This document shows positions 1 to 64,000 of a stretch of 64,000 nucleotides of DNA, one piece after another; positions within the stretch are counted from its first letter, which is position 1; each line of letters opens with the position of its first letter. The notes under the pieces are model-generated. The model searched no databases and had not been told where the DNA came from. It saw only the letters and a program-made list of their open reading frames with translations. Source of the stretch: an uncultured Pseudomonadales bacterium (GTDB taxonomy: Bacteria; Pseudomonadota; Gammaproteobacteria; Pseudomonadales; Azotimanducaceae); contig OY282455.1 in NCBI GenBank assembly GCA_958296195.1, forward strand, positions 2,232,001 through 2,296,000, given 5' to 3'. Both the position numbers and the translations under genes were made by a program.

Positions 1-91
1 GATAGGCCGGGCCGACGTCATGGATGAGCAGCATTGGCCGGTCGCCGCCGGCGGCGCAGCCTTGCAGCCAAGCGGCTACAATAGCGGCCAT
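1..91 (-). CDS. Possible start of a hypothetical protein, cut by the left edge
   Basis: An open frame on the minus strand begins with ATG at 91-89 and stays open to the window edge, giving 30 residues that start MAAIVAAWLQGCAAGG and include a hydrophobic stretch MLLIHDVG. It lies 95 bases downstream of the sugar-kinase-like gene on the same strand, so it could be the third gene of that operon. No Shine-Dalgarno sequence is visible and too little is present to assign a family. The start overlaps, on the palindrome CATG, the start of a small plus-strand frame, so only one of the two may be real. Confidence 0.33.
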   Translation of the reverse strand, partial: MAAIVAAWLQGCAAGGDRPMLLIHDVGPAY

Positions 92-245
92 GAGCGAATG
101 CAACGACCATTCCCGCAAGGACCAGAACGCCTCTTCCAGCGGCGCATGGCGGCATATTCTGATGTGGACCGTCTTTGGCCTGACCTTAGTGGTCACCATC
201 ATCATCGTCTTGCAGGCCATGCTGCTCACTACGGGCTTCGCTTAA
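90..245 (+). CDS. Small single-pass membrane protein, hypothetical
   Basis: A 51-residue product with a hydrophilic N-terminal half (MSECNDHSRKDQ...) and one strong hydrophobic segment at about residues 25-45 (ILMWTVFGLTLVVTIIIVLQ). The layout, a short soluble head followed by one membrane span and a very short tail, is typical of small inner-membrane proteins. Its 3' end overlaps the 3' end of the convergent kinase gene by 60 bases. No ribosome binding site is obvious before the ATG at 90; an upstream in-frame ATG at 24 would only add low-complexity residues. No family recognised; function unknown. Confidence 0.4.
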   Translation: MSECNDHSRKDQNASSSGAWRHILMWTVFGLTLVVTIIIVLQAMLLTTGFA

Positions 246-1259
246 GTCCATTCCTTGCAGCGCTGCGGCGGCGCAGTCCGTCAGCTCGGCTTGCCGCGCC
301 TCCAACGCTTCGAGCAGGCTGAACTGCTCCAGCGCTCGCTGATGGTTCTTTCCAGGCGCAGCAACCTTGAAGTAGCGGTCCCCGGCCAAGTGGTCGGTTA
401 GGAAGCGAATGCCCAGCATGAACGCCGCATAGCGTGGCGCCAACACCAGGTCACGAGCGTTCGCCGGTACTGCGGCTTCGGTCAGGTAGCCCTTGGCGAT
501 GGCGGAGAAACGCGCCGGCGACACCTCGCCGCCCAATGCGGAGCGCACTAGGTCGCCGAACTCCCAAGCCCAGTGCCCCCACATCAGGGTGTCCAGGTCC
601 AGCACCGCCGCCACCTCGTCCCCGTCGTCGAAAACTAGGTTGTCGATCTTGCAGTCCCCGTGAATGTAGCCGTTTGGGCGGCGGAAGCGTTCGGCAAGAC
701 TGCGCCGGGCGTCGATGAATGCCGCCAACTGAGGTTCGGCCCTTGGCCCGGCGGCGTAGGCAGCCAGATAGTGCCGCAGTTGCAGGAAGCCGGGGATGAC
801 TTCCCGCCGGTCCACTCCGTCGATGTCCTGCAGCCAACGGCGGGTGCGGCCAAAGGCCCGGCCGGCCGCCTCCGCTTGAGCGTCACTTTCCAAGCGGGAC
901 AGGCTGCGTCCGTCGATGTAGGACCACAGGCGCCAGACTTCGCCGTCAAACTCCGCCCACGACTGCCTATCGGCGGTGGGCGTCAGGGCCGGCGTCCAGC
1001 CGGGCCGCTTGCGGTTGAGATGGGCGGACGCCGCGGCGACGTTCTCCATTAGAAGCTGGGGGTCGCGGAAAACCGTTTGATTGATGCGCTGCAATACCCG
1101 CCGTCCAGTGCCGCCGTTGGATGGTTCGGCAGCGGTGCCGGCAAGTGAATCCGTATGCGGAATGCGGGCTAGGTATGTGTCGTTGATGTGCCCTTCGCCC
1201 AGGGGAGAGACGGCGGCATGGACGCCCCAGCCCCGCAGCAAGGCTTCCTTCGGCCTCAT
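186..1259 (-). CDS. APH-fold sugar kinase-like phosphotransferase (N-acetylhexosamine kinase-like)
   Basis: A 357-residue protein of the aminoglycoside phosphotransferase/choline kinase fold. A glycine-containing loop SPLGEGHINDTYL (residues 18-30) matches the N-lobe nucleotide loop, the catalytic loop is IHGDCKIDN (199-207) and the metal-binding DLD is at 221-223. The start ATG at 1259 overlaps the stop of the hexosaminidase gene in an ATGA, so the two are translationally coupled. In this fold, proteins with the EGHIND loop next to hexosaminidases are often N-acetylhexosamine kinases (NahK type), so phosphorylation of the GlcNAc or GalNAc released by the neighbour is the best inference. The substrate itself is not visible in the sequence. 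Confidence 0.8.
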   Translation of the reverse strand: MRPKEALLRGWGVHAAVSPLGEGHINDTYLARIPHTDSLAGTAAEPSNGGTGRRVLQRINQTVFRDPQLLMENVAAASAHLNRKRPGWTPALTPTADRQSWAEFDGEVWRLWSYIDGRSLSRLESDAQAEAAGRAFGRTRRWLQDIDGVDRREVIPGFLQLRHYLAAYAAGPRAEPQLAAFIDARRSLAERFRRPNGYIHGDCKIDNLVFDDGDEVAAVLDLDTLMWGHWAWEFGDLVRSALGGEVSPARFSAIAKGYLTEAAVPANARDLVLAPRYAAFMLGIRFLTDHLAGDRYFKVAAPGKNHQRALEQFSLLEALEARQAELTDCAAAALQGMDLSEARSEQHGLQDDDDGDH

Positions 1260-3316
1260 CCGCGCCCTAACCATTCTTCGACCATGGGTGCGATGGCGAC
1301 CAGATATTCGCCTTGGGGTTTGCCGCCCCGGACCACCCGCCGCCAGGCGGCGTCGGTGTCGATGCGTCCCTGCGCTTGGTCGAGCACCGTCTTCAAGACC
1401 AGCGCCAGGGATTGGATTGGGGCGGTCAATTCCGGGGCAAAGCCCGGCTCTTCGCAGATGGCCAGCAATCGTTCGCATTCTGCGATCAAGGGGGTGCCGC
1501 CTTGGGCCAGCAAGCTCTTGAACCGGGCGGCGGCGAAACTCTCCGGCAGCAGGGCGTCTATGGGGCAGTCTAGGGGCGTATCCACCCGATAGGGTCTGGC
1601 TTGGGGCATTGCGGTGCCCTGAATGCGGGCCGCGAGGGCCGCTTCGCCCAACAACCGGGCGTACCACTTGACCGGCTCGAGCAGCTCCACGGCGGGAAGC
1701 TGCCGCTCGCTGACGCCCAACGCCCTGAGCAGCTCCTGGCTGCGCCCCTGCACATCGACGATGCCGGCCTTGGCGAGCCTATCCCGCGCCGCTTCCAAGC
1801 AAGCGGCCAGGTCCTGGGGTGCTTCCCGATTGGACCAGAAGCGATCCGCCAAGGCCGGCATTCTTGACCAGAGGCGCACTGGCAGCAACTCTTCGCTCAC
1901 CAATTCGGACCAGAGGCAGGCTTCGCCGCCGAGCACCGCGCCGCCACTGGAGGACTGATGCTGCGCGGATTCGCGCCAGCCTTGGGTCCACTTCAGGCCG
2001 GCGGCGACGTGGCGCAAGCGGGGATCGTCCAACAGGGCGTTCTCTTGGGCGAGCAGGTCCTCCTCGGCGGCGTCTGGCGCGTAGGCGTGATGCAGGTCCG
2101 CCGGATAGAACAAGTCCAAGTAGTAGCCGGATGAAAGGATGCAGGCATGGCCGGCGGCCAAGGCTCGCCCCCGTGCCGTTGCGCCGCGCCAAGCCTGCAC
2201 CACTAGGCTGTTGCTGAAAGCGGTGGCGGCAGCCGAATTTGCCACACCTGGGTTGGCTGGGCCGCTTGCAGGCGTCGTCGCGGCAACGGTCGGCGCCACC
2301 GCACTGAGGGTCTTAGCTCCGCCGGTCAGGACCTCATCCCAAGCGATCACCCGCTTGCCCCGGCGGGCGGCGAGTTCCGCCACCCGGGCGATGAAGTGGG
2401 CTTGCAGGGCGTTGGCGTCCTGGAGGCCGCGGTCGACCATGTAGTTGGCCACCTCCTCGCTGTCCCGCCACCAAGTCGGATCCACCTCATCGCCGCCGAC
2501 ATGCACGAACTCGTCTGGAAACACCTCCGCCAGTTCGCCGAGCAGTTGGTCGATGGCGGCATAGACCGCTGGATCGGCCGGATTCAGCACTGCTGGGTGT
2601 GGCCCGAACTTGTTGGTGGGCGCCACGGGCATTCGGCGCGGCCCCCACTCGGGATGGGCGCAAAGCCAACTGGTCACATGGCCGGGCATGTCGAGTTCCG
2701 GCACCACTCGGATGCCGCGTTTACTGGCTTCAGCCACGAGCCGGCGCAGCTCATCCGATCGGTAGCTCTGCTCGCTGGCCAGCTTGGGGTGGGCGACGCT
2801 CTGAAAACGGAAGCCTTGGTCGTCGGTGAGGTGCAGATGCAGCACGTTCAGCTTGTGGAAGGCCATGCCGTCCAAGGTGCTGAGCAGGGTCTCCAAGGAG
2901 ATGAAACGCCGCGCCGGGTCCAGCATCAGCCCACGCCACGGGAAGGCCGGCGCATCGTCGATCTCCGCAATGGGCAAATGCCCGTCCTGACCGGCTAGCT
3001 GCGCCAGAGTGGCCAAGGCGTGGTTGGCGCCGACCCATTGCGGGGCGCTGATGCGCACTCCATTCGCAGCGATGCGCAGCCGGTAGCTTGCGTCGTCGTC
3101 AAGGGCTGGTTGACCTTGTTCATCATCCAAGACGTTAAAACGCACTGGCAAGGGAGGCGCGCCGCGGCGCAGGAACCCTTCCAGCCAACGATTGACGCGG
3201 TCCAAGGCGGCGCCCGCCGGACCTATGGCGCCATCGCATTGCAAACGTCCTAGGACGACCTGGCCGCCGGCAAAGGTTGTCCGCCGCGGACGCGGCAGAA
3301 GCGGTGGAGGTTTCAT
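1256..3316 (-). CDS. Beta-N-acetylhexosaminidase, glycoside hydrolase family 20
   Basis: A 686-residue GH20 enzyme that releases terminal GlcNAc or GalNAc from glycans or chitooligosaccharides by substrate-assisted catalysis. The N-terminal domain (about 1-120) is followed by the catalytic barrel with WRGLMLDPARRF (127-138), HLTDDQGFR, PELDMPGH and the catalytic pair D276-E277 in HVGGDEVDPTWW. The long C-terminal part (after about 480) is less conserved. I chose ATG 3316 because residues from there match the family N-terminus; an upstream ATG at 3376 would add 20 unlikely residues. No signal peptide is evident, suggesting a cytoplasmic enzyme acting on imported oligosaccharides. First gene of an operon with the kinase-like gene. 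Confidence 0.92.
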   Translation of the reverse strand: MKPPPLLPRPRRTTFAGGQVVLGRLQCDGAIGPAGAALDRVNRWLEGFLRRGAPPLPVRFNVLDDEQGQPALDDDASYRLRIAANGVRISAPQWVGANHALATLAQLAGQDGHLPIAEIDDAPAFPWRGLMLDPARRFISLETLLSTLDGMAFHKLNVLHLHLTDDQGFRFQSVAHPKLASEQSYRSDELRRLVAEASKRGIRVVPELDMPGHVTSWLCAHPEWGPRRMPVAPTNKFGPHPAVLNPADPAVYAAIDQLLGELAEVFPDEFVHVGGDEVDPTWWRDSEEVANYMVDRGLQDANALQAHFIARVAELAARRGKRVIAWDEVLTGGAKTLSAVAPTVAATTPASGPANPGVANSAAATAFSNSLVVQAWRGATARGRALAAGHACILSSGYYLDLFYPADLHHAYAPDAAEEDLLAQENALLDDPRLRHVAAGLKWTQGWRESAQHQSSSGGAVLGGEACLWSELVSEELLPVRLWSRMPALADRFWSNREAPQDLAACLEAARDRLAKAGIVDVQGRSQELLRALGVSERQLPAVELLEPVKWYARLLGEAALAARIQGTAMPQARPYRVDTPLDCPIDALLPESFAAARFKSLLAQGGTPLIAECERLLAICEEPGFAPELTAPIQSLALVLKTVLDQAQGRIDTDAAWRRVVRGGKPQGEYLVAIAPMVEEWLGRG

Positions 3317-3650
3317 GCCCGGAAGGGTACTACATAGCCCTTCCCACCAAGGCTCGGTGTCCGCTAGAGGTTCCACTGGCTAGCTATTGGGCTGCAAGCA
3401 CGGAAGCCGCGCTTGCACGATGGCTTCCTGCCGCCAAAAGTCGAGACGTTCATCGACTTGTCCGGTTTGGTTTTCCAATGAATAAGTGCGATGACCAGCA
3501 CCGCTTCTCCTGTGTTGCGGCGGTGGCGGTTGTGCCGAAGGACTTAGCGCCGCCTTCGCCTTCTGAATGGGATGGGGACTTTACGCATTCGCCCGCATTC
3601 CGCATCGGTTGGTCCGATCCCGGTTTGCTTTTCGCCGCTCTCGTGACACC
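3317..3650. other. Divergent intergenic region
   Basis: 334 bases between the hexosaminidase gene (leftward) and the SIS isomerase gene (rightward). It must hold promoters for both, but I see no convincing sigma-70 pair, operator or RNA. Open frames here are low-complexity reading-frame shadows. Confidence 0.6.
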
Positions 3651-4259
3651 ATGCGCGGCATGGAGCCAGCGGAACGTATGCGGGCGGTGCTGCGGGCGGA
3701 GGCGGAGGCCATCCGCTCCGTGCAGGTCACCGATGACTTTGTGCGGGCGGTGCAGGCGCTCGCCGGCTGCCGGGGCAAGGTTTTGGCTACGGGCATCGGC
3801 AAGGCCGGCCACATCGCCCGCAAGTTCGCCGCCACCCTCTGCTCCACCGCCACGCCGGCCGCCTTCATTCACCCGTCGGAAGCGGCCCACGGCGACCTTG
3901 GCTTGGCGGGGCCGGACGATCTGATCTTCGCCTTCTCCACCAGCGGCAAAAGCCGGGAGGTACTGGAGGTGCTGGAGCTTTGCCGCCACCTGGGGGTGGC
4001 AATGGTGATCGGCGTCACTGCACACCCGGATTCGGCGCTCCGGGACCTTGCCGACCTCGTTCTGGACATGGGCCGCATTGCCGAACCCTGCCCCTTGGGC
4101 CTGACGCCCAGCGCCAGCACCGCGGTGATGCTCGCCATTACGGACGCCGTCGCCTTGGCGCTGCTGGAAGTGAAGGGGGTCACCCGCAAGGACTATGGCC
4201 TGCGGCATCACGGCGGCTATCTTGGCCGGGCAGCCCGCACGGACAACCTGCCACGTTAA
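3651..4259 (+). CDS. SIS-domain sugar isomerase, KdsD/KpsF/GutQ-like without CBS domains
   Basis: A 202-residue protein made of one SIS domain. ATGIGKAGHIARKFAATL (about 45-62) followed by HPSEAAHGDLGL and FSTSGKSREVLE are the signature of D-arabinose 5-phosphate isomerases (KdsD, KpsF, GutQ), which convert ribulose 5-phosphate to arabinose 5-phosphate for Kdo synthesis. The usual C-terminal tandem CBS domains (about 120 residues) are missing: the protein ends with the conserved DYGLRHHGGYLGRAAR region that normally links to them. It may therefore be a CBS-less isomerase or a related sugar-phosphate isomerase linked to the neighbouring amino-sugar genes. Start ATG 3651 or 3660 cannot be separated. 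Confidence 0.85.
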   Translation: MRGMEPAERMRAVLRAEAEAIRSVQVTDDFVRAVQALAGCRGKVLATGIGKAGHIARKFAATLCSTATPAAFIHPSEAAHGDLGLAGPDDLIFAFSTSGKSREVLEVLELCRHLGVAMVIGVTAHPDSALRDLADLVLDMGRIAEPCPLGLTPSASTAVMLAITDAVALALLEVKGVTRKDYGLRHHGGYLGRAARTDNLPR

Positions 4260-4266
4260 ATGGCGG

Positions 4267-4512
4267 CTATAGGAGCTTTATTGCAGCGACGATGACGCCT
4301 ACGGCCACGGCCAACATGCCGCCGAAGCGAACTGTGAGGCGCGTTTCCAATTCGGCGAGGTCGGTCTTGGTGGCGATATGAGCCCCAAGCGATGCACTCA
4401 GCACACTCACGATGGCGTCGGCATGATCCTCATTGATGCCTGCGCTCTTCAAGGCGCGGGAGGCAGCAAGCGTGTCGAAAGTCGTTGCGGCCACTGCTTG
4501 ATCCTCGCTCAT
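4267..4512 (-). CDS. Small DUF1640/CCDC90-like coiled-coil membrane protein
   Basis: An 81-residue protein. The first half (FDTLAASRALKSAGINEDHADAIV) resembles the helical N-terminal region of the bacterial DUF1640 family, followed by ATKTDLAELETRL, the usual short coiled coil, and a C-terminal hydrophobic tail (GGMLAVAVGVIVAAIKLL). Family members are small, tail-anchored, coiled-coil proteins with no established role in bacteria; they are often associated with mobile or toxin-like loci, but nothing next to it supports this here. It converges on the isomerase gene with seven bases between the stops. Confidence 0.75.
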   Translation of the reverse strand: MSEDQAVAATTFDTLAASRALKSAGINEDHADAIVSVLSASLGAHIATKTDLAELETRLTVRFGGMLAVAVGVIVAAIKLL

Positions 4513-4700
4513 TTACCAAGATTGCCAGCATACCGAAACAACGACAATGCGCAAGCGTCGGATCGGCAGGATCATTCCAAAGTCGCGCCTGCCAAGCATT
4601 GGTGGAACAAGGGGCCTAAATCAACCTTGGTTTTCCATGGACAGGGGGTGTCATAGCTCTTCTAAGGAGAAAATGCAGCGCTTGGGTGGGAGACGCGCTG

Positions 4701-5159
4701 TCAGTCCGGGGTCAGCAGTAGGCGGTATCCGGCTTCCAGCCTTGCAAAACCGGCGCGGCTGAACAATCTATGCGCCGCAGACTTATTTGGGGGAGTGTCT
4801 TGAGCAGTGCAGGGGAGGGCGCTGTCCCTGCCGACGCTGGTTGGGCTGCGTGCAGTCCTTGGGCACGACACGGTGATTTCCCGCGCCCCCTTGGTTTCGC
4901 AGACGCCGATGGCGTGGCCGAGCAGCCAGCGGCCCAGTCCCCTTTTTCGGTGCGGTGCGGCGACCGCTAAGGCGGTGATGTGGTAGTGGAGGGCGGAGAC
5001 CTGCTCAAAGGCGTAAACGCCGACCACCTCGTTGTCCAGCTTGGCGACGCGCAGCCGCTCCAGAGCGGGCGTATCGGCTAGGGACTGCGGCAGCAGTTCC
5101 CAAGGGACCTCGTCGGGATAGGGGCGATGAATCGGAATCCGTCTTGGGTTCAGTCGCAC
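4701..5159 (-). CDS. GNAT family N-acetyltransferase
   Basis: A 152-residue acetyl-CoA-dependent N-acyltransferase. The core strand and acetyl-CoA loop are visible as HITALAVAAPHRKRGLGRWLL (Q/RxxGxG motif HRKRGLG), and the C-terminal AAHRLFSRAGFARLEAGY is the usual end of the fold. Between these, after EITVSC, about 20-25 extra residues (rich in Ser, Thr and Pro) replace the short segment normally found, which may be a real insertion or an early decay event. Substrate unknown. It lies 160 bases beyond the end of the TauD-like gene on the same strand. Confidence 0.75.
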   Translation of the reverse strand: MRLNPRRIPIHRPYPDEVPWELLPQSLADTPALERLRVAKLDNEVVGVYAFEQVSALHYHITALAVAAPHRKRGLGRWLLGHAIGVCETKGAREITVSCPRTARSPTSVGRDSALPCTAQDTPPNKSAAHRLFSRAGFARLEAGYRLLLTPD

Positions 5160-5319
5160 GCTTCAGGCTCGGATTTTTCCGCCAAGGATGCCGCTGGCGC
5201 CGGTTGGGGTAGCTGCCCATAGGCTTTTCGACCAGTTAGCGAGTGCCTTGCCGGCAACGCCGCCAGCGAGGCCCGTGCTTGCGAAGATTTTGCTGGAGGG
5301 CTGCAACTGGCTGAAACCG

Positions 5320-6147
5320 TTATCTTGGGCGCTCGCCGGCGGTGGTGACGCGGTGCAGCTTGCGGTGTTGGGGAAAATAGTCATTGATGGGCTTGTGCTG
5401 GGTGGAGCGGTTGTCCCAAATGGCGAGAGTTTCCGGTGTCCAAGTCAGGCGGGTGGTGAATTCGGCGGTGGTCAGGTGCTCGTGCAGCAACGCCAGGGTT
5501 CGTTGGCTTTCCAATGCGCTCAACTCCTTGATGCGCACCGTGAACAGGGGGTTGACGTAGAGGGCCTTTTTGCCGGTTTCCGGATGGGTGCGTACCACGG
5601 GGTGGCGCACCGGGGGGTTGGCGGCCACCGTCGCCGCCAGCCGCTCCTCGCCGCCCGGTTCGGCCAGGCTTTCGCGAAAGCCGTAGCGAAAGTCATGCAC
5701 GGCGGTCAGGCCGCTGAGCATTCCCTTAAGGGGCTCGGACAGCGCCTCGTAGGCGGCCGCGGCACTGGCCCAGAGGGTGTCCCCGCCATATTCGGGGATG
5801 ATTTGCCCATGCAGGAAGGTGAAGGCCGGTGGAGTGGCGCTGAAGGTCATGTCGGAGTGCCAGATTTCTATTTTGGAGGGCGCCTCCGCCGTGCTTTCCA
5901 GAACATGCACATGGTCCGCGCCCGGCGCCGCGGGGTAGGCCGGGTGATCGAACAGCGGCCCGAAGCGGCTGGCCGCGGCTTGCAGTTGCGCCGGCGCAAG
6001 AGGCTGATCGCGCAGAAACAACACGCCATGCTCCAGCAGCAGCCGGCGCAATTCATCGAACAGGGCGGCATCGTCCATGGCGTCCTGCAGGGAGACGCCG
6101 CTGACGTAGGCGCCGATGGCCGCCGCCGCTCTTTTTACTTGAACCAT
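5320..6147 (-). CDS. TauD/TfdA family Fe(II)/2-oxoglutarate dioxygenase
   Basis: A 275-residue non-haem iron dioxygenase that couples 2-oxoglutarate decarboxylation to hydroxylation of its substrate. The iron ligands are H and D of EIWHSDMTF (about residues 95-103) and the distal His in NRSTQHKPIND (about 254), with the 2-oxoglutarate-binding Arg in HRKLHRVTT near the C-terminus. GVLFLRDQPL near residue 41 is the conserved N-terminal strand. Length matches TauD (about 283). Family members act on taurine, sulfonates, aryloxyacetates and others, and no sulfonate transporter lies beside it, so the substrate stays open. Transcribed away from the class II aldolase gene. Confidence 0.88.
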   Translation of the reverse strand: MVQVKRAAAAIGAYVSGVSLQDAMDDAALFDELRRLLLEHGVLFLRDQPLAPAQLQAAASRFGPLFDHPAYPAAPGADHVHVLESTAEAPSKIEIWHSDMTFSATPPAFTFLHGQIIPEYGGDTLWASAAAAYEALSEPLKGMLSGLTAVHDFRYGFRESLAEPGGEERLAATVAANPPVRHPVVRTHPETGKKALYVNPLFTVRIKELSALESQRTLALLHEHLTTAEFTTRLTWTPETLAIWDNRSTQHKPINDYFPQHRKLHRVTTAGERPR

Positions 6148-6340
6148 GCCGTGCGGTCTGCTAGTGGTTTGCGGATGCGCATTTTAACTCGAATCGGAGT
6201 TCGCCCGACCCCGGCCGCACCCCTGCAACATCCGCCGTCCGAAGCCTCATTTGGCGGCGCCGTCGGCAATTTTCGGCTTGCTCTCTGGACGCCTCGCCTA
6301 TGTGCGGTTTTGAGTGCGCTCTCCCATAGGACTGACCGTG

Positions 6341-6994
6341 ATGGCTGAGGTGGAGGGCGTCATTCGTTTCGATTACGCGCTGCAGCCGCCTTCCCGCCCC
6401 ATTGACGGGAATTTGGCGCAGCCCCTGCTGGCTTGGCGCACCATGCTGCGGCGCTTGGAGTTGCTTGGGCAAAGGCCGGACCGCTACGGCGGGCTCGGCT
6501 ATGGCAACCTTAGCCGCCGCGTCCCCGGCGGAAACGGTGCCTTCATCATCACCGCCAGCCAGACCAGCGGCATGGCCGAGGCTGGCCTTGGCGAGCTGGT
6601 TCGCGTCAACCGATGCAGTTTTGACGATTTTCAAATGGAGGCTGAGGGCCGGTTGCCGCCGTCTTCGGAAGCGATGACGCACGCGATGGTTTACGCCGCC
6701 GACCCCAGCCTGCACTGGGTGCTGCACGGCCACAGCCCGGAGATTTGGCGCAACGCCGCCGCGCTGGGCTTGCCGGCCATCGCCGCCGACGTGGAGTACG
6801 GCTCCCGGAGCATGGTGGCGGCGGTGGCCGCCTTGTTGAACGCCAACCCGGCGCGGCCCTTGGTGTTCGTGACGCTGGGCCATGAGGACGGCGTCTTCGC
6901 CTGCGGCGGCCAAGTGGAGCCCACCGGCGCGGAACTCATTGTCTGCTTGGGGCGCAGCCTGGCGTTGGCCAAGTCGGGTGCCAGCGCTTCATGA
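6341..6994 (+). CDS. Class II aldolase/adducin family protein, possible partner of MtnA
   Basis: A 217-residue zinc-dependent class II aldolase-fold protein. GLGYGNLSRR (about 46-55) fits the phosphate-binding GN(V/L)S motif, FIITASQTSGM the second substrate motif, and HGHSPEIW with the later LGHEDG the metal ligands. Start ATG 6341 has AGGA about nine bases before it. It is followed 103 bases later by mtnA, so a role in 5-methylthioadenosine salvage is likely: either a methylthioribulose-1-phosphate dehydratase (MtnB-like) or the aldolase that splits methylthioribulose 1-phosphate into DHAP and an aldehyde (DHAP shunt). The sequence alone does not decide between them. Confidence 0.75.
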   Translation: MAEVEGVIRFDYALQPPSRPIDGNLAQPLLAWRTMLRRLELLGQRPDRYGGLGYGNLSRRVPGGNGAFIITASQTSGMAEAGLGELVRVNRCSFDDFQMEAEGRLPPSSEAMTHAMVYAADPSLHWVLHGHSPEIWRNAAALGLPAIAADVEYGSRSMVAAVAALLNANPARPLVFVTLGHEDGVFACGGQVEPTGAELIVCLGRSLALAKSGASAS

Positions 6995-7097
6995 CCGGCA
7001 AGCCGCTTGACAAGGAAGTTCGCTCATCCGCTGGTAGCCTAGGCCCGTGCCGGCTATGCAGGCCGCAGCCCAGGAAGGCAAGCGAGTCAATCTGACC

Positions 7098-8144
7098 ATG
7101 AACACCCCCGCCGCCATACTCTGGGAGCAAGGCCGGTTGCGGTTGTTGGACCAGCGGCAACTCCCCGGCAAGGTGGAATACCTGCCGATTGAGGACATCG
7201 CCGCCGCGGTGCAGGCCATCGCCTCCTTGGCCGTGCGCGGAGCGCCGGCCATCGGCATCGCCGCCGCCTACGCCTTGGCGGCCGCGGCGCAGCGCAGCGC
7301 CGCTGCGGGAAGACGCCGTTCCGCCGAAACCGCCCTGCAAGCCGTTCTGCAAAGGGATGGCGACGCCCTGATCGCCGCTCGGCCAACCGCCGTCAACCTA
7401 CGTTGGGCGGTCGAGCGCCTGCGCCGTCGGGGTGCAGCGGAGCCGACTGCGGCGGCCTTGGTTGACGAAGCGGAGGCCATTCACCGGGAGGACGCCGCCG
7501 CCTGCCGAGCCATCGGTGAGCATGGGCGCGGCTGCATCAAAGCCGGCGACAACGTGCTCACCCACTGCAACGCCGGCGCCTTGGCGGTTTCCGAACTCGG
7601 CACCGCCACCGCGCCCCTTTACCTCAATCATCAGGCTGGCGTTCCCTTTCATGTCTATGTCGATGAGACCCGGCCCCTGTTTCAGGGCGCCCGCTTGACG
7701 GCTTGGGAGTTGGCCAGGGCCGGCATCGGCCTCACCCTGATCTGCGACAGCGCCGCCGCCAGCCTGATGGCGGCCGGCAAGATCGACTTGGTGATCGTCG
7801 GCGCGGACCGAATCGCCGCCAATGGCGACGTGGTCAACAAGATCGGCACTCTCAGCCTGGCCGTGCTCGCCGCTCACTTCCAAGTTCCCTTTTACGTCGC
7901 CTGCCCGTCCTCCACCTTGGACTGGAGCGCAGCGTCCGGTGCCGAGGTGCCCATTGAGGAGCGGGCCGAACAGGAAGTCCGGCAGGAGCACGCCGCCCTG
8001 GTGCCGGCTTTCAATCCCGCCTTCGACGTAACGCCGGCGGCGCTGGTCACCGCCGTCATCACCGAACGGGGCCTCGCCAAGCCGCCGCTGGCGGAGTCCC
8101 TAAAGCGGCTGCATGACGCATCGGGGGAGCTTTCCAGGCATTAG
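7098..8144 (+). CDS. mtnA: S-methyl-5-thioribose-1-phosphate isomerase
   Basis: A 348-residue member of the eIF2B-alpha/MtnA family that converts methylthioribose 1-phosphate to methylthioribulose 1-phosphate in 5-methylthioadenosine salvage. Diagnostic motifs are AVRGAPAIGIAAAYAL (about 45-60), THCNAGALA with the catalytic Cys, the DETRPLFQGARLTAWEL stretch and IVGADRIAANGDVVNKIGT with the catalytic Asp. Length matches the family. ATG 7098 is chosen because it begins the conserved region (TPAAILWEQGRLRLLDQ). Preceded by a class II aldolase gene that probably uses its product; enolase-phosphatase and dioxygenase genes of the classical pathway are not in this window. Confidence 0.93.
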   Translation: MNTPAAILWEQGRLRLLDQRQLPGKVEYLPIEDIAAAVQAIASLAVRGAPAIGIAAAYALAAAAQRSAAAGRRRSAETALQAVLQRDGDALIAARPTAVNLRWAVERLRRRGAAEPTAAALVDEAEAIHREDAAACRAIGEHGRGCIKAGDNVLTHCNAGALAVSELGTATAPLYLNHQAGVPFHVYVDETRPLFQGARLTAWELARAGIGLTLICDSAAASLMAAGKIDLVIVGADRIAANGDVVNKIGTLSLAVLAAHFQVPFYVACPSSTLDWSAASGAEVPIEERAEQEVRQEHAALVPAFNPAFDVTPAALVTAVITERGLAKPPLAESLKRLHDASGELSRH

Positions 8145-8298
8145 ACGGAACTCTCCCGCCCCCGCAAATTTGCCGGCAATCTGGCATGGAACCAGCGTGG
8201 CGCCGGCAACTGGGCAACACACTGCGACCGAGCGGGGAGATTGCGTCTGGCGCTCGCTCTAGCCACAATGGATCGCCTGTGTGGAGCTCAATACCGGA

Positions 8299-10032
8299 AT
8301 GAAGCGGAAAACCCGACTTAGGCGCATTGTCAGTGGAAGCCGGCGCCTGCCGTTCGCGGCGGTCTTGGCGCTGCTGACGGCCTGTGATGGCCAGGCGCCG
8401 GCGCCCATGTCGGCGGATCGGCTTTGGGTGGGGGAGCACATCATCACTTTGGATGAGGCCCAGGCCGGCGCCACGGCGGTGGCTGTTAGGGGCGAGAGGA
8501 TTCTTTGGGTGGGCCGCCGGGAGGACTGGGCGGGGGAAGCGGCGCAGATCACTGAACTTGGCGAACGGGCGCTGCTGCCGGGGTTCATCGACGCCCACGG
8601 CCATCTGTCTTTCTCCGCCCGCAGGGCGCAGACCGCCAACGTCGCTTCGCCGCCGGTGGGCGCGGTGACCGCCATCCCTTCGTTGCAGGAGGTTTTGCGC
8701 ACCTACATGGCGGAGCGGGGCATCGCGCCGGGCGAATGGGTGGTCGGGGTTGGTTATGACGACTCCCTGCTCGAGGAGCGTCGCCATCCCAACCGGGACG
8801 ACCTTGACGCCGTTTCCGACCGCCATCCGATTGTCCTCATTCATGTCTCCGGGCATCTGGCCGCCATCAACAGCTTAGCGCTGCAGCGCCTTGGCGTAAC
8901 CGCCGAGACGCCGGACCCTGCGGGGGGCCTCATCCGGCGAAGGCCGGGCCGGCAGGTGCCCGATGGCGTTTTGGAGGAGACCGCCATGATGCCTCTGTTC
9001 CCGCAGTTTCTCGGCGGCAGCCTGCCGGCGGAGGATATTCAGGCGACGCTGCGCACCTACGCCAGCCACGGCGTCACCACAGTTCAAGACGGCGCCGCTT
9101 CGCTGGCTGATTATGAACGGTTCGTCGAAGTGGCTGGAGAGGAAGGCTTGCCGCTTGACGTAACGGTTTACCCAAGTGTGGCGTCGGCAGAGTTTCAGTT
9201 GCCCTTGGAGGCGCCGCTTGGCGAGTATCGAGATCGGGTCAAGCTGGCTGGCGTCAAGCTCATTCTGGACGGTTCCCCGCAAGGCAAAACCGCCTACTTG
9301 AGCAAGCCGTACTTCGTGCCGCCGCCCGGCCAGTCACCCGACTATCGCGGCTATCCGATCATGCCGCAAGCAGCGGTGGACGCCTTGATCGCCCGCTTTG
9401 CCGGCACCGGCACACCCATGCTGGTGCATTGCAACGGCGATGCTGCTGCCGACATGCTGCTCAACGCGATGGAGCGGGCCGGCCGGGATGCGCCCTTGGG
9501 CGACCATCGCACGGTGATGATCCACGCCCAGACGGTGCGGGAGGACCAGTTGCAGCGCATGGCAGCGTTGGGAGTGCTGCCGTCCTTCTTTTCCGCCCAT
9601 GTCTTTTATTGGGGGGATTGGCATCGAGACTCGGTGCTGGGGCCGGAGCGGGCCGCCAACATCAGCCCAACCCGCTCCGCCTTGGCCCAAGGTTTGGCGT
9701 TCACCCTGCATAACGATGCGCCAGTGGTGCCGCCGGACATGGTTCGCCTGCTCTGGGCCACGGTCAACCGCGTCACCCGCAGCGGCTACCTGCTGGGCCC
9801 GGAGCAGCGCATCCCAGTGCTGGAGGCTCTGCGGGCCGTCACCGTCAACGCCGCGCGGCAAGCCTTTGAGGAGTGCTGCAAGGGCAGCATCACCCCCGGC
9901 AAACAGGCGGACTTGGTGGTGTTGTCCCGCAATCCCTTGCCGATGCCGCCGCAGGATCTTCTGGACCTGAAGGTGGTGGAGACCATTTCCCGAGGGACTT
10001 CCATCTTCGCTGCCGCCGATGGCGATGGCTAA
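8299..10032 (+). CDS. Lipoprotein amidohydrolase (YtcJ/amidohydrolase-3 type)
   Basis: A 577-residue metal-dependent hydrolase. The N-terminus is a lipoprotein signal (KRKTRLRR, a hydrophobic core, then LLTACDG), so lipidation at that Cys and anchoring in the envelope are expected. Next come ALLPGFIDAHGHLS (metal ligands HGH), GVTTVQDGA, KLILDGSPQGKTA, VHCNGDAAADM, MIHAQTV and FTLHNDAPVVPPD, in the order of the YtcJ-like amidohydrolase 3 subgroup. ATG 8299 is preferred over GTG 8281 because it begins the basic signal region. Substrates of this family are diverse (amides, ureas, N-acyl compounds) and not predictable here. GreB follows after three bases. Confidence 0.87.
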   Translation: MKRKTRLRRIVSGSRRLPFAAVLALLTACDGQAPAPMSADRLWVGEHIITLDEAQAGATAVAVRGERILWVGRREDWAGEAAQITELGERALLPGFIDAHGHLSFSARRAQTANVASPPVGAVTAIPSLQEVLRTYMAERGIAPGEWVVGVGYDDSLLEERRHPNRDDLDAVSDRHPIVLIHVSGHLAAINSLALQRLGVTAETPDPAGGLIRRRPGRQVPDGVLEETAMMPLFPQFLGGSLPAEDIQATLRTYASHGVTTVQDGAASLADYERFVEVAGEEGLPLDVTVYPSVASAEFQLPLEAPLGEYRDRVKLAGVKLILDGSPQGKTAYLSKPYFVPPPGQSPDYRGYPIMPQAAVDALIARFAGTGTPMLVHCNGDAAADMLLNAMERAGRDAPLGDHRTVMIHAQTVREDQLQRMAALGVLPSFFSAHVFYWGDWHRDSVLGPERAANISPTRSALAQGLAFTLHNDAPVVPPDMVRLLWATVNRVTRSGYLLGPEQRIPVLEALRAVTVNAARQAFEECCKGSITPGKQADLVVLSRNPLPMPPQDLLDLKVVETISRGTSIFAAADGDG

Positions 10033-10035
10033 TTG

Positions 10036-10653
10036 ATGCGTCCGCGGCGTCCCTCCCCTGAGCCGTCGCCCTATGTCACCCGCGCCGGCTACGATGCCCT
10101 GCAGGCCGAGCTCAAGAATCTTTGGAAGCACACAAGGCCGGCGCTGGTGCAAAAGGTGGCTGAAGCGGCGGCTATGGGGGATCGCTCGGAGAACGCGGAG
10201 TACATCTACGGTAAAAAGCAGCTTCGGGAGACGGACCGCCGCATCGCCCACCTGTCCCGACGTTTGGATCAGCTCAAGGTGGTGGAGCGGGCGCCGCCGG
10301 ACCGCTCCAGAGTGTTCTTTGGCGCCCATGTGGAGTTGGCCCGAACTCGAGGCGCGTGCGCGGTTGCAGCCGGCCCCGCTGCCGATTCAGAGGCACACAG
10401 AGAAAGCCCCACAATCGACGCCGTGCAAACTAGCTGCGAAGACGCCGGCGCCGTTCGCCGCTATCAGTTGGTCGGCCCCGACGAAGCGGACGCCGCCGCC
10501 GGCCGCCTCAGCATCGATTCCCCCGTGGCTCGCTCCCTGCTGCGCAAGCAAACGGGGGCGCTGGTCTCCATCGGCGGCGAAACCTGGCGTCTTGTCGCCG
10601 TCCGCTATGGGGAGAACTGCCCGTCACGCGGCGGCTATGCGGGTATCCTCTAG
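10036..10653 (+). CDS. greB: Transcription elongation factor GreB with an insertion
   Basis: A GreA/GreB cleavage factor that enters the secondary channel of RNA polymerase and rescues backtracked complexes. [18 protein letters not shown], the tip acidic segment [17 protein letters not shown] and the second helix [20 protein letters not shown] identify the GreB coiled coil; VFFGAHVEL and [16 protein letters not shown] mark the C-terminal FKBP-like domain. At 205 residues it is longer than the usual 158-170: about 30 extra residues rich in Ala and Ser sit between VFFGAHVEL and YQLVGPDEA (residues about 100-135), with a short extra tail. ATG 10036 is used rather than TTG 10033. Closely follows the amidohydrolase gene. 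Confidence 0.88.
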
Positions 10654-10679
10654 TGCTTCCGCAGCAAAAGCGCCCCCAC

Positions 10680-11957
10680 ATGAATGCGTTGACCCTGCAA
10701 CCCATAAAGTCGCTATCGGGCGAGGTGCGACTGCCCGGCTCCAAGAGCATCTCCAACCGAGCGCTGCTGCTGGCCGCCTTGGCCAAGGGTGACTCCCGCA
10801 TCCTTAATCTGCTGGACAGCGAGGACACCCGCCTCATGCGCCGCGCCCTCGAAGCCTTGGGTGTGTCGATGGCGCAGCAGGACGACGCGTGGCTGGTCAA
10901 AGGCGTTGGCGGACCGCTGGTGAACGACGACCGCAAGGCCGAACTGAATCTGGGCTTGGCCGGCACGGCGCTGCGTCCCTTAACGGCGGCCTTGACCTTG
11001 GGCAGAGGGGAATTCGTGCTCGACGGCAACCGACGCATGCGCGAACGGCCCATCGGCCATCTAGTCGATGCGCTGAACCGTCTGGATGCGGACATCGGCT
11101 ATGTCGGAGAGGCGGGGTATCCGCCGGTTCGGGTGCGCGGGCGCAGCTTGGCAGGGGGCGCCACCTCAATCGACGGCAGTCTGTCCAGTCAGTTCCTCAC
11201 GGCTTTGCTGCTCGCTGCGCCCTTGGCTCGTGAACCTGTGCAGGTCGATGTGGTGGGTACACTGGTTTCGAAGCCCTACATCGACGTCACCTTGGACCTG
11301 ATGGCGAGGTTTGGCGCATCAGTCGGCAATGAGAACTATCGCCGCTTCATCGTCGCCAATGGCGGCTACCGCTCCTGCGGCGACTATTTGGTGGAAGGGG
11401 ACGCTTCCTCCGCAAGCTACTTCCTAGCCGCCGGCGCCATTGCCGGGCAGGGTGTTCGAGTGCATGGCATGGGCCGCGACAGCATCCAGGGCGACGTCGC
11501 CTTTGCCGACGTGCTGGCTTCCATGGGTGCGCGAGTGGAGCGGCGGGCGACGAGCATCTCGGTCAGGCCGGGCCGCTTGATTGGCATTGCAGCGGACCTG
11601 AACCAGATCCCCGATGCGGCCATGACCATTGCCGTGCTGGCGCTGTTCGCCAAGGGCCGAACGCGCATCGCCAACGTCGCCAACTGGCGCATCAAGGAGA
11701 CCGACCGCCTAGCCGCCATGGCCCGGGAACTGCGCAAGCTGGGCGCCAAGGTGGAAGAAGGGTCGGACTACTTGATCATCGACCCGCCGGCCCGCCTGCA
11801 AGCAGCCGCCATCGACACCTACGGCGACCATCGCATGGCCATGTGCTTCTCCCTAGCCGCCCTCGGCGGCGTTCCGGTCACCATCAAGGATCCAGACTGC
11901 GTGGCGAAGACCTTTCCCGACTACTTTGAGAAGTTCCTAGCGCTCGCGGATGATTGA
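10680..11957 (+). CDS. aroA: 3-phosphoshikimate 1-carboxyvinyltransferase (EPSP synthase)
   Basis: A 425-residue cytoplasmic enzyme of the shikimate pathway that joins phosphoenolpyruvate to shikimate 3-phosphate. Motifs in order: [18 protein letters not shown] (about residues 22-39), [35 protein letters not shown], the substrate loop [49 protein letters not shown] and [18 protein letters not shown]. The [10 protein letters not shown] segment has the class I arrangement. The start is ATG 10680, 27 bases past the GreB stop; nine upstream codons starting with GTG are not conserved. Likely cotranscribed with greB. Confidence 0.96.
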
Positions 11958-12200
11958 ACTTCCGCCCCCGCAGTTGCACTCTTTGCGCCAAGCGCACGAC
12001 GGTGCGGGAAGCCCTAGTTTTTCCCTGATTTCATTGCAGTGGGGTTCGTGCTTCTCGATGCTTGGATTCGCCGCGCAGATTCGATGGCGCAGGGGGTGGG
12101 AATGGAGTATCTTCGTCGGCCGGTGGGCGGCTTGGCAAGCGGTGGTGGGAGGCTTCGCCGCGACGCTTCCAAGGTTGTGGAAAAAGTGGGGACTAACCAA

Positions 12201-12812
12201 TTGAAAAAGAATGGCAGCTTTTTGTGGCGCAAGGGTTTTGGCGCGGTTTTCGGGCTGGCGTTGCTGGCGCTTTTTCCGGCTGCGGCCACAGCCGCCGAGG
12301 CGGATCTGGACGCTCGCATTCAAGCCGCCCTGGCAAGGCTGCAGGAGCGGGACAGGGCCGCACGGGAGGCGCTTGAGCTGGCCAAGGGTGTGCTCGTCTT
12401 TCCCAATGTGGTCAAGGCCGGGTTCGGAGTGGGCGGCGCCATTGGCGAAGGAGCGCTGCTCATTGACGAGCAAACCGTGCAGTATTACCGCACCACCAAG
12501 GCGTCCATCGGCTTTCAGATCGGCGTTCAGGCGCGCAGCGAGGTCATCGTGTTTCTGACAGAGGCGGCGCTCAACCATTTCCGCGCCAGCAGCGGCTGGG
12601 AAGCCGGCGTTGACGGCAGCATCGCCATAGCCGAGTTCGGCGCCGTGCGGGACATCGACACCAACAACACCCAACAACCCATTGTCGGCTTCGTTTTCGG
12701 CAGCCAAGGCCTGATGTACGACCTCTCGTTGGCCGGCTCCAAGTACTGGAAAATCAAGAAGAAGGAAACTGGCGGTGAGAACGGTGAGGCCGCCGGCGAC
12801 GCCTCGGGCTAG
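12201..12812 (+). CDS. SYLF (Ysc84) domain lipid-binding protein, exported
   Basis: A roughly 203-residue protein with an N-terminal signal peptide (KKNGSFLWRKGF then a hydrophobic core ending PAAATAAEA) and a SYLF/Ysc84 domain. The hallmark is AKGVLVFPNVVKAGFGVGG followed by GEGALL, YRTTKASIGFQIGVQARSE, VDGSIAIAEFGA and VGFVFGSQGLMYDLSLAGSK. SYLF proteins bind membrane lipids, and bacterial members are periplasmic with no settled role. The start is uncertain: TTG 12201 has GGGGA eight bases upstream, GTG 12177 is an alternative, and longer ATG starts would precede the signal peptide by 50 residues. Lies 243 bases after aroA. Confidence 0.85.
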   Translation: MKKNGSFLWRKGFGAVFGLALLALFPAAATAAEADLDARIQAALARLQERDRAAREALELAKGVLVFPNVVKAGFGVGGAIGEGALLIDEQTVQYYRTTKASIGFQIGVQARSEVIVFLTEAALNHFRASSGWEAGVDGSIAIAEFGAVRDIDTNNTQQPIVGFVFGSQGLMYDLSLAGSKYWKIKKKETGGENGEAAGDASG

Positions 12813-12829
12813 GCAAGGGTTCGCCTTGC
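12813..12829 (+). terminator. Short hairpin after the SYLF gene
   Basis: GCAAGG (12813-12818), a five-base loop GTTCG, then CCTTGC (12824-12829), directly behind the SYLF stop and followed by TTC. It lies in the gap between two convergent genes. The stem is short and the T-run is poor, so function as a terminator is only plausible. Confidence 0.35.
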
Positions 12830-12856
12830 TTCACCATCGGCGAGGCGCGAGCTTGG

Positions 12857-14383
12857 CTAGCGAGGGGTGTCCGCCACTAGCCCCTTGACCAAGGCGGTGC
12901 CGAGCAGCGCGAACACCAGCAGCAGGGGCACCGAGGTCACCACCACCGCGGACTGCAGGGAGACAAGCCCACCCACATAGACCAGCGAAATCGGCAGGCC
13001 GCCGAGGGCGAAGGCCCAGAACACCCGGTGCCAGCGAGCGGGATGGGCGTGGGTGGGTAAAGACCTAGTGGCGCTGGACGCCAACACATAGGCGGCGCTG
13101 TCGTAGCTGGTGGCGCTGAAGATGATGCAGATCGTCACGAATAGGATCATCAGGAAGCCTCCGGCGCTCAAGGCGTCCAGCACCTGCACAACCGCCTGCG
13201 GCCCCTGCCCGTCAGCCACCAAAGCCAGCACCGGCGTCTGCCCAGCCACCTCTTGATGGTGGGCGGCGCCGCCTAGCACGAGGAAGAACAGCGTACAGCC
13301 CAAGGTGCCGTAGCCGATGGTGCCCAGCACCACCTCCTTAATGGTGCGCCCTCGGGATATCTTGGTGATGAACATGCCCATGAAGGGGCCCAGGGCCAGC
13401 CACCAAGCCCAGTAGAAGACGGTCCAGTTTTCGTCGAAGCTCGATGAGTTGGAGGGGTCTATCCAGATGCTCATGGGGACGAAATTGAGCAGCGTGTGGG
13501 CGAGGCTGGCGGCGCTCAGCTCCAGGATGTGCCCGGTGGGGCCAACAGCGAATACGATGAACAAAAGCATCAAGGCGAGGCCGACGTTGATGACGCTGAG
13601 CCGCTTGATGCCGGCTTCCAAGCCGACGTAAACGCTGAAGGCGAAAAGGCTGGTGATGATGGCGATGACCACCAGGTCCAACAGGAAGGTTGGTTCGATG
13701 TCCAGCAAATTCGTCAATCCCGCGCCAATCATCTGAATGGCCAAGCCGACGCCGGTGGTGACCGCGCCGAGCACCCCCACCATGAACAGCAAGTCCACGC
13801 AGCGCCCCGCCCAACCTTCGGTGTGGCGCCCCAAGGCGGCTTGGCAGGCGGTGCTCAGGCGCAGCACGGGTATGCGGCGCACATGGTAGGCGTAGGCGAT
13901 GGCCACGCCGGGCAGGCAGTAGAGCGCCCAACCGATGAAGCCCCAGTGGAAGATGGGGTAGGCCGTGGCCCAGCGGGTGGCTTCCGGCGTTCCGGGTGCG
14001 CCGCCGAAAGGCAGCTCCGCATAGTAGTGCGCCCACTCCACCGTGCCCCAATAGAGCACGCTGGTGCCGATGCCCCCGCAAAACAGCATGGACGCCCAGC
14101 TAAAGGACGAGTACTCCGGTGCCGCGCCCTTGCCTAGCACCACCTTGCCGAAGCGGCTGAACGCCAAATAGAGCAAGAACAGCAGCACCCCCAGGGCGCC
14201 GAGCAGATAGACCGGGCCAAGGCCGTGGGTGACCGCGGCGAAGGCCGCGGCGAGCGCCTCCTTGCCCGCGGCTGGGAACAGCATCAACGGTAGGCAGACC
14301 AACAGGATGCCGACAGCACCGGCGCCGAAAATGAACCAATCTATGTTGGCGCCCGAATCGGTTGGCGGCCGGCCGTTCCTCAT
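12857..14383 (-). CDS. BCCT family betaine/carnitine/choline transporter
   Basis: A 508-residue inner-membrane transporter with about twelve hydrophobic segments, importing quaternary ammonium or related osmolytes (glycine betaine, choline, carnitine, DMSP or ectoine). The family core is visible as FSWASMLFCGGIGTSVLYWG (TM3 region) and ENWTVFYWAWWLALGPFMGM, the Trp-rich TM8 signature that lines the substrate site, followed by FITKISRGRTIKEV and SATSYDSAAYVLASSATR. Its N-terminus is short, and the C-terminus ends soon after the last span, so a long osmosensory tail as in BetP is absent. ATGA overlap with ogt means the two are translated as a pair. Confidence 0.92.
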   Translation of the reverse strand: MRNGRPPTDSGANIDWFIFGAGAVGILLVCLPLMLFPAAGKEALAAAFAAVTHGLGPVYLLGALGVLLFLLYLAFSRFGKVVLGKGAAPEYSSFSWASMLFCGGIGTSVLYWGTVEWAHYYAELPFGGAPGTPEATRWATAYPIFHWGFIGWALYCLPGVAIAYAYHVRRIPVLRLSTACQAALGRHTEGWAGRCVDLLFMVGVLGAVTTGVGLAIQMIGAGLTNLLDIEPTFLLDLVVIAIITSLFAFSVYVGLEAGIKRLSVINVGLALMLLFIVFAVGPTGHILELSAASLAHTLLNFVPMSIWIDPSNSSSFDENWTVFYWAWWLALGPFMGMFITKISRGRTIKEVVLGTIGYGTLGCTLFFLVLGGAAHHQEVAGQTPVLALVADGQGPQAVVQVLDALSAGGFLMILFVTICIIFSATSYDSAAYVLASSATRSLPTHAHPARWHRVFWAFALGGLPISLVYVGGLVSLQSAVVVTSVPLLLVFALLGTALVKGLVADTPR

Positions 14384-14859
14384 GCCGCCGCCGCTTCGGC
14401 TTCAAGGCGCAGCAGCGTTCGTTTGGTCTCAAGGCCGCCGCCGAAGCCGGTGAGCGAACCGTCGCTGCCGATGACCCGATGGCAGGGGATGATGATGGGA
14501 ATGGGATTGCCGGCGTTGGCGGCGCCAACAGCGCGCACCGCCTTGGGCTGGCCGATGGCGGCGGCGATGTCCTTGTAGCTGCGCGTCTCGCCGTAGGGAA
14601 TGGCTTGCAGCGCCTCCAGCACCTTGCGCTGAAAGGGTGTGCCCCTAGGCGCCAAGGGCAGGTCGAAGGTGCGCCGCCGGCGCGTGAAGTACTCCTCCAG
14701 CTGCAGTAGGGCTTGGGAGAAGGGAGCGTCCGCGGCTTCCCATTCCGCCTCCGGTGCCTTGGCCTGATTGCCGGAGGGAAACACAAGCAGCTCCAGGGCG
14801 CCGCCGCGCCCGGCCAGCAGCAGGGAGCCTACGGGGCTGTTGCAATAGGTGTAGTGCAT
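14380..14859 (-). CDS. ogt: Methylated-DNA--protein-cysteine methyltransferase
   Basis: A 159-residue suicide DNA-repair enzyme that removes O6-methyl from guanine (and O4-methyl from thymine) onto its active Cys. GETRSYKDIAAAIGQPKAVRAV is the DNA-binding helix-turn-helix region, and IIIPCHRVIGSDGSLTGFGG holds the acceptor Cys in PCHRV. There is an N-terminal domain but no Ada-type regulatory extension. The stop overlaps the start of the BCCT gene (ATGA). Function of this pairing is unclear and is probably just an operon of convenience. Confidence 0.94.
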   Translation of the reverse strand: MHYTYCNSPVGSLLLAGRGGALELLVFPSGNQAKAPEAEWEAADAPFSQALLQLEEYFTRRRRTFDLPLAPRGTPFQRKVLEALQAIPYGETRSYKDIAAAIGQPKAVRAVGAANAGNPIPIIIPCHRVIGSDGSLTGFGGGLETKRTLLRLEAEAAAA

Positions 14860-15320
14860 TGGGAGTTGCTCCTATGTTCTGGTTGCGGGGATCGCCGTGG
14901 CTACGCTGCTCCATCGGCAGGTTGCTGAAAAGGGCTGGGCGTCTGGGCCGAGACTTCGTTCATGCGTCGTCATTGGGCTGGTGGAAAACAGGCGGCGCCA
15001 AAAAACGTCCGCTGCGCCACTATAACCCGTTGTTCCCCAAAATGCCCGCCGCATGGTGCAGCCGCCCCTGCCGGCTAAGCGCTTCAGTTCGATTCAATGG
15101 TGCCGCGTCCGCAGTCCCTAAGCCAGAAATTGCCTTAAAAGAATTGGTCGTGGAGAATTTGGCTGCCGTTGAGGGTCGCCCGCAGCAGTTTGCCTGTGCG
15201 GGAACCGGGGTGCTATCCTGCCGGCATGGGCAAGGCATTTGCGGCGGTCTTCGGCGTTGGCTTGGTTCTGGCTAGACCGAATTGAAGGCTATGGCTTGGA
15301 TTCAACATCAGGAACTCATC
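14860..15320. other. Divergent intergenic region
   Basis: 461 bases between ogt (leftward) and the MBL hydrolase gene (rightward). The long open frame crossing it on the plus strand is Arg/Ala-rich and overlaps ogt, so I treat it as spurious. A 19-codon frame at about 15225-15284 (MGKAFAAVFGVGLVL...) is too short to support. No clear promoter pair, hairpin or RNA seen. Confidence 0.55.
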
Positions 15321-15977
15321 ATGGAGCAGATCCAGATCGGCCCCATGCAGAACTTCACCTACCTGATCGGTTCGCGCTCCACTCGGGAAGTGGCCATCGT
15401 TGATCCGGCTTGGGACATCGACCGCCTGCTGCAGCACATTGCGGAGAAGGACTACCGGCTGACCAGTGCATTAGTGACCCACTACCACCCAGACCACATC
15501 GGCGGCTCGTTCGCCAACAATCAAATCGAGGGCTTGGCCGAACTGATGGAGAAGCACCCGGTCAAGGCTTACGCCCACAAGCAGGAGGCCGCCGGCGTCG
15601 CCAAGGTCACCGGGCTTTCGGCCAGCGACATCGCTGCGGTGGACTCCGGGGACACCCTAAGGGTCGGCACAGTGGAGGTGGAGTTCCTGCACACGCCGGG
15701 CCATACCCCCGGCTCGCAGTGCTTCCGCATCAAGAACACCTTGGTTTCGGGGGACACTCTGTTCATCAACGGCTGCGGGCGGGTGGATTTGCCCGGCTCC
15801 AACTCCGAGGACATGTACCACAGCCTGCAAAAGCTCAAGAGCCTGCCGGAGGACACCCTGCTGCTGCCGGGGCACAACTACGGCGGCGCACCCAACGCCA
15901 CCTTGGGGGAGACCCGCAAGCAGAACACCTATCTGGCGGTGCAGGATATGCAGACTTGGCGGATGTTTATGGGCTGA
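15321..15977 (+). CDS. MBL-fold metallo-hydrolase, glyoxalase II-like
   Basis: A 218-residue metallo-beta-lactamase-fold hydrolase. The zinc-binding motif is THYHPDHIGG (about residues 54-63), with further ligands in HTPGHTPGSQ, SGDTLF and the C-terminal LLPGHNYGG. The N-terminal QIGPMQNFTYLIGS and the SGDTLFINGCGRVDLPGS segment are typical of glyoxalase II-like and persulfide-dioxygenase-related proteins, so a thioester or sulfur substrate is possible but unproven. ATG 15321 has AGGAA seven bases upstream; upstream ATG 15291 would add ten non-conserved residues. Single gene flanked by long intergenic regions. Confidence 0.85.
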   Translation: MEQIQIGPMQNFTYLIGSRSTREVAIVDPAWDIDRLLQHIAEKDYRLTSALVTHYHPDHIGGSFANNQIEGLAELMEKHPVKAYAHKQEAAGVAKVTGLSASDIAAVDSGDTLRVGTVEVEFLHTPGHTPGSQCFRIKNTLVSGDTLFINGCGRVDLPGSNSEDMYHSLQKLKSLPEDTLLLPGHNYGGAPNATLGETRKQNTYLAVQDMQTWRMFMG

Positions 15978-16376
15978 CAAACCAAAGTAGAAATGTCCCC
16001 TTTCCTGTTCCCGAGCGGACGCTGCTGGATTCCCCCGAGGGCTGCGGGGCCGTTAACGGAGGGAGCAGAGGTCACGGCCCTCCGCAGTGCGCTCGTGTGG
16101 TCCACCTCCAAGGATGGTTCGGGGTGGGCTTCCAGTTCAGGTGCGCCTTGGCCCGGTCCCGTGCATGGCGGACGCTCCTTTCGTCCTCCACATGAAGGGA
16201 GAGCGGACCGCAGGCCGCACGCCCTCGCTCATAAATAGGGGTAAAAGAAAATCAAGGTGTACTGAAAACCTTGCGGGAAGCGGCTTTCTGAACAGCGCAA
16301 GTTCCGCCAATGCGCTTGGCCAATTGGTACGATTAGTCTGTGGATTCGCTTTGTTCCGGCCCGCAAAGTATTTTCC
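15978..16376. other. Intergenic region before the restriction-modification genes
   Basis: 399 bases. It begins directly after the MBL stop with AACCAAAGTAGAAATGTCCCC, which recalls the ends of some insertion sequences, but no transposase remnant can be confirmed. The last 120 bases are more AT-rich and hold a controller-box-like motif (listed separately). Frames in this interval are not credible as genes. Confidence 0.45.
16334..16345 (+). promoter_or_regulatory. Possible controller (C-box-like) operator
   Basis: AGTCTGTGGATT, 31 bases before the HTH-endonuclease start, resembles the centre of C-boxes (AGTC, a TG-containing spacer, then GACT or GATT) bound by controller proteins of restriction-modification systems. 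The outer half-sites are not clear, so the assignment rests on position and partial likeness only. Confidence 0.3.
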
Positions 16377-17492
16377 ATGAGCGGCAGCGATCGACAGGCT
16401 TTCGGCAGGAACGTTCGGCAGCGCCGTGAACTATTGGGGCTGAGCCAAGAAGGCCTTGCAGCAGCGGCGGGTTTAGATAGGTCGTACATCGGCGGTATTG
16501 AGCGTGGTGAGCGCAATCCCTCCCTTGCGGCGATTTTGCAATTGGCGACGGCGGTGGGAGTGCCTCCCTCTCATCTGTTCATTGGTTTAGGTGGGGGTGA
16601 CCCTACTGAACCTGACGGGAGGAACCAAATAGGGGTCACCGAATTAGAAAGAGGACTCACTATCCGATTCAAGTATGACAGGTATGATGCCAAGTATTGC
16701 CTCTCTAATGCTACCCGTAGTCAGTACGATGAAGTGGTCGCGGTGTTGCGAACGGGTCTTGCTGCGGAGGGACGTAGCGGGGATGCTGTAGCAAATGCAT
16801 TCATCCGGGCTACTAGGTTGTGGCCCGACGCCAACCCTTCTGATTTGTGGACATTTCTCATCAACCGCACCTATTGTGACCGCTCCAATCATCCCCACGT
16901 CAATGAGCGGCTGAACCTAGAGCAAAGTTGGAAGCGAACAAGCGGATGGGCATTGGAGCGTGTTCTGATTGAACACTACGGATCGTTTCTTAGGGAAAAT
17001 AACGTAACCATAACGACAGGCAACAAGGCCAAGAAAGAGTCGCTTCTAAGCGCTGTAGGCGACTCTAGAATCATTCCCGACAAGGCTGATATATTGATTT
17101 CCTATGCCGATAGCGGTGAAAAACTGCTAGGCGTTATCCATGTGAAAGCTAGCATTGCTGAGAGGCGCACTGACGATGTGCCGATGAGTCAAGCCTTGAT
17201 AGAGACAGGATATCTTTCCATATTTTGGACGATGGACTGTAAGAGCTTTCCATCGGCCAAGCCAGAAAATCGGGGCGAGTTCGGCGATGCTTCTGGCGAG
17301 CGTATAAGTGAAAAGAGGCGGGACTTCGAGGAGCATGGACACTTCTCCGCCTGCTTTTCGTACAACAGAAACACAAAACCAACACGAGGTGGAGATCGGG
17401 CAGCGCGGATATTTGTTTGCGACTTTAAAACTCCAGACGACCGTTTTGCGAAATTTCTGATTGACGCTCGGTCCCAACGCCTAGGGCGCTAA
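16377..17492 (+). CDS. XRE-type HTH fused to a BsaWI-like type II restriction endonuclease
   Basis: A 371-residue protein in two parts. Residues about 8-66 (FGRNVRQRRELLGLSQEGLA through RNPSLAAILQLATAVGVPP) are a complete XRE/Cro helix-turn-helix like the controller (C) proteins of restriction systems. The rest resembles BsaWI-type endonucleases: SGWALERVLIEHYGSFLRE, then PDKADILIS, and LLGVIHVKASIAERRTDDVP, the D...xVK arrangement of a PD-(D/E)XK nuclease, then KRRDFEEHGHFSACFSYN. BsaWI cuts WCCGGW; the specificity here is inference. It converges on the methyltransferase gene and overlaps it by 68 bases. GC content near 50 percent differs from the neighbours, pointing to horizontal acquisition. 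No ribosome binding site is visible, as in many leaderless C genes. Confidence 0.82.
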   Translation: MSGSDRQAFGRNVRQRRELLGLSQEGLAAAAGLDRSYIGGIERGERNPSLAAILQLATAVGVPPSHLFIGLGGGDPTEPDGRNQIGVTELERGLTIRFKYDRYDAKYCLSNATRSQYDEVVAVLRTGLAAEGRSGDAVANAFIRATRLWPDANPSDLWTFLINRTYCDRSNHPHVNERLNLEQSWKRTSGWALERVLIEHYGSFLRENNVTITTGNKAKKESLLSAVGDSRIIPDKADILISYADSGEKLLGVIHVKASIAERRTDDVPMSQALIETGYLSIFWTMDCKSFPSAKPENRGEFGDASGERISEKRRDFEEHGHFSACFSYNRNTKPTRGGDRAARIFVCDFKTPDDRFAKFLIDARSQRLGR

Positions 17493-18372
17493 AATTTAGA
17501 CCCATTTGCTTTTTGATCTTTTGCAGCCTGTGCTCGGACGCTGTAGCCTGTTTTGCATCAATCTCAAATCCGATATAGGTGCAGCCGAATTGCAGCGCTG
17601 CCGACCCCGTGGTGCCTGAACCGGAGAATGGATCCAATACAACCACATCACTGCCAAGCCGGCCGTATGCGTCAATGCAGAGTTTCGGTAGTTGGGTTGG
17701 AAAGCGGGAACGGTGCTGGATCCCGTTTATGCTTTCGTTCGAAAATGTCCAAACGCTTGGTACGGGCGGATTGGTTCGGAACGAGTGCTGTTCGCTTTTT
17801 GCTAAGAGGAAGATGGGTTCGTGCTTGCGATGCGGACGGCGGCAACGCCCTTCAGGCATTGCATTTTTTTTTGACCAAATGACCTCGCCTCGATACAGAT
17901 ATCCTGATTCAACTAGGGTAATCAAAAGCCGTTGCGGTAGCATTAGAAAATTGCCGTACTGCAGCCAGCCGAAATTATCGTCAATAAACGCCTTGCGTTT
18001 GAAGCGGGGTTTAGTGTAAGCCGAATTTTCGGGGTTGAAGCCGCTTTGGTCGGGTCCCAAAGAACTATATTTGTAGTCCTTTGCTGTCCAATTTACGGGC
18101 GTATTGTAGCTATCGCCCAAATTGAGCCACAGTATTCCACACTGCTTTAGTTTGGGTAGAAGGGCTACGAAAACCGACTTGAGGAACTTAATGTAGTTTC
18201 TCGGATCTTTCTCAGTGCCGCCGCCCAATGAATCGCGTTGCCCCCAATAGGGAGGGCTGGTTACGACGATGTCGATGCTTGTATCCGGAAGCCGTGGAAT
18301 CAAGTCTAGGCAGTCTCCTTGAAAAACTTGGGACTTCTGCAAGCATATTCTCCTTTGTTGTTCAGAAGCCAT
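17425..18372 (-). CDS. Type II DNA methyltransferase, beta class (probable N4-cytosine)
   Basis: A 315-residue S-adenosylmethionine-dependent methyltransferase. The catalytic motif IV is TSPPYW (residues 38-43) near the N-terminus, followed by a target-recognition region, HEPIFLLAK (184-192) and the SAM-binding DPFSGSGTT (247-255); this order is the beta class, and SPPY is typical of N4-cytosine enzymes. It should protect the site cut by the convergent endonuclease. The start ATG 18372 has CGGAG about seven bases ahead. The last 22 codons overlap the end of the endonuclease gene. Lower GC than flanking genes. Confidence 0.88.
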   Translation of the reverse strand: MASEQQRRICLQKSQVFQGDCLDLIPRLPDTSIDIVVTSPPYWGQRDSLGGGTEKDPRNYIKFLKSVFVALLPKLKQCGILWLNLGDSYNTPVNWTAKDYKYSSLGPDQSGFNPENSAYTKPRFKRKAFIDDNFGWLQYGNFLMLPQRLLITLVESGYLYRGEVIWSKKNAMPEGRCRRPHRKHEPIFLLAKSEQHSFRTNPPVPSVWTFSNESINGIQHRSRFPTQLPKLCIDAYGRLGSDVVVLDPFSGSGTTGSAALQFGCTYIGFEIDAKQATASEHRLQKIKKQMGLNFSALGVGTERQSEISQNGRLEF

Positions 18373-18532
18373 AGTCCACTCCGAATGTCAGCATTCTTGA
18401 GGTTGCGTGGCCGAAGAGGGTGGTGAACAGCGATCCCCTTCAGTGCGGGAACGGATGGCCAACAACGCTCTTTCAGGCCGGATGGTGAACCTCTTTTCCG
18501 TTCGAGGCATCGCCCCATCACTTCCTCGACAC

Positions 18533-18560
18533 GATATAGCGGCTTTGGGGTTTCTGTCAA
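18533..18560 (-). promoter_or_regulatory. Predicted sigma-70 promoter of the methyltransferase gene
   Basis: On the minus strand TTGACA (18560-18555) is followed after 16 bases by TATATC (18538-18533). It points at the methyltransferase start about 160 bases downstream and overlaps the very end of the DUF2147 gene. The -35 box is perfect and the -10 box matches four of six positions. Confidence 0.5.
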
Positions 18561-19192
18561 TGTCCGGGAGGTAGGCGATCCCGTGCATCTCCGGCGCAAT
18601 CGTCCAGACCCGCCTTTTGCAGCATCTGCACGATGTGGTCGGCGCACAGGGATACCGGTTTGAACACCGCTGTGCGCCCCAGCAGGGGGATGCCGAGATA
18701 GCCGCGCATGCGCAGGTCGCCGCTTGCGTCCACCCACAGCCTGGAGGTGTAGGTGCCGCCGCCCTCCGGGTCATAGATGTTGCCCTGCCAGCGCTTGCCG
18801 TCAAAGCGGTAGTCGGACAGCAGATTGAGGCCCAGCATGGGCCGGCTGCGCAAGGCTTCATCTGGATTGTTGTCGTCCCGGCGGGGGGCGCCGACCGGGC
18901 CGAAGCCGTCCTCCGGCAGATAGACTGGCTCCATCAGGGCGACCACCCGGCCGCTTAGCTGGCCGTTCGGTTCTTCGCGGAACTCCAGGATGGTGCGCGG
19001 CTCCGCCCAACGGCCAAGAATCGCCATGCGGGCCGCGGGCGCTGCGCTGGACCCCTCCGTTGGCTGCGCCCAAGCCGATGCCGCCGCCACGGTCAGCACC
19101 GCCAATTGGCAGGCTGCTAGCCCGATTGCCCGTCGGCCCACATCTTTGACGTGGCCGCTTGGTGAGTGGCCAAACCGCTTTTCGCCGGCCAT
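18557..19192 (-). CDS. DUF2147 domain protein, exported
   Basis: A 211-residue protein with a signal peptide ending near ASAWA (about residue 42) and a DUF2147 domain: ILGRWAEPRTILEFRE, QLSGRVVAL, MLGLNLLSDYRFDGKRWQG, NIYDPEGGGTYTSRLWVD and LRMRGYLGIPLLGRTAVF. The family is a lipocalin-like small beta protein of the periplasm without a known reaction. ATG 19192 fits the signal peptide better than ATG 19243. A short C-terminal extension after the domain carries two Cys (LCAD and DDCAG). Upstream gene is mdh, same strand, 90 bases away. Confidence 0.88.
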   Translation of the reverse strand: MAGEKRFGHSPSGHVKDVGRRAIGLAACQLAVLTVAAASAWAQPTEGSSAAPAARMAILGRWAEPRTILEFREEPNGQLSGRVVALMEPVYLPEDGFGPVGAPRRDDNNPDEALRSRPMLGLNLLSDYRFDGKRWQGNIYDPEGGGTYTSRLWVDASGDLRMRGYLGIPLLGRTAVFKPVSLCADHIVQMLQKAGLDDCAGDARDRLPPGH

Positions 19193-19282
19193 GCGCTGAT
19201 CCTCAACGGGCGGACACGGATTCGCCAATTTCCAGCGGCGCAAAGCCCGGCGCGGTTGGCGCGACCTTATAGTAGGCCCGTC

Positions 19283-20257
19283 CTACGGCAGCAAGTGGGC
19301 GACCGCATTGCGCTCCTCCACCAATTCAGCCTCCGTTGCCCGCATTCTGGCGCGGCTGAATTCGTTGACGGAGATGCCCTCGAGTATTTGCCAGTCGCCG
19401 CCGCGGCAGCGCACCGGAAAGGAGTAGATCAAGCCTTCGGCGACTTCGTAGCTGCCGTCGGAGCAAACGCCCATGCTCAGCACCGACGGCGAACCCAAGG
19501 CCCAATCGCGCATGTGCTCGATGGCGGCATTGGCGGCGGAGGCGGCGCTGGAGGCGCCCCGCGCTTCGATGATGGCGGCGCCGCGCTGCTGCACGGCGGG
19601 AATGAATTCGTTCTCGTACCAGATCATGTCGATCAGGTTCATGGCGCTGGCGCCGGCGACGGTGGTGCGGTGCAGGTCCGGATATTGGGTGGAGGAATGG
19701 TTGCCCCAGATGCAAAGGCCGTCGGTCTCGCTGCAGTGGGCGCCGGTCTTCTTGGCCAAGGCGGCCACGGCCCGGTTGTGGTCCAGGCGGGTCATGGCGG
19801 TGAAGTGGCGGGGGTTCAGGTCCGGTGCGTTGCGCTGCGCGATGAGGCAGTTGGTGTTGGCCGGATTGCCGACCACCAGCACCTTGACGTCCCGGCTGGC
19901 GCCCTCATTGAGCGCCTTGCCCTGCGCGGAGAAGATGGCGGCGTTCGCCTCCAGCAGGTCCTTGCGCTCCATGCCCTTGGAGCGCGGGCGCGACCCCACC
20001 AGCAGGGCGTAGTCCGCGTCCTGAAAGGCCACAACGGGAGCATCGGTGCAGACCATGCCGCGCAGCAGGGGAAAGGCGCAGTCCTCCAGCTCCATCGCCA
20101 CGCCGTCCAAGGCGCCTAGGGCGGGAGTGATCTCCAGCATGTTGAGGAGGACGGGCTGGTCCTTGCCCAGCATTTCCCCGGCGGCGATGCGGAACAACAG
20201 CGCATAGCCAATTTGCCCGGCGGCGCCGGTGACCGTGACCCGAACAGGATCTTGCAT
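19283..20257 (-). CDS. mdh: Malate dehydrogenase
   Basis: A 324-residue NAD-dependent malate dehydrogenase of the TCA cycle, of the type related to cytosolic eukaryotic [22 protein letters not shown] (residues 7-25) is the dinucleotide-binding loop, [19 protein letters not shown] holds the substrate Arg pair, [10 protein letters not shown] the cofactor contact, TRLDHNRA the Asp-containing segment and [12 protein letters not shown] the catalytic His. Length matches. GGGGA lies about six bases before ATG 20257. Likely its own transcription unit or first gene before DUF2147. Confidence 0.95.
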
Positions 20258-20375
20258 GGCGTTTCCCCAATGGGTGGTCAGGCGCTCATTCTATAGCGGA
20301 ACCGCGGCTTGGAACCACTCCGGCGACCCCGGGGCGGCGCGGCTCAATCGAAAATTGGGGCGGCGCTGGCCTCGG

Positions 20376-22403
20376 TCACCGAGGCAGGGAGAAATCCTCC
20401 CACCAGAGCGGCCCCTGCTCATTGAATTGGCCGGTGCTGATCTGGGCTATGCCGTAGCTGGGCAAGCCGACCTGCGCCGTGCAGAGCGTCGCAGCGCGCG
20501 TCTCGAAGTGCTCACCGTACCGAATGAAACTGAAATCAAGGTTGTCGAAGCGGTGCCGCCGCCGGTCTTCCGGCAGGTCAGCTAGATCCCTTGGGGAAAC
20601 GTGCAACAGAAATTGCGCCTGCGTGTCGGCCTCCGTGCATGGCGACTTGAAGTAGATCAGTGCGTTGCCTCTGTGGTAAACGTCGAAGTTGGATTGGACC
20701 AACAAGTTCCCGAGCATGGTGTCATATTCGCCGACATAGGCGGCGCGGTCGTAGAGAAAAAACCGCCGATTTTTCGGCGTGAGCGTTGCAACTCCCGATT
20801 TCCGCCAATCGGTGACAATGAAATCGAGGGCCTTGAGTCGCTCTGGCTCTAGCGCAAATTCCGATAGATGCTGCACAACTAGAAAAATTCTTGAGCTGAG
20901 GTAATAGTCTAGAGCGTAGGTTGCTCCGAAGACCTGTTCAGGCGCTCCCTGCGCCGCAACCCCGATGCTCCCACCCGATGTCAGGCCGCGGATGGCTTGA
21001 AAGTCGGAAACCACTTCCGCTTGGAAATTCTCCCTGTCAGCGTTGTGCCCCACAAAGCTCATCTGATAGTTGGAGTACACGAAAAACAACAGCGCGACCA
21101 CCGCTATACGGGCCATAAGGCGCTCGCCCGACAGTCTTCGCACATACAGCAGAACAAACGAAAAGAGAGTCAGTGGAACACCGACGTAGAACATGCCTTC
21201 GTAGTCATGAAAAGCTGTGGAATAGCGCATTGGAAAAGTCCAGAAAAAGCCTGACAGCATCAAGGTTGCCAGCAGAATTTTTTGCTGGGTGAAATATAGC
21301 CCGACCATGCAAGCCGCTAGTGCGGCGATGCCGAAAATGAACATATCCTGAAACGTCACTGGGGCATTCGGATGTTCAACTAGTTGCAGTGCGCCGGCGT
21401 AGCCCGGCAAGGAGTAGGGAAAAATCATGCTGCCTAAAATTTGGAACTGCGTTTCCAAGAAAATCGGCCAGGACAGGTGGTGGTCCCAAAGGGTTTGGAA
21501 TTCCTGATCTTGGCCCGCTCGTTTCAGCACGGATTGAAAGGTCGGCAATTCGGTCACTGCCGTGGTGCCGTTCAGCGCAAAATACTCACTGGCTATGTTG
21601 AACGACAAGATCAGCAAGCCGAAAGCCAGGGCGGCGACGCCCAGTGCAAAAGGGCGGCCAAGGAGAAAGGCAGTGGAAAAGTGCTTGATTTTGCGCAAAG
21701 GGGAGTTGGGGGCAGCGCGATGCGCTTGGATCATTTCGCTTGCTAGGCTGAAGGCGATGAAGGGCAGCAGCAATGCATAGACGTGCCAGCCCAGCAGTAG
21801 CGCAATGCAGGTCTTGATGAGCAGTTGTCGAAAGCGGCCTTCCTGAACGAAGACGGTCATGCCGTGGAAAGCCAGCATGACCCCGAAGAGATCCACTGAC
21901 ACTTCAGTGGTGATCATGTCGCTGTAGTACAAGTGGAAGTAGGCGGAGAACGCCAATGCCGTCGCCGCGCAGGCAGTCCACCGACTGCCGGTGATGCGCC
22001 CCAAGGCGAGGTGCGCCAAAACCGCTGCCGCGGCGAAGAACGCCAGCATCAACATCCTGCCGGCATGGATTTTTGCGGACAGGTCGTCGTCGAAAGGCAG
22101 GATGGCCAGTTTGATCAGCGCATAGCCGCCGATTGGAAAGCGGTTGTAGAGGAAATCTAGCTTGGCATTGCCATCTTGGTTCGGATGCAAACGATGGAAA
22201 AGCGTGAAGCGGTGCTCCGCCGAAAGGCTTTCGGCAAGCGCCAGGGTTTTTGATGAAAGCCAGTCATGATGCCCAGGCCGGTAGAAGTGCCCACGATCGT
22301 TGCCAAACAGGAACAGCGTCGCCAGCGCCACGAGCAGGAACGTCAACGGCAGCCCGGCGCTGCGTTGCCAACCGCCCCTGAGGTCCTCCATGTATTTTCG
22401 CAT
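20376..22403 (-). CDS. Large membrane protein, GT-C glycosyltransferase-like, unassigned
   Basis: A 675-residue protein with about ten hydrophobic segments in the first 440 residues and a soluble C-terminal domain of some 230 residues. After the first span an acidic/aromatic loop (HFYRPGHHDWLSSKTLALAES) precedes FDFLYNRFPIGGYAL-like sequence, the layout of dolichyl- or undecaprenyl-phosphate-sugar-using GT-C enzymes; the exact family is not recognised. It follows the poly-G gene by 38 bases on the same strand. GC is lower than in housekeeping neighbours. It could glycosylate lipid, protein or polysaccharide at the periplasmic face. ATG 22391 is a possible alternative start. Confidence 0.7.
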   Translation of the reverse strand: MRKYMEDLRGGWQRSAGLPLTFLLVALATLFLFGNDRGHFYRPGHHDWLSSKTLALAESLSAEHRFTLFHRLHPNQDGNAKLDFLYNRFPIGGYALIKLAILPFDDDLSAKIHAGRMLMLAFFAAAAVLAHLALGRITGSRWTACAATALAFSAYFHLYYSDMITTEVSVDLFGVMLAFHGMTVFVQEGRFRQLLIKTCIALLLGWHVYALLLPFIAFSLASEMIQAHRAAPNSPLRKIKHFSTAFLLGRPFALGVAALAFGLLILSFNIASEYFALNGTTAVTELPTFQSVLKRAGQDQEFQTLWDHHLSWPIFLETQFQILGSMIFPYSLPGYAGALQLVEHPNAPVTFQDMFIFGIAALAACMVGLYFTQQKILLATLMLSGFFWTFPMRYSTAFHDYEGMFYVGVPLTLFSFVLLYVRRLSGERLMARIAVVALLFFVYSNYQMSFVGHNADRENFQAEVVSDFQAIRGLTSGGSIGVAAQGAPEQVFGATYALDYYLSSRIFLVVQHLSEFALEPERLKALDFIVTDWRKSGVATLTPKNRRFFLYDRAAYVGEYDTMLGNLLVQSNFDVYHRGNALIYFKSPCTEADTQAQFLLHVSPRDLADLPEDRRRHRFDNLDFSFIRYGEHFETRAATLCTAQVGLPSYGIAQISTGQFNEQGPLWWEDFSLPR

Positions 22404-22441
22404 CGATCCGACCTTCGCTAGTCAAGTCATTGATGCGGACA

Positions 22442-24045
<1,604 letters not shown>

Positions 24046-24049
<4 letters not shown>

Positions 24050-24483
24050 GGCAACTCCCGGTACCACCGCCCTTCCTGCATTTGCAGGGCGTCCGCGAGC
24101 CAAGGGGCTATGGGGCTGGGCAGGGCGCTGGCCGGCGCCCATTGGCAGGCGTCGAAAAGCTGCGTTTCCGCTATGCCGGGCTCGCCGCTGAAGCTGTGCG
24201 CCTCAAAGACGAAGTTCAGGCCTTGGTGGCGGCCGGAGATGTAGGGCAGCGCGAAGCGGGGCTGCAAGTCCAGAGGGTCCACGCCGGCCTCCTCCCGGCA
24301 CTCGCGCCGGGCGGCGGCGCTGACGCTTTCGCCCGGTTGTTGGTGGCCCCCCGGCAGGCAGAAGTAACCGTCCATGAAGCCGGTGGCGGAACGGCGCAAC
24401 AGAAAGATCTCGCCATTGCGCACGAGCATGGTGTGGGCAACCACAGGATAGGTGGGGCGTACGGACTCGCGGAATTGGAGCAT
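24046..24483 (-). CDS. Nudix hydrolase
   Basis: A 145-residue Nudix protein that hydrolyses a nucleoside diphosphate linked to another moiety. The Nudix box is visible as GGHQQPGESVSAAARRECRE followed by EAGV, matching GX5EX7REUXEEXGU. N-terminal AHTMLVRNGEIFLLRRSATG and LPYISGRHQGLNFVFEAH complete the fold. Substrate unknown. It starts the operon leading into the two membrane proteins, with which it shares an ATGA overlap, and diverges from a GNAT gene. Nudix plus glycosyltransferase may imply nucleotide-sugar housekeeping, but that is only inferred. Confidence 0.88.
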
Positions 24484-24649
24484 GCAATGATTGGTTTCGG
24501 AGCGCCGCTAACGCGGGTTGTGTGTCGCCAAGGCGGAGACCCTAGGTTATGTGCGAGCGGCATCTTAGCAGACAACCCCGTTTTTGACGCAGAAAAGGGC
24601 TGCTATGGTGGAAGGGTTAGGGTTGTTGGGTGGCTTTTGCAGAAGGCTT

Positions 24650-25504
24650 ATGACCGCCGATATTCCGCATCGCCGCTTTGAGGAAGCCGCGGCGAACGCT
24701 TGGCCGGCCCTGCATCAGGTGTTCCTGGATGGCTGGTTGCTGCGTTTCGCCAAGGGGTTCACTAAGCGGGCGAACTCCGTAACGCCTCTCTATCCGAGCA
24801 GCCAGGGGATTGAGGGCAAGGTCCGCCATTGCGAGAACCTGTACGCCCGGGAGCGGCTGCGCAGCATCTTCCGGCTGCGTCCGACGGAGGAGCAAGGTGC
24901 GCTCGACGGCTATCTGCAGGCCCGGGGCTATCGTCAGGTTGGTCCCAGCCTGGTGTTGGCGGCCGGCTTGCCGCCGTTGGCGGGCAAACCGCTTGGCGCT
25001 AACCTGGGGTTGCCGTCCGGAAGCCAGCCAACCCTTGCTGGGCCGCAAGACCTGATGGAAGGGAGGCGGGCGATTCCAGGACCGGATGCGGTGCGGGCGT
25101 CGTCGCCGCATTGCTTCATGCTCACCCAAGGGGAGTGGCTGCAATGCCATGCCGCCCTCACTGGGGCGTCAGGGAAGTTCTCCCGTCTGCACGGCGCCAT
25201 CCTCAACGCAGTCCGCACCGACTGCGCCTACGCCGCCCTGCGGGATGGTGAATGCACCTTGGCCTGCGGCCTCGGCGTAGTGGAGTCCGGCCTGCTTGGC
25301 CTCTTCGACATCGTGACCCATCCACGGCATCGGCGGCGGGGATGGGGGGAGGAGTTGGTGTGCAGCCTCATGCACTGGGGCCGGATGCAGGGCGCCACCA
25401 CCGCCTACCTGCAAGTGGCGGCGGACAATGCAGCGGCCAAGGCCCTATACGCCAAGCTGGGGTTTCAGGAGCAATATCCCTATTGGTATCGTGTGGCTAG
25501 CTGA
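24650..25504 (+). CDS. GNAT family N-acetyltransferase
   Basis: A 284-residue acetyltransferase. The N-terminal half begins with FEEAAANAWPALHQVFLDGWLLRF and TKRANSV, a known pattern in two-part GNATs whose first half is a degenerate GNAT-like domain. The C-terminal half has the acetyl-CoA site VTHPRHRRRGWGEELV and NAAAKALYAKLGFQEQYPYWYR. ATG 24650 matches the family start; ATG 24605 has a better-spaced AAGGG and remains possible. Substrate unknown. Followed by 268 bases of non-coding DNA holding a perfect palindrome. Confidence 0.85.
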   Translation: MTADIPHRRFEEAAANAWPALHQVFLDGWLLRFAKGFTKRANSVTPLYPSSQGIEGKVRHCENLYARERLRSIFRLRPTEEQGALDGYLQARGYRQVGPSLVLAAGLPPLAGKPLGANLGLPSGSQPTLAGPQDLMEGRRAIPGPDAVRASSPHCFMLTQGEWLQCHAALTGASGKFSRLHGAILNAVRTDCAYAALRDGECTLACGLGVVESGLLGLFDIVTHPRHRRRGWGEELVCSLMHWGRMQGATTAYLQVAADNAAAKALYAKLGFQEQYPYWYRVAS

Positions 25505-25651
25505 TGGAGGCGGCGCTTGCCCGCTGCCCGCGGCAGTTGGGACTGCACGGCACCTAGGGAGCTCGGCCCGGTCCATTGCCTTCTTGCTCGCATTGAGAGC
25601 CAACCCCTGTTCCTGCGCGGATTCGAGCAAGGCAAAAGAGAACGTTCCCGC

Positions 25652-25671
25652 CCTGACCCTGCAGGGTCAGG
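25652..25671. repeat. Perfect 20-bp palindrome
   Basis: CCTGACCCTGCAGGGTCAGG reads the same on both strands and lies 148 bases past the GNAT stop and about 100 before the protease gene. It is followed by CGCTGTTGTTG. It could be a terminator hairpin, an operator for the genes downstream, or chance; I cannot decide. Confidence 0.5.
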
Positions 25672-25772
25672 CGCTGTTGTTGTCCGCTTCGAGCGGGTCA
25701 TGATAGGCTTCGCTTCCAACCAGCGCCGGTCCGCGCCGGTCGTCGCCAAGCATCGGGAGGATAGGCAACCTT

Positions 25773-26156
25773 ATGGGCGCCACGCATGTCACCGTCACCA
25801 TTCGCAACCCCGCTGAACCGTCGAGAAGCTGGGACGGCCTGTTTTTGGTCGATACCGGCGCGACGGATTGCCTCGTGCCCCGCTCCTGCATTGAGGCCAT
25901 CGGCCTTAAGCCGGAGGGTCAGCGCGTTTACGAAACGGCGGACGGCCGTAAAATTAGGATGGATTTTTCCCGTGCGTTCATCGAGTTCATGGGCGACCTG
26001 ACGGCCGGCCGCATCATCATTGGCGACGAAGGCACCGAACCCCTGCTTGGGGTCACGGCCTTGGAGTCGGCCGGCATCGAAGTGGACCCGCTCAATCAAC
26101 GCTTGAAGAAGCTGCCGGCGTTGCGGTTGAAGCGCTTGTCGGCCGGCACGCGCTGA
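25773..26156 (+). CDS. Retropepsin-like clan AA aspartic protease
   Basis: A 127-residue single-domain protein. LFLVDTGATDCLVP carries the DTGA active-site motif of clan AA aspartic proteases, PLLGVTALESAGIEVD the second conserved part. Single-domain members work as homodimers; bacterial ones lack known substrates. It ends 17 bases before gltB and may be cotranscribed. GGGAGGA is about a dozen bases before the ATG. No signal peptide, so cytoplasmic. Confidence 0.82.
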   Translation: MGATHVTVTIRNPAEPSRSWDGLFLVDTGATDCLVPRSCIEAIGLKPEGQRVYETADGRKIRMDFSRAFIEFMGDLTAGRIIIGDEGTEPLLGVTALESAGIEVDPLNQRLKKLPALRLKRLSAGTR

Positions 26157-26173
26157 AGGCGCTGGGGTCGTTC

Positions 26174-29100
26174 ATGGCTGCGGGCAGCGTCGGCAAGAAG
26201 TTTGAATTCACGGTTGGCGGGTTGCCGCCGAAGCGCGGCCTCTATGATCCGGCGTTCGAGAAGGACAGTTGCGGCGTCGGCTTCATTTGCGACATCAAGG
26301 GCCGCCCCAGCCGGGAGATCATCGAATCCGCCCTGTCCATGAACTGCTGCATGGAGCACCGCGGCGGGCTGGGCTACGAGAAGAACACGGGGGACGGCGC
26401 CGGCATCCTGCTCGGCCTGCCGCACCGCTTCATGGCGCGGGTGGCGGCGGAGAGCCTCGCAGTGGAGGCGCTGCAGCCGGGGAGCTACGGCGTCGGCGTC
26501 GTCTTCCTGCCTACGGACCCAGCGGAGCGGGAGCGCTGCAAGGCGGTGCTGGCCGAGGAGGTCGCCGCCGCCGGGCAAGCCTGCCTGGGTTGGCGGCCAC
26601 TGCCGGTGCATCCGGGTACGGCGGACATCGGCAAGGCCGCCCGCGCCGCCATGCCGCACATCGAGCAGCTCTTCATCGGTGCGGCCGGCGCGTCTGGGGA
26701 CGCCTTTGAGCGCAAGCTGTACCTCATTCGCAAGCACGCCACCCATCGGCTGCGCGGGGACTCAAGCCTCGTTCAGCGCCAGCTGTTCTACGTCTGCTCG
26801 CTGTCCTCCAAGGTCATCGTCTATAAGGGCATGCTGACGCCGGTGCAGCTAGGGCCTTTTTTTGGGGACTTGGCCGCGCCGGACTTCGAGTCCCACTTGG
26901 CGATGGTGCATTCCCGGTTCAGCACCAACACCTTCCCCTCTTGGGACCGCGCCCAGCCAAACCGCTTCATGAGCCACAACGGCGAGATCAACACTCTGCT
27001 CGGCAACCAAAACGCCATGAACTCCCGGGAAGGCGTGATGCGTTCAGATCTCTTCGGGGAGGACTTAGCGAAGCTGTTCCCCATCGTGGAGCCGGACTGC
27101 TCGGATTCCGGCACCTTCGACAATGTGCTTGAGTTCCTGCTGATGACCGGCCGCAAGCTGCAGGAAGCGGTGCTGATGATGATCCCGGAGGCTTGGCAGC
27201 AGCACCGCGGCATGGATCCGGCCAAGCGGGCCTTCTACGAATACCACTCCTGCCTGATGGAGCCTTGGGACGGCCCCGCGTCCATCGCCTTCACGGACGG
27301 CACCTACATCGGCGCGGTGCTGGACCGCAACGGCCTGCGCCCCAGCCGCTACCTCATCACCGACGACGGCAAGTGCGTCATGGCCTCGGAAACCGGTGTG
27401 GTGCCGGTGCCGCCGGAGCGTGTGGTGGAGAAGGGCCGCCTGCAGCCGGGGCGCATCTTCCTCATCGACTTCGAGCAGGGCCGCATGATCCCGGACGGGG
27501 AGATCAAGACCGAATGGGCCAACGCCCGGCCCTACCAGGACTGGCTGAACAAGCAGCGCATCGACCTCGCCGACCTGCCGCCGGCCCCGGCGCCGGCTAG
27601 GGACGAAGGCACCTTGACGGCCCGCATGAACGCCTTCGGCTACACCGTGGAGACCATGCAGATCATGCTGCTGCCCTTGGTCAAGGAGCTGCGCGACCCC
27701 TTGGGCTCCATGGGCAACGACGCCGCCTTGGCGGTGATGTCGGACAAGCCGCGCATGCTCTACGACTACTTCAAGCAGCGCTTTGCTCAGGTGACCAACC
27801 CGGCCATAGACTCCATTCGTGAGGAGGTCATCATGGCCTTGGAGTGCTACTGCGGGCCGGAGCGCAACCTGCTGGAGACCACCGAAGCGCACGCCCACCG
27901 GCTGCGCATTCCCCATCCCATACTGTCGAATGCGGAAATGGCGGCCGTCAAGCGGTTGGACCACCGCGGCTGGCGCAGCACCCTCATCGACATTTGCTTC
28001 CCGGCCGGCGCCGGGGAGGATGGGCTGCGCAAGGCCTTGGACCGCATCTGCCGGGAAGCCAGCGCGGCGGTGGCTGCCGGCTACAGCCTCATCGTGCTTT
28101 CGGACCGGGCCACCAGCGCCGAAGCGGTGCCCATCAGCGCCCTGCTGGCCATGGGCGCCGTCCATCATCATCTGGTGGAGCAGCATGAACGCACCCGCAT
28201 CGGCGTCATCGTCGAGACGGGGGAAGCCAGGGAAGTGCATCACCACTGCTTGTTGGTCGGCTACGGGGCGGACGCCATCTGTCCCTACCTCGCCTTTGAG
28301 GCCCTGTGGGACGCCAAGGCCGAGGGCGTCTTGGCCGATGCGCCGCACATCAAGAGCGACCAAGACCTTGTGGCCGCCTACCGCAAGGGCGTGGCGAAGG
28401 GCATGCTCAAGGTGATGGCCAAGATGGGCATCTCCACCCTGCAATCCTACAAGGGCGCCCAGATCTTCGAGGCGGTGGGTTTGGCGGAGGAGGTGGTCGA
28501 ACGCGCCTTCCGCGGCACCGCCAGCCGGGTGCAGGGGGTGGGCTTCAAGGTGCTGGCGGAGGAAATGCAGCGCCGCCATCGCTTGGGTTATCCGGACCGA
28601 GGCGGCAAGGTGGCCGTGCTGCCCAACCCTGGGGACTTCCACTGGCGGCGGCACGGCGATGCGCACATGTGGGACCCCAAGGCCATCGCCGATCTGCAGG
28701 TGGCCGCCCGCGGCAATGACGAAGCGGCCTATTGGCGCTTTGCGGAGCACGTCAATGCGCAGAGTTCGGCCCGCTCCGCCCTGCGCGGCCTGCTGGACTT
28801 CAAGCCCGCCGCCGAACCGTTGAATCTGGACGAGGTGGAGCCGGAAAGCGCGATCGTGCGGCGCTTCGCCACCGGCGCCATGAGCTTCGGCTCCATCAGC
28901 GCCGAGTCCCACGAGGCCCTGGCCGTCGCCATGAACCGCATCGGCGGCAAGTCCAACACCGGAGAGGGCGGTGAGGATCCGGGCCGCTATGCACTCATGC
29001 CCAATGGGGACTCCAAGCGCAGCGCCATCAAGCAGGTGGCCAGCGGGCGCTTCGGCGTCACCATCCACTACCTCGCCAACGCCGACGAACTGCAAATCAA

Positions 29101-30793
29101 GATCGTGCAGGGGGCCAAGCCGGGGGAGGGCGGTGAACTGCCCGGCCACAAGGTCGATGAGGTGATCGCCGGCATCCGCCACTCCACGCCCGGCGTGGGC
29201 CTCATCAGCCCACCGCCGCACCACGACATCTACTCCATTGAGGACATCGCCCAGCTCATTCATGACTTGAAGAACGGCAACCCCAACGCCCGCATCAGCG
29301 TCAAGCTGGGCGCCGAAGTGGGGGTGGGGGCCGTGGCGGCCGGGGTGGTCAAGGCCCGTGCCGATCATCTGGTCATCGCCGGGGACTCCGGCGGCACCGG
29401 CGCCTCGCCGCTGACCTCCATTAAGCACGCCGGGCTGCCTTGGGAGCTGGGCATCGCCGAAACCCACCAAACCTTGGTGGTCAACAACCTGCGCTCCCGG
29501 GTGGTGCTGCAGACGGACGGCCAACTCAAGACCGGGCGGGACGTCGCCATCGCCTGCCTGCTCGGTGCCGAGGAGTTCGGCTTCGCCACCGCGCCGCTCG
29601 TCACGCTCGGCTGCATCATGATGCGCAAGTGCCACCTGAACACCTGCCCGGTGGGCATCGCCACCCAGGACCCGGCGCTGCGGCGCAAGTTCAAGGGCCA
29701 GCCGGAGCACGTCATCAACTACTTTTTCATGGTGGCCAAGGAACTGCGCCAGATCATGGCGCAGCTGGGCTTCCGCACAGTCACCGAAATGGTTGGCCGG
29801 GTGGATGCGCTGGATGTGCATGCCGCCGTGGACCACTGGAAGGCGAAGGGCATCGAGCTCAGCGCCGTGCTGACGCCAGCGGAGGAACCGCCGGAGTTTC
29901 TCGGCGCCTACGCCATGCACAGCCAGGACCACGGCTTGGCCGGCGCCTTGGACAATCGACTCATCGAGCTGGCGGCGCCGGCCATCGAGCGGGGCGAACC
30001 CGTCCGCCACGAACTGCCCATCGTCAACACCAACCGGGTGGTGGGGGCCATGCTGTCCCACCGCATCACCGAAGCGGTGGGGCCGAATGGGCTGGCGGAG
30101 AGCGCCGTCCACTTCAAGTTCAACGGCAGCGCCGGGCAGAGCTTCGGCTGCTGGTTGACGAAGGGCGTGACCTTGGAAGTCGAAGGGGACGCCAACGACT
30201 ATGTGGGCAAGGGCCTGTCCGGCGGGCGTCTCATCATCTATCCGCCCAAGGCGTCCCGCTTCCGGGCGGAGGACAACATCCTCATCGGCAACGTGGCCCT
30301 GTACGGCGCCACCAGCGGCGAGTGTTACTTGCGCGGCGTCGCGGCGGAGCGCTTCTGTGTGCGCAACAGTGGCGCCACCGCCGTCATTGAAGGCGTCGGC
30401 GACCACGGCTGCGAGTACATGACCGGCGGGCGCGTCGCCATCCTTGGCCGCACCGGGCGCAACTTCGCCGCCGGCATGAGCGGCGGCGTCGCCTATGTGT
30501 GGAACCCGGGCGGTGGCTTTGAGGACCTTTGCAATCCGGACATGGTGGCGCTGGAGCCCATGGTCAGCGCCGCGGACATTGCCGAACTGCGCCGGATGAT
30601 TGAAGCCCATTTGCGGCACACCGGCTCAGCGGTGGCCGAGCGCCTGCTCGGCGATTGGCGGCACAGCCTCGAGGCGTTCGTCAAGGTCATGCCCACCGAC
30701 TACAAGCGGGTCTTGGAGCAACGCAAGGCGGCCAAGGCCACCGGCCGGCGCAGCCGCCCCGTGCGGCAAGCGGATGGCGTGGCGCTGGCCTAG
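26174..30793 (+). CDS. gltB: Glutamate synthase (NADPH) large subunit
   Basis: A 1539-residue iron-sulfur flavoprotein that converts glutamine and 2-oxoglutarate to two glutamates. The N-terminal glutaminase begins after a propeptide at Cys of KDSCGVGFICDI (about residue 33), which becomes the catalytic N-terminus after cleavage. The synthase domain has SFGSISAESHEALAVAMNRI, GGKSNTGEGGEDP and the 3Fe-4S cysteines in GCIMMRKCHLNTCPVGIATQ. The C-terminal domain has GLSGGRLIIYPP and SGECYLRGVAAERFCVRNSG. Length and order match E. coli GltB. Works with GltD, 58 bases downstream. Confidence 0.97.
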   Translation: MAAGSVGKKFEFTVGGLPPKRGLYDPAFEKDSCGVGFICDIKGRPSREIIESALSMNCCMEHRGGLGYEKNTGDGAGILLGLPHRFMARVAAESLAVEALQPGSYGVGVVFLPTDPAERERCKAVLAEEVAAAGQACLGWRPLPVHPGTADIGKAARAAMPHIEQLFIGAAGASGDAFERKLYLIRKHATHRLRGDSSLVQRQLFYVCSLSSKVIVYKGMLTPVQLGPFFGDLAAPDFESHLAMVHSRFSTNTFPSWDRAQPNRFMSHNGEINTLLGNQNAMNSREGVMRSDLFGEDLAKLFPIVEPDCSDSGTFDNVLEFLLMTGRKLQEAVLMMIPEAWQQHRGMDPAKRAFYEYHSCLMEPWDGPASIAFTDGTYIGAVLDRNGLRPSRYLITDDGKCVMASETGVVPVPPERVVEKGRLQPGRIFLIDFEQGRMIPDGEIKTEWANARPYQDWLNKQRIDLADLPPAPAPARDEGTLTARMNAFGYTVETMQIMLLPLVKELRDPLGSMGNDAALAVMSDKPRMLYDYFKQRFAQVTNPAIDSIREEVIMALECYCGPERNLLETTEAHAHRLRIPHPILSNAEMAAVKRLDHRGWRSTLIDICFPAGAGEDGLRKALDRICREASAAVAAGYSLIVLSDRATSAEAVPISALLAMGAVHHHLVEQHERTRIGVIVETGEAREVHHHCLLVGYGADAICPYLAFEALWDAKAEGVLADAPHIKSDQDLVAAYRKGVAKGMLKVMAKMGISTLQSYKGAQIFEAVGLAEEVVERAFRGTASRVQGVGFKVLAEEMQRRHRLGYPDRGGKVAVLPNPGDFHWRRHGDAHMWDPKAIADLQVAARGNDEAAYWRFAEHVNAQSSARSALRGLLDFKPAAEPLNLDEVEPESAIVRRFATGAMSFGSISAESHEALAVAMNRIGGKSNTGEGGEDPGRYALMPNGDSKRSAIKQVASGRFGVTIHYLANADELQIKIVQGAKPGEGGELPGHKVDEVIAGIRHSTPGVGLISPPPHHDIYSIEDIAQLIHDLKNGNPNARISVKLGAEVGVGAVAAGVVKARADHLVIAGDSGGTGASPLTSIKHAGLPWELGIAETHQTLVVNNLRSRVVLQTDGQLKTGRDVAIACLLGAEEFGFATAPLVTLGCIMMRKCHLNTCPVGIATQDPALRRKFKGQPEHVINYFFMVAKELRQIMAQLGFRTVTEMVGRVDALDVHAAVDHWKAKGIELSAVLTPAEEPPEFLGAYAMHSQDHGLAGALDNRLIELAAPAIERGEPVRHELPIVNTNRVVGAMLSHRITEAVGPNGLAESAVHFKFNGSAGQSFGCWLTKGVTLEVEGDANDYVGKGLSGGRLIIYPPKASRFRAEDNILIGNVALYGATSGECYLRGVAAERFCVRNSGATAVIEGVGDHGCEYMTGGRVAILGRTGRNFAAGMSGGVAYVWNPGGGFEDLCNPDMVALEPMVSAADIAELRRMIEAHLRHTGSAVAERLLGDWRHSLEAFVKVMPTDYKRVLEQRKAAKATGRRSRPVRQADGVALA

Positions 30794-30851
30794 CGCCGCC
30801 GGTTCGTCACCCCAGGCGCGGCGTTCAGGAATCCAGCGGGCTGTTTAGGCG

Positions 30852-32315
30852 GTGGGCAAAGCAACGGGGTTCATGGAGTTCCGGCGCCAAGCGGCGCCCT
30901 ATCGTGACGCCAAGGCACGGTTGGCGGACTTCAAGGAAATCTACACCGAGCACGACGAAGGGCGTCTTGCCACCCAGGGCGCCCGCTGCATGGACTGCGG
31001 CGTGCCCTTTTGCCAGTCCAACGACGGCTGCCCCATTCACAACCTGATTCCCGAATGGAACGATCTGGTCTATCGCGGCCATTGGCGCGAGGCGTTGGAG
31101 CGGCTGCACAAGACCAACAACTTCCCGGAGTTCACTGGCCGCGTCTGCCCAGCCCCCTGCGAGGGCGCTTGCGTACTCGGCATCACCGACCCGGCGGTGA
31201 CCATCAAGAACATCGAGATGGCCATCATCGACCGCGGCTTCGCCGAAGGCTGGGTGGTTCCGCAACCACCGCCGCGGCGCACCGGCAAGCGCGTTGCCGT
31301 GGTGGGCTCCGGCCCCGCCGGGCTGGCCGCCGCCCAGCAATTGAACCGCGCCGGTCATCGGGTGACGGTGTTTGAGCGGGCGGACCGCATCGGCGGGCTG
31401 CTGATGTACGGCATTCCCAACATGAAACTGGACAAGGAAGTGGTTGTGCAGCGGCGGCTGCGCTTGATGGCGAAGGAGGGCGTGGTCTTTCGCTCCAATG
31501 CAACGGTGGCGGACGGCGTCAACGGCAGTTTGGACGTTGCAGCGCTGCTGGAGGGACACGATGCGCTGTTGCTGGCCACCGGCGCCACGACGCCCAGGGA
31601 CTTGCCCATCCCTGGGCGCGGCTTGGACGGCGTCCATTTCGCCATGGAATTCCTCACCTGCAACACCAAGAGCCTGCTGGATTCCAACCATGCGGACGGC
31701 GCCTTCATTTCGGCGAAGGATAAGCATGTGGTGGTCATCGGCGGCGGCGACACCGGCGCGGACTGCATCGGCACCTCCCTGCGCCACGGCTGCCGCAGCT
31801 TGGTCAACTTCGAACTCTTTCCCAAGCCCCCGGATGAGCGGGCGGCGCACAACCCCTGGCCCACCTGGCCGGTGATTTATCGAGTCGATTACGCCCACGA
31901 GGAGTCCGCCGCCAAGTTCGGCGCCGACCCCCGCGAATACCTCATTTCATCAAAAGAGTTTGTGGATGACGGCAACGGTTGCGTCAAGGCGATGCGCACA
32001 GTCGATGTGGCTTTTGAAAACGGCAAGTTCGAAGACGTGCCGGGCAGCGAACGGCGCTGGCCGGCGGACCTGGTGCTGCTGGCGATGGGCTTCCTGGGCC
32101 CGGAGCAGGAGGTCTCCGAACCCCTCGGTCTTGCCTACGACAAGCGCAGCAACTATCAGGCCGACTACGGCCTTTATCAAACCAGCGTGGAAAAGGTGTT
32201 CGCCGCCGGCGACTGCCGCCGCGGGCAGTCCTTGGTGGTCTGGGCGATTAACGAAGGCCGCGAGGCGGCGCGCGAAATCGACCGCTATTTGATGGACGGC
32301 ACGGAACTGCCATAG
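30852..32315 (+). CDS. gltD: Glutamate synthase (NADPH) small subunit
   Basis: A 487-residue flavoprotein that supplies electrons from NADPH to GltB. N-terminal [12 protein letters not shown] then cysteine clusters [10 protein letters not shown] and [11 protein letters not shown] bind the two 4Fe-4S centres; [20 protein letters not shown] is the FAD loop and [19 protein letters not shown] the NADPH loop. The start is the GTG at 30852, because the conserved GKxTGFMEF begins there, so the first Met is from GTG. Likely cotranscribed with gltB. Confidence 0.96.
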
Positions 32316-32346
32316 CCGCTAGTCAAAGCCGCGGCCGCTTTCCCGG

Positions 32347-32829
32347 TCAAGCGTCCGTTTCGTGGAAGTACCGTTTCAGGAAGTCGAACACTTCACGTTT
32401 TTGAGCTTCTGAGGCTGCCTGTACGATTGCGGGTACGTTGAGCCAGCCGGTTTCGTCGTCCCAATAGTTCTTCTTCATCACTTGATGCCGCCCACATAGT
32501 GGCTGCCACTTGGACGGGTCTAATGGGTCGGCATCGGCATGCAACGAATGCGGGTTTTTGTGATCTGGCGTCAGCTTGACCGTGCCACCCCCTACCGGGT
32601 CGATGTCGCCTTGTTTCTGTCCGCAAACAACGCCACCTTCGTTCCATGCACATCTATGGTTCGCCCGTTCAAGGACGGCTCGCCACGTCTCTGCGGTCGG
32701 CCGTGTTCGTTTCGCTGCCGTGCTACGGCGTTCGGCATTGGGCATCATGTATTCGCTGACCTCGATTCTGGAGCGAACCGATCGTTGCTTATATGGACCT
32801 TTGACGGTCGCGTCTCTATTCTTGGCCAT
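32347..32829 (-). CDS. HNH endonuclease of restriction-enzyme type, orphaned
   Basis: A 160-residue nuclease. RCAWNEGGVVCGQKQGD (59-75) and PLCGRHQVMKKNYWDD (110-125) with LTPDHKNPHS (86-95) form an HNH core with a Cys/His zinc site. The final part is helical. It follows a methyltransferase fragment on the same strand with a 14-base overlap when ATG 32829 is used (ATG 32907 would overlap by 92). The arrangement M then R suggests it was the restriction enzyme of a small type II system. With the methyltransferase broken, an active nuclease would be dangerous unless its site is protected elsewhere or it is inactive. Convergent with gltD. Confidence 0.72.
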   Translation of the reverse strand: MAKNRDATVKGPYKQRSVRSRIEVSEYMMPNAERRSTAAKRTRPTAETWRAVLERANHRCAWNEGGVVCGQKQGDIDPVGGGTVKLTPDHKNPHSLHADADPLDPSKWQPLCGRHQVMKKNYWDDETGWLNVPAIVQAASEAQKREVFDFLKRYFHETDA

Positions 32830-33202
32830 TGTCTCCGCGCCGCTGCCCTGCAACTCGTTTTCGTGTAACGACCAGGTATTTAGGCGAACTATCGCACAGG
32901 ATCGCATGGCGGTGAAGACGCCGGCACGCCTCGCCCGTCGTTCCCGAGCCGCACATAGGATCGAGCACGGTGTCGTTCGGTCGTGTTGCCATCAACAGCA
33001 GCGGTTCGATAACGGACAAAGGCTTCTGCGCCGGGTGCCCGGTTTGTTCATTTCGGCCTACAAAGCCGACATTCAGGGGCGCTTCCAGCACCGAGGGTGG
33101 ACCAGGAATGAAGCGCATCTTGCCCGCTTTCCACCGCGCCATTCGACCAGCGTTTAGAAAGTGCTCGGGATAGGTGACTGCTCCATCGGTCGCGAGATGC
33201 AA
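32816..33202 (-). pseudogene. Truncated DNA methyltransferase, C-terminal part only
   Basis: About 128 codons. TGHPAQKPLSVIEPLLLMAT and VLDPMCGSGTTGEACRRL are the motif X and SAM-binding motif I of a beta-class N6/N4 methyltransferase. In that class the catalytic DPPY or SPPY motif lies before these, but here an in-frame TGA sits directly upstream (about 33217), and no DPPY motif is seen in the 300 bases before it. The gene has lost its N-terminal catalytic half and cannot methylate. A TTG at 33202 could start a nonfunctional stub. Confidence 0.75.
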
Positions 33203-33513
33203 GCAGGCGTTTTGGGCCGATCAGCACCGATTTTGACTCCCAATCCCCTGATAAGGATTCAGCAGTCGGTGTGTGGCGACGTTTCGCGGTGGTTTGATTT
33301 CCCGGAAGGGTTGGCGTTCCTTGGGTGCTGCGAAGTGGTTGGGGGCTTGGCGGGAGGAGCATTTTCGGGCCGTTGGGCCGAAGGGCTGCCCGCCCCAAGC
33401 TGTTCGGGCGCGTTTTGGCGGGTGCGATGATTGGGTTCGCCGTGGCGAGCCCAAATAGTGCCAACCCGCTCTAGTGCGGGTATCCTTGGCCGCTGGTCGG
33501 TAGGGACGGAACC
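33203..33513. other. Intergenic region, likely decay scar
   Basis: 311 bases between the methyltransferase fragment and pccB. Open frames here are Arg/Pro-rich shadows. G-rich stretches occur (for example TTCGGGCCGTTGGGCCGAA near 33363-33382, a weak hairpin). It may be debris from the lost 5' half of the methyltransferase plus the pccB promoter, but no promoter pair is clear. Confidence 0.45.
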
Positions 33514-35046
33514 ATGCACCACAACATTGACAGGCTGCAGGCCAAGGCGGCGGCAGCCCTCTTGGGCGGCGGCGAGCGCCGCATCGAGCAGCAGCACGCC
33601 AAGGGCAAGCTCACGGCGCGGGAGCGCCTCGGGCTTTTGCTTGACGAAGGCAGCTTTGAGGAATGGGACCGGTTCGTCGAGCACCGCTGCAGCGATTTCG
33701 GCATGGACGGGCAAAAGGTTCCCGGCGATGGGGTGGTGACCGGCTACGGCACCATCAACGGTCGTCTCACCTTCGTGTTCAGCCAGGACTTCACGGTTTT
33801 CGGCGGGGCGCTTTCCGAGGCCCATGCCGAGAAGGTCTGCAAGGTGATGGACCAGGCCATGAAGGTGGGTGCTCCGGTGATCGGCCTCAACGACTCCGGC
33901 GGCGCCCGAATCCAGGAGGGGGTGGCGTCCCTTGGCGGCTACGCGGAGATCTTCCAGCGCAACGTGCTGGCCTCTGGGGTGGTGCCGCAGCTTTCGGTCA
34001 TCATGGGGCCTTGCGCTGGGGGTGCGGTTTACTCCCCAGCCATGACGGACTTCATCTTCATGGTCGAAGACTCCTCCTACATGTTCGTCACCGGGCCGGA
34101 GGTGGTGAAGACGGTCACTCATGAAGTGGTCACGCCGGAGCAGCTAGGCGGCGCCGGGGTCCACAGCCGTAAGTCCGGCGTGGCGGACCTGGCCATCGCC
34201 AATGACGTGGAGGCGCTGCTGCTCACCCGCCGCTTCTTCGACTACCTGCCTTTGAACAACCGCGAAGGACCGCCCCGTCGGCCTACGGACGATCCGGCCA
34301 GCCGGTCGGCGCCGGCCTTGGACAACTTGGTGCCCGCTGACCCGGCCAAGCCTTATGACATCACCGAAGCCGTTTTCGCCATTGCGGACGAAGGGGAGTT
34401 CTTTGAACTGCAGCCGGACTACGCCAAGAACATCGTCATCGGCTTCACCCGTCTGCAGGGCGCCACCGTTGGCGTGGTCGCCAACCAGCCGATGGTGCTG
34501 GCCGGCTGTTTGGACATAGACTCATCGAAGAAGGGCGCCCGCTTCGTGCGCTTCTGCGACGCCTTCAACATTCCCATTCTCACCTTGGTCGATGTGCCGG
34601 GGTTCATGCCGGGCACGGCCCAGGAATATGGCGGCATCATCAAGAACGGCGCCAAGCTGCTGTACGCCTACGCCGAATGCACCGTGCCCAAGGTGACCTT
34701 GATCACCCGCAAAGCCTACGGCGGCGCTTACGACGTGATGGCCTCCAAGCATCTGCGCGGAGACCTGAACTTTGCATGGCCGAGTGCGGAAATCGCCGTC
34801 ATGGGCGCCAAGGGGGCGGTGGAGATCATCTTCCGCAAGGACAAAAACGATGCGCAGTTGATTCAAGCCCGCACGGACGAATACCAGGAAAAGTTCGCCA
34901 ATCCCTTCATTGCCGCCAGCCGCGGCTACATTGACGACGTGATTCCGCCCCAGGAGAGCCGGCTGCGCATCTGCAAGTCCTTCGCCATGCTGCGGGACAA
35001 GCGGCTGGAAAATCCTTGGCGCAAGCACGGCAACATTCCGCTTTAG
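33514..35046 (+). CDS. pccB: Propionyl-CoA carboxylase beta (carboxyltransferase) subunit
   Basis: A 510-residue carboxyltransferase that transfers CO2 from carboxybiotin to propionyl-CoA (possibly other short acyl-CoAs). [19 protein letters not shown] (about 29-47), the first oxyanion-hole region [37 protein letters not shown], and the second, [20 protein letters not shown] with [18 protein letters not shown], are classic. Similarity is clearly with PccB over AccD or methylcrotonyl-CoA carboxylase, and the mutase/epimerase neighbours agree. Followed by pccA, eight bases away. Confidence 0.93.
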
Positions 35047-35054
35047 GAACAAAG

Positions 35055-37040
<1,986 letters not shown>

Positions 37041-37050
37041 CGTGGTGGGA

Positions 37051-37079
37051 GGCCGGTTCCGATGCTGCGGGAACCGGCC
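37051..37079 (+). terminator. Strong hairpin behind pccA
   Basis: GGCCGGTTCC (37051-37060) and GGAACCGGCC (37070-37079) form a perfect ten-base-pair stem with a nine-base loop, ten bases after the pccA stop and before the end of a convergent gene. No U-tract follows, so it may act as a bidirectional or Rho-assisted terminator or protect the mRNA 3' end. Confidence 0.6.
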
Positions 37080-37105
37080 GTAGCCACTGCGAACCCGTGT
37101 CTTGT

Positions 37106-37804
37106 CTAGGCGTCCTTCAGCCCTTCAAAGTTCTGCCGCAAAGCCATTGGCGTCAGCTTCGTGTAGTCAGGATGGTAGTCCCCGCGGCCCTTCTTGGCGA
37201 TGGCCTTGGACGATAGGAGCCAACCGAGCACGATGTAGAGCTGATGCATCGGCAGCTTCTTGCCGTCCGCCGTGGTGACTCCCTGCAGGAGATTCTTGCG
37301 GAACATCTCGCCGCCGTTGTCGTTAACGGCGCCGACGAGTTGGGATACGGTCGCGAAGGACACGCGGTGCCGTTGCTCCGCATTCTTGACGTTGTTCCAC
37401 TCGGTCTTGACAAGATTGTCGCCCTGCCGGCTGAACTTGGGATAGCCGCGCTTGCTGGCTTGGCGCCGCCGCTTCGACTCCTTCGGCTCCTCCGGCGCGG
37501 TGGGGGCGGCGGGGGCGGCCACCTTAGCCTTCGCCTTGCGGCCTTTTGCAGCCCGTCGAGGGGCTGGCGCCGGGGCTGGCGCCTTGGTGGATGCACCCAC
37601 ATGTTGGCGGATTTGATCGATCGCCTCGTGAACCTTTTGCGAGACGGCGGCAAGGCCGGCGAGGTCAGAATACTCGCGCTTGTCGATGGCGTTCCGGATT
37701 TGCTCCGAAAGGCGGTTTTCGATGCCGACGATTTCGCCTAGAACCTTGTTGATGTCCCGTGAGACCTTGTCAAGATCGCGTAAAACCCTGTCATAAACGG
37801 CCAT
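37106..37804 (-). CDS. Unrecognised coiled-coil protein with basic linker and winged-helix-like C-terminus
   Basis: A 232-residue protein in three parts: a predicted coiled coil (about 1-70, VLRDLDKVSRDINKVLGEIV), a histone H1-like linker rich in Ala, Pro and Lys (about 72-122), and a C-terminal region (KRGYPKFSRQGDNLVKTEWN to YHPDYTKL) that looks like a compact alpha/beta or winged-helix domain. Similar YPKFxRxGDxLVK segments are known to me from uncharacterised proteins but not with a function. GGAG lies seven bases before ATG 37804. It sits between the two halves of the propionyl-CoA gene set on its own promoter. DNA binding is a guess from the basic linker. Confidence 0.6.
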   Translation of the reverse strand: MAVYDRVLRDLDKVSRDINKVLGEIVGIENRLSEQIRNAIDKREYSDLAGLAAVSQKVHEAIDQIRQHVGASTKAPAPAPAPRRAAKGRKAKAKVAAPAAPTAPEEPKESKRRRQASKRGYPKFSRQGDNLVKTEWNNVKNAEQRHRVSFATVSQLVGAVNDNGGEMFRKNLLQGVTTADGKKLPMHQLYIVLGWLLSSKAIAKKGRGDYHPDYTKLTPMALRQNFEGLKDA

Positions 37805-37846
37805 GTTTTAGCTCCATATGGTGGTTGAAAGGAATGGCGGGCGAAT

Positions 37847-37874
37847 CCTATATCAAATAAATGGCCCGTAGCAA
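37847..37874 (-). promoter_or_regulatory. Predicted promoter of the coiled-coil protein gene
   Basis: On the minus strand TTGCTA (37874-37869), 16 bases, then TATAGG (37852-37847). The surrounding 70 bases are AT-rich compared with the window. The transcript would start some 35 bases before the ATG. Both boxes match four of six positions. Confidence 0.4.
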
Positions 37875-37976
37875 ACAGAAATTTGCGAAAAAACGCTTTT
37901 GCATGAACAAGGTGCCGCCGGCTCTTGTTTGAGCGGGGATTTTGCGGGTGGAAGAATCAATTTGCGCATTGCACGG

Positions 37977-38432
37977 CTATGCCGCAGCGCCTTCAGCCGG
38001 GGAGCGTGCGGGGACCCCCTCGCATGATCGGACTTCCTCGAGTTCGATCAGGGTGCCGCAAAAGTCCTTGGGATGCAGGAACACCACCGGCAACCCGTGC
38101 GCTCCCGTTCTGGGCTTGCCGTCTCCGAGCACTCGAGCGCCCTCGGCCTTGAGGCGTTTTATGGCCGCAGCGAGGTCCTCCACCTCATAGCAGATGTGGT
38201 GCATGCCGCCGGCGGGATTGTTGGCGAGGAAGTTCGATATCGGGGACCTTTCGCCCAAGGGGTGCAGCAGTTCGATCTTGCTGTTGGGCAGCTCCACGAA
38301 CACCGTGGTCACGCCGTGCTCCGGCAGGGGTAGGGGCGCGGAGACCCTGGCGCCGAGTTGCTCCTTGTACAATGCCGCCGCCGCCGCTAAGTCCGGTGCG
38401 ACGATGGCCACATGGTTCAATCTCCCAATCAC
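37977..38432 (-). CDS. mce: Methylmalonyl-CoA epimerase
   Basis: A 151-residue glyoxalase-fold (VOC) enzyme that interconverts (S)- and (R)-methylmalonyl-CoA. GRLNHVAIVAPDLAAAAALY at the N-terminus, VELPNSKIELLHPLGERSPI, GGMHHICYEVEDLAAAIKRL and FLHPKDFCGTLIELEE contain the metal ligands (His, Gln/Glu, His, Glu). The start is GTG 38432, supported by a perfect AAGGAG seven bases upstream. It lies 73 bases beyond the mutase gene on the same strand, and together they feed propionyl-CoA carbon into succinyl-CoA. Confidence 0.93.
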   Translation of the reverse strand: MIGRLNHVAIVAPDLAAAAALYKEQLGARVSAPLPLPEHGVTTVFVELPNSKIELLHPLGERSPISNFLANNPAGGMHHICYEVEDLAAAIKRLKAEGARVLGDGKPRTGAHGLPVVFLHPKDFCGTLIELEEVRSCEGVPARSPAEGAAA

Positions 38433-38505
38433 GAAAATTCTCCTTTGATTACTTGATGTTAGCGGTGGGTTGCAGGAAAAGCCAAGTTGTTGCGGAGCTC
38501 CTGCG

Positions 38506-40644
<2,139 letters not shown>

Positions 40645-40805
40645 CAAACCTCCGACCTGCCTAGGAAAAGGCCGGGAATTATAGCAAGCCGCCGCTGGCG
40701 CCTCACTCAAGCCAGCCCAGTCCCCGTGGTGGGCTTGCGTCTAGCTTCCCCATAGTCGAGCTCCATAGTAGGCTGGCGCGAATTTTGTTGTGAAGGGGAA
40801 ATGCC

Positions 40806-41723
40806 ATGCCGCTCCATCCGGACTGTCGCAAGGTGTTGGACATGCTCGACTCCCTCGGCATGAAGGACTTTAGCGAGCTTACGCCAACCGAAGCGCGGGA
40901 GCTGTCCTTGACGCCGCCGCCGGAGGCGCCCACGCCGGTGGCGGAGGTGGTCAACCGCTCGATCAGCGGACCGGACGGAGACATTCCGCTGCGCATCTAC
41001 CGCCCCGCCGGCGCGCCACTGGGTGTGCTGGTGTATTTCCACGGCGGCGGCTGGGTGGTGGGTGGCCTGGACAGCCATGATGAGACCTGCCGCCGGCTCT
41101 GCGCCGGCGCCGGCGTAGTGGTGGTTGCCGTGGACTACCGGCTGGCGCCGGAAACGCGCTATCCCGGCGCCGTTCGGGATTGCCGCCACGCCACGGTTTG
41201 GGTGGCGGAAAACGCTGCGCAGCTTGGCTTTGATCCCGCTCGGCTAGCCGTGGGCGGAGACAGCGCCGGCGGCAATCTAGCCGCCGCCACCGCGCAGATG
41301 GCGCGCGACCAAGGCGGCCCGCGCATCGCCTTTCAATTGCTGGTCTATCCGGTGGTCGATGCGGACTTTGACCGGCCGTCCTACCAGGCCAACGCGGCCG
41401 GCTACCTGCTTAGCCGCCGCGCCATGCAGTGGTTCTGGGACCACTACGCCCCAGCCGCCGAGCAGCGTTCGGAACCTTACGCAGCGCCCCTCAAAGGCTC
41501 CTTGGTCGGCCTCCCCCCCGCGTTGGTGCAGGTGGCCGAATTCGACCCGTTGCGGGACGAAGGCGTCGCTTATGCGCAAGCCTTGGAGGTCGCTGGCGTA
41601 CCCGTGCGCCTGACCTGCTACGATGGCATGATCCACGGATTCTTCGGCCTCTTCGACGCCATTGGCGCAGCCGGTCAAGCCATGGACGAGGCTTGCGAAG
41701 CGTTGCGGCGTCACCTGGCCTGA
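40806..41723 (+). CDS. Alpha/beta hydrolase, hormone-sensitive lipase-type esterase
   Basis: A 305-residue carboxylesterase. YFHGGGWVVGG (oxyanion-hole HGGG), GGDSAGGNLAAA (nucleophile Ser), EFDPLRDEG (Asp) and the final HGFFGLF (His) make the catalytic set of the HSL family. No signal peptide, so cytoplasmic. Substrate may be a short acyl ester. A GGGGAA lies close before ATG 40806. It diverges from the mutase gene, 161 bases apart. Confidence 0.92.
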   Translation: MPLHPDCRKVLDMLDSLGMKDFSELTPTEARELSLTPPPEAPTPVAEVVNRSISGPDGDIPLRIYRPAGAPLGVLVYFHGGGWVVGGLDSHDETCRRLCAGAGVVVVAVDYRLAPETRYPGAVRDCRHATVWVAENAAQLGFDPARLAVGGDSAGGNLAAATAQMARDQGGPRIAFQLLVYPVVDADFDRPSYQANAAGYLLSRRAMQWFWDHYAPAAEQRSEPYAAPLKGSLVGLPPALVQVAEFDPLRDEGVAYAQALEVAGVPVRLTCYDGMIHGFFGLFDAIGAAGQAMDEACEALRRHLA

Positions 41724-42088
41724 GCCGGAGTGCATTCCAGGGCGCTCGACCACAGCGCCGCTTGCAGTGGATAGGATCGGGAGCGGGTGCGCTGAGCGTT
41801 CGCTTTGGCGGCTTGGTGGTGTTAGTCTTGGCGAGCGAAGGCCCAATTATGGCTTGGTGGTGCAAAGGGTGTGGCTGGCCGGGGGTTGCGGGCGCATTTG
41901 TTCGGGGGCAGGCCCATGAGAGTTGACAACTGGCTTAAGGCCGCAATGCTGTTGGTGGCGCTGCTTGGGGCGTCGGCCCAGGCCACTGTGGCGACAGTGG
42001 TTGGCCGCATCGTCTTTCCGCCGTTGGGTGTGCAGCCAAGGCGCTGAGGACGGGGATTGGCGCAAGCCGCGTTTGATCGCTGCACCCC
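41724..42088. other. Intergenic region before the selenoprotein operon
   Basis: 365 bases after the esterase gene. Its middle is GC-rich without credible longer frames. The only candidate gene is a 43-codon frame at 41916-42047 (listed). No clear promoter pair is visible in front of the thioredoxin-domain gene. Confidence 0.5.
41916..42047 (+). CDS. Candidate small exported or membrane peptide
   Basis: 43 codons: a charged start (RVDNWLK), a hydrophobic core (AAMLLVALLGASAQA) resembling a signal peptide, and a short tail ending PLGVQPRR. GGGGCAGG lies just before the ATG. It stands 41 bases before the selenoprotein operon. Without homologues it is only a possibility. Confidence 0.28.
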   Translation: MRVDNWLKAAMLLVALLGASAQATVATVVGRIVFPPLGVQPRR

Positions 42089-43666
42089 ATGCCTCAATTG
42101 CCCCCATTTCTACTGCAGGACGCCCAAGGCGGCCGTCATAGCTTCCCCAGCGACAGACCGGCGCTGATCGGCTTCGTCAAGGAGGACTGTCCCACCTGCG
42201 ATGCGGTCATGCCCTTGCTTGAGGGGCTTTACGCCGCCTTGGGTTCGGCGGTGGACTTCTTCGTTGCCGGGCAAACCGCCGCCGGCAACCAACTTCTTAC
42301 GGCGCGGCACGGCCTCACCCTGCCTTTGCTGGACGACAGTTCGCTTAAGGTCTCCTTCGCCTACGATGTGGAAGTCGTGCCCACTCTGTGCGTCGTGGGC
42401 GCCGATGGCCAGCTTCAGGAACGGCTGGTGGGCTTGGCGCGGGATGAGTGGCGGCGGGCGCTGGAGGGGTTGGCCGTCGCCGCCGAAGCCGGGCCGCTGG
42501 CTTTGGATTGGGAGAGCTATCCGCAGTGGCGGCCGGGCTGCGGCTCCCGGTCGGTGGATCCTGCTGTGGCGGATCGGTTGCGGGCGCAAGCGGAGAACAG
42601 CCCCTTGCGCGCCCGGCGCATCGAGGTCGGCGATGCCGACGATGCGTTCGAACTGATGTACGACCTAGGCTTCAGCGACGGCCTGCCCTTGGTGCCGCCG
42701 ACGCCGGAGCGGGTGCTGCGCATGTTGGAGGGTACGGGTCGAGACGCTCAGGAGGTGGTGGCGGTAGTGCCGCCGAACATGGGCGAGGCCACGGTGGAGA
42801 AGGTGGCCATCAACGCGGTGCTGGCCGGCTGCCGGCCGGAATATCTGCCGGTGGTCATCGCCGGCTTGCAGGCGGTTTGCACGGACGACTTCAACATCCA
42901 CGGCGTCATGGCCACCACCATGGGCGCCAGCCCGGTTTTGGTCGTTAACGGCCCGGTGCGCCACCGGCTGGGCATGAACATGCAGCTGGGCGTTCTAGGG
43001 CAGGGCAACCGCGCCAACGCCAGCATCGGCCGGGCTTTGCGCTTGGCCATCCGCAACCTCGGCGGCGCCGTGCCCGGCGGCACCGAGCGCTCCACCTTTG
43101 GCAACCCCATGAAGTTCACGATGTGCTTCCCGGAATGGGAGGAGCGCAGCCCTTGGCCCCCCCTGCATGTGGAGCGCGGGTTCGCGCCAGAGGATTCGGT
43201 GGTGACCGCCTTCGCCATGAGCAGCGGGCCGGTGCTGATGGTCGATCAAGACGCCCGCAGCGGCGCCCATCTGGCCGGCTCCTTCGGCCTGTGCTTGGAA
43301 AGCGCCTTGCATCCCCGCGCCCACTTCGCCACCGAGGCGCTGATGGTGGTTTCCCCGGAGCATGTCGATACCTTTGTGCGGGACGATTACGGCAAAGCGG
43401 AAATCCGCGCCCGCATTCAGGAGGTGAGCGCCCGCCCCATCGGCGAATTGGTGGCCGATGAGGTCTCCGCCGTGGGCCTCAAGCGGGCCGCCGCCGCGGC
43501 CATGGACGCCACAGCCCTAGCTAGGCAGTTGCCTAAATTTCGCCGCGCTGAGGACATCCACATCGTTGTGGCCGGCGCCGAGGCCGGCAAGTTTTCCGCC
43601 GCTTTCCACGGTTGGGTGACCGGGGAGGTCGGCTCCATTCCCGTTTCCCAAAAGATGGAGGATTAA
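42089..43666 (+). CDS. Thioredoxin-like domain fused to a large UGSC-associated domain
   Basis: A 525-residue protein. Residues 1-120 form a thioredoxin-like fold: IGFVKEDCPTCDAVMPLLEG has a CPTC redox pair (C34, C37), and EVVPTLCVVGADGQL is the cis-Pro region. After a linker (130-190), a large domain follows: FELMYDLGFSDGLPLVPPTP, VPPNMGEATVEKVAINAVLA, FNIHGVMATTMGASPVLVVN and GNRANASIGRALRLAIRNLG. I know this domain only as a companion of UGSC-type proteins; no reaction is established. It ends just before the selenoprotein gene, whose Shine-Dalgarno GGAGG lies in its last codons, so the two are translated together. Probably a redox couple, with the thioredoxin part reducing the partner. Cytoplasmic; no signal peptide. 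Confidence 0.75.
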   Translation: MPQLPPFLLQDAQGGRHSFPSDRPALIGFVKEDCPTCDAVMPLLEGLYAALGSAVDFFVAGQTAAGNQLLTARHGLTLPLLDDSSLKVSFAYDVEVVPTLCVVGADGQLQERLVGLARDEWRRALEGLAVAAEAGPLALDWESYPQWRPGCGSRSVDPAVADRLRAQAENSPLRARRIEVGDADDAFELMYDLGFSDGLPLVPPTPERVLRMLEGTGRDAQEVVAVVPPNMGEATVEKVAINAVLAGCRPEYLPVVIAGLQAVCTDDFNIHGVMATTMGASPVLVVNGPVRHRLGMNMQLGVLGQGNRANASIGRALRLAIRNLGGAVPGGTERSTFGNPMKFTMCFPEWEERSPWPPLHVERGFAPEDSVVTAFAMSSGPVLMVDQDARSGAHLAGSFGLCLESALHPRAHFATEALMVVSPEHVDTFVRDDYGKAEIRARIQEVSARPIGELVADEVSAVGLKRAAAAAMDATALARQLPKFRRAEDIHIVVAGAEAGKFSAAFHGWVTGEVGSIPVSQKMED

Positions 43667-43668
43667 CC

Positions 43669-44184
43669 ATGCTGACTATTCTGGACCCCACCGATGAACG
43701 CACGCCCCCAACGCGGCAGGTAACGCCGCGCACCGGCAAGGTGACCGGCAACGTGGCGTTCCTGGACATCTCCAAGCCAAAGGGCAACCTGCTGCTGGAC
43801 CGGCTGCAGAGCCTGCTGGAGGTAAGTGCGCCCGGGGTGCGCATCAACCGCTACGTCAAGCCCACCTTCGCCAAGCCGGCCCCGGCGGAACTGCGGGCGA
43901 AGATCGCCGGGGAGAACGACTTCATCGTTGAAGCCCTGGCGGACTGAGGCTCCTGTACCACGTGCAGTTTGCATGACACGGTATGGTTCGAGCTGCGCGG
44001 CAAGCCGGCGGTGGCCATCGCCTCGAGCGAGTTCATCGACGCCGCCGCCACCCAAGCCGCCGCCCTCGGCATGAAGGACGCCCGCTGCGTGTTCGTCCCC
44101 CATCCCATTCAGGATGCGACGGATGAGGAAATGCAGGACAAGGCGGACGCCGTTCTTGAGCAATTGATGGAGGCCCTGACATAA
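43669..44184 (+). CDS. UGSC-type selenoprotein (in-frame TGA read as selenocysteine)
   Basis: A 171-residue product if TGA at 43945-43947 is decoded as selenocysteine (residue 93). The downstream frame remains open for 78 more codons, starting U-Gly-Ser-Cys, then TTCSLHDTVWFELRGKPAVA and CVFVPHPIQDATDEEM, so both halves are equally protein-like. The UGSC motif and the later PHP(I/L) segment match the family first noted in marine metagenome selenoproteome surveys. Residues U93 and C96 would form a selenenyl-sulfide redox centre. GGAGG is about seven bases before ATG 43669. The cofactor machinery (SelA, SelB, SelC, SelD) must be elsewhere in the genome. Standard gene callers would stop at 43947 and lose the C-terminal half. 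Confidence 0.85.
43945..43984 (+). promoter_or_regulatory. Selenocysteine codon and candidate bacterial SECIS hairpin
   Basis: TGA at 43945-43947 is followed by GUACC (43955-43959), AC, GUGC (43962-43965), loop AGUUU, GCAU (43971-43974), GACAC, then GGUAU (43980-43984). The two stems pair (four and five base pairs including two G-U) and the apical loop begins 18 bases after the TGA, within the usual 16-37 range for bacterial SECIS elements. The loop contains GU. Folding was done by eye. Confidence 0.5.
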
Positions 44185-44189
44185 AGCGG

Positions 44190-44285
44190 TTGTTGCAGGT
44201 TTTAGTCGGATTGACGGCCTTGCTGTCCTTCGGCTTCGGTTTGTTGTCTGTCCTGCCGGGCGCCCACCGGCAGTGGGTGGCCTAG
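44190..44285 (+). CDS. Candidate small hydrophobic peptide
   Basis: An open frame from TTG 44190, about 31 residues, almost all hydrophobic (LLQVLVGLTALLSFGFGLLS) with a short tail GAHRQWVA. It begins six bases past the selenoprotein stop and ends two bases before the DUF2461 start, which would suit translational coupling. There is no ATG and no convincing ribosome binding site, so it may be chance. Confidence 0.25.
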   Translation: MLQVLVGLTALLSFGFGLLSVLPGAHRQWVA

Positions 44286-44287
44286 CC

Positions 44288-44977
44288 GTGCCGGCCTTTC
44301 AGGGTTTTGGCGCGGCCACGGTCCGCTTCCTGCAGGAGTTGGAGGCGAACAACAACCGGGACTGGTTTCAGGCCAACAAACATCGCTACGAAGCGGAGGT
44401 GCTGGCCCCGGCGCTGGACTTCATCAGCGCCATGAGTGATGAGTTCGATGGGTTCGCGCCGCACTTCACCGCACTGCCGAAGCGCATGGGCGGCTCCCTG
44501 ATGCGGGTGTATAGGGACGTGCGCTTCAGTCCCAGCAAGGCGCCGTACAAGACCAACATCGGCATTCAATTTCACCACGAGCAGGGCAAAGACGTGCATG
44601 CCCCCGGCTACTACCTGCACATTGAGTCCACCGGCTGCTTCTTCGGCGCCGGCATGTGGCGGCCGGCGCCGGAGGCGCTGCAGGCCATCCGCAGCCGCAT
44701 TGCCGAACAGCCCCAGACTTGGCGGCGGGTGTTGGAGGCCCGTGAGTTCACGGAGACCTTCCGCTTGGGTGGCGATGCGCTGAAGCGCCCGCCTCGGGGC
44801 TACGCCGCCGACCTGCCGCACATCGAGGACCTCAAGCGCAAGAGCTTCATCGGCAGCTGCGACTTTCCGGTGGCCAACGCCGCCAGCCCCGGCTTTCCGC
44901 AGGAGGCGGCGGCCACCTTCGCCAAGGCCGCGCCGCTGATGGCCTTCCTGTGCGCGGCGCTGAACGTGCCGTTTTGA
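44288..44977 (+). CDS. DUF2461 family protein
   Basis: A 229-residue member of DUF2461 (TIGR02453). FLQELEANNNRDWFQANKHR, MRVYRDVRFSPSKAPYKTNI and HIESTGCFFGAGMWRP are the family hallmarks. Members occur widely in bacteria and fungi, and no function is established. The start is likely GTG 44288 (VPAFQGFGAATVRFLQ); GTG 44273 is possible. It closes a run of same-strand genes after the selenoprotein and precedes nadA. Confidence 0.87.
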   Translation: MPAFQGFGAATVRFLQELEANNNRDWFQANKHRYEAEVLAPALDFISAMSDEFDGFAPHFTALPKRMGGSLMRVYRDVRFSPSKAPYKTNIGIQFHHEQGKDVHAPGYYLHIESTGCFFGAGMWRPAPEALQAIRSRIAEQPQTWRRVLEAREFTETFRLGGDALKRPPRGYAADLPHIEDLKRKSFIGSCDFPVANAASPGFPQEAAATFAKAAPLMAFLCAALNVPF

Positions 44978-45029
44978 CGGCCTTTCCCGATGCTAGACTG
45001 GTGGCCAAGAGCAGCAAGGAACGGGCAAC

Positions 45030-46070
45030 GTGAACCTTCCTGACTACGCCTTGACCGCAGAGCGCGTTCCGCAGCATCGGCCGGCCTTGGTGCCGGTGCA
45101 GGAGCGGCAGCGGCTGCAAGGACAGGTGGCGGAGCTGCTTGCCGCCCGGGATGCAGTGCTGGTGGCCCACTACTATGTGGATGGGGACGTGCAGGACTTG
45201 GCGGAAGCCACTGGCGGCTTCGTGTCGGACTCCTTGGAGATGGCCCGCTTCGGCCGGGACCATCCGGCGCAAACCCTCATCGTCGCCGGCGTTCGCTTCA
45301 TGGGGGAGACGGCCAAGATCCTCTCCCCGCACAAGCGCGTGTTCATGCCCACCTTGGAGGCGGAGTGCTCCTTGGACATCGGCTGCCCGCCGGCCGCCTT
45401 TGCCGCCTTCCGCCAAGCCCACCCGGAGCGCACCGCGGTGGTTTACGCCAACACCTCGGCCAAGGTGAAGGCGCTGTCGGACTGGGTGGTGACCAGCAGC
45501 ATCGCCCTGCCGATCATCGAGCATCTGGCGGCCAAGGGCGAAAAGGTGCTCTGGGCGCCGGACAAGCACCTTGGCCGCTACATCCAAAGCCAAACCGATG
45601 CGGACATGCTGCTGTGGAGCGGCGCCTGCGTGGTGCATGAGGAGTTCAAGGCCAAGGCCCTCGGGGACTTGAAGCGCATCTACCCAGACGCCGGGGTGCT
45701 GGTGCATCCAGAGTCCCCGGCGGCGGTGGTCGGCATCGCCGATGCGGTGGGCTCCACCAGCCAGATCGTCGAGGCCGCCGGCACCCTGCCCCATGAACTG
45801 TTCATCGTCGCCACGGACCGGGGCCTGTTCCACAAGCTGCGCCAGCGCCACCCGCACAAGCGCTTCATAGAGGCGCCCACGGCCGGGGAGGGTGCCACCT
45901 GCCGAAGCTGCGCCCACTGCCCGTGGATGGCGATGAACGAACTGCAGGTCCTGGCGGACACCTTGGCGGACGATGCGCGGCTGGCCGCCAACGAAGTCCT
46001 CGTGGCGCCGGAGACAGGCCGCCAAGCCATGATTCCCCTGGAGCGGATGCTGGCCTTTCCCCGCCCCTAG
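45030..46070 (+). CDS. nadA: Quinolinate synthase
   Basis: A 346-residue 4Fe-4S enzyme that condenses iminoaspartate with DHAP to quinolinate in de novo NAD synthesis. [17 protein letters not shown] (about 43-59), [35 protein letters not shown] (first cluster Cys), GACVVHEEF (second) and [15 protein letters not shown] (third) are diagnostic. Start GTG 45030 has AAGGA about nine bases upstream. The aspartate oxidase partner (nadB) is not in the window. Confidence 0.95.
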
Positions 46071-46081
46071 GCGCTGCGTTT

Positions 46082-46109
46082 TTGACGGGCAACATAGGAA
46101 TGTCATAAA
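46082..46109 (+). promoter_or_regulatory. Predicted promoter of hicBA
   Basis: TTGACG (46082-46087), 16 bases, CATAAA (46104-46109), followed by the GGAGG and ATG of hicB. The spacing fits sigma-70 and the local sequence is AT-rich. HicB often represses its own promoter; no operator palindrome is clear. Confidence 0.5.
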
Positions 46110-46134
46110 CGGGACTACTTTGCGGAGGACTTTC

Positions 46135-46344
46135 ATGCACAGAACTTTTACCTTGGATTATTGGCCTGATGAAGGCTGGTACGTCGGGAGGCTTAGGGAA
46201 GCCCCCGAAATCTTCAGCCAAGGCCGAACACCGGATGAGCTGGAGGCCAACATCAAGGATGCTTTTGCCCTCATGACGGAGGACAATGCCTTCATTCCAT
46301 CGCGGGATTTCAGATCCAGGAAACTGCAGATGGAGATCTCTTGA
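46135..46344 (+). CDS. hicB: HicB family antitoxin
   Basis: A 69-residue partial RNase H-like fold antitoxin that binds and blocks the HicA mRNA interferase. HRTFTLDYWPDEGWYVGRL (2-20) and SQGRTPDELEANIKDAFALM (33-52) are the HicB signature. GGAGG is seven bases before ATG 46135. It ends on a TTGA overlap with hicA. Unlike most HicB it lacks a clear C-terminal DNA-binding domain, as in the short class. Order is antitoxin first. Confidence 0.85.
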   Translation: MHRTFTLDYWPDEGWYVGRLREAPEIFSQGRTPDELEANIKDAFALMTEDNAFIPSRDFRSRKLQMEIS

Positions 46345-46505
46345 AGCGCGAGCGCTTGGTGAAACATCTAGCCGCGAGTGGTTGTCATCTGCACCGTCAT
46401 GGCGCCAAACATGACATTTATGAACATCTTGGGAATGGTCGGCGGGCACCGGTTCCAAGGCATCGGGAAATCAGGGACAGTTTGGCCAAATTGATCTGTC
46501 GGTAG
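46341..46505 (+). CDS. hicA: HicA family mRNA interferase toxin
   Basis: A 54-residue toxin with the double-stranded RNA-binding fold: KRERLVKHLAASGCHLHRHG (2-21), then AKHDIYEHL with the catalytic His (24), and the ending RRAPVPRHREIRDSLAKLIC (34-53), which is the HicA C-terminal signature. The start is TTG 46341, overlapping the hicB stop in TTGA; a rare start and small size explain why it is easy to miss. It degrades mRNA when freed from HicB. Chromosomal single-copy TA pair between nadA and bepA. Confidence 0.87.
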   Translation: MKRERLVKHLAASGCHLHRHGAKHDIYEHLGNGRRAPVPRHREIRDSLAKLICR

Positions 46506-46587
46506 CTGGCCATAGAACCCTTAAATTGCACTTTGCGCCTGCACCGGTGCTCGGCTGGGGTCGCCAACGGGCTGCGGGAAAGCTCCC

Positions 46588-48024
46588 TTAACTCTTCTGT
46601 TCGCGCATCTTTTCCCGCAGGTCGGTGATCTGCTGGGTCAGGCGGGCTATGGCTTTGCGGTCGTTCTGGCTGGTGAGGCGGCGGGCGTATTCAAGGTGCT
46701 GCAGGGCGCGTTGGTAGGCGGCGTGCAGGTAGAAGAACTGGGCGCGGGCCACATGGACGCCGATGATGTTGCCGGCCAAGCCGGACACTTCCGCTAGGTT
46801 GTACCAGACGTCCGTGTCGTCCTTATGCACGATGCTCTGCCGCTCCAGCACCGCTTCCGCCTCCAGGTGGCGCTGCTCGGCGGTCAGCGCTTCGGCGTAC
46901 AGCATGGACAGGGGCGCGTTGTCCGGGTGGATCCGCAGTTCCCGTTCCAATAGGTCGATGGCTTGCCGATTCCGCTTGGCGGCGATCAGCACTTCCGCCA
47001 AGCTGGCGCTGTGCAGGATTTTGCGGGGGTTGGCGGCATGGAGCTGGTCCAGCAAGGCGATGGCCTGGCCGTGCTCCTCGGCCGCGGAAAGGGCCAAGGC
47101 CAAGCCGTATTGCGTGGCGATGTCGTCGGGTTCAGCGTGAAGCTCCTGCTCAAACTGCAGGACGATGGTCTTCGGCGAGTCCGCAAAATGCACCCGCGCT
47201 CTCGCTCGCATCATCTGGTAGTCCGTGGACTGCGGGAAGGACTTAACCTCGAATTGCTGCGCTTGGGTCTTGGCGTCCGCAATGCGCGTTTCGCTGAGAG
47301 GGTGGGTCAACAGAAACTCCGGCGGCTTGCGGGTGAAGCGGTAGGCGCGGTGCATGCGGTCAAACATCCGCGCCATGCCTTGGGGGTCTAGGTCGGCCCG
47401 CACCAAGGTGTTCAGGCCGATGCGGTCCGCCTCCTGCTCACGGCCGCGGCTGTAGCGCAGTTGATTGGCTTGGGCGGCCGCCTGCACCCCAGATACGGCG
47501 GCCATGCCGGCGTCGCCGCCGCCAATCGCGCCGATCATGATGGCGGCGGCTAGGCCCACCAAGGCCGGCAGGGTCTGCGCCCGCCGCGCCTCCACCCCTC
47601 GGGCGAAGTGGCGTTGGCTCAGGTGGGCCAATTCATGGGCCATCACGCTGGAGTACTCATGCACGTCCGCGGCGTTCAGCATGAGGCCGAGATTGACGCC
47701 GACCACGCCGCCCGGCGCGGCGAAGGCGTTGATCTCCTTGGCGTCTATCAGGACGACGCGCAACGCCGCGTCGCGCAGCTCGCTGTATTGGGCCAAATGC
47801 GCCAACTGGGTTTCGACGTAATACTTGAGGATGGGGTCATCGACGGTCGGCAGGCTTGCCAGCACCTGCTTGAGGAACTCCTCGCCGAGCTGGCGCTCCA
47901 TTTCCGGGGAGATCAGCCGAGAGGACGCATCCCCAAGGGAAGGCAGTTCGTTGCCGACCTGCCCGGAGGCGACGGGATGGCAAGCTAGGCCGGCGATGAG
48001 AAGGATTGCCCGCAAGCGCTTCAT
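46588..48024 (-). CDS. bepA: M48 family periplasmic protease/chaperone with TPR domain, BepA-like
   Basis: A 478-residue protein. A signal peptide (KRLRAILLIAGLACHPVASG) is followed by an M48 domain with zinc motif HELAH (130-134) and a third ligand in REQEADRIGL (about 194-203), then TPR-like repeats (about 280-470: YGLALALSAAEEHGQAIALL, ILHSASLAEVLIAAKRNRQ). BepA removes or matures outer-membrane proteins such as LptD with BamA. ATG 48024 begins the signal peptide. Next to tusA in opposite orientation, an arrangement I recall from related bacteria. Confidence 0.92.
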   Translation of the reverse strand: MKRLRAILLIAGLACHPVASGQVGNELPSLGDASSRLISPEMERQLGEEFLKQVLASLPTVDDPILKYYVETQLAHLAQYSELRDAALRVVLIDAKEINAFAAPGGVVGVNLGLMLNAADVHEYSSVMAHELAHLSQRHFARGVEARRAQTLPALVGLAAAIMIGAIGGGDAGMAAVSGVQAAAQANQLRYSRGREQEADRIGLNTLVRADLDPQGMARMFDRMHRAYRFTRKPPEFLLTHPLSETRIADAKTQAQQFEVKSFPQSTDYQMMRARARVHFADSPKTIVLQFEQELHAEPDDIATQYGLALALSAAEEHGQAIALLDQLHAANPRKILHSASLAEVLIAAKRNRQAIDLLERELRIHPDNAPLSMLYAEALTAEQRHLEAEAVLERQSIVHKDDTDVWYNLAEVSGLAGNIIGVHVARAQFFYLHAAYQRALQHLEYARRLTSQNDRKAIARLTQQITDLREKMREQKS

Positions 48025-48180
48025 GGCCCGGAGTATACCCCCGCCGCCGCCTCCCCACGAACCGGCTGCGCTCCACCGCCGCCAGGGTGCAAATCGCTCC
48101 GGCCGGCCAGTGGGCCGTTGGTTTGCAGCGAAGCTTGAAGGCAGCGCTCGCGGTGCGCCATCCGTGCGATACTGCGCCCC

Positions 48181-48411
48181 ATGTCCGATGCGCCCGCCAT
48201 TGTCGATGCCCGGGGCTTGACCTGTCCCATGCCGCTGCTCAAGGCCAAGAAGGCCCTCAATGAGTTGGACTCCCAACAACGCTTGGTGGTGCTGGCCACG
48301 GACCCAGGTTCGGTGCGGGACTTCGAGGTGTTCTCCACGCAAAGCGGTCACCGGCTGCTGGAGTCCGCCCGCGAAGGCGATGCCTACCGCTACTTGCTGC
48401 AAAAGAAGTAG
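48181..48411 (+). CDS. tusA: TusA-family sulfurtransferase
   Basis: A 76-residue sulfur carrier of the SirA/TusA fold. VDARGLTCPMPLLKAKKAL holds the CPxP motif whose Cys takes up persulfide sulfur, for tRNA thiolation, molybdenum cofactor or sulfur transfer. Start ATG 48181. It is three bases ahead of the perM-type gene, so they are probably one operon; this pair next to bepA is common in gammaproteobacteria, from memory. Confidence 0.9.
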   Translation: MSDAPAIVDARGLTCPMPLLKAKKALNELDSQQRLVVLATDPGSVRDFEVFSTQSGHRLLESAREGDAYRYLLQKK

Positions 48412-48414
48412 CGA

Positions 48415-49479
48415 ATGCGTTTTCTTGAGGTCATCGGCGGCTGGGTCAACCGCTATTTCTCCAATGAGGAGGCCATCTACCTGGTGGTGCTGCTGGCGGC
48501 CGGCTTCCTGATTCTGTTCATGCTTGGCGGTGTGCTGGCGCCGGTGCTGACCGGCTTGGTGCTCGCCTTCCTGCTGCAGGGGCTGGTCAAGCGCTTGGTG
48601 ATCTGGCGAGTGCCGGAGACGGGTGCGGTTTACCTCACTTTTCTGCTGTTCATCGGCGGCCTCATCGGCGCGGCCCTGTTTGTGGTGCCCTTGGTCTGGC
48701 GGCAGCTCCGAGCCTTGGTTGAGGCGCTGCCCAACGTCATCGGTCGCCTGCGGGACGCCACGCGGGACTTGGCGGGCGCCTTTCCGGAACTTCTGACCGA
48801 AGACCAAATCACGGTTTGGTTCGACGGCGCCGCCGGCCAGTTGGGGAACCTCAGCGCCGCCGCTCTGGAGGCGCTGGTCGCCAACGTGCCGTCGCTGGTG
48901 GGCGTGGTCATCTATTTGGTGCTGGTGCCCATATCCGTGTTTTTCTTCCTGAAGGATCGGCGGCGCATTCTCGGCTGGTTGGCCGCAGCACTGCCGCGGA
49001 AGCGCCCGCTCATCAATCGAGTGGGCGTGGAGATGAACCAGCAGCTCGCCAACTATGTGCGCGGCAAGTTCATCGAAATCCTCATCGTCGGCTTCGTCAC
49101 CTTTGTCGTGTTCTCCCTGCTCGGCCTGAACTACGCCGCCCTGTTGGGCGTGGTGGTGGGGGTGTCGGTGCTGATCCCCTTTGTCGGCGCCGCGGTGGTC
49201 ACCATTCCGGTGGCGCTGGCTGGCCTCATGCAGTTCGGCTGGTCTTGGGAGCTGGCTTGGATCATGCTGGCCTACGGCGTCATTCAGGCCTTGGACGGCA
49301 ATGTCTTGGTGCCGCTGCTGTTTTCGGAAGCCGTGGATCTGCACCCGATCACCATCATCGTCGCCGTGTTGGCATTCGGAGGGCTGTGGGGCGTTTGGGG
49401 CGTGTTCTTCGCCATACCGCTGGCTACCCTGCTGAAAGCCATCCACAACGCTTGGCCGCGGGGGCTGCCAGCGGATTGA
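48415..49479 (+). CDS. perM: AI-2E family transporter (PerM-like permease)
   Basis: A 354-residue inner-membrane protein with about eight hydrophobic segments of the AI-2E/PerM (UPF0118) family: VLAPVLTGLVLAFLLQGLVK (about 40-59), VPSLVGVVIYLVLVPISVFF and GLWGVWGVFFAIPLATLLKA. Proposed roles include export of AI-2 or Na+/H+ exchange; the substrate is unclear. Translationally close to tusA. Downstream lies a palindrome before the TonB receptor gene. Confidence 0.9.
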   Translation: MRFLEVIGGWVNRYFSNEEAIYLVVLLAAGFLILFMLGGVLAPVLTGLVLAFLLQGLVKRLVIWRVPETGAVYLTFLLFIGGLIGAALFVVPLVWRQLRALVEALPNVIGRLRDATRDLAGAFPELLTEDQITVWFDGAAGQLGNLSAAALEALVANVPSLVGVVIYLVLVPISVFFFLKDRRRILGWLAAALPRKRPLINRVGVEMNQQLANYVRGKFIEILIVGFVTFVVFSLLGLNYAALLGVVVGVSVLIPFVGAAVVTIPVALAGLMQFGWSWELAWIMLAYGVIQALDGNVLVPLLFSEAVDLHPITIIVAVLAFGGLWGVWGVFFAIPLATLLKAIHNAWPRGLPAD

Positions 49480-49526
49480 GAGCCTTGCGCCCCTGTTCGC
49501 CCAAGTCCCGACTAAGGGCAAAGAAA

Positions 49527-49550
49527 AAGTCAACAATGATTGTTTGACTT
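49527..49550. promoter_or_regulatory. Near-perfect palindrome upstream of the TonB receptor
   Basis: AAGTCAACAAT (49527-49537), G, ATTGTTTGACTT (49539-49550): the arms are complementary except for one extra base. AT-rich, with a TTGACT -35-like hexamer in the right arm. It is 145 bases before the receptor start and could be a repressor operator. No -10 box is clear. Confidence 0.5.
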
Positions 49551-49694
49551 ACGGTGTTGCGTATCTGTAGGGTGCCGAGCGACTTGAACGGAACTTGAGG
49601 CATCGCGCCAACTCAGAATGACGATGGCGTGGAGAGCAATAGCCTAGAACAGGTCGATTCGAGTAGTTTCGCTATGGAACAGGAGGGGATTGCC

Positions 49695-52600
49695 ATGAGG
49701 AATTCATTGTGGGTGCGCCGGCTCTTGCCGGCGATGGCGGTGGCCGCTGGGACGCTGGCTGGTTCATTGGCTCAGGCGGAGCAGGCCGACGGGCAGTCAG
49801 TCATGCTCGAAGAGGTCATCGTCACCGCCCAGCGTTCGGCGCAGAGCATTCAGGACGTGCCCATTGCGGTCACCGCCCTGACCGGGGACATGCTGCAGGA
49901 ACGGCAGACGATCAACCCGTCGGATCTGCAGATGAACGCCCCCAACGTCAGTTTCACCGCCACCAACTTCGGCAACTCCAGCTTCAGCATTCGGGGCATC
50001 GGGCGGTTGGTGATCAGCACCACCGGCGAGGCCGGCGTGTCAACGCATCTGAATGAGATTGCGGTGGCGACCAACCTGAACAGCATTGAGTTCTTCGACA
50101 TGGAGCGGGTGGAAATCCTGCGCGGTCCCCAAGGCACCCTGTTCGGCCGCAACGCCACCGGCGGCGCCATCAACTTCGTCACCAAGATGCCGGACTACGA
50201 GCGCTTTGATGGCTTCGCCGACATTGAAGTGGGGGACTACAGCCACACGCGGTTCAAAGGGGCGTTGAACCTGCCCTTGGGGGAGCGCATGGGCGTTCGC
50301 ATTGCCGGCTTCAAGCTGGACCGGGACGGCTACACCAAGAACCTCGCCTACGGCCAAACGGGCACTGACGGCAGCACCCTAACCGGCATTGATGACGACA
50401 TTGACGGTCGGGACATTACGGCGCTGCGCGCCACCTTCGCTTGGGACCTCACCGAACAAGCCAGCCTTTGGGTGCAGTACAACCGCTTTGACGAAGACGA
50501 CGACCGGGCGCGCATCACCAACCAAGTTTGCGTGCGCAATCCTCTGCCAACCGATGGTTGCCTGCCTGACGAGTTCGGCTTTGATTTCCCCCATCTTGGC
50601 GCCACCACCGCCGGCATCTTCGCGGCCTTAGGGGGAGCGCTGCCGTTCGGGGCGGATGGCTCCGACCCCTCGCTGTACGTCTTCCCCAAGCCGCGCATCG
50701 ACGGTTTTCGGGAGATCCACACGGACTACGATCCGGTGTATCAGGACGAGGAGGATCTCTTCACCGGCGGCTTCAACTATGACTTCGGCAACTTCAACCT
50801 GAACCTGCTAGGCGCTTATCAAAAGCGCGAGTTCCTGTCCCGGCAGGACTACGCCATGGACGTGGGCGCCAACCTCAGCGCCACACCCCTCAATCCGTCT
50901 GGTTTGTGGCCCATCTCCGAGCCGGCCGGCGGCGCCGGCGACGACTGGCGGTCTGGACCCTGCAATTTGTTTGAAGGCACCGCCGGCGTGCCCGGCGGCT
51001 GCATTTTGCCCGTGGACCAGACCCGGGTGTTTGCTTACGACCAAGCGGACAGCGATTCCGAATACTGGACGGTGGAGGGGCGTTTGCAGACCACTCTTGA
51101 CGGCCCCTTCAATTTCCAGGTCGGCGCCAGCATCTATAACGCGGAAAGCAATACGGACTACTATGTGCTGGCCAACACTCTGGATTTGGTGACTGCCTAC
51201 GGCACCCCCGCGCTTGGCGGCTTGCGGCTGTACCCGGGCTTTTTCAACAATACCAACAACCCGTCGGAAGGCGTACAGCAAGATGGCTGGGCGAGCTTTG
51301 GCGAGCTTTACATCGACATTGCTGACAACCTGAAGCTGACCGCCGGCCTGCGCTACAACAAGGACAACAAGGAAGTCGGCGACACCAGCGTGTTGTTCAA
51401 TTCCGCCAATGCGAACGCGGCCTTGGGCGGCCTGTTCGGGGCGAACCCCATCTGGCTGCGCACACCCATGTTCCTTCACTTGGCCGCCTTGGCCGCCAAT
51501 CCTGCTGCGCCGCTGGATGCCGCTTCGACCAAGGTGCTGGAATTCTGGGACGCCTCGGGCGTTTATGCCGAGAACGCCCCGGTCGCCGCTGGAGGCATCG
51601 CCGCGCTTACCATTGCTCAGGGAGTGGGAGCGGGTACGATCCCGTTTGCAGCGCTGCCCACCGTCCTTGCGGGCCTGCCGCCCGTTTTTCAGAACACGGT
51701 GCTGACCTTGTTCACCCAGAATCCGGAACTCATTGCGCAGGACCCGGGCATTATGGCGGCCGGTGCTGCGATGAACGCCATCGCCGCCGCAGTGCCGCCG
51801 GTTCCCGGCTTCGGCGAAACCCGCTTCGCAACCGGCAGCCCCAGCAAGGAGGATTGGTCCGAGCTCAGCGGCCGTGTGGGCCTCGACTGGCAAATCAACG
51901 ACAACAGCATGGTCTATGGGTTCTACAACCAGGGCTACAAGCCGGGCGGCTTCAACCCGGCCATTCCCCCGCAGTTTCAGGCCACCTCGGCATTCACCTT
52001 TGGTGCGGAGAAAATCGGCGCCTGGGAATTCGGCACCAAGAACAGCTTTCAAGACGGACGGCTGGTGCTGAACGGCAGCTTCTTCCTCTACGACTACTCC
52101 GGCATGCAGATCACGCGCATCGTCAACAACAGTTCGATCAACGAAAACATAGACGCCGACATCATGGGCATCGAAATCGAGGGCCTATGGCAGCCAGAGG
52201 CGCTGCCAGGGCTGGCGGTGGATTTCGCCTACGGCTGGCTTAGCGCGGAGGTGGACGGCGCCACATCCGTCGATCCGATCAACCGCACCGGAAGCAACCC
52301 GGACTATGTCTTGCTGAAGAACATCGATCCCGGCTCCTTGACCGGCACAACCTATGTGGCCAGGCAATCCCAGATCAGCCAAGGTGTATTGGACGCCGCG
52401 CTGGCCGCGCAAGGTGCTCTGCTGCCGAACGTTGCCTATCCGGCCAACGCCGCCGGCGTCGCCATCCCAGCCTACTTCTCCAGAAACTTCCTCACAGCGG
52501 CCGGCGTGGAGACCTCCGACGGCATTCCCGTTGACTTGGACGGCAACCAACTGCCGAACTCCCCGGAGCATACGATTAGGCTTGGCCTTGCCTATTCATG

Positions 52601-52907
52601 GGAGGTTCCGGCCATCCGCGGCTCGCTCACGGCCCGTTGGGACTACTATTGGCAGGATGGCTCCTACGCCCGGGAGTTCAACACCATCGGCGACGAGATC
52701 GACAGCTGGGACCAGCACAACGCCTCGCTCATCTACGAGAGCCGGGACCAGCGTTGGACGGTCAGGGCCTGGGTGCGCAACATCGCCAATGACGACAACG
52801 TCACCGGCAAGTACGTCACCGCCGATACGTCCGGCTCCTTCAGGAACTACTTCCTAACCGAACCACGCATCTACGGCGCCTCCGTTCGCTTCAACTTCGG
52901 AGCTTAG
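49695..52907 (+). CDS. TonB-dependent outer-membrane receptor
   Basis: A 1070-residue receptor. A signal peptide (MRNSLWVRRLLPAMAVAAG to QAEQ) is followed by the TonB box region EEVIVTAQRSAQSIQDVPIA, the plug (SIRGIGR, RVEILRGPQGTLFGRNATGG) and the barrel ending in FNFGA (terminal Phe-rich strand). Longer than most (about 750-800), because extracellular loops around residues 570-720 are enlarged. Ligand unknown; sequence likeness to catabolic receptors of steroid- and polymer-degrading bacteria fits the CoA enzymes downstream. AGGAGGGG lies six bases before ATG 49695; the upstream ATG 49629 is less likely. Confidence 0.94.
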   Translation: MRNSLWVRRLLPAMAVAAGTLAGSLAQAEQADGQSVMLEEVIVTAQRSAQSIQDVPIAVTALTGDMLQERQTINPSDLQMNAPNVSFTATNFGNSSFSIRGIGRLVISTTGEAGVSTHLNEIAVATNLNSIEFFDMERVEILRGPQGTLFGRNATGGAINFVTKMPDYERFDGFADIEVGDYSHTRFKGALNLPLGERMGVRIAGFKLDRDGYTKNLAYGQTGTDGSTLTGIDDDIDGRDITALRATFAWDLTEQASLWVQYNRFDEDDDRARITNQVCVRNPLPTDGCLPDEFGFDFPHLGATTAGIFAALGGALPFGADGSDPSLYVFPKPRIDGFREIHTDYDPVYQDEEDLFTGGFNYDFGNFNLNLLGAYQKREFLSRQDYAMDVGANLSATPLNPSGLWPISEPAGGAGDDWRSGPCNLFEGTAGVPGGCILPVDQTRVFAYDQADSDSEYWTVEGRLQTTLDGPFNFQVGASIYNAESNTDYYVLANTLDLVTAYGTPALGGLRLYPGFFNNTNNPSEGVQQDGWASFGELYIDIADNLKLTAGLRYNKDNKEVGDTSVLFNSANANAALGGLFGANPIWLRTPMFLHLAALAANPAAPLDAASTKVLEFWDASGVYAENAPVAAGGIAALTIAQGVGAGTIPFAALPTVLAGLPPVFQNTVLTLFTQNPELIAQDPGIMAAGAAMNAIAAAVPPVPGFGETRFATGSPSKEDWSELSGRVGLDWQINDNSMVYGFYNQGYKPGGFNPAIPPQFQATSAFTFGAEKIGAWEFGTKNSFQDGRLVLNGSFFLYDYSGMQITRIVNNSSINENIDADIMGIEIEGLWQPEALPGLAVDFAYGWLSAEVDGATSVDPINRTGSNPDYVLLKNIDPGSLTGTTYVARQSQISQGVLDAALAAQGALLPNVAYPANAAGVAIPAYFSRNFLTAAGVETSDGIPVDLDGNQLPNSPEHTIRLGLAYSWEVPAIRGSLTARWDYYWQDGSYAREFNTIGDEIDSWDQHNASLIYESRDQRWTVRAWVRNIANDDNVTGKYVTADTSGSFRNYFLTEPRIYGASVRFNFGA

Positions 52908-52917
52908 GGAAGGCGGC

Positions 52918-54057
52918 ATGGGTCCCCTGAGCGGGCTGAGGGTCGTCGAACTGCAAGGCATCGGCCCGGGGCCGTTTTGCGCCATGATGCTGGCGGACAT
53001 GGGGGCGGAGGTCATTCGCGTTGACCGGGCCTCCGCCGTTGGCCAAGGCGCCGGACGGGCGGACGTTTTGGCCAGAGGCCGCCGCAGCGTCGCCGTGGAC
53101 CTCAAGCACGGCGAGGGCGTGGAGGTCGTTCTGAAGCTGCTCGAGCGGGCAGACGTCCTGATCGAGGGGTTCCGGCCCGGAGTCATGGAGCGCCTTGGCC
53201 TGGGCCCCGAGGTTTGCTTGGAGCGCAACCCGCGTCTGATCTATGGCCGCATGACCGGTTGGGGCCAAACCGGAACCCTAGCCAAAGCGGCCGGCCACGA
53301 CATCAACTACATTTCCCTGACCGCCGCCCTGCATTCCATCGGCCAGCCGGACGGTCCGCCAGTGCCGCCCCTCAACTTGGTGGGCGACTTCGGCGGCGGC
53401 GGCATGCTGCTGGCCTTCGGCGTGGTTGCGGCGCTCTTTGAGAGGGCGCAGTCCGGCCAAGGCCAAGTGGTGGACGCCGCCATGACCGACGGCTCCGCCC
53501 TGCTGATGAACGGTATTTTCGGCATGATGAACACTGGCCACTGGCGGCCGGAGCGGGGCACGAACCTGCTCGACGGCGGCGGCCACTTCTACGGTGTTTA
53601 TGCAACCAAGGACGGCAAGCACATCTCCATCGGCGCCCTTGAACCGCAGTTCTACGCCCTGCTGCTGGAGAAGTCCGGCCTTGGGCAGGAAAGCGACCTG
53701 TCCCCGCAGCTGGACCGCGATGACTGGCCGGCCATGCGGCAGCGCCTTACGCGCATCTTCAAGACCAAGACCCGCGACGAATGGGACGCCATCATGCTGG
53801 GCACGGACATCTGCTATGCGCCGGTGCTGAACTTTCAGGACGCGGTCAACCATCCCCACAACCGCTCCCGCAACACCTTCGTGGAGGTGGACGGCCTGCA
53901 CCAAGCCGCGCCGGCGCCCCGCTTCAGCCGCTCCCCGGCGGCAACTCCGCCCGCCGCCGCCGCCCCCGGTGCCCACACCGACGAGGTTCTCGCAGACTGC
54001 AACTTTAGCCCAGAGGAAATAGGGCGCCTGCGGGAGGTGGGCGCAGTGGCCGGCTGA
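52918..54057 (+). CDS. CaiB/BaiF family CoA transferase, alpha-methylacyl-CoA racemase-like
   Basis: A 379-residue class III CoA transferase. PLSGLRVVELQGIGPGPFCAMML at the N-terminus, NPRLIYGRMTGWGQTG, AGHDINYISLTAALH and VGDFGGGGMLL with the catalytic His/Asp of racemases rather than the CoA-transferase Asp identify the alpha-methylacyl-CoA racemase group (racemases of 2-methylacyl-CoA in branched-chain or steroid side-chain oxidation). It starts ten bases past the receptor stop and precedes an acyl-CoA dehydrogenase. Confidence 0.88.
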   Translation: MGPLSGLRVVELQGIGPGPFCAMMLADMGAEVIRVDRASAVGQGAGRADVLARGRRSVAVDLKHGEGVEVVLKLLERADVLIEGFRPGVMERLGLGPEVCLERNPRLIYGRMTGWGQTGTLAKAAGHDINYISLTAALHSIGQPDGPPVPPLNLVGDFGGGGMLLAFGVVAALFERAQSGQGQVVDAAMTDGSALLMNGIFGMMNTGHWRPERGTNLLDGGGHFYGVYATKDGKHISIGALEPQFYALLLEKSGLGQESDLSPQLDRDDWPAMRQRLTRIFKTKTRDEWDAIMLGTDICYAPVLNFQDAVNHPHNRSRNTFVEVDGLHQAAPAPRFSRSPAATPPAAAAPGAHTDEVLADCNFSPEEIGRLREVGAVAG

Positions 54058-54185
54058 TTCGCTTGCGTTGGCGGACTAGGTTCAGCGCCATTTGCCTGGG
54101 TTGCTCGGCTTTGGCCGACTAAGCCCTTCACAAAGCCGGTGTTCATGGGTTAAAAACCACCCTCAACTGCAACGGGGAGCGCCAC

Positions 54186-55478
54186 ATGGCTTGGGACTTT
54201 GAAACGGATCCTGCCTTTCAGCGAGAATTGGATTGGATGGACGCATTCGTGCGGGAGGAAATCGCACCGCTGGACTTCATCATCGGCCATCCCAACGACT
54301 TTGCGGACCCCAACCGCGCCAAGCTGATTCCACCCTTGCAGCGGCAGGTGAAGGAGCGTGGGCTTTGGGCCTGTCACCTTGGCCCGGAGCTCGGCGGCCA
54401 AGGCTACGGCCAACTGAAGCTGGGCCTGATCAACGAGATCCTAGGCCGGGCCAAGTGCGCCCCGGTGGTGTTCGGCTGCCAAGCGCCGGACTCCGGCAAC
54501 GCCGAAATCCTTGCCCACTACGGCACCGTTGCGCAAAAGGACCGCTACCTGCAGCCCTTGCTGGACAACGAAATCTGCTCCTGCTACTCCATGACGGAGC
54601 CGCAGGGCGGGGCGGACCCCAAGGTTTTCAAGTGCCGCGCCGAACTCATCGGCGACGAATGGGTCATCAACGGCGAAAAGTGGTTCTCCTCCAACGCCCG
54701 CTACGCCTCCTTTTTGATCGTGATGGCGGTGACGGACCCGGAGGCGCCGCCCTATCAGCGCATGTCCATGTTCATCGTGCCGGCCGACACGCCCGGCGTT
54801 GAAATTCTGCGCAACGTCGGGGTGGGCTTTGAGGGCAAGGGCGCCCACGCCTACATCCGCTACAGCGATGTGCGCATTCCCCGGGACCATCTGCTCGGCG
54901 AGGTCGGCCAAGGCTTCGTCGTCGCCCAAACCCGGCTGGGCGGCGGGCGCATCCACCACGCCATGCGCACGGTGGGCAAGATTCAGCAGGCGTTCGACAT
55001 GATGTGCGAACGCACTCTGTCTCGGGAGACCCAGGGCGAGGTGCTGGCCAAGAAGCAGTTGGTGCAGGCCATGATCGCCGACAGCTGGATAGACATCGAA
55101 CAGTTCCGCCTGTTCGTGCTGCGCACCGCCTGGAAGATCGACAAGCTGAAGAACTACAAGGCCGTGCGGGCGGACATCTCAGCCGTTAAGGCGCAGATGC
55201 CCAAGGTGTACTACGACGTCTATTCCCGCGCCGTGCAGATCCACGGCTCCCTCGGCATCTCCAACGAAATGCCCTTCGCCGCCGGCGTGCTGGACAGCTT
55301 CCACATGGCCTTGGCGGACGGCCCCACCGAAGTGCATAAGGTCACCGTCGCCCGCCAAGTGCTCGGCCACTACCAAGGCACCGAAGAGCTATTCCCGGAC
55401 TACCACCTAATCAAGCGCCGCGAGGAAGCCTTGGCCAAGTACGCGGACCTAATCGAAATGGAGGTGGCTGCCGCCTGA
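54186..55478 (+). CDS. Acyl-CoA dehydrogenase family flavoenzyme
   Basis: A 430-residue FAD enzyme introducing an alpha,beta double bond into acyl-CoA. GQLKLGLINEILGRAK, CYSMTEPQGGADPKVF (FAD/substrate motif), KWFSSNARYASFLIVMA, RLGGGRIHHAMRTVGKIQQA and QIHGSLGISNEMPFA with GPTEVHKVTVARQVLG near the C-terminus match ACAD10/11-type members. GGGGAG is six bases before the ATG. With the racemase-like gene it suggests catabolism of branched or unusual acyl-CoA. The precise substrate is unknown. Confidence 0.92.
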   Translation: MAWDFETDPAFQRELDWMDAFVREEIAPLDFIIGHPNDFADPNRAKLIPPLQRQVKERGLWACHLGPELGGQGYGQLKLGLINEILGRAKCAPVVFGCQAPDSGNAEILAHYGTVAQKDRYLQPLLDNEICSCYSMTEPQGGADPKVFKCRAELIGDEWVINGEKWFSSNARYASFLIVMAVTDPEAPPYQRMSMFIVPADTPGVEILRNVGVGFEGKGAHAYIRYSDVRIPRDHLLGEVGQGFVVAQTRLGGGRIHHAMRTVGKIQQAFDMMCERTLSRETQGEVLAKKQLVQAMIADSWIDIEQFRLFVLRTAWKIDKLKNYKAVRADISAVKAQMPKVYYDVYSRAVQIHGSLGISNEMPFAAGVLDSFHMALADGPTEVHKVTVARQVLGHYQGTEELFPDYHLIKRREEALAKYADLIEMEVAAA

Positions 55479-55528
55479 CTGGGTTTTCTTGGGGAGCGAC
55501 CACAACCAGCAACGCCGATTGCACACCA

Positions 55529-56596
55529 ATGTTTACGCGTATCAAAATCCAGAATTTCCGTACTTTCAATGAGTTGGAAATCTCCGATCTTGGCCGGATC
55601 AATCTGTTCACCGGCGCGAACAACTCCGGTAAAACCAGTTTGCTGGAAGCGCTCTTCCTGCTGTCCGGGGCTGGGAATCCGCACCTAGTCTTGAACTCCA
55701 ACGTGCTACGGGGATTTGATCAAAACGCCACGTTGGTGAAAACGATGTCCACTGACCTTCAGCGGGACCTGTGGAAGGAACTGTTTCCCCAATTGGACGT
55801 CAGCAAAACCATAGAAGTTGCGGGCGATCATGATTCGCTCGGCAAGCTGACTATGGAAATTTCGCTGGAGCGGCCTTCCATCACCAAGGTGGCCCATGAT
55901 GCAAATGGCAATTTGTCGGCGACAAACTTCGCAGAGGAACGGGTGCTCGCCATCCGCTTCAGCAACTCCGGGACTGAGCAAAACGAAAGCCAAATTCGCT
56001 TGACGGCGCAAGGATTTGAATTCTCCCCGCCCTCTTCTGCCACTGCGTCCCCCCCAGCGATACTACTCCTGTCTCGGACCAGCACCATTCAGGACGACGC
56101 TAGGCGCTTAGGAAAACTAAGAACCCAAAAACGTGGGGGCCTCCTTCTTGACGCACTGCGTGTTGTTGAACCAAAGCTGATCGCCATTGAGGACAACACC
56201 GCCAGTGGCGCACCCATGCTTTGGGGCGACGTGGGGCTTTCCGAATTGGTGCCCCTGCCCGTCATGGGAGAAGGAATGACCCGAATTGCCCGGCTCGTTC
56301 TAGCCATATCATCGGTTCCGCATGGGGCGGTGTTGGTGGATGAAGTCGAAAACGGCTTACACCACTCCATTCTGCAGAAGGTTTGGAAGGTGATCGACGT
56401 GGCAGCAAGGGAGTTCAACACGCAGATCTTCGCCACTTCGCATAGCCTAGAGTGCGCCGCAGCCGCTCACAACGCCTTGGCCCCCAGAGTTTTTCGCCTG
56501 CATCGGCTTGAAGCCGGCGATGCCAAATGCCGATGTGTCACGTATGAACCAGAATCAATCGATGCCGCGTTCAAACATGATCTTGAGGTCAGGTGA
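55529..56596 (+). CDS. OLD-like AAA ATPase of a probable defence pair
   Basis: A 355-residue ATPase. INLFTGANNSGKTSLLEALF (25-44) is the Walker A; VLVDEVENGLHHSI (about 268-281) the Walker B with a catalytic Glu; FATSHSLECAAA the H-loop. There is a middle region of about 150 residues and the LVPLPVMGEGMTRIARLVLA signature. This AAA_21-type ATPase is the pattern of OLD nucleases and of AriA in PARIS, but the TOPRIM is in the next gene. Start ATG 55529. Its stop overlaps the next start in GTGA. GC a little lower than neighbours. Confidence 0.82.
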   Translation: MFTRIKIQNFRTFNELEISDLGRINLFTGANNSGKTSLLEALFLLSGAGNPHLVLNSNVLRGFDQNATLVKTMSTDLQRDLWKELFPQLDVSKTIEVAGDHDSLGKLTMEISLERPSITKVAHDANGNLSATNFAEERVLAIRFSNSGTEQNESQIRLTAQGFEFSPPSSATASPPAILLLSRTSTIQDDARRLGKLRTQKRGGLLLDALRVVEPKLIAIEDNTASGAPMLWGDVGLSELVPLPVMGEGMTRIARLVLAISSVPHGAVLVDEVENGLHHSILQKVWKVIDVAAREFNTQIFATSHSLECAAAAHNALAPRVFRLHRLEAGDAKCRCVTYEPESIDAAFKHDLEVR

Positions 56597-57261
56597 CCGT
56601 GGCTCCGGTGATACGGATAGAGTCCAGCATCCAGCTATTGGTGGAGGGAAACGATCAGCGCAACTTCTTTGAAGCTTTCATTCAGCACCTGTCGCTGGCC
56701 AACATTCAAATTCAGAACTTCGGTGGGGTGGACGATCTGCGCGGCTTCCTGCTCGCATTCAGGGATGCGCCGGGCTTTCAGGACAAGGTGCATGGCATCG
56801 GCATTGTCCGCGACTCGGAAACCTCCGCCAAATCAGCCTTTGAGAGCATTCGGTCGTCGTTACGGAACGCAGAACTGCCGGTACCAGATCGGACTTGGGA
56901 ACGCACCTCAACTGATCCGACAATAGCAGTGATGCTGCTGCCAGATGGCTGCAACGAGGGAATGCTCGAAACCCTTCTCTGCCAAACCTTCGCCGGCACA
57001 GCTATTGGCCAATGCATTGACGCCTTATTCGAGTGTGTGGAGCCCTTAGCCGAGCCCCCCACTAAGCGTCCCGAAAAAGCTCGCGCCCATGCCTATTTGG
57101 CCACAAGGCCTGACCCCCACCTTTCCGTGGGAGTGGCGGCAAAGAGAGGCTATTGGGATCTGGACCACAGCGCCTTCGGAGGCGTTCAAACCTTCCTAAA
57201 GTCGCTTGTGATCGTTCCGCCTACCCCCCTGCGCCGGGGGGCTGACGCCCATGGCCCCTAG
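56593..57261 (+). CDS. DUF3226 TOPRIM-like protein, partner of the ATPase
   Basis: A 222-residue protein. QLLVEGNDQRNFFEAF (14-29) holds the first acidic residue (E18), GIGIVRDSETSAKSAFESI the Asp pair (D74), and LLPDGCNEGMLETLL the third acidic region, as expected for a TOPRIM nuclease-like fold in the DUF3226 group. GTG 56593 overlaps the ATPase stop. In PARIS, OLD and related systems the ATPase senses a phage signal and the TOPRIM part cuts nucleic acid; by analogy this could be an abortive-infection effector. That role is inferred. Confidence 0.78.
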   Translation: MTVAPVIRIESSIQLLVEGNDQRNFFEAFIQHLSLANIQIQNFGGVDDLRGFLLAFRDAPGFQDKVHGIGIVRDSETSAKSAFESIRSSLRNAELPVPDRTWERTSTDPTIAVMLLPDGCNEGMLETLLCQTFAGTAIGQCIDALFECVEPLAEPPTKRPEKARAHAYLATRPDPHLSVGVAAKRGYWDLDHSAFGGVQTFLKSLVIVPPTPLRRGADAHGP

Positions 57262-57329
57262 TCCAAGTCGGCTCCAAGACGGATTTAACATAGCCTTCAT
57301 TTATGCGTAGGTGCGCCCGCACAGCACGG

Positions 57330-58292
57330 TCAGCCTGCTTTTTGCAGGCTGGTGAAGGCGCGGTTGATGAAATTGGCGGGGTCGCCGTAGGCTTCGTCAA
57401 ACTCGGCGGTGGGCTTCGCGGCCAGCACGGCGTCTAGGTTCGCGCCTTGGTCCATGAGCTCCGCTAGGCGCCCGCGCACGGTTTGCAGCATGTCGATGTA
57501 GTCGGCCAAGGCTTGGCGGTCCGTCACTGGGCCGTGGCCGGGGATGACTGTCGTGTTCTCGTCAATTTCGGCCAGCGCCGCCGCGCAAAAGCGAATCATG
57601 CCGTCCAGGTTGCCGCCGTTGTCCGCGTCGATGAACGGATAGCCGGTGTTGTTGAAGACGTCGCCCAAGTGTACGGCGTTCCTGCCCCTAAAGATGACGG
57701 CGGCGTCGCCGGTGGTGTGGGCCGCGCCGAAGTGCAGCAGGTCCACCTGCTCGCCGTTGAAGTGGAACTGCATGGCGTCCTTGAAGGTGATCGCCGGCCA
57801 AGCCTCCTGCGGATAGGCTTGCTGCCCGTACTGCATGGCCACCAAGTTGATGACGTTCGCCTTGGCCATCATCTCGCGGGAGTTGGTCTGCGCCACCAGC
57901 CAAGTGCCTTCCGGCCCCAAGGCCAGGTTGCCTTCGGCGTGGTCGAAGTGCCAATGGGTGTTGATGGCGAAGTCGATGTCGCCGCCGCCGAGTTCGGCGA
58001 TCTTCGCCTTGATCTTGGGCATCATCTGCGGGAACTGGTCATCGACGATCAGCACGCCGTCCTCGCCGATGCTGACGGCGATGTTGCCGCCGATGCCGAA
58101 GAAGACGTGCAGGCCTTCGGCGACCTTCTGCGTCTCGATTTCGGTGGCCTCGAAGTCCCAGCCGAAGGCGGCCGTGACGTCGTCAAGGCTCATCAGATCA
58201 TGGGCTTGGACCTTGCCGGCCAGTGCGGCCAGCAGGCCGGCCAATACAACTTTGCGCACTTTGCTTCTCCAGTCGATGATGAAATTGGCCAT
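57330..58292 (-). CDS. MBL-fold metallo-hydrolase, exported
   Basis: A 320-residue protein. A signal peptide (VRKVVLAGLLAALAGKVQA) is followed by FFGIGGNIAVSIGEDGVLIVDD, then NTHWHFDHAEGNLAL (zinc site HxHxDH), AHTTGDAAVIFRGRNAVHLGD and TVIPGHGPVTDRQALADY. This looks like the periplasmic metallo-beta-lactamase-like hydrolases rather than a real antibiotic resistance enzyme. ATG 58292 starts the signal peptide; an earlier ATG (58436) is unlikely. Next to a PQQ dehydrogenase, so a role in the quinoprotein system is conceivable. Confidence 0.85.
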   Translation of the reverse strand: MANFIIDWRSKVRKVVLAGLLAALAGKVQAHDLMSLDDVTAAFGWDFEATEIETQKVAEGLHVFFGIGGNIAVSIGEDGVLIVDDQFPQMMPKIKAKIAELGGGDIDFAINTHWHFDHAEGNLALGPEGTWLVAQTNSREMMAKANVINLVAMQYGQQAYPQEAWPAITFKDAMQFHFNGEQVDLLHFGAAHTTGDAAVIFRGRNAVHLGDVFNNTGYPFIDADNGGNLDGMIRFCAAALAEIDENTTVIPGHGPVTDRQALADYIDMLQTVRGRLAELMDQGANLDAVLAAKPTAEFDEAYGDPANFINRAFTSLQKAG

Positions 58293-58593
58293 TGCACTCC
58301 AGTGCAAGGCTAACCCAACGGCTGGGGTGCGTCCAGCGTTCTCGGCCAACGGGTCACTCCCTGCGCCGTCACGCGATGCCGTGCATCTTCCATGGCACCC
58401 GAAAACCGTGCAGAACCAACTCCGCCGCCAATGCACCTCTCTTGAGGACAGCCCGATTTGGCCCAGCGTCCGCTTTCCACTATGCTAGGCGCCCGAACCG
58501 GCCGTCGGGCGGCTTGCCATTGGCGGGGAAGGGGAAGGGGAAGGGGAAGGGGAAGAGTTTTCCTTGGCAGCGCAAACAAATTCGGGAGGAATG
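58293..58593. other. Divergent intergenic region with GGGGAA repeats
   Basis: 301 bases between the MBL hydrolase gene and the PNPOx-like gene. The only structure is a five-unit hexanucleotide repeat at 58525-58554. No clear promoter boxes. Confidence 0.5.
58525..58554 (+). repeat. GGGGAA tandem repeat, five copies
   Basis: Five perfect units of GGGGAA, 39 bases before the start of the PNPOx-like gene. Five runs of four G on one strand could form a G-quadruplex. Copy number might change by slippage and alter promoter or leader spacing. Confidence 0.9.
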
Positions 58594-59187
58594 ATGGCGC
58601 ATACCCATGATCATGAAATCGTTTCGATTTATCCGTTTTCGGACGAGGAGGTCGATCAACTGATGAACAACTCCAACGAGTGCGTTCTGATGTGGTCCAC
58701 CAAGGACGGCTGGCCAGTGGGGGTCACCCACGCCTTCCTCTGGCATGAGGGCAAAATTTGGGTGACTTTTGCTGTCCATAGACACCGGGCGGCGGCCATC
58801 CGTCGGGACAATCGAGTGTCCGTGAACGTCAGCAGCGGCGGCTACCCGGCCGGCGCATCGGCGGACCTGCCCACCGGCGCCATCACCTTCAAGGGCACCG
58901 GCGAGTTCTTTGAGGACGACGCAACCAAGCAATGGTTCTACACGGCCCTGTCGAAGAAGCTGAACCCCGACAGCGCAGAGGGTGAGGAGTTCTTCACCAA
59001 TCTGCTCGACTCGCCGTTGCGGGTCATGCTGGCCATCACGCCGGTCAAGAAGATCATGTACAACGGCAAAAAGGCCCAAGCGCACATGGCCGGCGTCATT
59101 CCCGAGGAGGAGCTTGGCGAGCGCCTGCCGGTGGATGAGGAACGCATGAACCAGGAGCGGGCGAAGCGCGGGCTGCCGCCTCGGTAG
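58594..59187 (+). CDS. Pyridoxamine 5'-phosphate oxidase-like flavin-binding protein
   Basis: A 197-residue split-barrel flavin protein. VSIYPFSDEEVDQLMNNSNE is followed by LMWSTKDGWPVGVTHAFLW and WVTFAVHRHRAAAIRRDNRV, the flavin-binding pattern of PNPOx-like (F420 or FMN) proteins, and a C-terminal helical tail. No specific substrate. GGGAGGA precedes the ATG at 58594 (ATG 58591 possible). It is in front of the PQQ dehydrogenase gene by 180 bases. Confidence 0.82.
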   Translation: MAHTHDHEIVSIYPFSDEEVDQLMNNSNECVLMWSTKDGWPVGVTHAFLWHEGKIWVTFAVHRHRAAAIRRDNRVSVNVSSGGYPAGASADLPTGAITFKGTGEFFEDDATKQWFYTALSKKLNPDSAEGEEFFTNLLDSPLRVMLAITPVKKIMYNGKKAQAHMAGVIPEEELGERLPVDEERMNQERAKRGLPPR

Positions 59188-59368
59188 GCGCCAGACGCCC
59201 GCCGGCCACTGAGCCGCCGGGTCCCTTAAGGGAGGCGCGGCACCGGCAAGGTGCTTTGGGTGCCCGTAGCTAGGCCGGTCCTGTGCGTTTTGGCGTTGCA
59301 GCGGCGGGCGTCCATCCCGGTCGCTGTGAGGTTCTTGGTTTGCGGAACGCGCCGGGTGCTGGGCGTGA

Positions 59369-61378
59369 ATGCAGGAGGATGTGCGAATAGTGAAGCGGAT
59401 TAGGTCGGAACATTGGGTTGTTGAGCAAATTCAGCGTGCGAAGCAGGCGGGCGTCCGGGCCATGGTTTTGCTCAGCTCATTGGCTTGGGCGTCGGCCCTA
59501 GGCGCCGAGGGCGGCAACCTAGGCTGGCCGGCCTACGGCGGTTCGGCCGGTGGCGGTCACTACACGGCGGCGGCGCAGATCACCAAGGGCAACGTGGAGG
59601 GCTTGGAGGTTGCTTGGGTGCATCGCTCCGGGGACTTTCGGGAGGGCGTCATCTCCGGCGTGGATGGTTTTGACGCCAGCGGCCAAACCGCTTCCGCCTT
59701 CGTCAACACGCCCATCGTGGTGCGGGACACCCTGTACTACTGCACCCCGTTCAACCGTGTGTTTGCCTTGGACCCGGCCACCGGCGCCGAACGCTGGCGC
59801 TTTGACCCCGGCGTCAACGTAGACGACGAGCACCTGACCAATTGCCGCGCTGTCAGCAGTTGGGTGGACCCGGAAGCGGAAGCCGGCGCACTCTGTGCCC
59901 ACCGCATCATCCTGCCTACGTTGGACGGGCGGATGTTCGCCTTGGACGGCGCCACCGGCAAGCGTTGCCCCGGCTTTGGCGAGAACGGCGCAATCGACCT
60001 GACCGCGGGGCTGACCGAGCACGGCGCTAGGGAGTACGGCATCACCAGCGCCCCGGCCATCCTGGGGGATGCGCTCATCACCGGCGCCTATGTGCTGGAC
60101 TCCTTCCGACCGGATGTGCCTTCCGGCGTGGTGCGCGCCTACGATCTGCGCACCGGCGCCTTTCGCTGGGGCTGGAACCCGGTGCCGCCGGGAGCGGCAC
60201 CCATTGACGAGGCAGGCAACTTCGTGCCGGGCACCACCAACGTCTGGTCCACCATTTCCGTGGATGCGGAGCGCAACCTGGTCATCGCGCCCACCGGCAA
60301 CTCCTCGCCGGACTACTACGGCGGCGACCGCGGCGGCAACTTGGACTACTACTCCAGTTCCGTGGTGGCCTTGGATGGCGACACGGGCGAAGTGGTTTGG
60401 CATTACCAAACCGTCCACCACGACATCTGGGATTTCGACGTGCCCTCGCAGCCCACCTTGGTCGATGTCACCATCGACGGCGTGACCAGCCCGGCGGTGG
60501 TGCAGACCACCAAGATGGGCCTGACCTTCGTGCTGCATCGAGAGACAGGAGTGCCCTTGCACCCGGTGGTGGAGCGGCCGGTGCCCCAAACCGGCGCGGT
60601 GCCGGGGGAGTACCTAAGCCCCACCCAGCCCTTCCCGGTGAAGCCGGAACCCTTGCACCAACTGGGCATTTCCCCAGATGACGCCTGGGGCTTCACCTTC
60701 TGGGACGAAGGCGAGTGCCGCCGTAAGCTGGAGGAGCTGACCACCGGCCCCATCTACACGCCGCTCAGCGAGAAGGGCACGGTGCTGTACCCCTCCAACA
60801 TCGGTGGCCAGAACTGGGGTGCCCCGGCGGTGGACCCGGAGCGGGGGCTGATGGTGACCAACACCAAGCATGTGGGCATGGTGCTGCGCCTCGCGCCCCG
60901 GGCGGAGTGCGACCGATCCTCAAAGGTCGGCATGCCGCAGCGTGGCGCCCCCTATTGCGTCTATATGGAACCCTTGCTGTCGTCCTGGGGCGCCCCCTGC
61001 ACCAAGCCGCCTTGGGGCACCTTGGCGGCGGTGGAGCTCTCCTCCGGGAACATCAAATGGCAGGTGCCCTTAGGCAACCTGAAACACCTGGCGCCCTGGC
61101 CGATCTCCCTGCTGGTCAAGGGGACGCTGGAGTTCGGCGGGCCGATGGTCACCGCCTCCGGCCTTACCTTCATAGCCGCCACCACGGACCGGCAGATTCG
61201 CGCCTTCGACACGGACACCGGCGCCGAGCTGTGGCGCGATGAACTGCCCACCACGGGCAACTCCGTGCCCATGTCATACGTTTCCGGCGGCAAGCAGTTC
61301 GTCGTGGTGGCCGCCGGCGGCCACTTCACCTCCCCGTCGCCGCCGGGGGATTACCTAGTGGCCTACAGCCTGCCTTAG
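59369..61378 (+). CDS. PQQ-dependent dehydrogenase (quinoprotein)
   Basis: A 669-residue periplasmic quinoprotein. After a signal-like region ([20 protein letters not shown]) comes the beta-propeller with [60 protein letters not shown], and [20 protein letters not shown], typical of PQQ-dependent glucose/quinate/alcohol dehydrogenases lacking an N-terminal membrane domain. Needs PQQ and calcium; no pqq genes here. Start is uncertain: ATG 59369, or GTG 59390 with AGGAGG ten bases before. Confidence 0.9.
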
Positions 61379-61412
61379 CCTTGCACCCGAACCCGCAATT
61401 TGGAGGACAACC

Positions 61413-62303
61413 GTGAGCCTAGCCGCCCAGCAACGTGAAATCATCTGCTCCCGTCCCGGCTTCATCGCCGCCCTCGATCAGAGTGGCGGCAGCACCCCGA
61501 AGGCTCTGGGCCTCTACGGCGTACAGGAGGGCGCTTGGTCCAGCGAGGCGGAGATGTTCGACCTCGTGCATGCCATGCGCACCCGCATCATGACCAGTCC
61601 AGTGTTCAGCGGGGAGCGCATCTTGGGCGCCATCCTGTTTGAGAACACCATGAATCGGCAGGTGGAGGGGCGCGGCGCAGCGGCGCATCTGTGGGAGGCC
61701 AAGCAGGTGGTGCCCTTCCTGAAGGTCGATAAGGGGTTGGCGGAGGAGGGCGACGGCGTGCAGTTGATGAAGCCCATGCCGACCCTTGAGGACTTGCTGG
61801 AGCAGGGCAAGGCCAAGGGCGTCTTCGGCACGAAGATGCGCTCCGTGATCAAGCAGGCCAACGAGGCTGGAATCAATGCGGTGGTGGCGCAGCAGTTCGA
61901 CACGGCCAAGCGCATTCTGGCGGCGGGGCTAACGCCCATCGTCGAGCCGGAGGTCGATATCCACTGCCCGGAGAAGGGCTATGCCGAAACCCTGCTCAAG
62001 ACCGCCATGCTGAAACAGCTGGACGCCTTAAATAACGATCCAGTCATACTGAAGCTGACCCTGCCGGAGGTGGACAACTTCTACGCGGAGTGCATCGCCC
62101 ATCCCCAGGTGCTGCGGGTGGCTGCTCTCTCTGGGGGCTACAGCCGGGAGGAGTCCAACGCCCGTCTGCGCCGGCAAAGCGGCATGACCGCCAGCTTCTC
62201 CCGGGCGCTGACCGAAGGGCTGAAGCAGCAACAAACTGATGCGGAGTTCAACGGCCTGCTCGATGCGTCCATCGGCGGCATCTTTGCGGCGTCAATCACC
62301 TAG
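61413..62303 (+). CDS. fda: Fructose-bisphosphate aldolase class I
   Basis: A 296-residue class I Schiff-base aldolase. [20 protein letters not shown] (about 15-34), [61 protein letters not shown] with the Schiff-base Lys, and [17 protein letters not shown] agree well with bacterial Fda of the staphylococcal type. Start GTG 61413 with GGAGG upstream. Cytoplasmic glycolysis/gluconeogenesis. Confidence 0.94.
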
Positions 62304-62430
62304 CTTGCATATTGCACTAAGCCGAAACGCCCTGTTTTTCAACAAGCCGCACAGCCGTTCCCGGCGAATCTCCCGGCGCAAACTGCGCTGGCCGCGGCCC
62401 TTGGCGCAATATGTGGGCTAGACGTAAGGC

Positions 62431-63090
62431 TCACTCCGGTTGGGGAACGATGCGCAGGTAGGGCTTGGGCGCCTTCCAGCCGTTGGGGAACTTCTCCTTG
62501 GCCTCCTCGTCGGACACCGCCGGCACGATGATGACGTCCTCCCCTTGCTTCCAGTTCACCGGCGTGGCCACCTTGTGCTTGGCGGTGAGTTGGCAGGAGT
62601 CAAGCAGGCGCAGCACCTCGTCGAAGTTGCGGCCCGTGCTCATTGGGTAGGTGAGCATGGCCTTGATGGTCTTGTCCGGGCCGACGATGAACACCGAGCG
62701 CACCGTGGCGTTGTCCGCCGCGGTGCGGCCCTCGGCGGCGTCCCCGGCCTCGGCTGGCAGCATGTCGTACAGCTTGGCGACGTTGAGCTCCGGGTCCCCG
62801 ATCAGCGGGTAGTTCACCGCATGGCCTTGGGTTTCCTCAATGTCCTTGGCCCACTCGGCGTGGTTGTCCACCGGGTCAACGCTTAGGCCGAGAATCTTGC
62901 AGTTGCGCTTGGTGAACTCCGGCTGCAGGCCGGCCATGTAGCCGAGCTCCGTGGTGCAGACGGGGGTGAAGTCCTTGGGATGGGAGAACAGGATGGCCCA
63001 ACCGTCGCCGACCCAGTCGTGGAAGTCGATGGCGCCCTGAGTGGTTTGGGCCCTGAAGTTGGGCGCTTGGGAATTGATGCGCAGCGTCAT
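62431..63090 (-). CDS. 1-Cys peroxiredoxin
   Basis: A 219-residue peroxiredoxin (Prx6 type) reducing peroxides. SHPKDFTPVCTTELGYMAGL carries the peroxidatic Cys in PVCTTE, GLSVDPVDNHAEWAKDIEE and the C-terminal PNGWKAPKPYLRIVP complete the long Prx6 form. GGAGG is five bases before ATG 63090. Cysteine, not selenocysteine. It may protect metabolism involving the quinoprotein and aldolase neighbours; not proven. Confidence 0.94.
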   Translation of the reverse strand: MTLRINSQAPNFRAQTTQGAIDFHDWVGDGWAILFSHPKDFTPVCTTELGYMAGLQPEFTKRNCKILGLSVDPVDNHAEWAKDIEETQGHAVNYPLIGDPELNVAKLYDMLPAEAGDAAEGRTAADNATVRSVFIVGPDKTIKAMLTYPMSTGRNFDEVLRLLDSCQLTAKHKVATPVNWKQGEDVIIVPAVSDEEAKEKFPNGWKAPKPYLRIVPQPE

Positions 63091-63328
63091 GGTTGCCTCC
63101 TGTGGAGCTTGCGAATGTTGGGCGGCAAATCTAACACCATCGGGGCGCAAAGTGGCGGTTTTGTGTCCTGCGGGCGCCGACCCGTGCAAATCCGCAAGGT
63201 TCGGCGCCTTGCACAACGCTTGGGACACAGGAACGACCCCATGCCGCGCTTGACTACGCCGCGCCGCCGGAGCATCTTGCGAGGCTCCAAAACACTCAGA
63301 TGGCCACTTGAACCTAATGTCATAGGTT

Positions 63329-64000
63329 ATGCACCTGATGGTAGAACGTTTGCACAAGGACCATATTGTTGCCGCCCCCGGCTTTAATCGCTGGCTTGTG
63401 CCGCTGGCTTCCATTGCCATCCATCTATGCATCGGCTCCATCTACGCCTGGAGCCTGTTTAACCCTCCCTTGACCAAGACACTCGGCGTTGTCGCGCCCG
63501 CGGCCGGCGACTGGTCCTTGACCGAGGTGGTTTGGGTTTTCTCGGTGGCCATCGCCTGTCTCGGTCTCGCCGCGGCGTTCGCTGGCAGGTGGCTGGAGGA
63601 AGTGGGGCCGCGCCTGGTCGGTGTCATTGCCGCAGTTTGCTGGGGAGGCGGTTTCCTCATCGCCGGCGTCGGCATCCTGACCCATCAGCTCGGCCTGTTG
63701 TACGTGGGCTATGGCGTCATCGGCGGCTGCGGCCTAGGTCTCGGCTATGTGTCGCCCGTCAGCACCCTCATCCGCTGGTTCCCGGACCGTCGCGGCATGG
63801 CGACCGGAATGGCGATTATGGGCTTCGGCGGTGGCGCGATGCTGGGCACGCCGCTCATTGAAGGCCTGCTGTCCGCCTTTGCCGTCACGCCGGAATACCT
63901 CGGCAGGGCCGACGTCCTGAACCTGGTGACCAGCGAAGGCGTACGCTATGTGGAAACCTCAACCGGATTCCTGCGCGAGGTTGTGCTGCTCGGTGAGCGG
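63329..64000 (+). CDS. OFA-type major facilitator transporter, cut by the right edge
   Basis: A partial 224-residue N-terminal half of an MFS protein, open to the window end. Hydrophobic segments include VPLASIAIHLCIGSIYAWSL (start of TM1), VVWVFSVAIACLGLAAAF and LLYVGYGVIGGCGLGLGYVS, then IRWFPDRRGMATGMAIMGFG, the loop 2-3 signature of the oxalate/formate antiporter (OFA) family. A monocarboxylate substrate is inferred. ATG 63329 gives MHLMVERLHKD before TM1; ATG 63338 is an alternative. Confidence 0.85.
   Translation, partial: MHLMVERLHKDHIVAAPGFNRWLVPLASIAIHLCIGSIYAWSLFNPPLTKTLGVVAPAAGDWSLTEVVWVFSVAIACLGLAAAFAGRWLEEVGPRLVGVIAAVCWGGGFLIAGVGILTHQLGLLYVGYGVIGGCGLGLGYVSPVSTLIRWFPDRRGMATGMAIMGFGGGAMLGTPLIEGLLSAFAVTPEYLGRADVLNLVTSEGVRYVETSTGFLREVVLLGER

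Follow-up and report, generated by a model that had tools for sequence, protein, structure and literature searches.

UGSC is a selenoprotein family with a published record and little known biochemistry. A survey of the ocean reported 255 UGSC selenoproteins in 2008 (Zhang and Gladyshev; PMC2398784), and in a 2021 survey the family accounted for 8.2% of selenoprotein genes. A 2026 review, which credits UGSC to a 2007 paper, places it among the selenoproteins with functions that are largely uncharacterised (PMC13188914), in agreement with the statement of the initial annotation that the function of the family is not established (these publications are cited from excerpts, here and below). Zhang and Gladyshev suggested a thioredoxin (Trx)-like fold and a redox role for UGSC, and also reported a fusion of UGSC to a conserved unnamed domain, Unknown_1 (PMC2398784). 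In the literature searched, of which excerpts were available, we found no description of a general pairing of UGSC with a partner gene; an earlier one is possible, for example in the 2025 paper by Haft and Tolstoy, which deals with the gene neighbourhoods of selenoproteins.

Two other described systems share features with the locus analyzed here, namely the thiol-disulfide oxidoreductases of the ResA type and the glycine and D-proline reductases. In glycine and D-proline reductase, a subunit carrying a UxxC motif works together with further subunits and with electrons from thiols.

The locus lies in a window of 64,000 nucleotides (the whole stretch of DNA that was analyzed) from the genome of an uncultured Pseudomonadales bacterium. 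Compared with the descriptions of the UGSC family (NF041046 and PF24696), the selenoprotein itself shows no difference; its constant partner, in contrast, goes unnamed in them. The added interest comes from the gene directly upstream (42089-43666), on which the initial annotation made no remark. A co-inherited partner from an unnamed family turns the question of UGSC function into a testable problem of two proteins and, if the proposal made below is true, a selenoprotein family that ranks among the most common in aquatic environments would be half of an unrecognised enzyme.

The UGSC gene and its upstream neighbour

The UGSC gene occupies positions 43669-44184 of the forward strand, from an ATG start to a TAA stop (44182-44184). 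The only break in its reading frame is a TGA codon at 43945-43947; translated with this codon as selenocysteine (Sec, U), the frame gives one continuous product of 171 residues, with U93-G-S-C96. This product scored 160.3 bits against NF041046 (cut-off 125), covering positions 4-147 of the 147 in the profile, and 156.1 bits against PF24696 (cut-off 25), covering positions 1-171 of 172. Both curated cut-offs are thus passed over the whole length, and the U/C-G-S-C motif is present. Because the sequences before and after the TGA belong to a single family and match it along its length, the open frame across this codon is not due to chance. The initial annotation had recognised a UGSC protein from the shared frame and good protein sequence on both sides of the TGA, and from the Gly-Ser-Cys codons that follow it. 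All these points were borne out, coordinates and residue numbers included, as was the expectation that ordinary annotation splits the gene: ORF calling yields two pieces, 43612-43947 and 43969-44184. Judged from its sequence, 43669-44184 is a genuine UGSC-family selenoprotein, a fresh member of an already published family.

Two cysteines follow the TGA closely. Cys96 of the motif (43954-43956), a candidate resolving thiol, is Cys in 118 of the 119 aligned UGSC sequences. Cys99 (43963-43965) is kept in most (98/119), with Gly at this site in type B copies and Trp in fused forms (the arrangements are described below). The same genome has a second UGSC copy (C1:115906-117561) in arrangement B, also with a TGA, which scored 140.9 bits against PF24696 (cut-off 25) and 101 bits against NF041046, below the cut-off of 125. 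Near this second locus there is a gene for a small protein built from short, almost identical repeats of the KLDERLAAHES / MQDERLAAHAS type (L040, 7047-7583).

The partner gene (42089-43666, forward strand) encodes 525 residues, and its stop codon ends two bases before the start codon of the UGSC gene. The likely ribosome-binding site of the latter, GGAGG at 43657-43661, is within the end of the partner gene. At the N-terminus of the partner (approximately residues 1-127; 42089-42469) there is a predicted thioredoxin-like domain: its AlphaFold2 model resembles ResA (1su9) with a TM-score of 0.84 normalised by target, and its match to PF00578, at 24.8 bits, is slightly below the cut-off of 26. 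The domain carries the motif C34-P-T-C37 (42188-42199), and C[PHE]TC is found in the first 60 residues of 69 of 71 close partner sequences. The likeness to ResA-type oxidoreductases, CPTC included, is confined to the first, N-terminal quarter of the protein. It is missing in type B partners, which do not have the thioredoxin-like domain.

The C-terminal domain of the partner (residues 178-525; 42620-43663) belongs to an unnamed family. We found no significant Pfam match for it (the best, with E 0.044, spans a short stretch), nor any NCBIfam match for the window sequence, with scattered weak matches across 28 members of the family (best E 0.038). A search of PDB sequences with this domain gave nothing convincing, and the top 50 structures listed by fold searches with the whole partner were almost all thioredoxin-like or related proteins. 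Two cysteines of this domain, Cys248 (42830-42832) and Cys346 (43124-43126), are invariant in the family alignment of 28 rows, and are Cys in 105/107 and 106/107 sequences, respectively.

Association of UGSC and its partner across genomes

We collected homologous loci from GTDB genomes; 245 relatives of the UGSC gene were confirmed, and the 80 best of them were kept. Using tblastn, a partner homologue was detected upstream in 79 of these 80 close loci, always on the strand that carries UGSC; in the remaining one (L111), the contig starts 3 bases before the UGSC gene. When neighbouring genes were counted as ORF clusters, the partner appeared as a row in 49 of 53 loci, and in 13 of 15 after thinning, which is below the tblastn figure probably because these rows are ORF clusters and not a tblastn test.

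We also searched 97 related genomes with a profile of the C-terminal domain of the partner. The domain was found in 56 of them, including all 54 genomes with UGSC; most positives belong to one family, and the 97 genomes overlap with the 80 loci (L041 and G006:C23, for instance, are contigs of equal length, 90949), so that the two sets of counts are not independent. A partner relative was located less than 1 kb away from 95 of the 100 UGSC matches: 59 partners were upstream, 34 downstream, and 2 on the opposite strand. Since order and strand vary, the pairing is not one inherited arrangement. Counting by eye, 94 of the 95 UGSC matches with one in-frame TGA were paired, versus one of the five matches without TGA, which was a fragment at a contig end. 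In these counts the position of the TGA was confirmed for the 80 loci and for the listed TGA-bearing UGSC loci, and for the other matches among the 97 genomes the presence of one in-frame TGA was counted.

The five unpaired matches comprise two relatives with a serine (L124 and L125), two pieces in G012 that overlap and belong to a single match, and one match of 20 bits in G021. The two former (L124 4072-4545 and L125 4006-4410, each on the minus strand) have Ser in place of Sec/Cys and no partner in the fetched stretch, and have possibly been repurposed. Since these two relatives occur without a partner in the fetched stretch, the UGSC fold can exist alone.

The opposite case, a partner without UGSC, was seen in two genomes. 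In G036, the contig ends 69 bases past the partner gene. In G001, a one-contig genome of the same genus as that of the window, there is a remnant: a partner piece of 57 residues with two TAA stops (G001:C1:513789-513959, within L192, G001:C1:508000-520000). This genome has no UGSC match and has kept selB and tRNA-Sec. Beside the remnant are genes that resemble those around the second UGSC copy in the window's genome (a P450-like gene, named by eye), and in G001 both members of the pair seem to have disappeared together. An extra partner gene in G028 is a second tandem copy. Tandem partner-domain genes following a single UGSC gene were also observed in L139 (1002-3159) and at G230:C1:4572244-4574063; in this subgroup, the tandem genes may encode two different partner subunits.

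The pair is found in three arrangements: a partner with thioredoxin-like domain followed by UGSC, as in the window (A); UGSC followed by a partner without this domain (B); and a fused form (C). In the fused form, seen in G053 and G014 (L121 and L122), UGSC and partner constitute one ORF, with UGSC first. The UGSC/Unknown_1 fusion (PMC2398784) is alike in that UGSC is joined to an unnamed domain, and differs in that the excerpted text describes fusions and not a general pairing. The Unknown_1 domain of that fusion is probably our partner domain.

Finally, we searched a phylum-wide sample of 398 genomes, scoring in each the best 8 candidates for UGSC and the best 5 for the partner. UGSC was found in 5 genomes and the partner in the same 5, adjacent each time. 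The probability of obtaining five matching sets by chance is 1.2e-11, a value that is uncorrected for kinship and counts the window's own genome.

A proposed two-part selenoenzyme

Linkage that is maintained despite changes in gene order, joint loss, phylum-wide co-occurrence, and gene fusion all speak for a single job shared by the two proteins. In favour of thiol/selenol redox chemistry are the CPTC domain and the two invariant cysteines of the partner, together with the UGSC motif. Putting the two together, we propose that UGSC and its upstream partner are a two-part redox selenoenzyme fed by thioredoxin-like electrons, a reading that we regard as reasonably likely. In this enzyme, Sec93, positioned where a helix begins, would be the attacking or redox-active residue, and Cys96 would serve as its resolving thiol. 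The C-terminal domain of the partner, with Cys248 and Cys346, would complete the active site. Electrons would be returned by the thioredoxin-like CPTC domain, or by a separate thioredoxin where this domain is missing. By analogy, the enzyme may have a working style like that of glycine and D-proline reductase. More tentatively, the pair could represent an undescribed class of selenoenzyme, in which the UGSC selenol, an active site completed by the partner, and a built-in or borrowed thioredoxin would act on a small carboxylate or a similar compound.

The gene neighbourhood gives a weak hint that the substrate is a small organic acid. A gene of the MFS type is near UGSC in 27 of the 53 long close loci (6 of 15 after thinning), at a median distance of about 300 bases, and its best matches are monocarboxylate transporters, at scores far below the cut-offs of the models. 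No MFS gene is present directly downstream of UGSC in the window, where the next gene is DUF2461. Other recurrent neighbours, named by eye, were acyl-CoA dehydrogenase (24 of the 53 loci), TauD-type dioxygenase (22), and a gene resembling short-chain dehydrogenases (19). After thinning these were reduced to 3, 3 and 2 of 15 loci, respectively, and were not retained.

Predicted fold and comparison with reductase selenoprotein B

The AlphaFold2 model of UGSC (mean pLDDT 83.2, pTM 0.80) is a flavodoxin-like (beta-alpha)5 fold, in which Sec93 comes after the strand 85-91 and directly before the helix 94-109. Among the structured parts of the model, confidence is lowest in the block that contains the Sec motif (mean pLDDT 61). 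Foldseek matched the model to TIR, azoreductase, flavodoxin and flavodiiron structures with TM-scores of about 0.4-0.5, and a search of PDB sequences with UGSC gave nothing convincing. The Trx-like fold suggested in 2008 is thus not the one predicted here.

This bears on another explanation of the data, which we consider rather unlikely: UGSC would be a stand-alone thiol oxidoreductase, involved in the general handling of peroxides or disulfides, and the partner would merely be co-regulated with it. Such a protein would fit the Trx-like fold and redox role suggested by Zhang and Gladyshev (PMC2398784), UxxC is a common redox motif, and the two Ser-bearing relatives do occur without partner. 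The predicted fold, however, is not that of thioredoxin, and the co-occurrence and fusion of UGSC with its partner are tighter than co-regulation requires.

Somewhat more doubtful still is a true, if remote, homology between UGSC and selenoprotein B of glycine and D-proline reductase (PF07355), which would make the pair a divergent reductase; this would be compatible with the two-part enzyme that we favour. In both proteins, U-x-x-C precedes a helix, after which comes G-x-P-x-V or a similar sequence. Aligning their profiles with hhalign placed Sec opposite Sec, with a P-value of 0.0022, but the hhalign probability was 13%, and the alignment was helped by Sec being written as Cys in both profiles. 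Furthermore, the UGSC protein has no match to PF07355 at E 0.001 (PF24696 alone was reported), and the C-terminal domain of the partner has no recognised match, with no significant model of any kind for it.

Genes resembling PF07355 are present in their own right in 43 of the 97 related genomes, including that of the window, and 22 of the 30 such loci that were fetched have an in-frame stop before P-x-C. The window's genome thus holds another type of selenoprotein gene: its PF07355-like gene (G000:C1:2673091-2673342; L200 ~7000-7590, minus strand) has an in-frame TGA followed by Pro-Val-Cys.

Decoding of the TGA codon

The TGA at 43945-43947 is very probably read as Sec. Among the homologous loci (the best 80 of 245), all 80 have TGA at exactly the codon of Sec93, with conserved protein continuing beyond it. 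The residues after Sec are GSCTTCS in 79 of them, and GSCTSCS in the other. The initial annotation had named homologues ending before the TGA as an observation that would speak against Sec; the homologues instead continue with conserved sequence past this codon.

The phylum-wide sample gives a complementary view. Among its five genomes with UGSC, the site is TGA in the three with selB over the cut-off, and Cys in the two without (G233 and G367). In G233, the reading frame is uninterrupted across the site. This genome has a selB-like fragment of 113 residues at a contig end (114 bits), which we interpret as part of EF-Tu. The tRNA-Sec match of G233, at 51.5 bits, is slightly above the 47-bit threshold and resembles secondary matches in G230 and G401. 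In G367, the UGSC gene is broken by a frame change and by a TGA elsewhere than at the Sec site. Together with the conservation of the TGA, the frozen codons that follow it, and the presence of selA, selB, tRNA-Sec and selD in the genome (both described below), the Cys found in these two genomes upholds the original reading of the TGA as Sec.

It is highly improbable that translation truly ends at the TGA, or that this codon arose by nonsense mutation, the downstream half being dead or a separate small gene. Standard ORF calling does split the gene, and an ORF of 71 codons starts after the TGA; against this stand the TGA and conserved downstream protein in every fetched homologue, the Cys-bearing relative in G233 that reads straight through, and the complete Sec machinery. 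The decoding of the TGA as some other residue, through a code change or a suppressor tRNA, has a similarly negligible probability, as we found no point supporting it and it is opposed by the ordinary use of TGA as a stop in the adjacent gene (44273-44977, ending with TGA at 44975-44977), by the Sec machinery, and by the Cys at the site in the two genomes without selB over the cut-off.

Synonymous constraint after the TGA

In bacteria, the SECIS would be sought just after the UGA. We computed normalised synonymous entropy in windows of 12 codons for 81 sequences (the 80 loci and the window gene). The value was 0.23 in codons 94-105 (43948-43983), versus about 0.8 along most of the gene and a minimum of 0.76 outside codons 92-112; the lowest value for 12 codons of the partner gene was 0.72 (28 ungapped sequences). 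A bacterial SECIS would leave just such a block of frozen codons directly after the UGA, and we read 43948-43983 as the putative SECIS region.

Within this region, an apical hairpin of six pairs with a GTT loop is predicted at 43961-43975, that is, bases 14-28 after the TGA. In all 35 distinct close sequences, the six pairs are standard (counting G-T). Three divergent sequences (L121, L122 and L139) have, by eye, one C-G pair swapped to G-C. The lower stem of the predicted SECIS is often broken, and several type B copies fold otherwise. We did not find unusual stability of the fold, 911 of 2000 synonymous shuffles being as stable or more, nor any Rfam match over the gathering score in the window. 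Synonymous constraint and the conserved apical hairpin both point to a SECIS just after the UGA; because the fold energy fails its shuffle control, the case rests on the synonymous constraint.

Sec machinery in this and related genomes

The initial annotation had proposed a search for the Sec machinery in the genome, which is assembled in one contig of 4.31 Mb, and had named a lack of selB and selC (tRNA-Sec) in a complete genome as evidence that would speak against Sec. All four components were found over the cut-off: selA (518 bits), selB (401), selD (274) and tRNA-Sec (74). They are clustered within about 10 kb, at C1:3050856-3060910.

Across the 97 related genomes, UGSC (present in 54) was accompanied by tRNA-Sec in most cases: by our tally, a tRNA-Sec match of at least 59 bits was present in 49 of the 54 genomes with UGSC, versus 8 of the 43 without it. 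Of the five exceptions, G026, G030 and G049 had no tRNA-Sec that reached the gathering score, and the matches in G055 and G058 had only 48-50 bits. These five genomes count against a perfect fit between UGSC and tRNA-Sec; each is a draft assembly and the search filters were stricter, which perhaps accounts for the misses. In one genome, G401, the genes for selB, tRNA-Sec, the partner and UGSC are consecutive on the minus strand (L210, G401:C31, ~5009-9163), forming a compact selenocysteine island.
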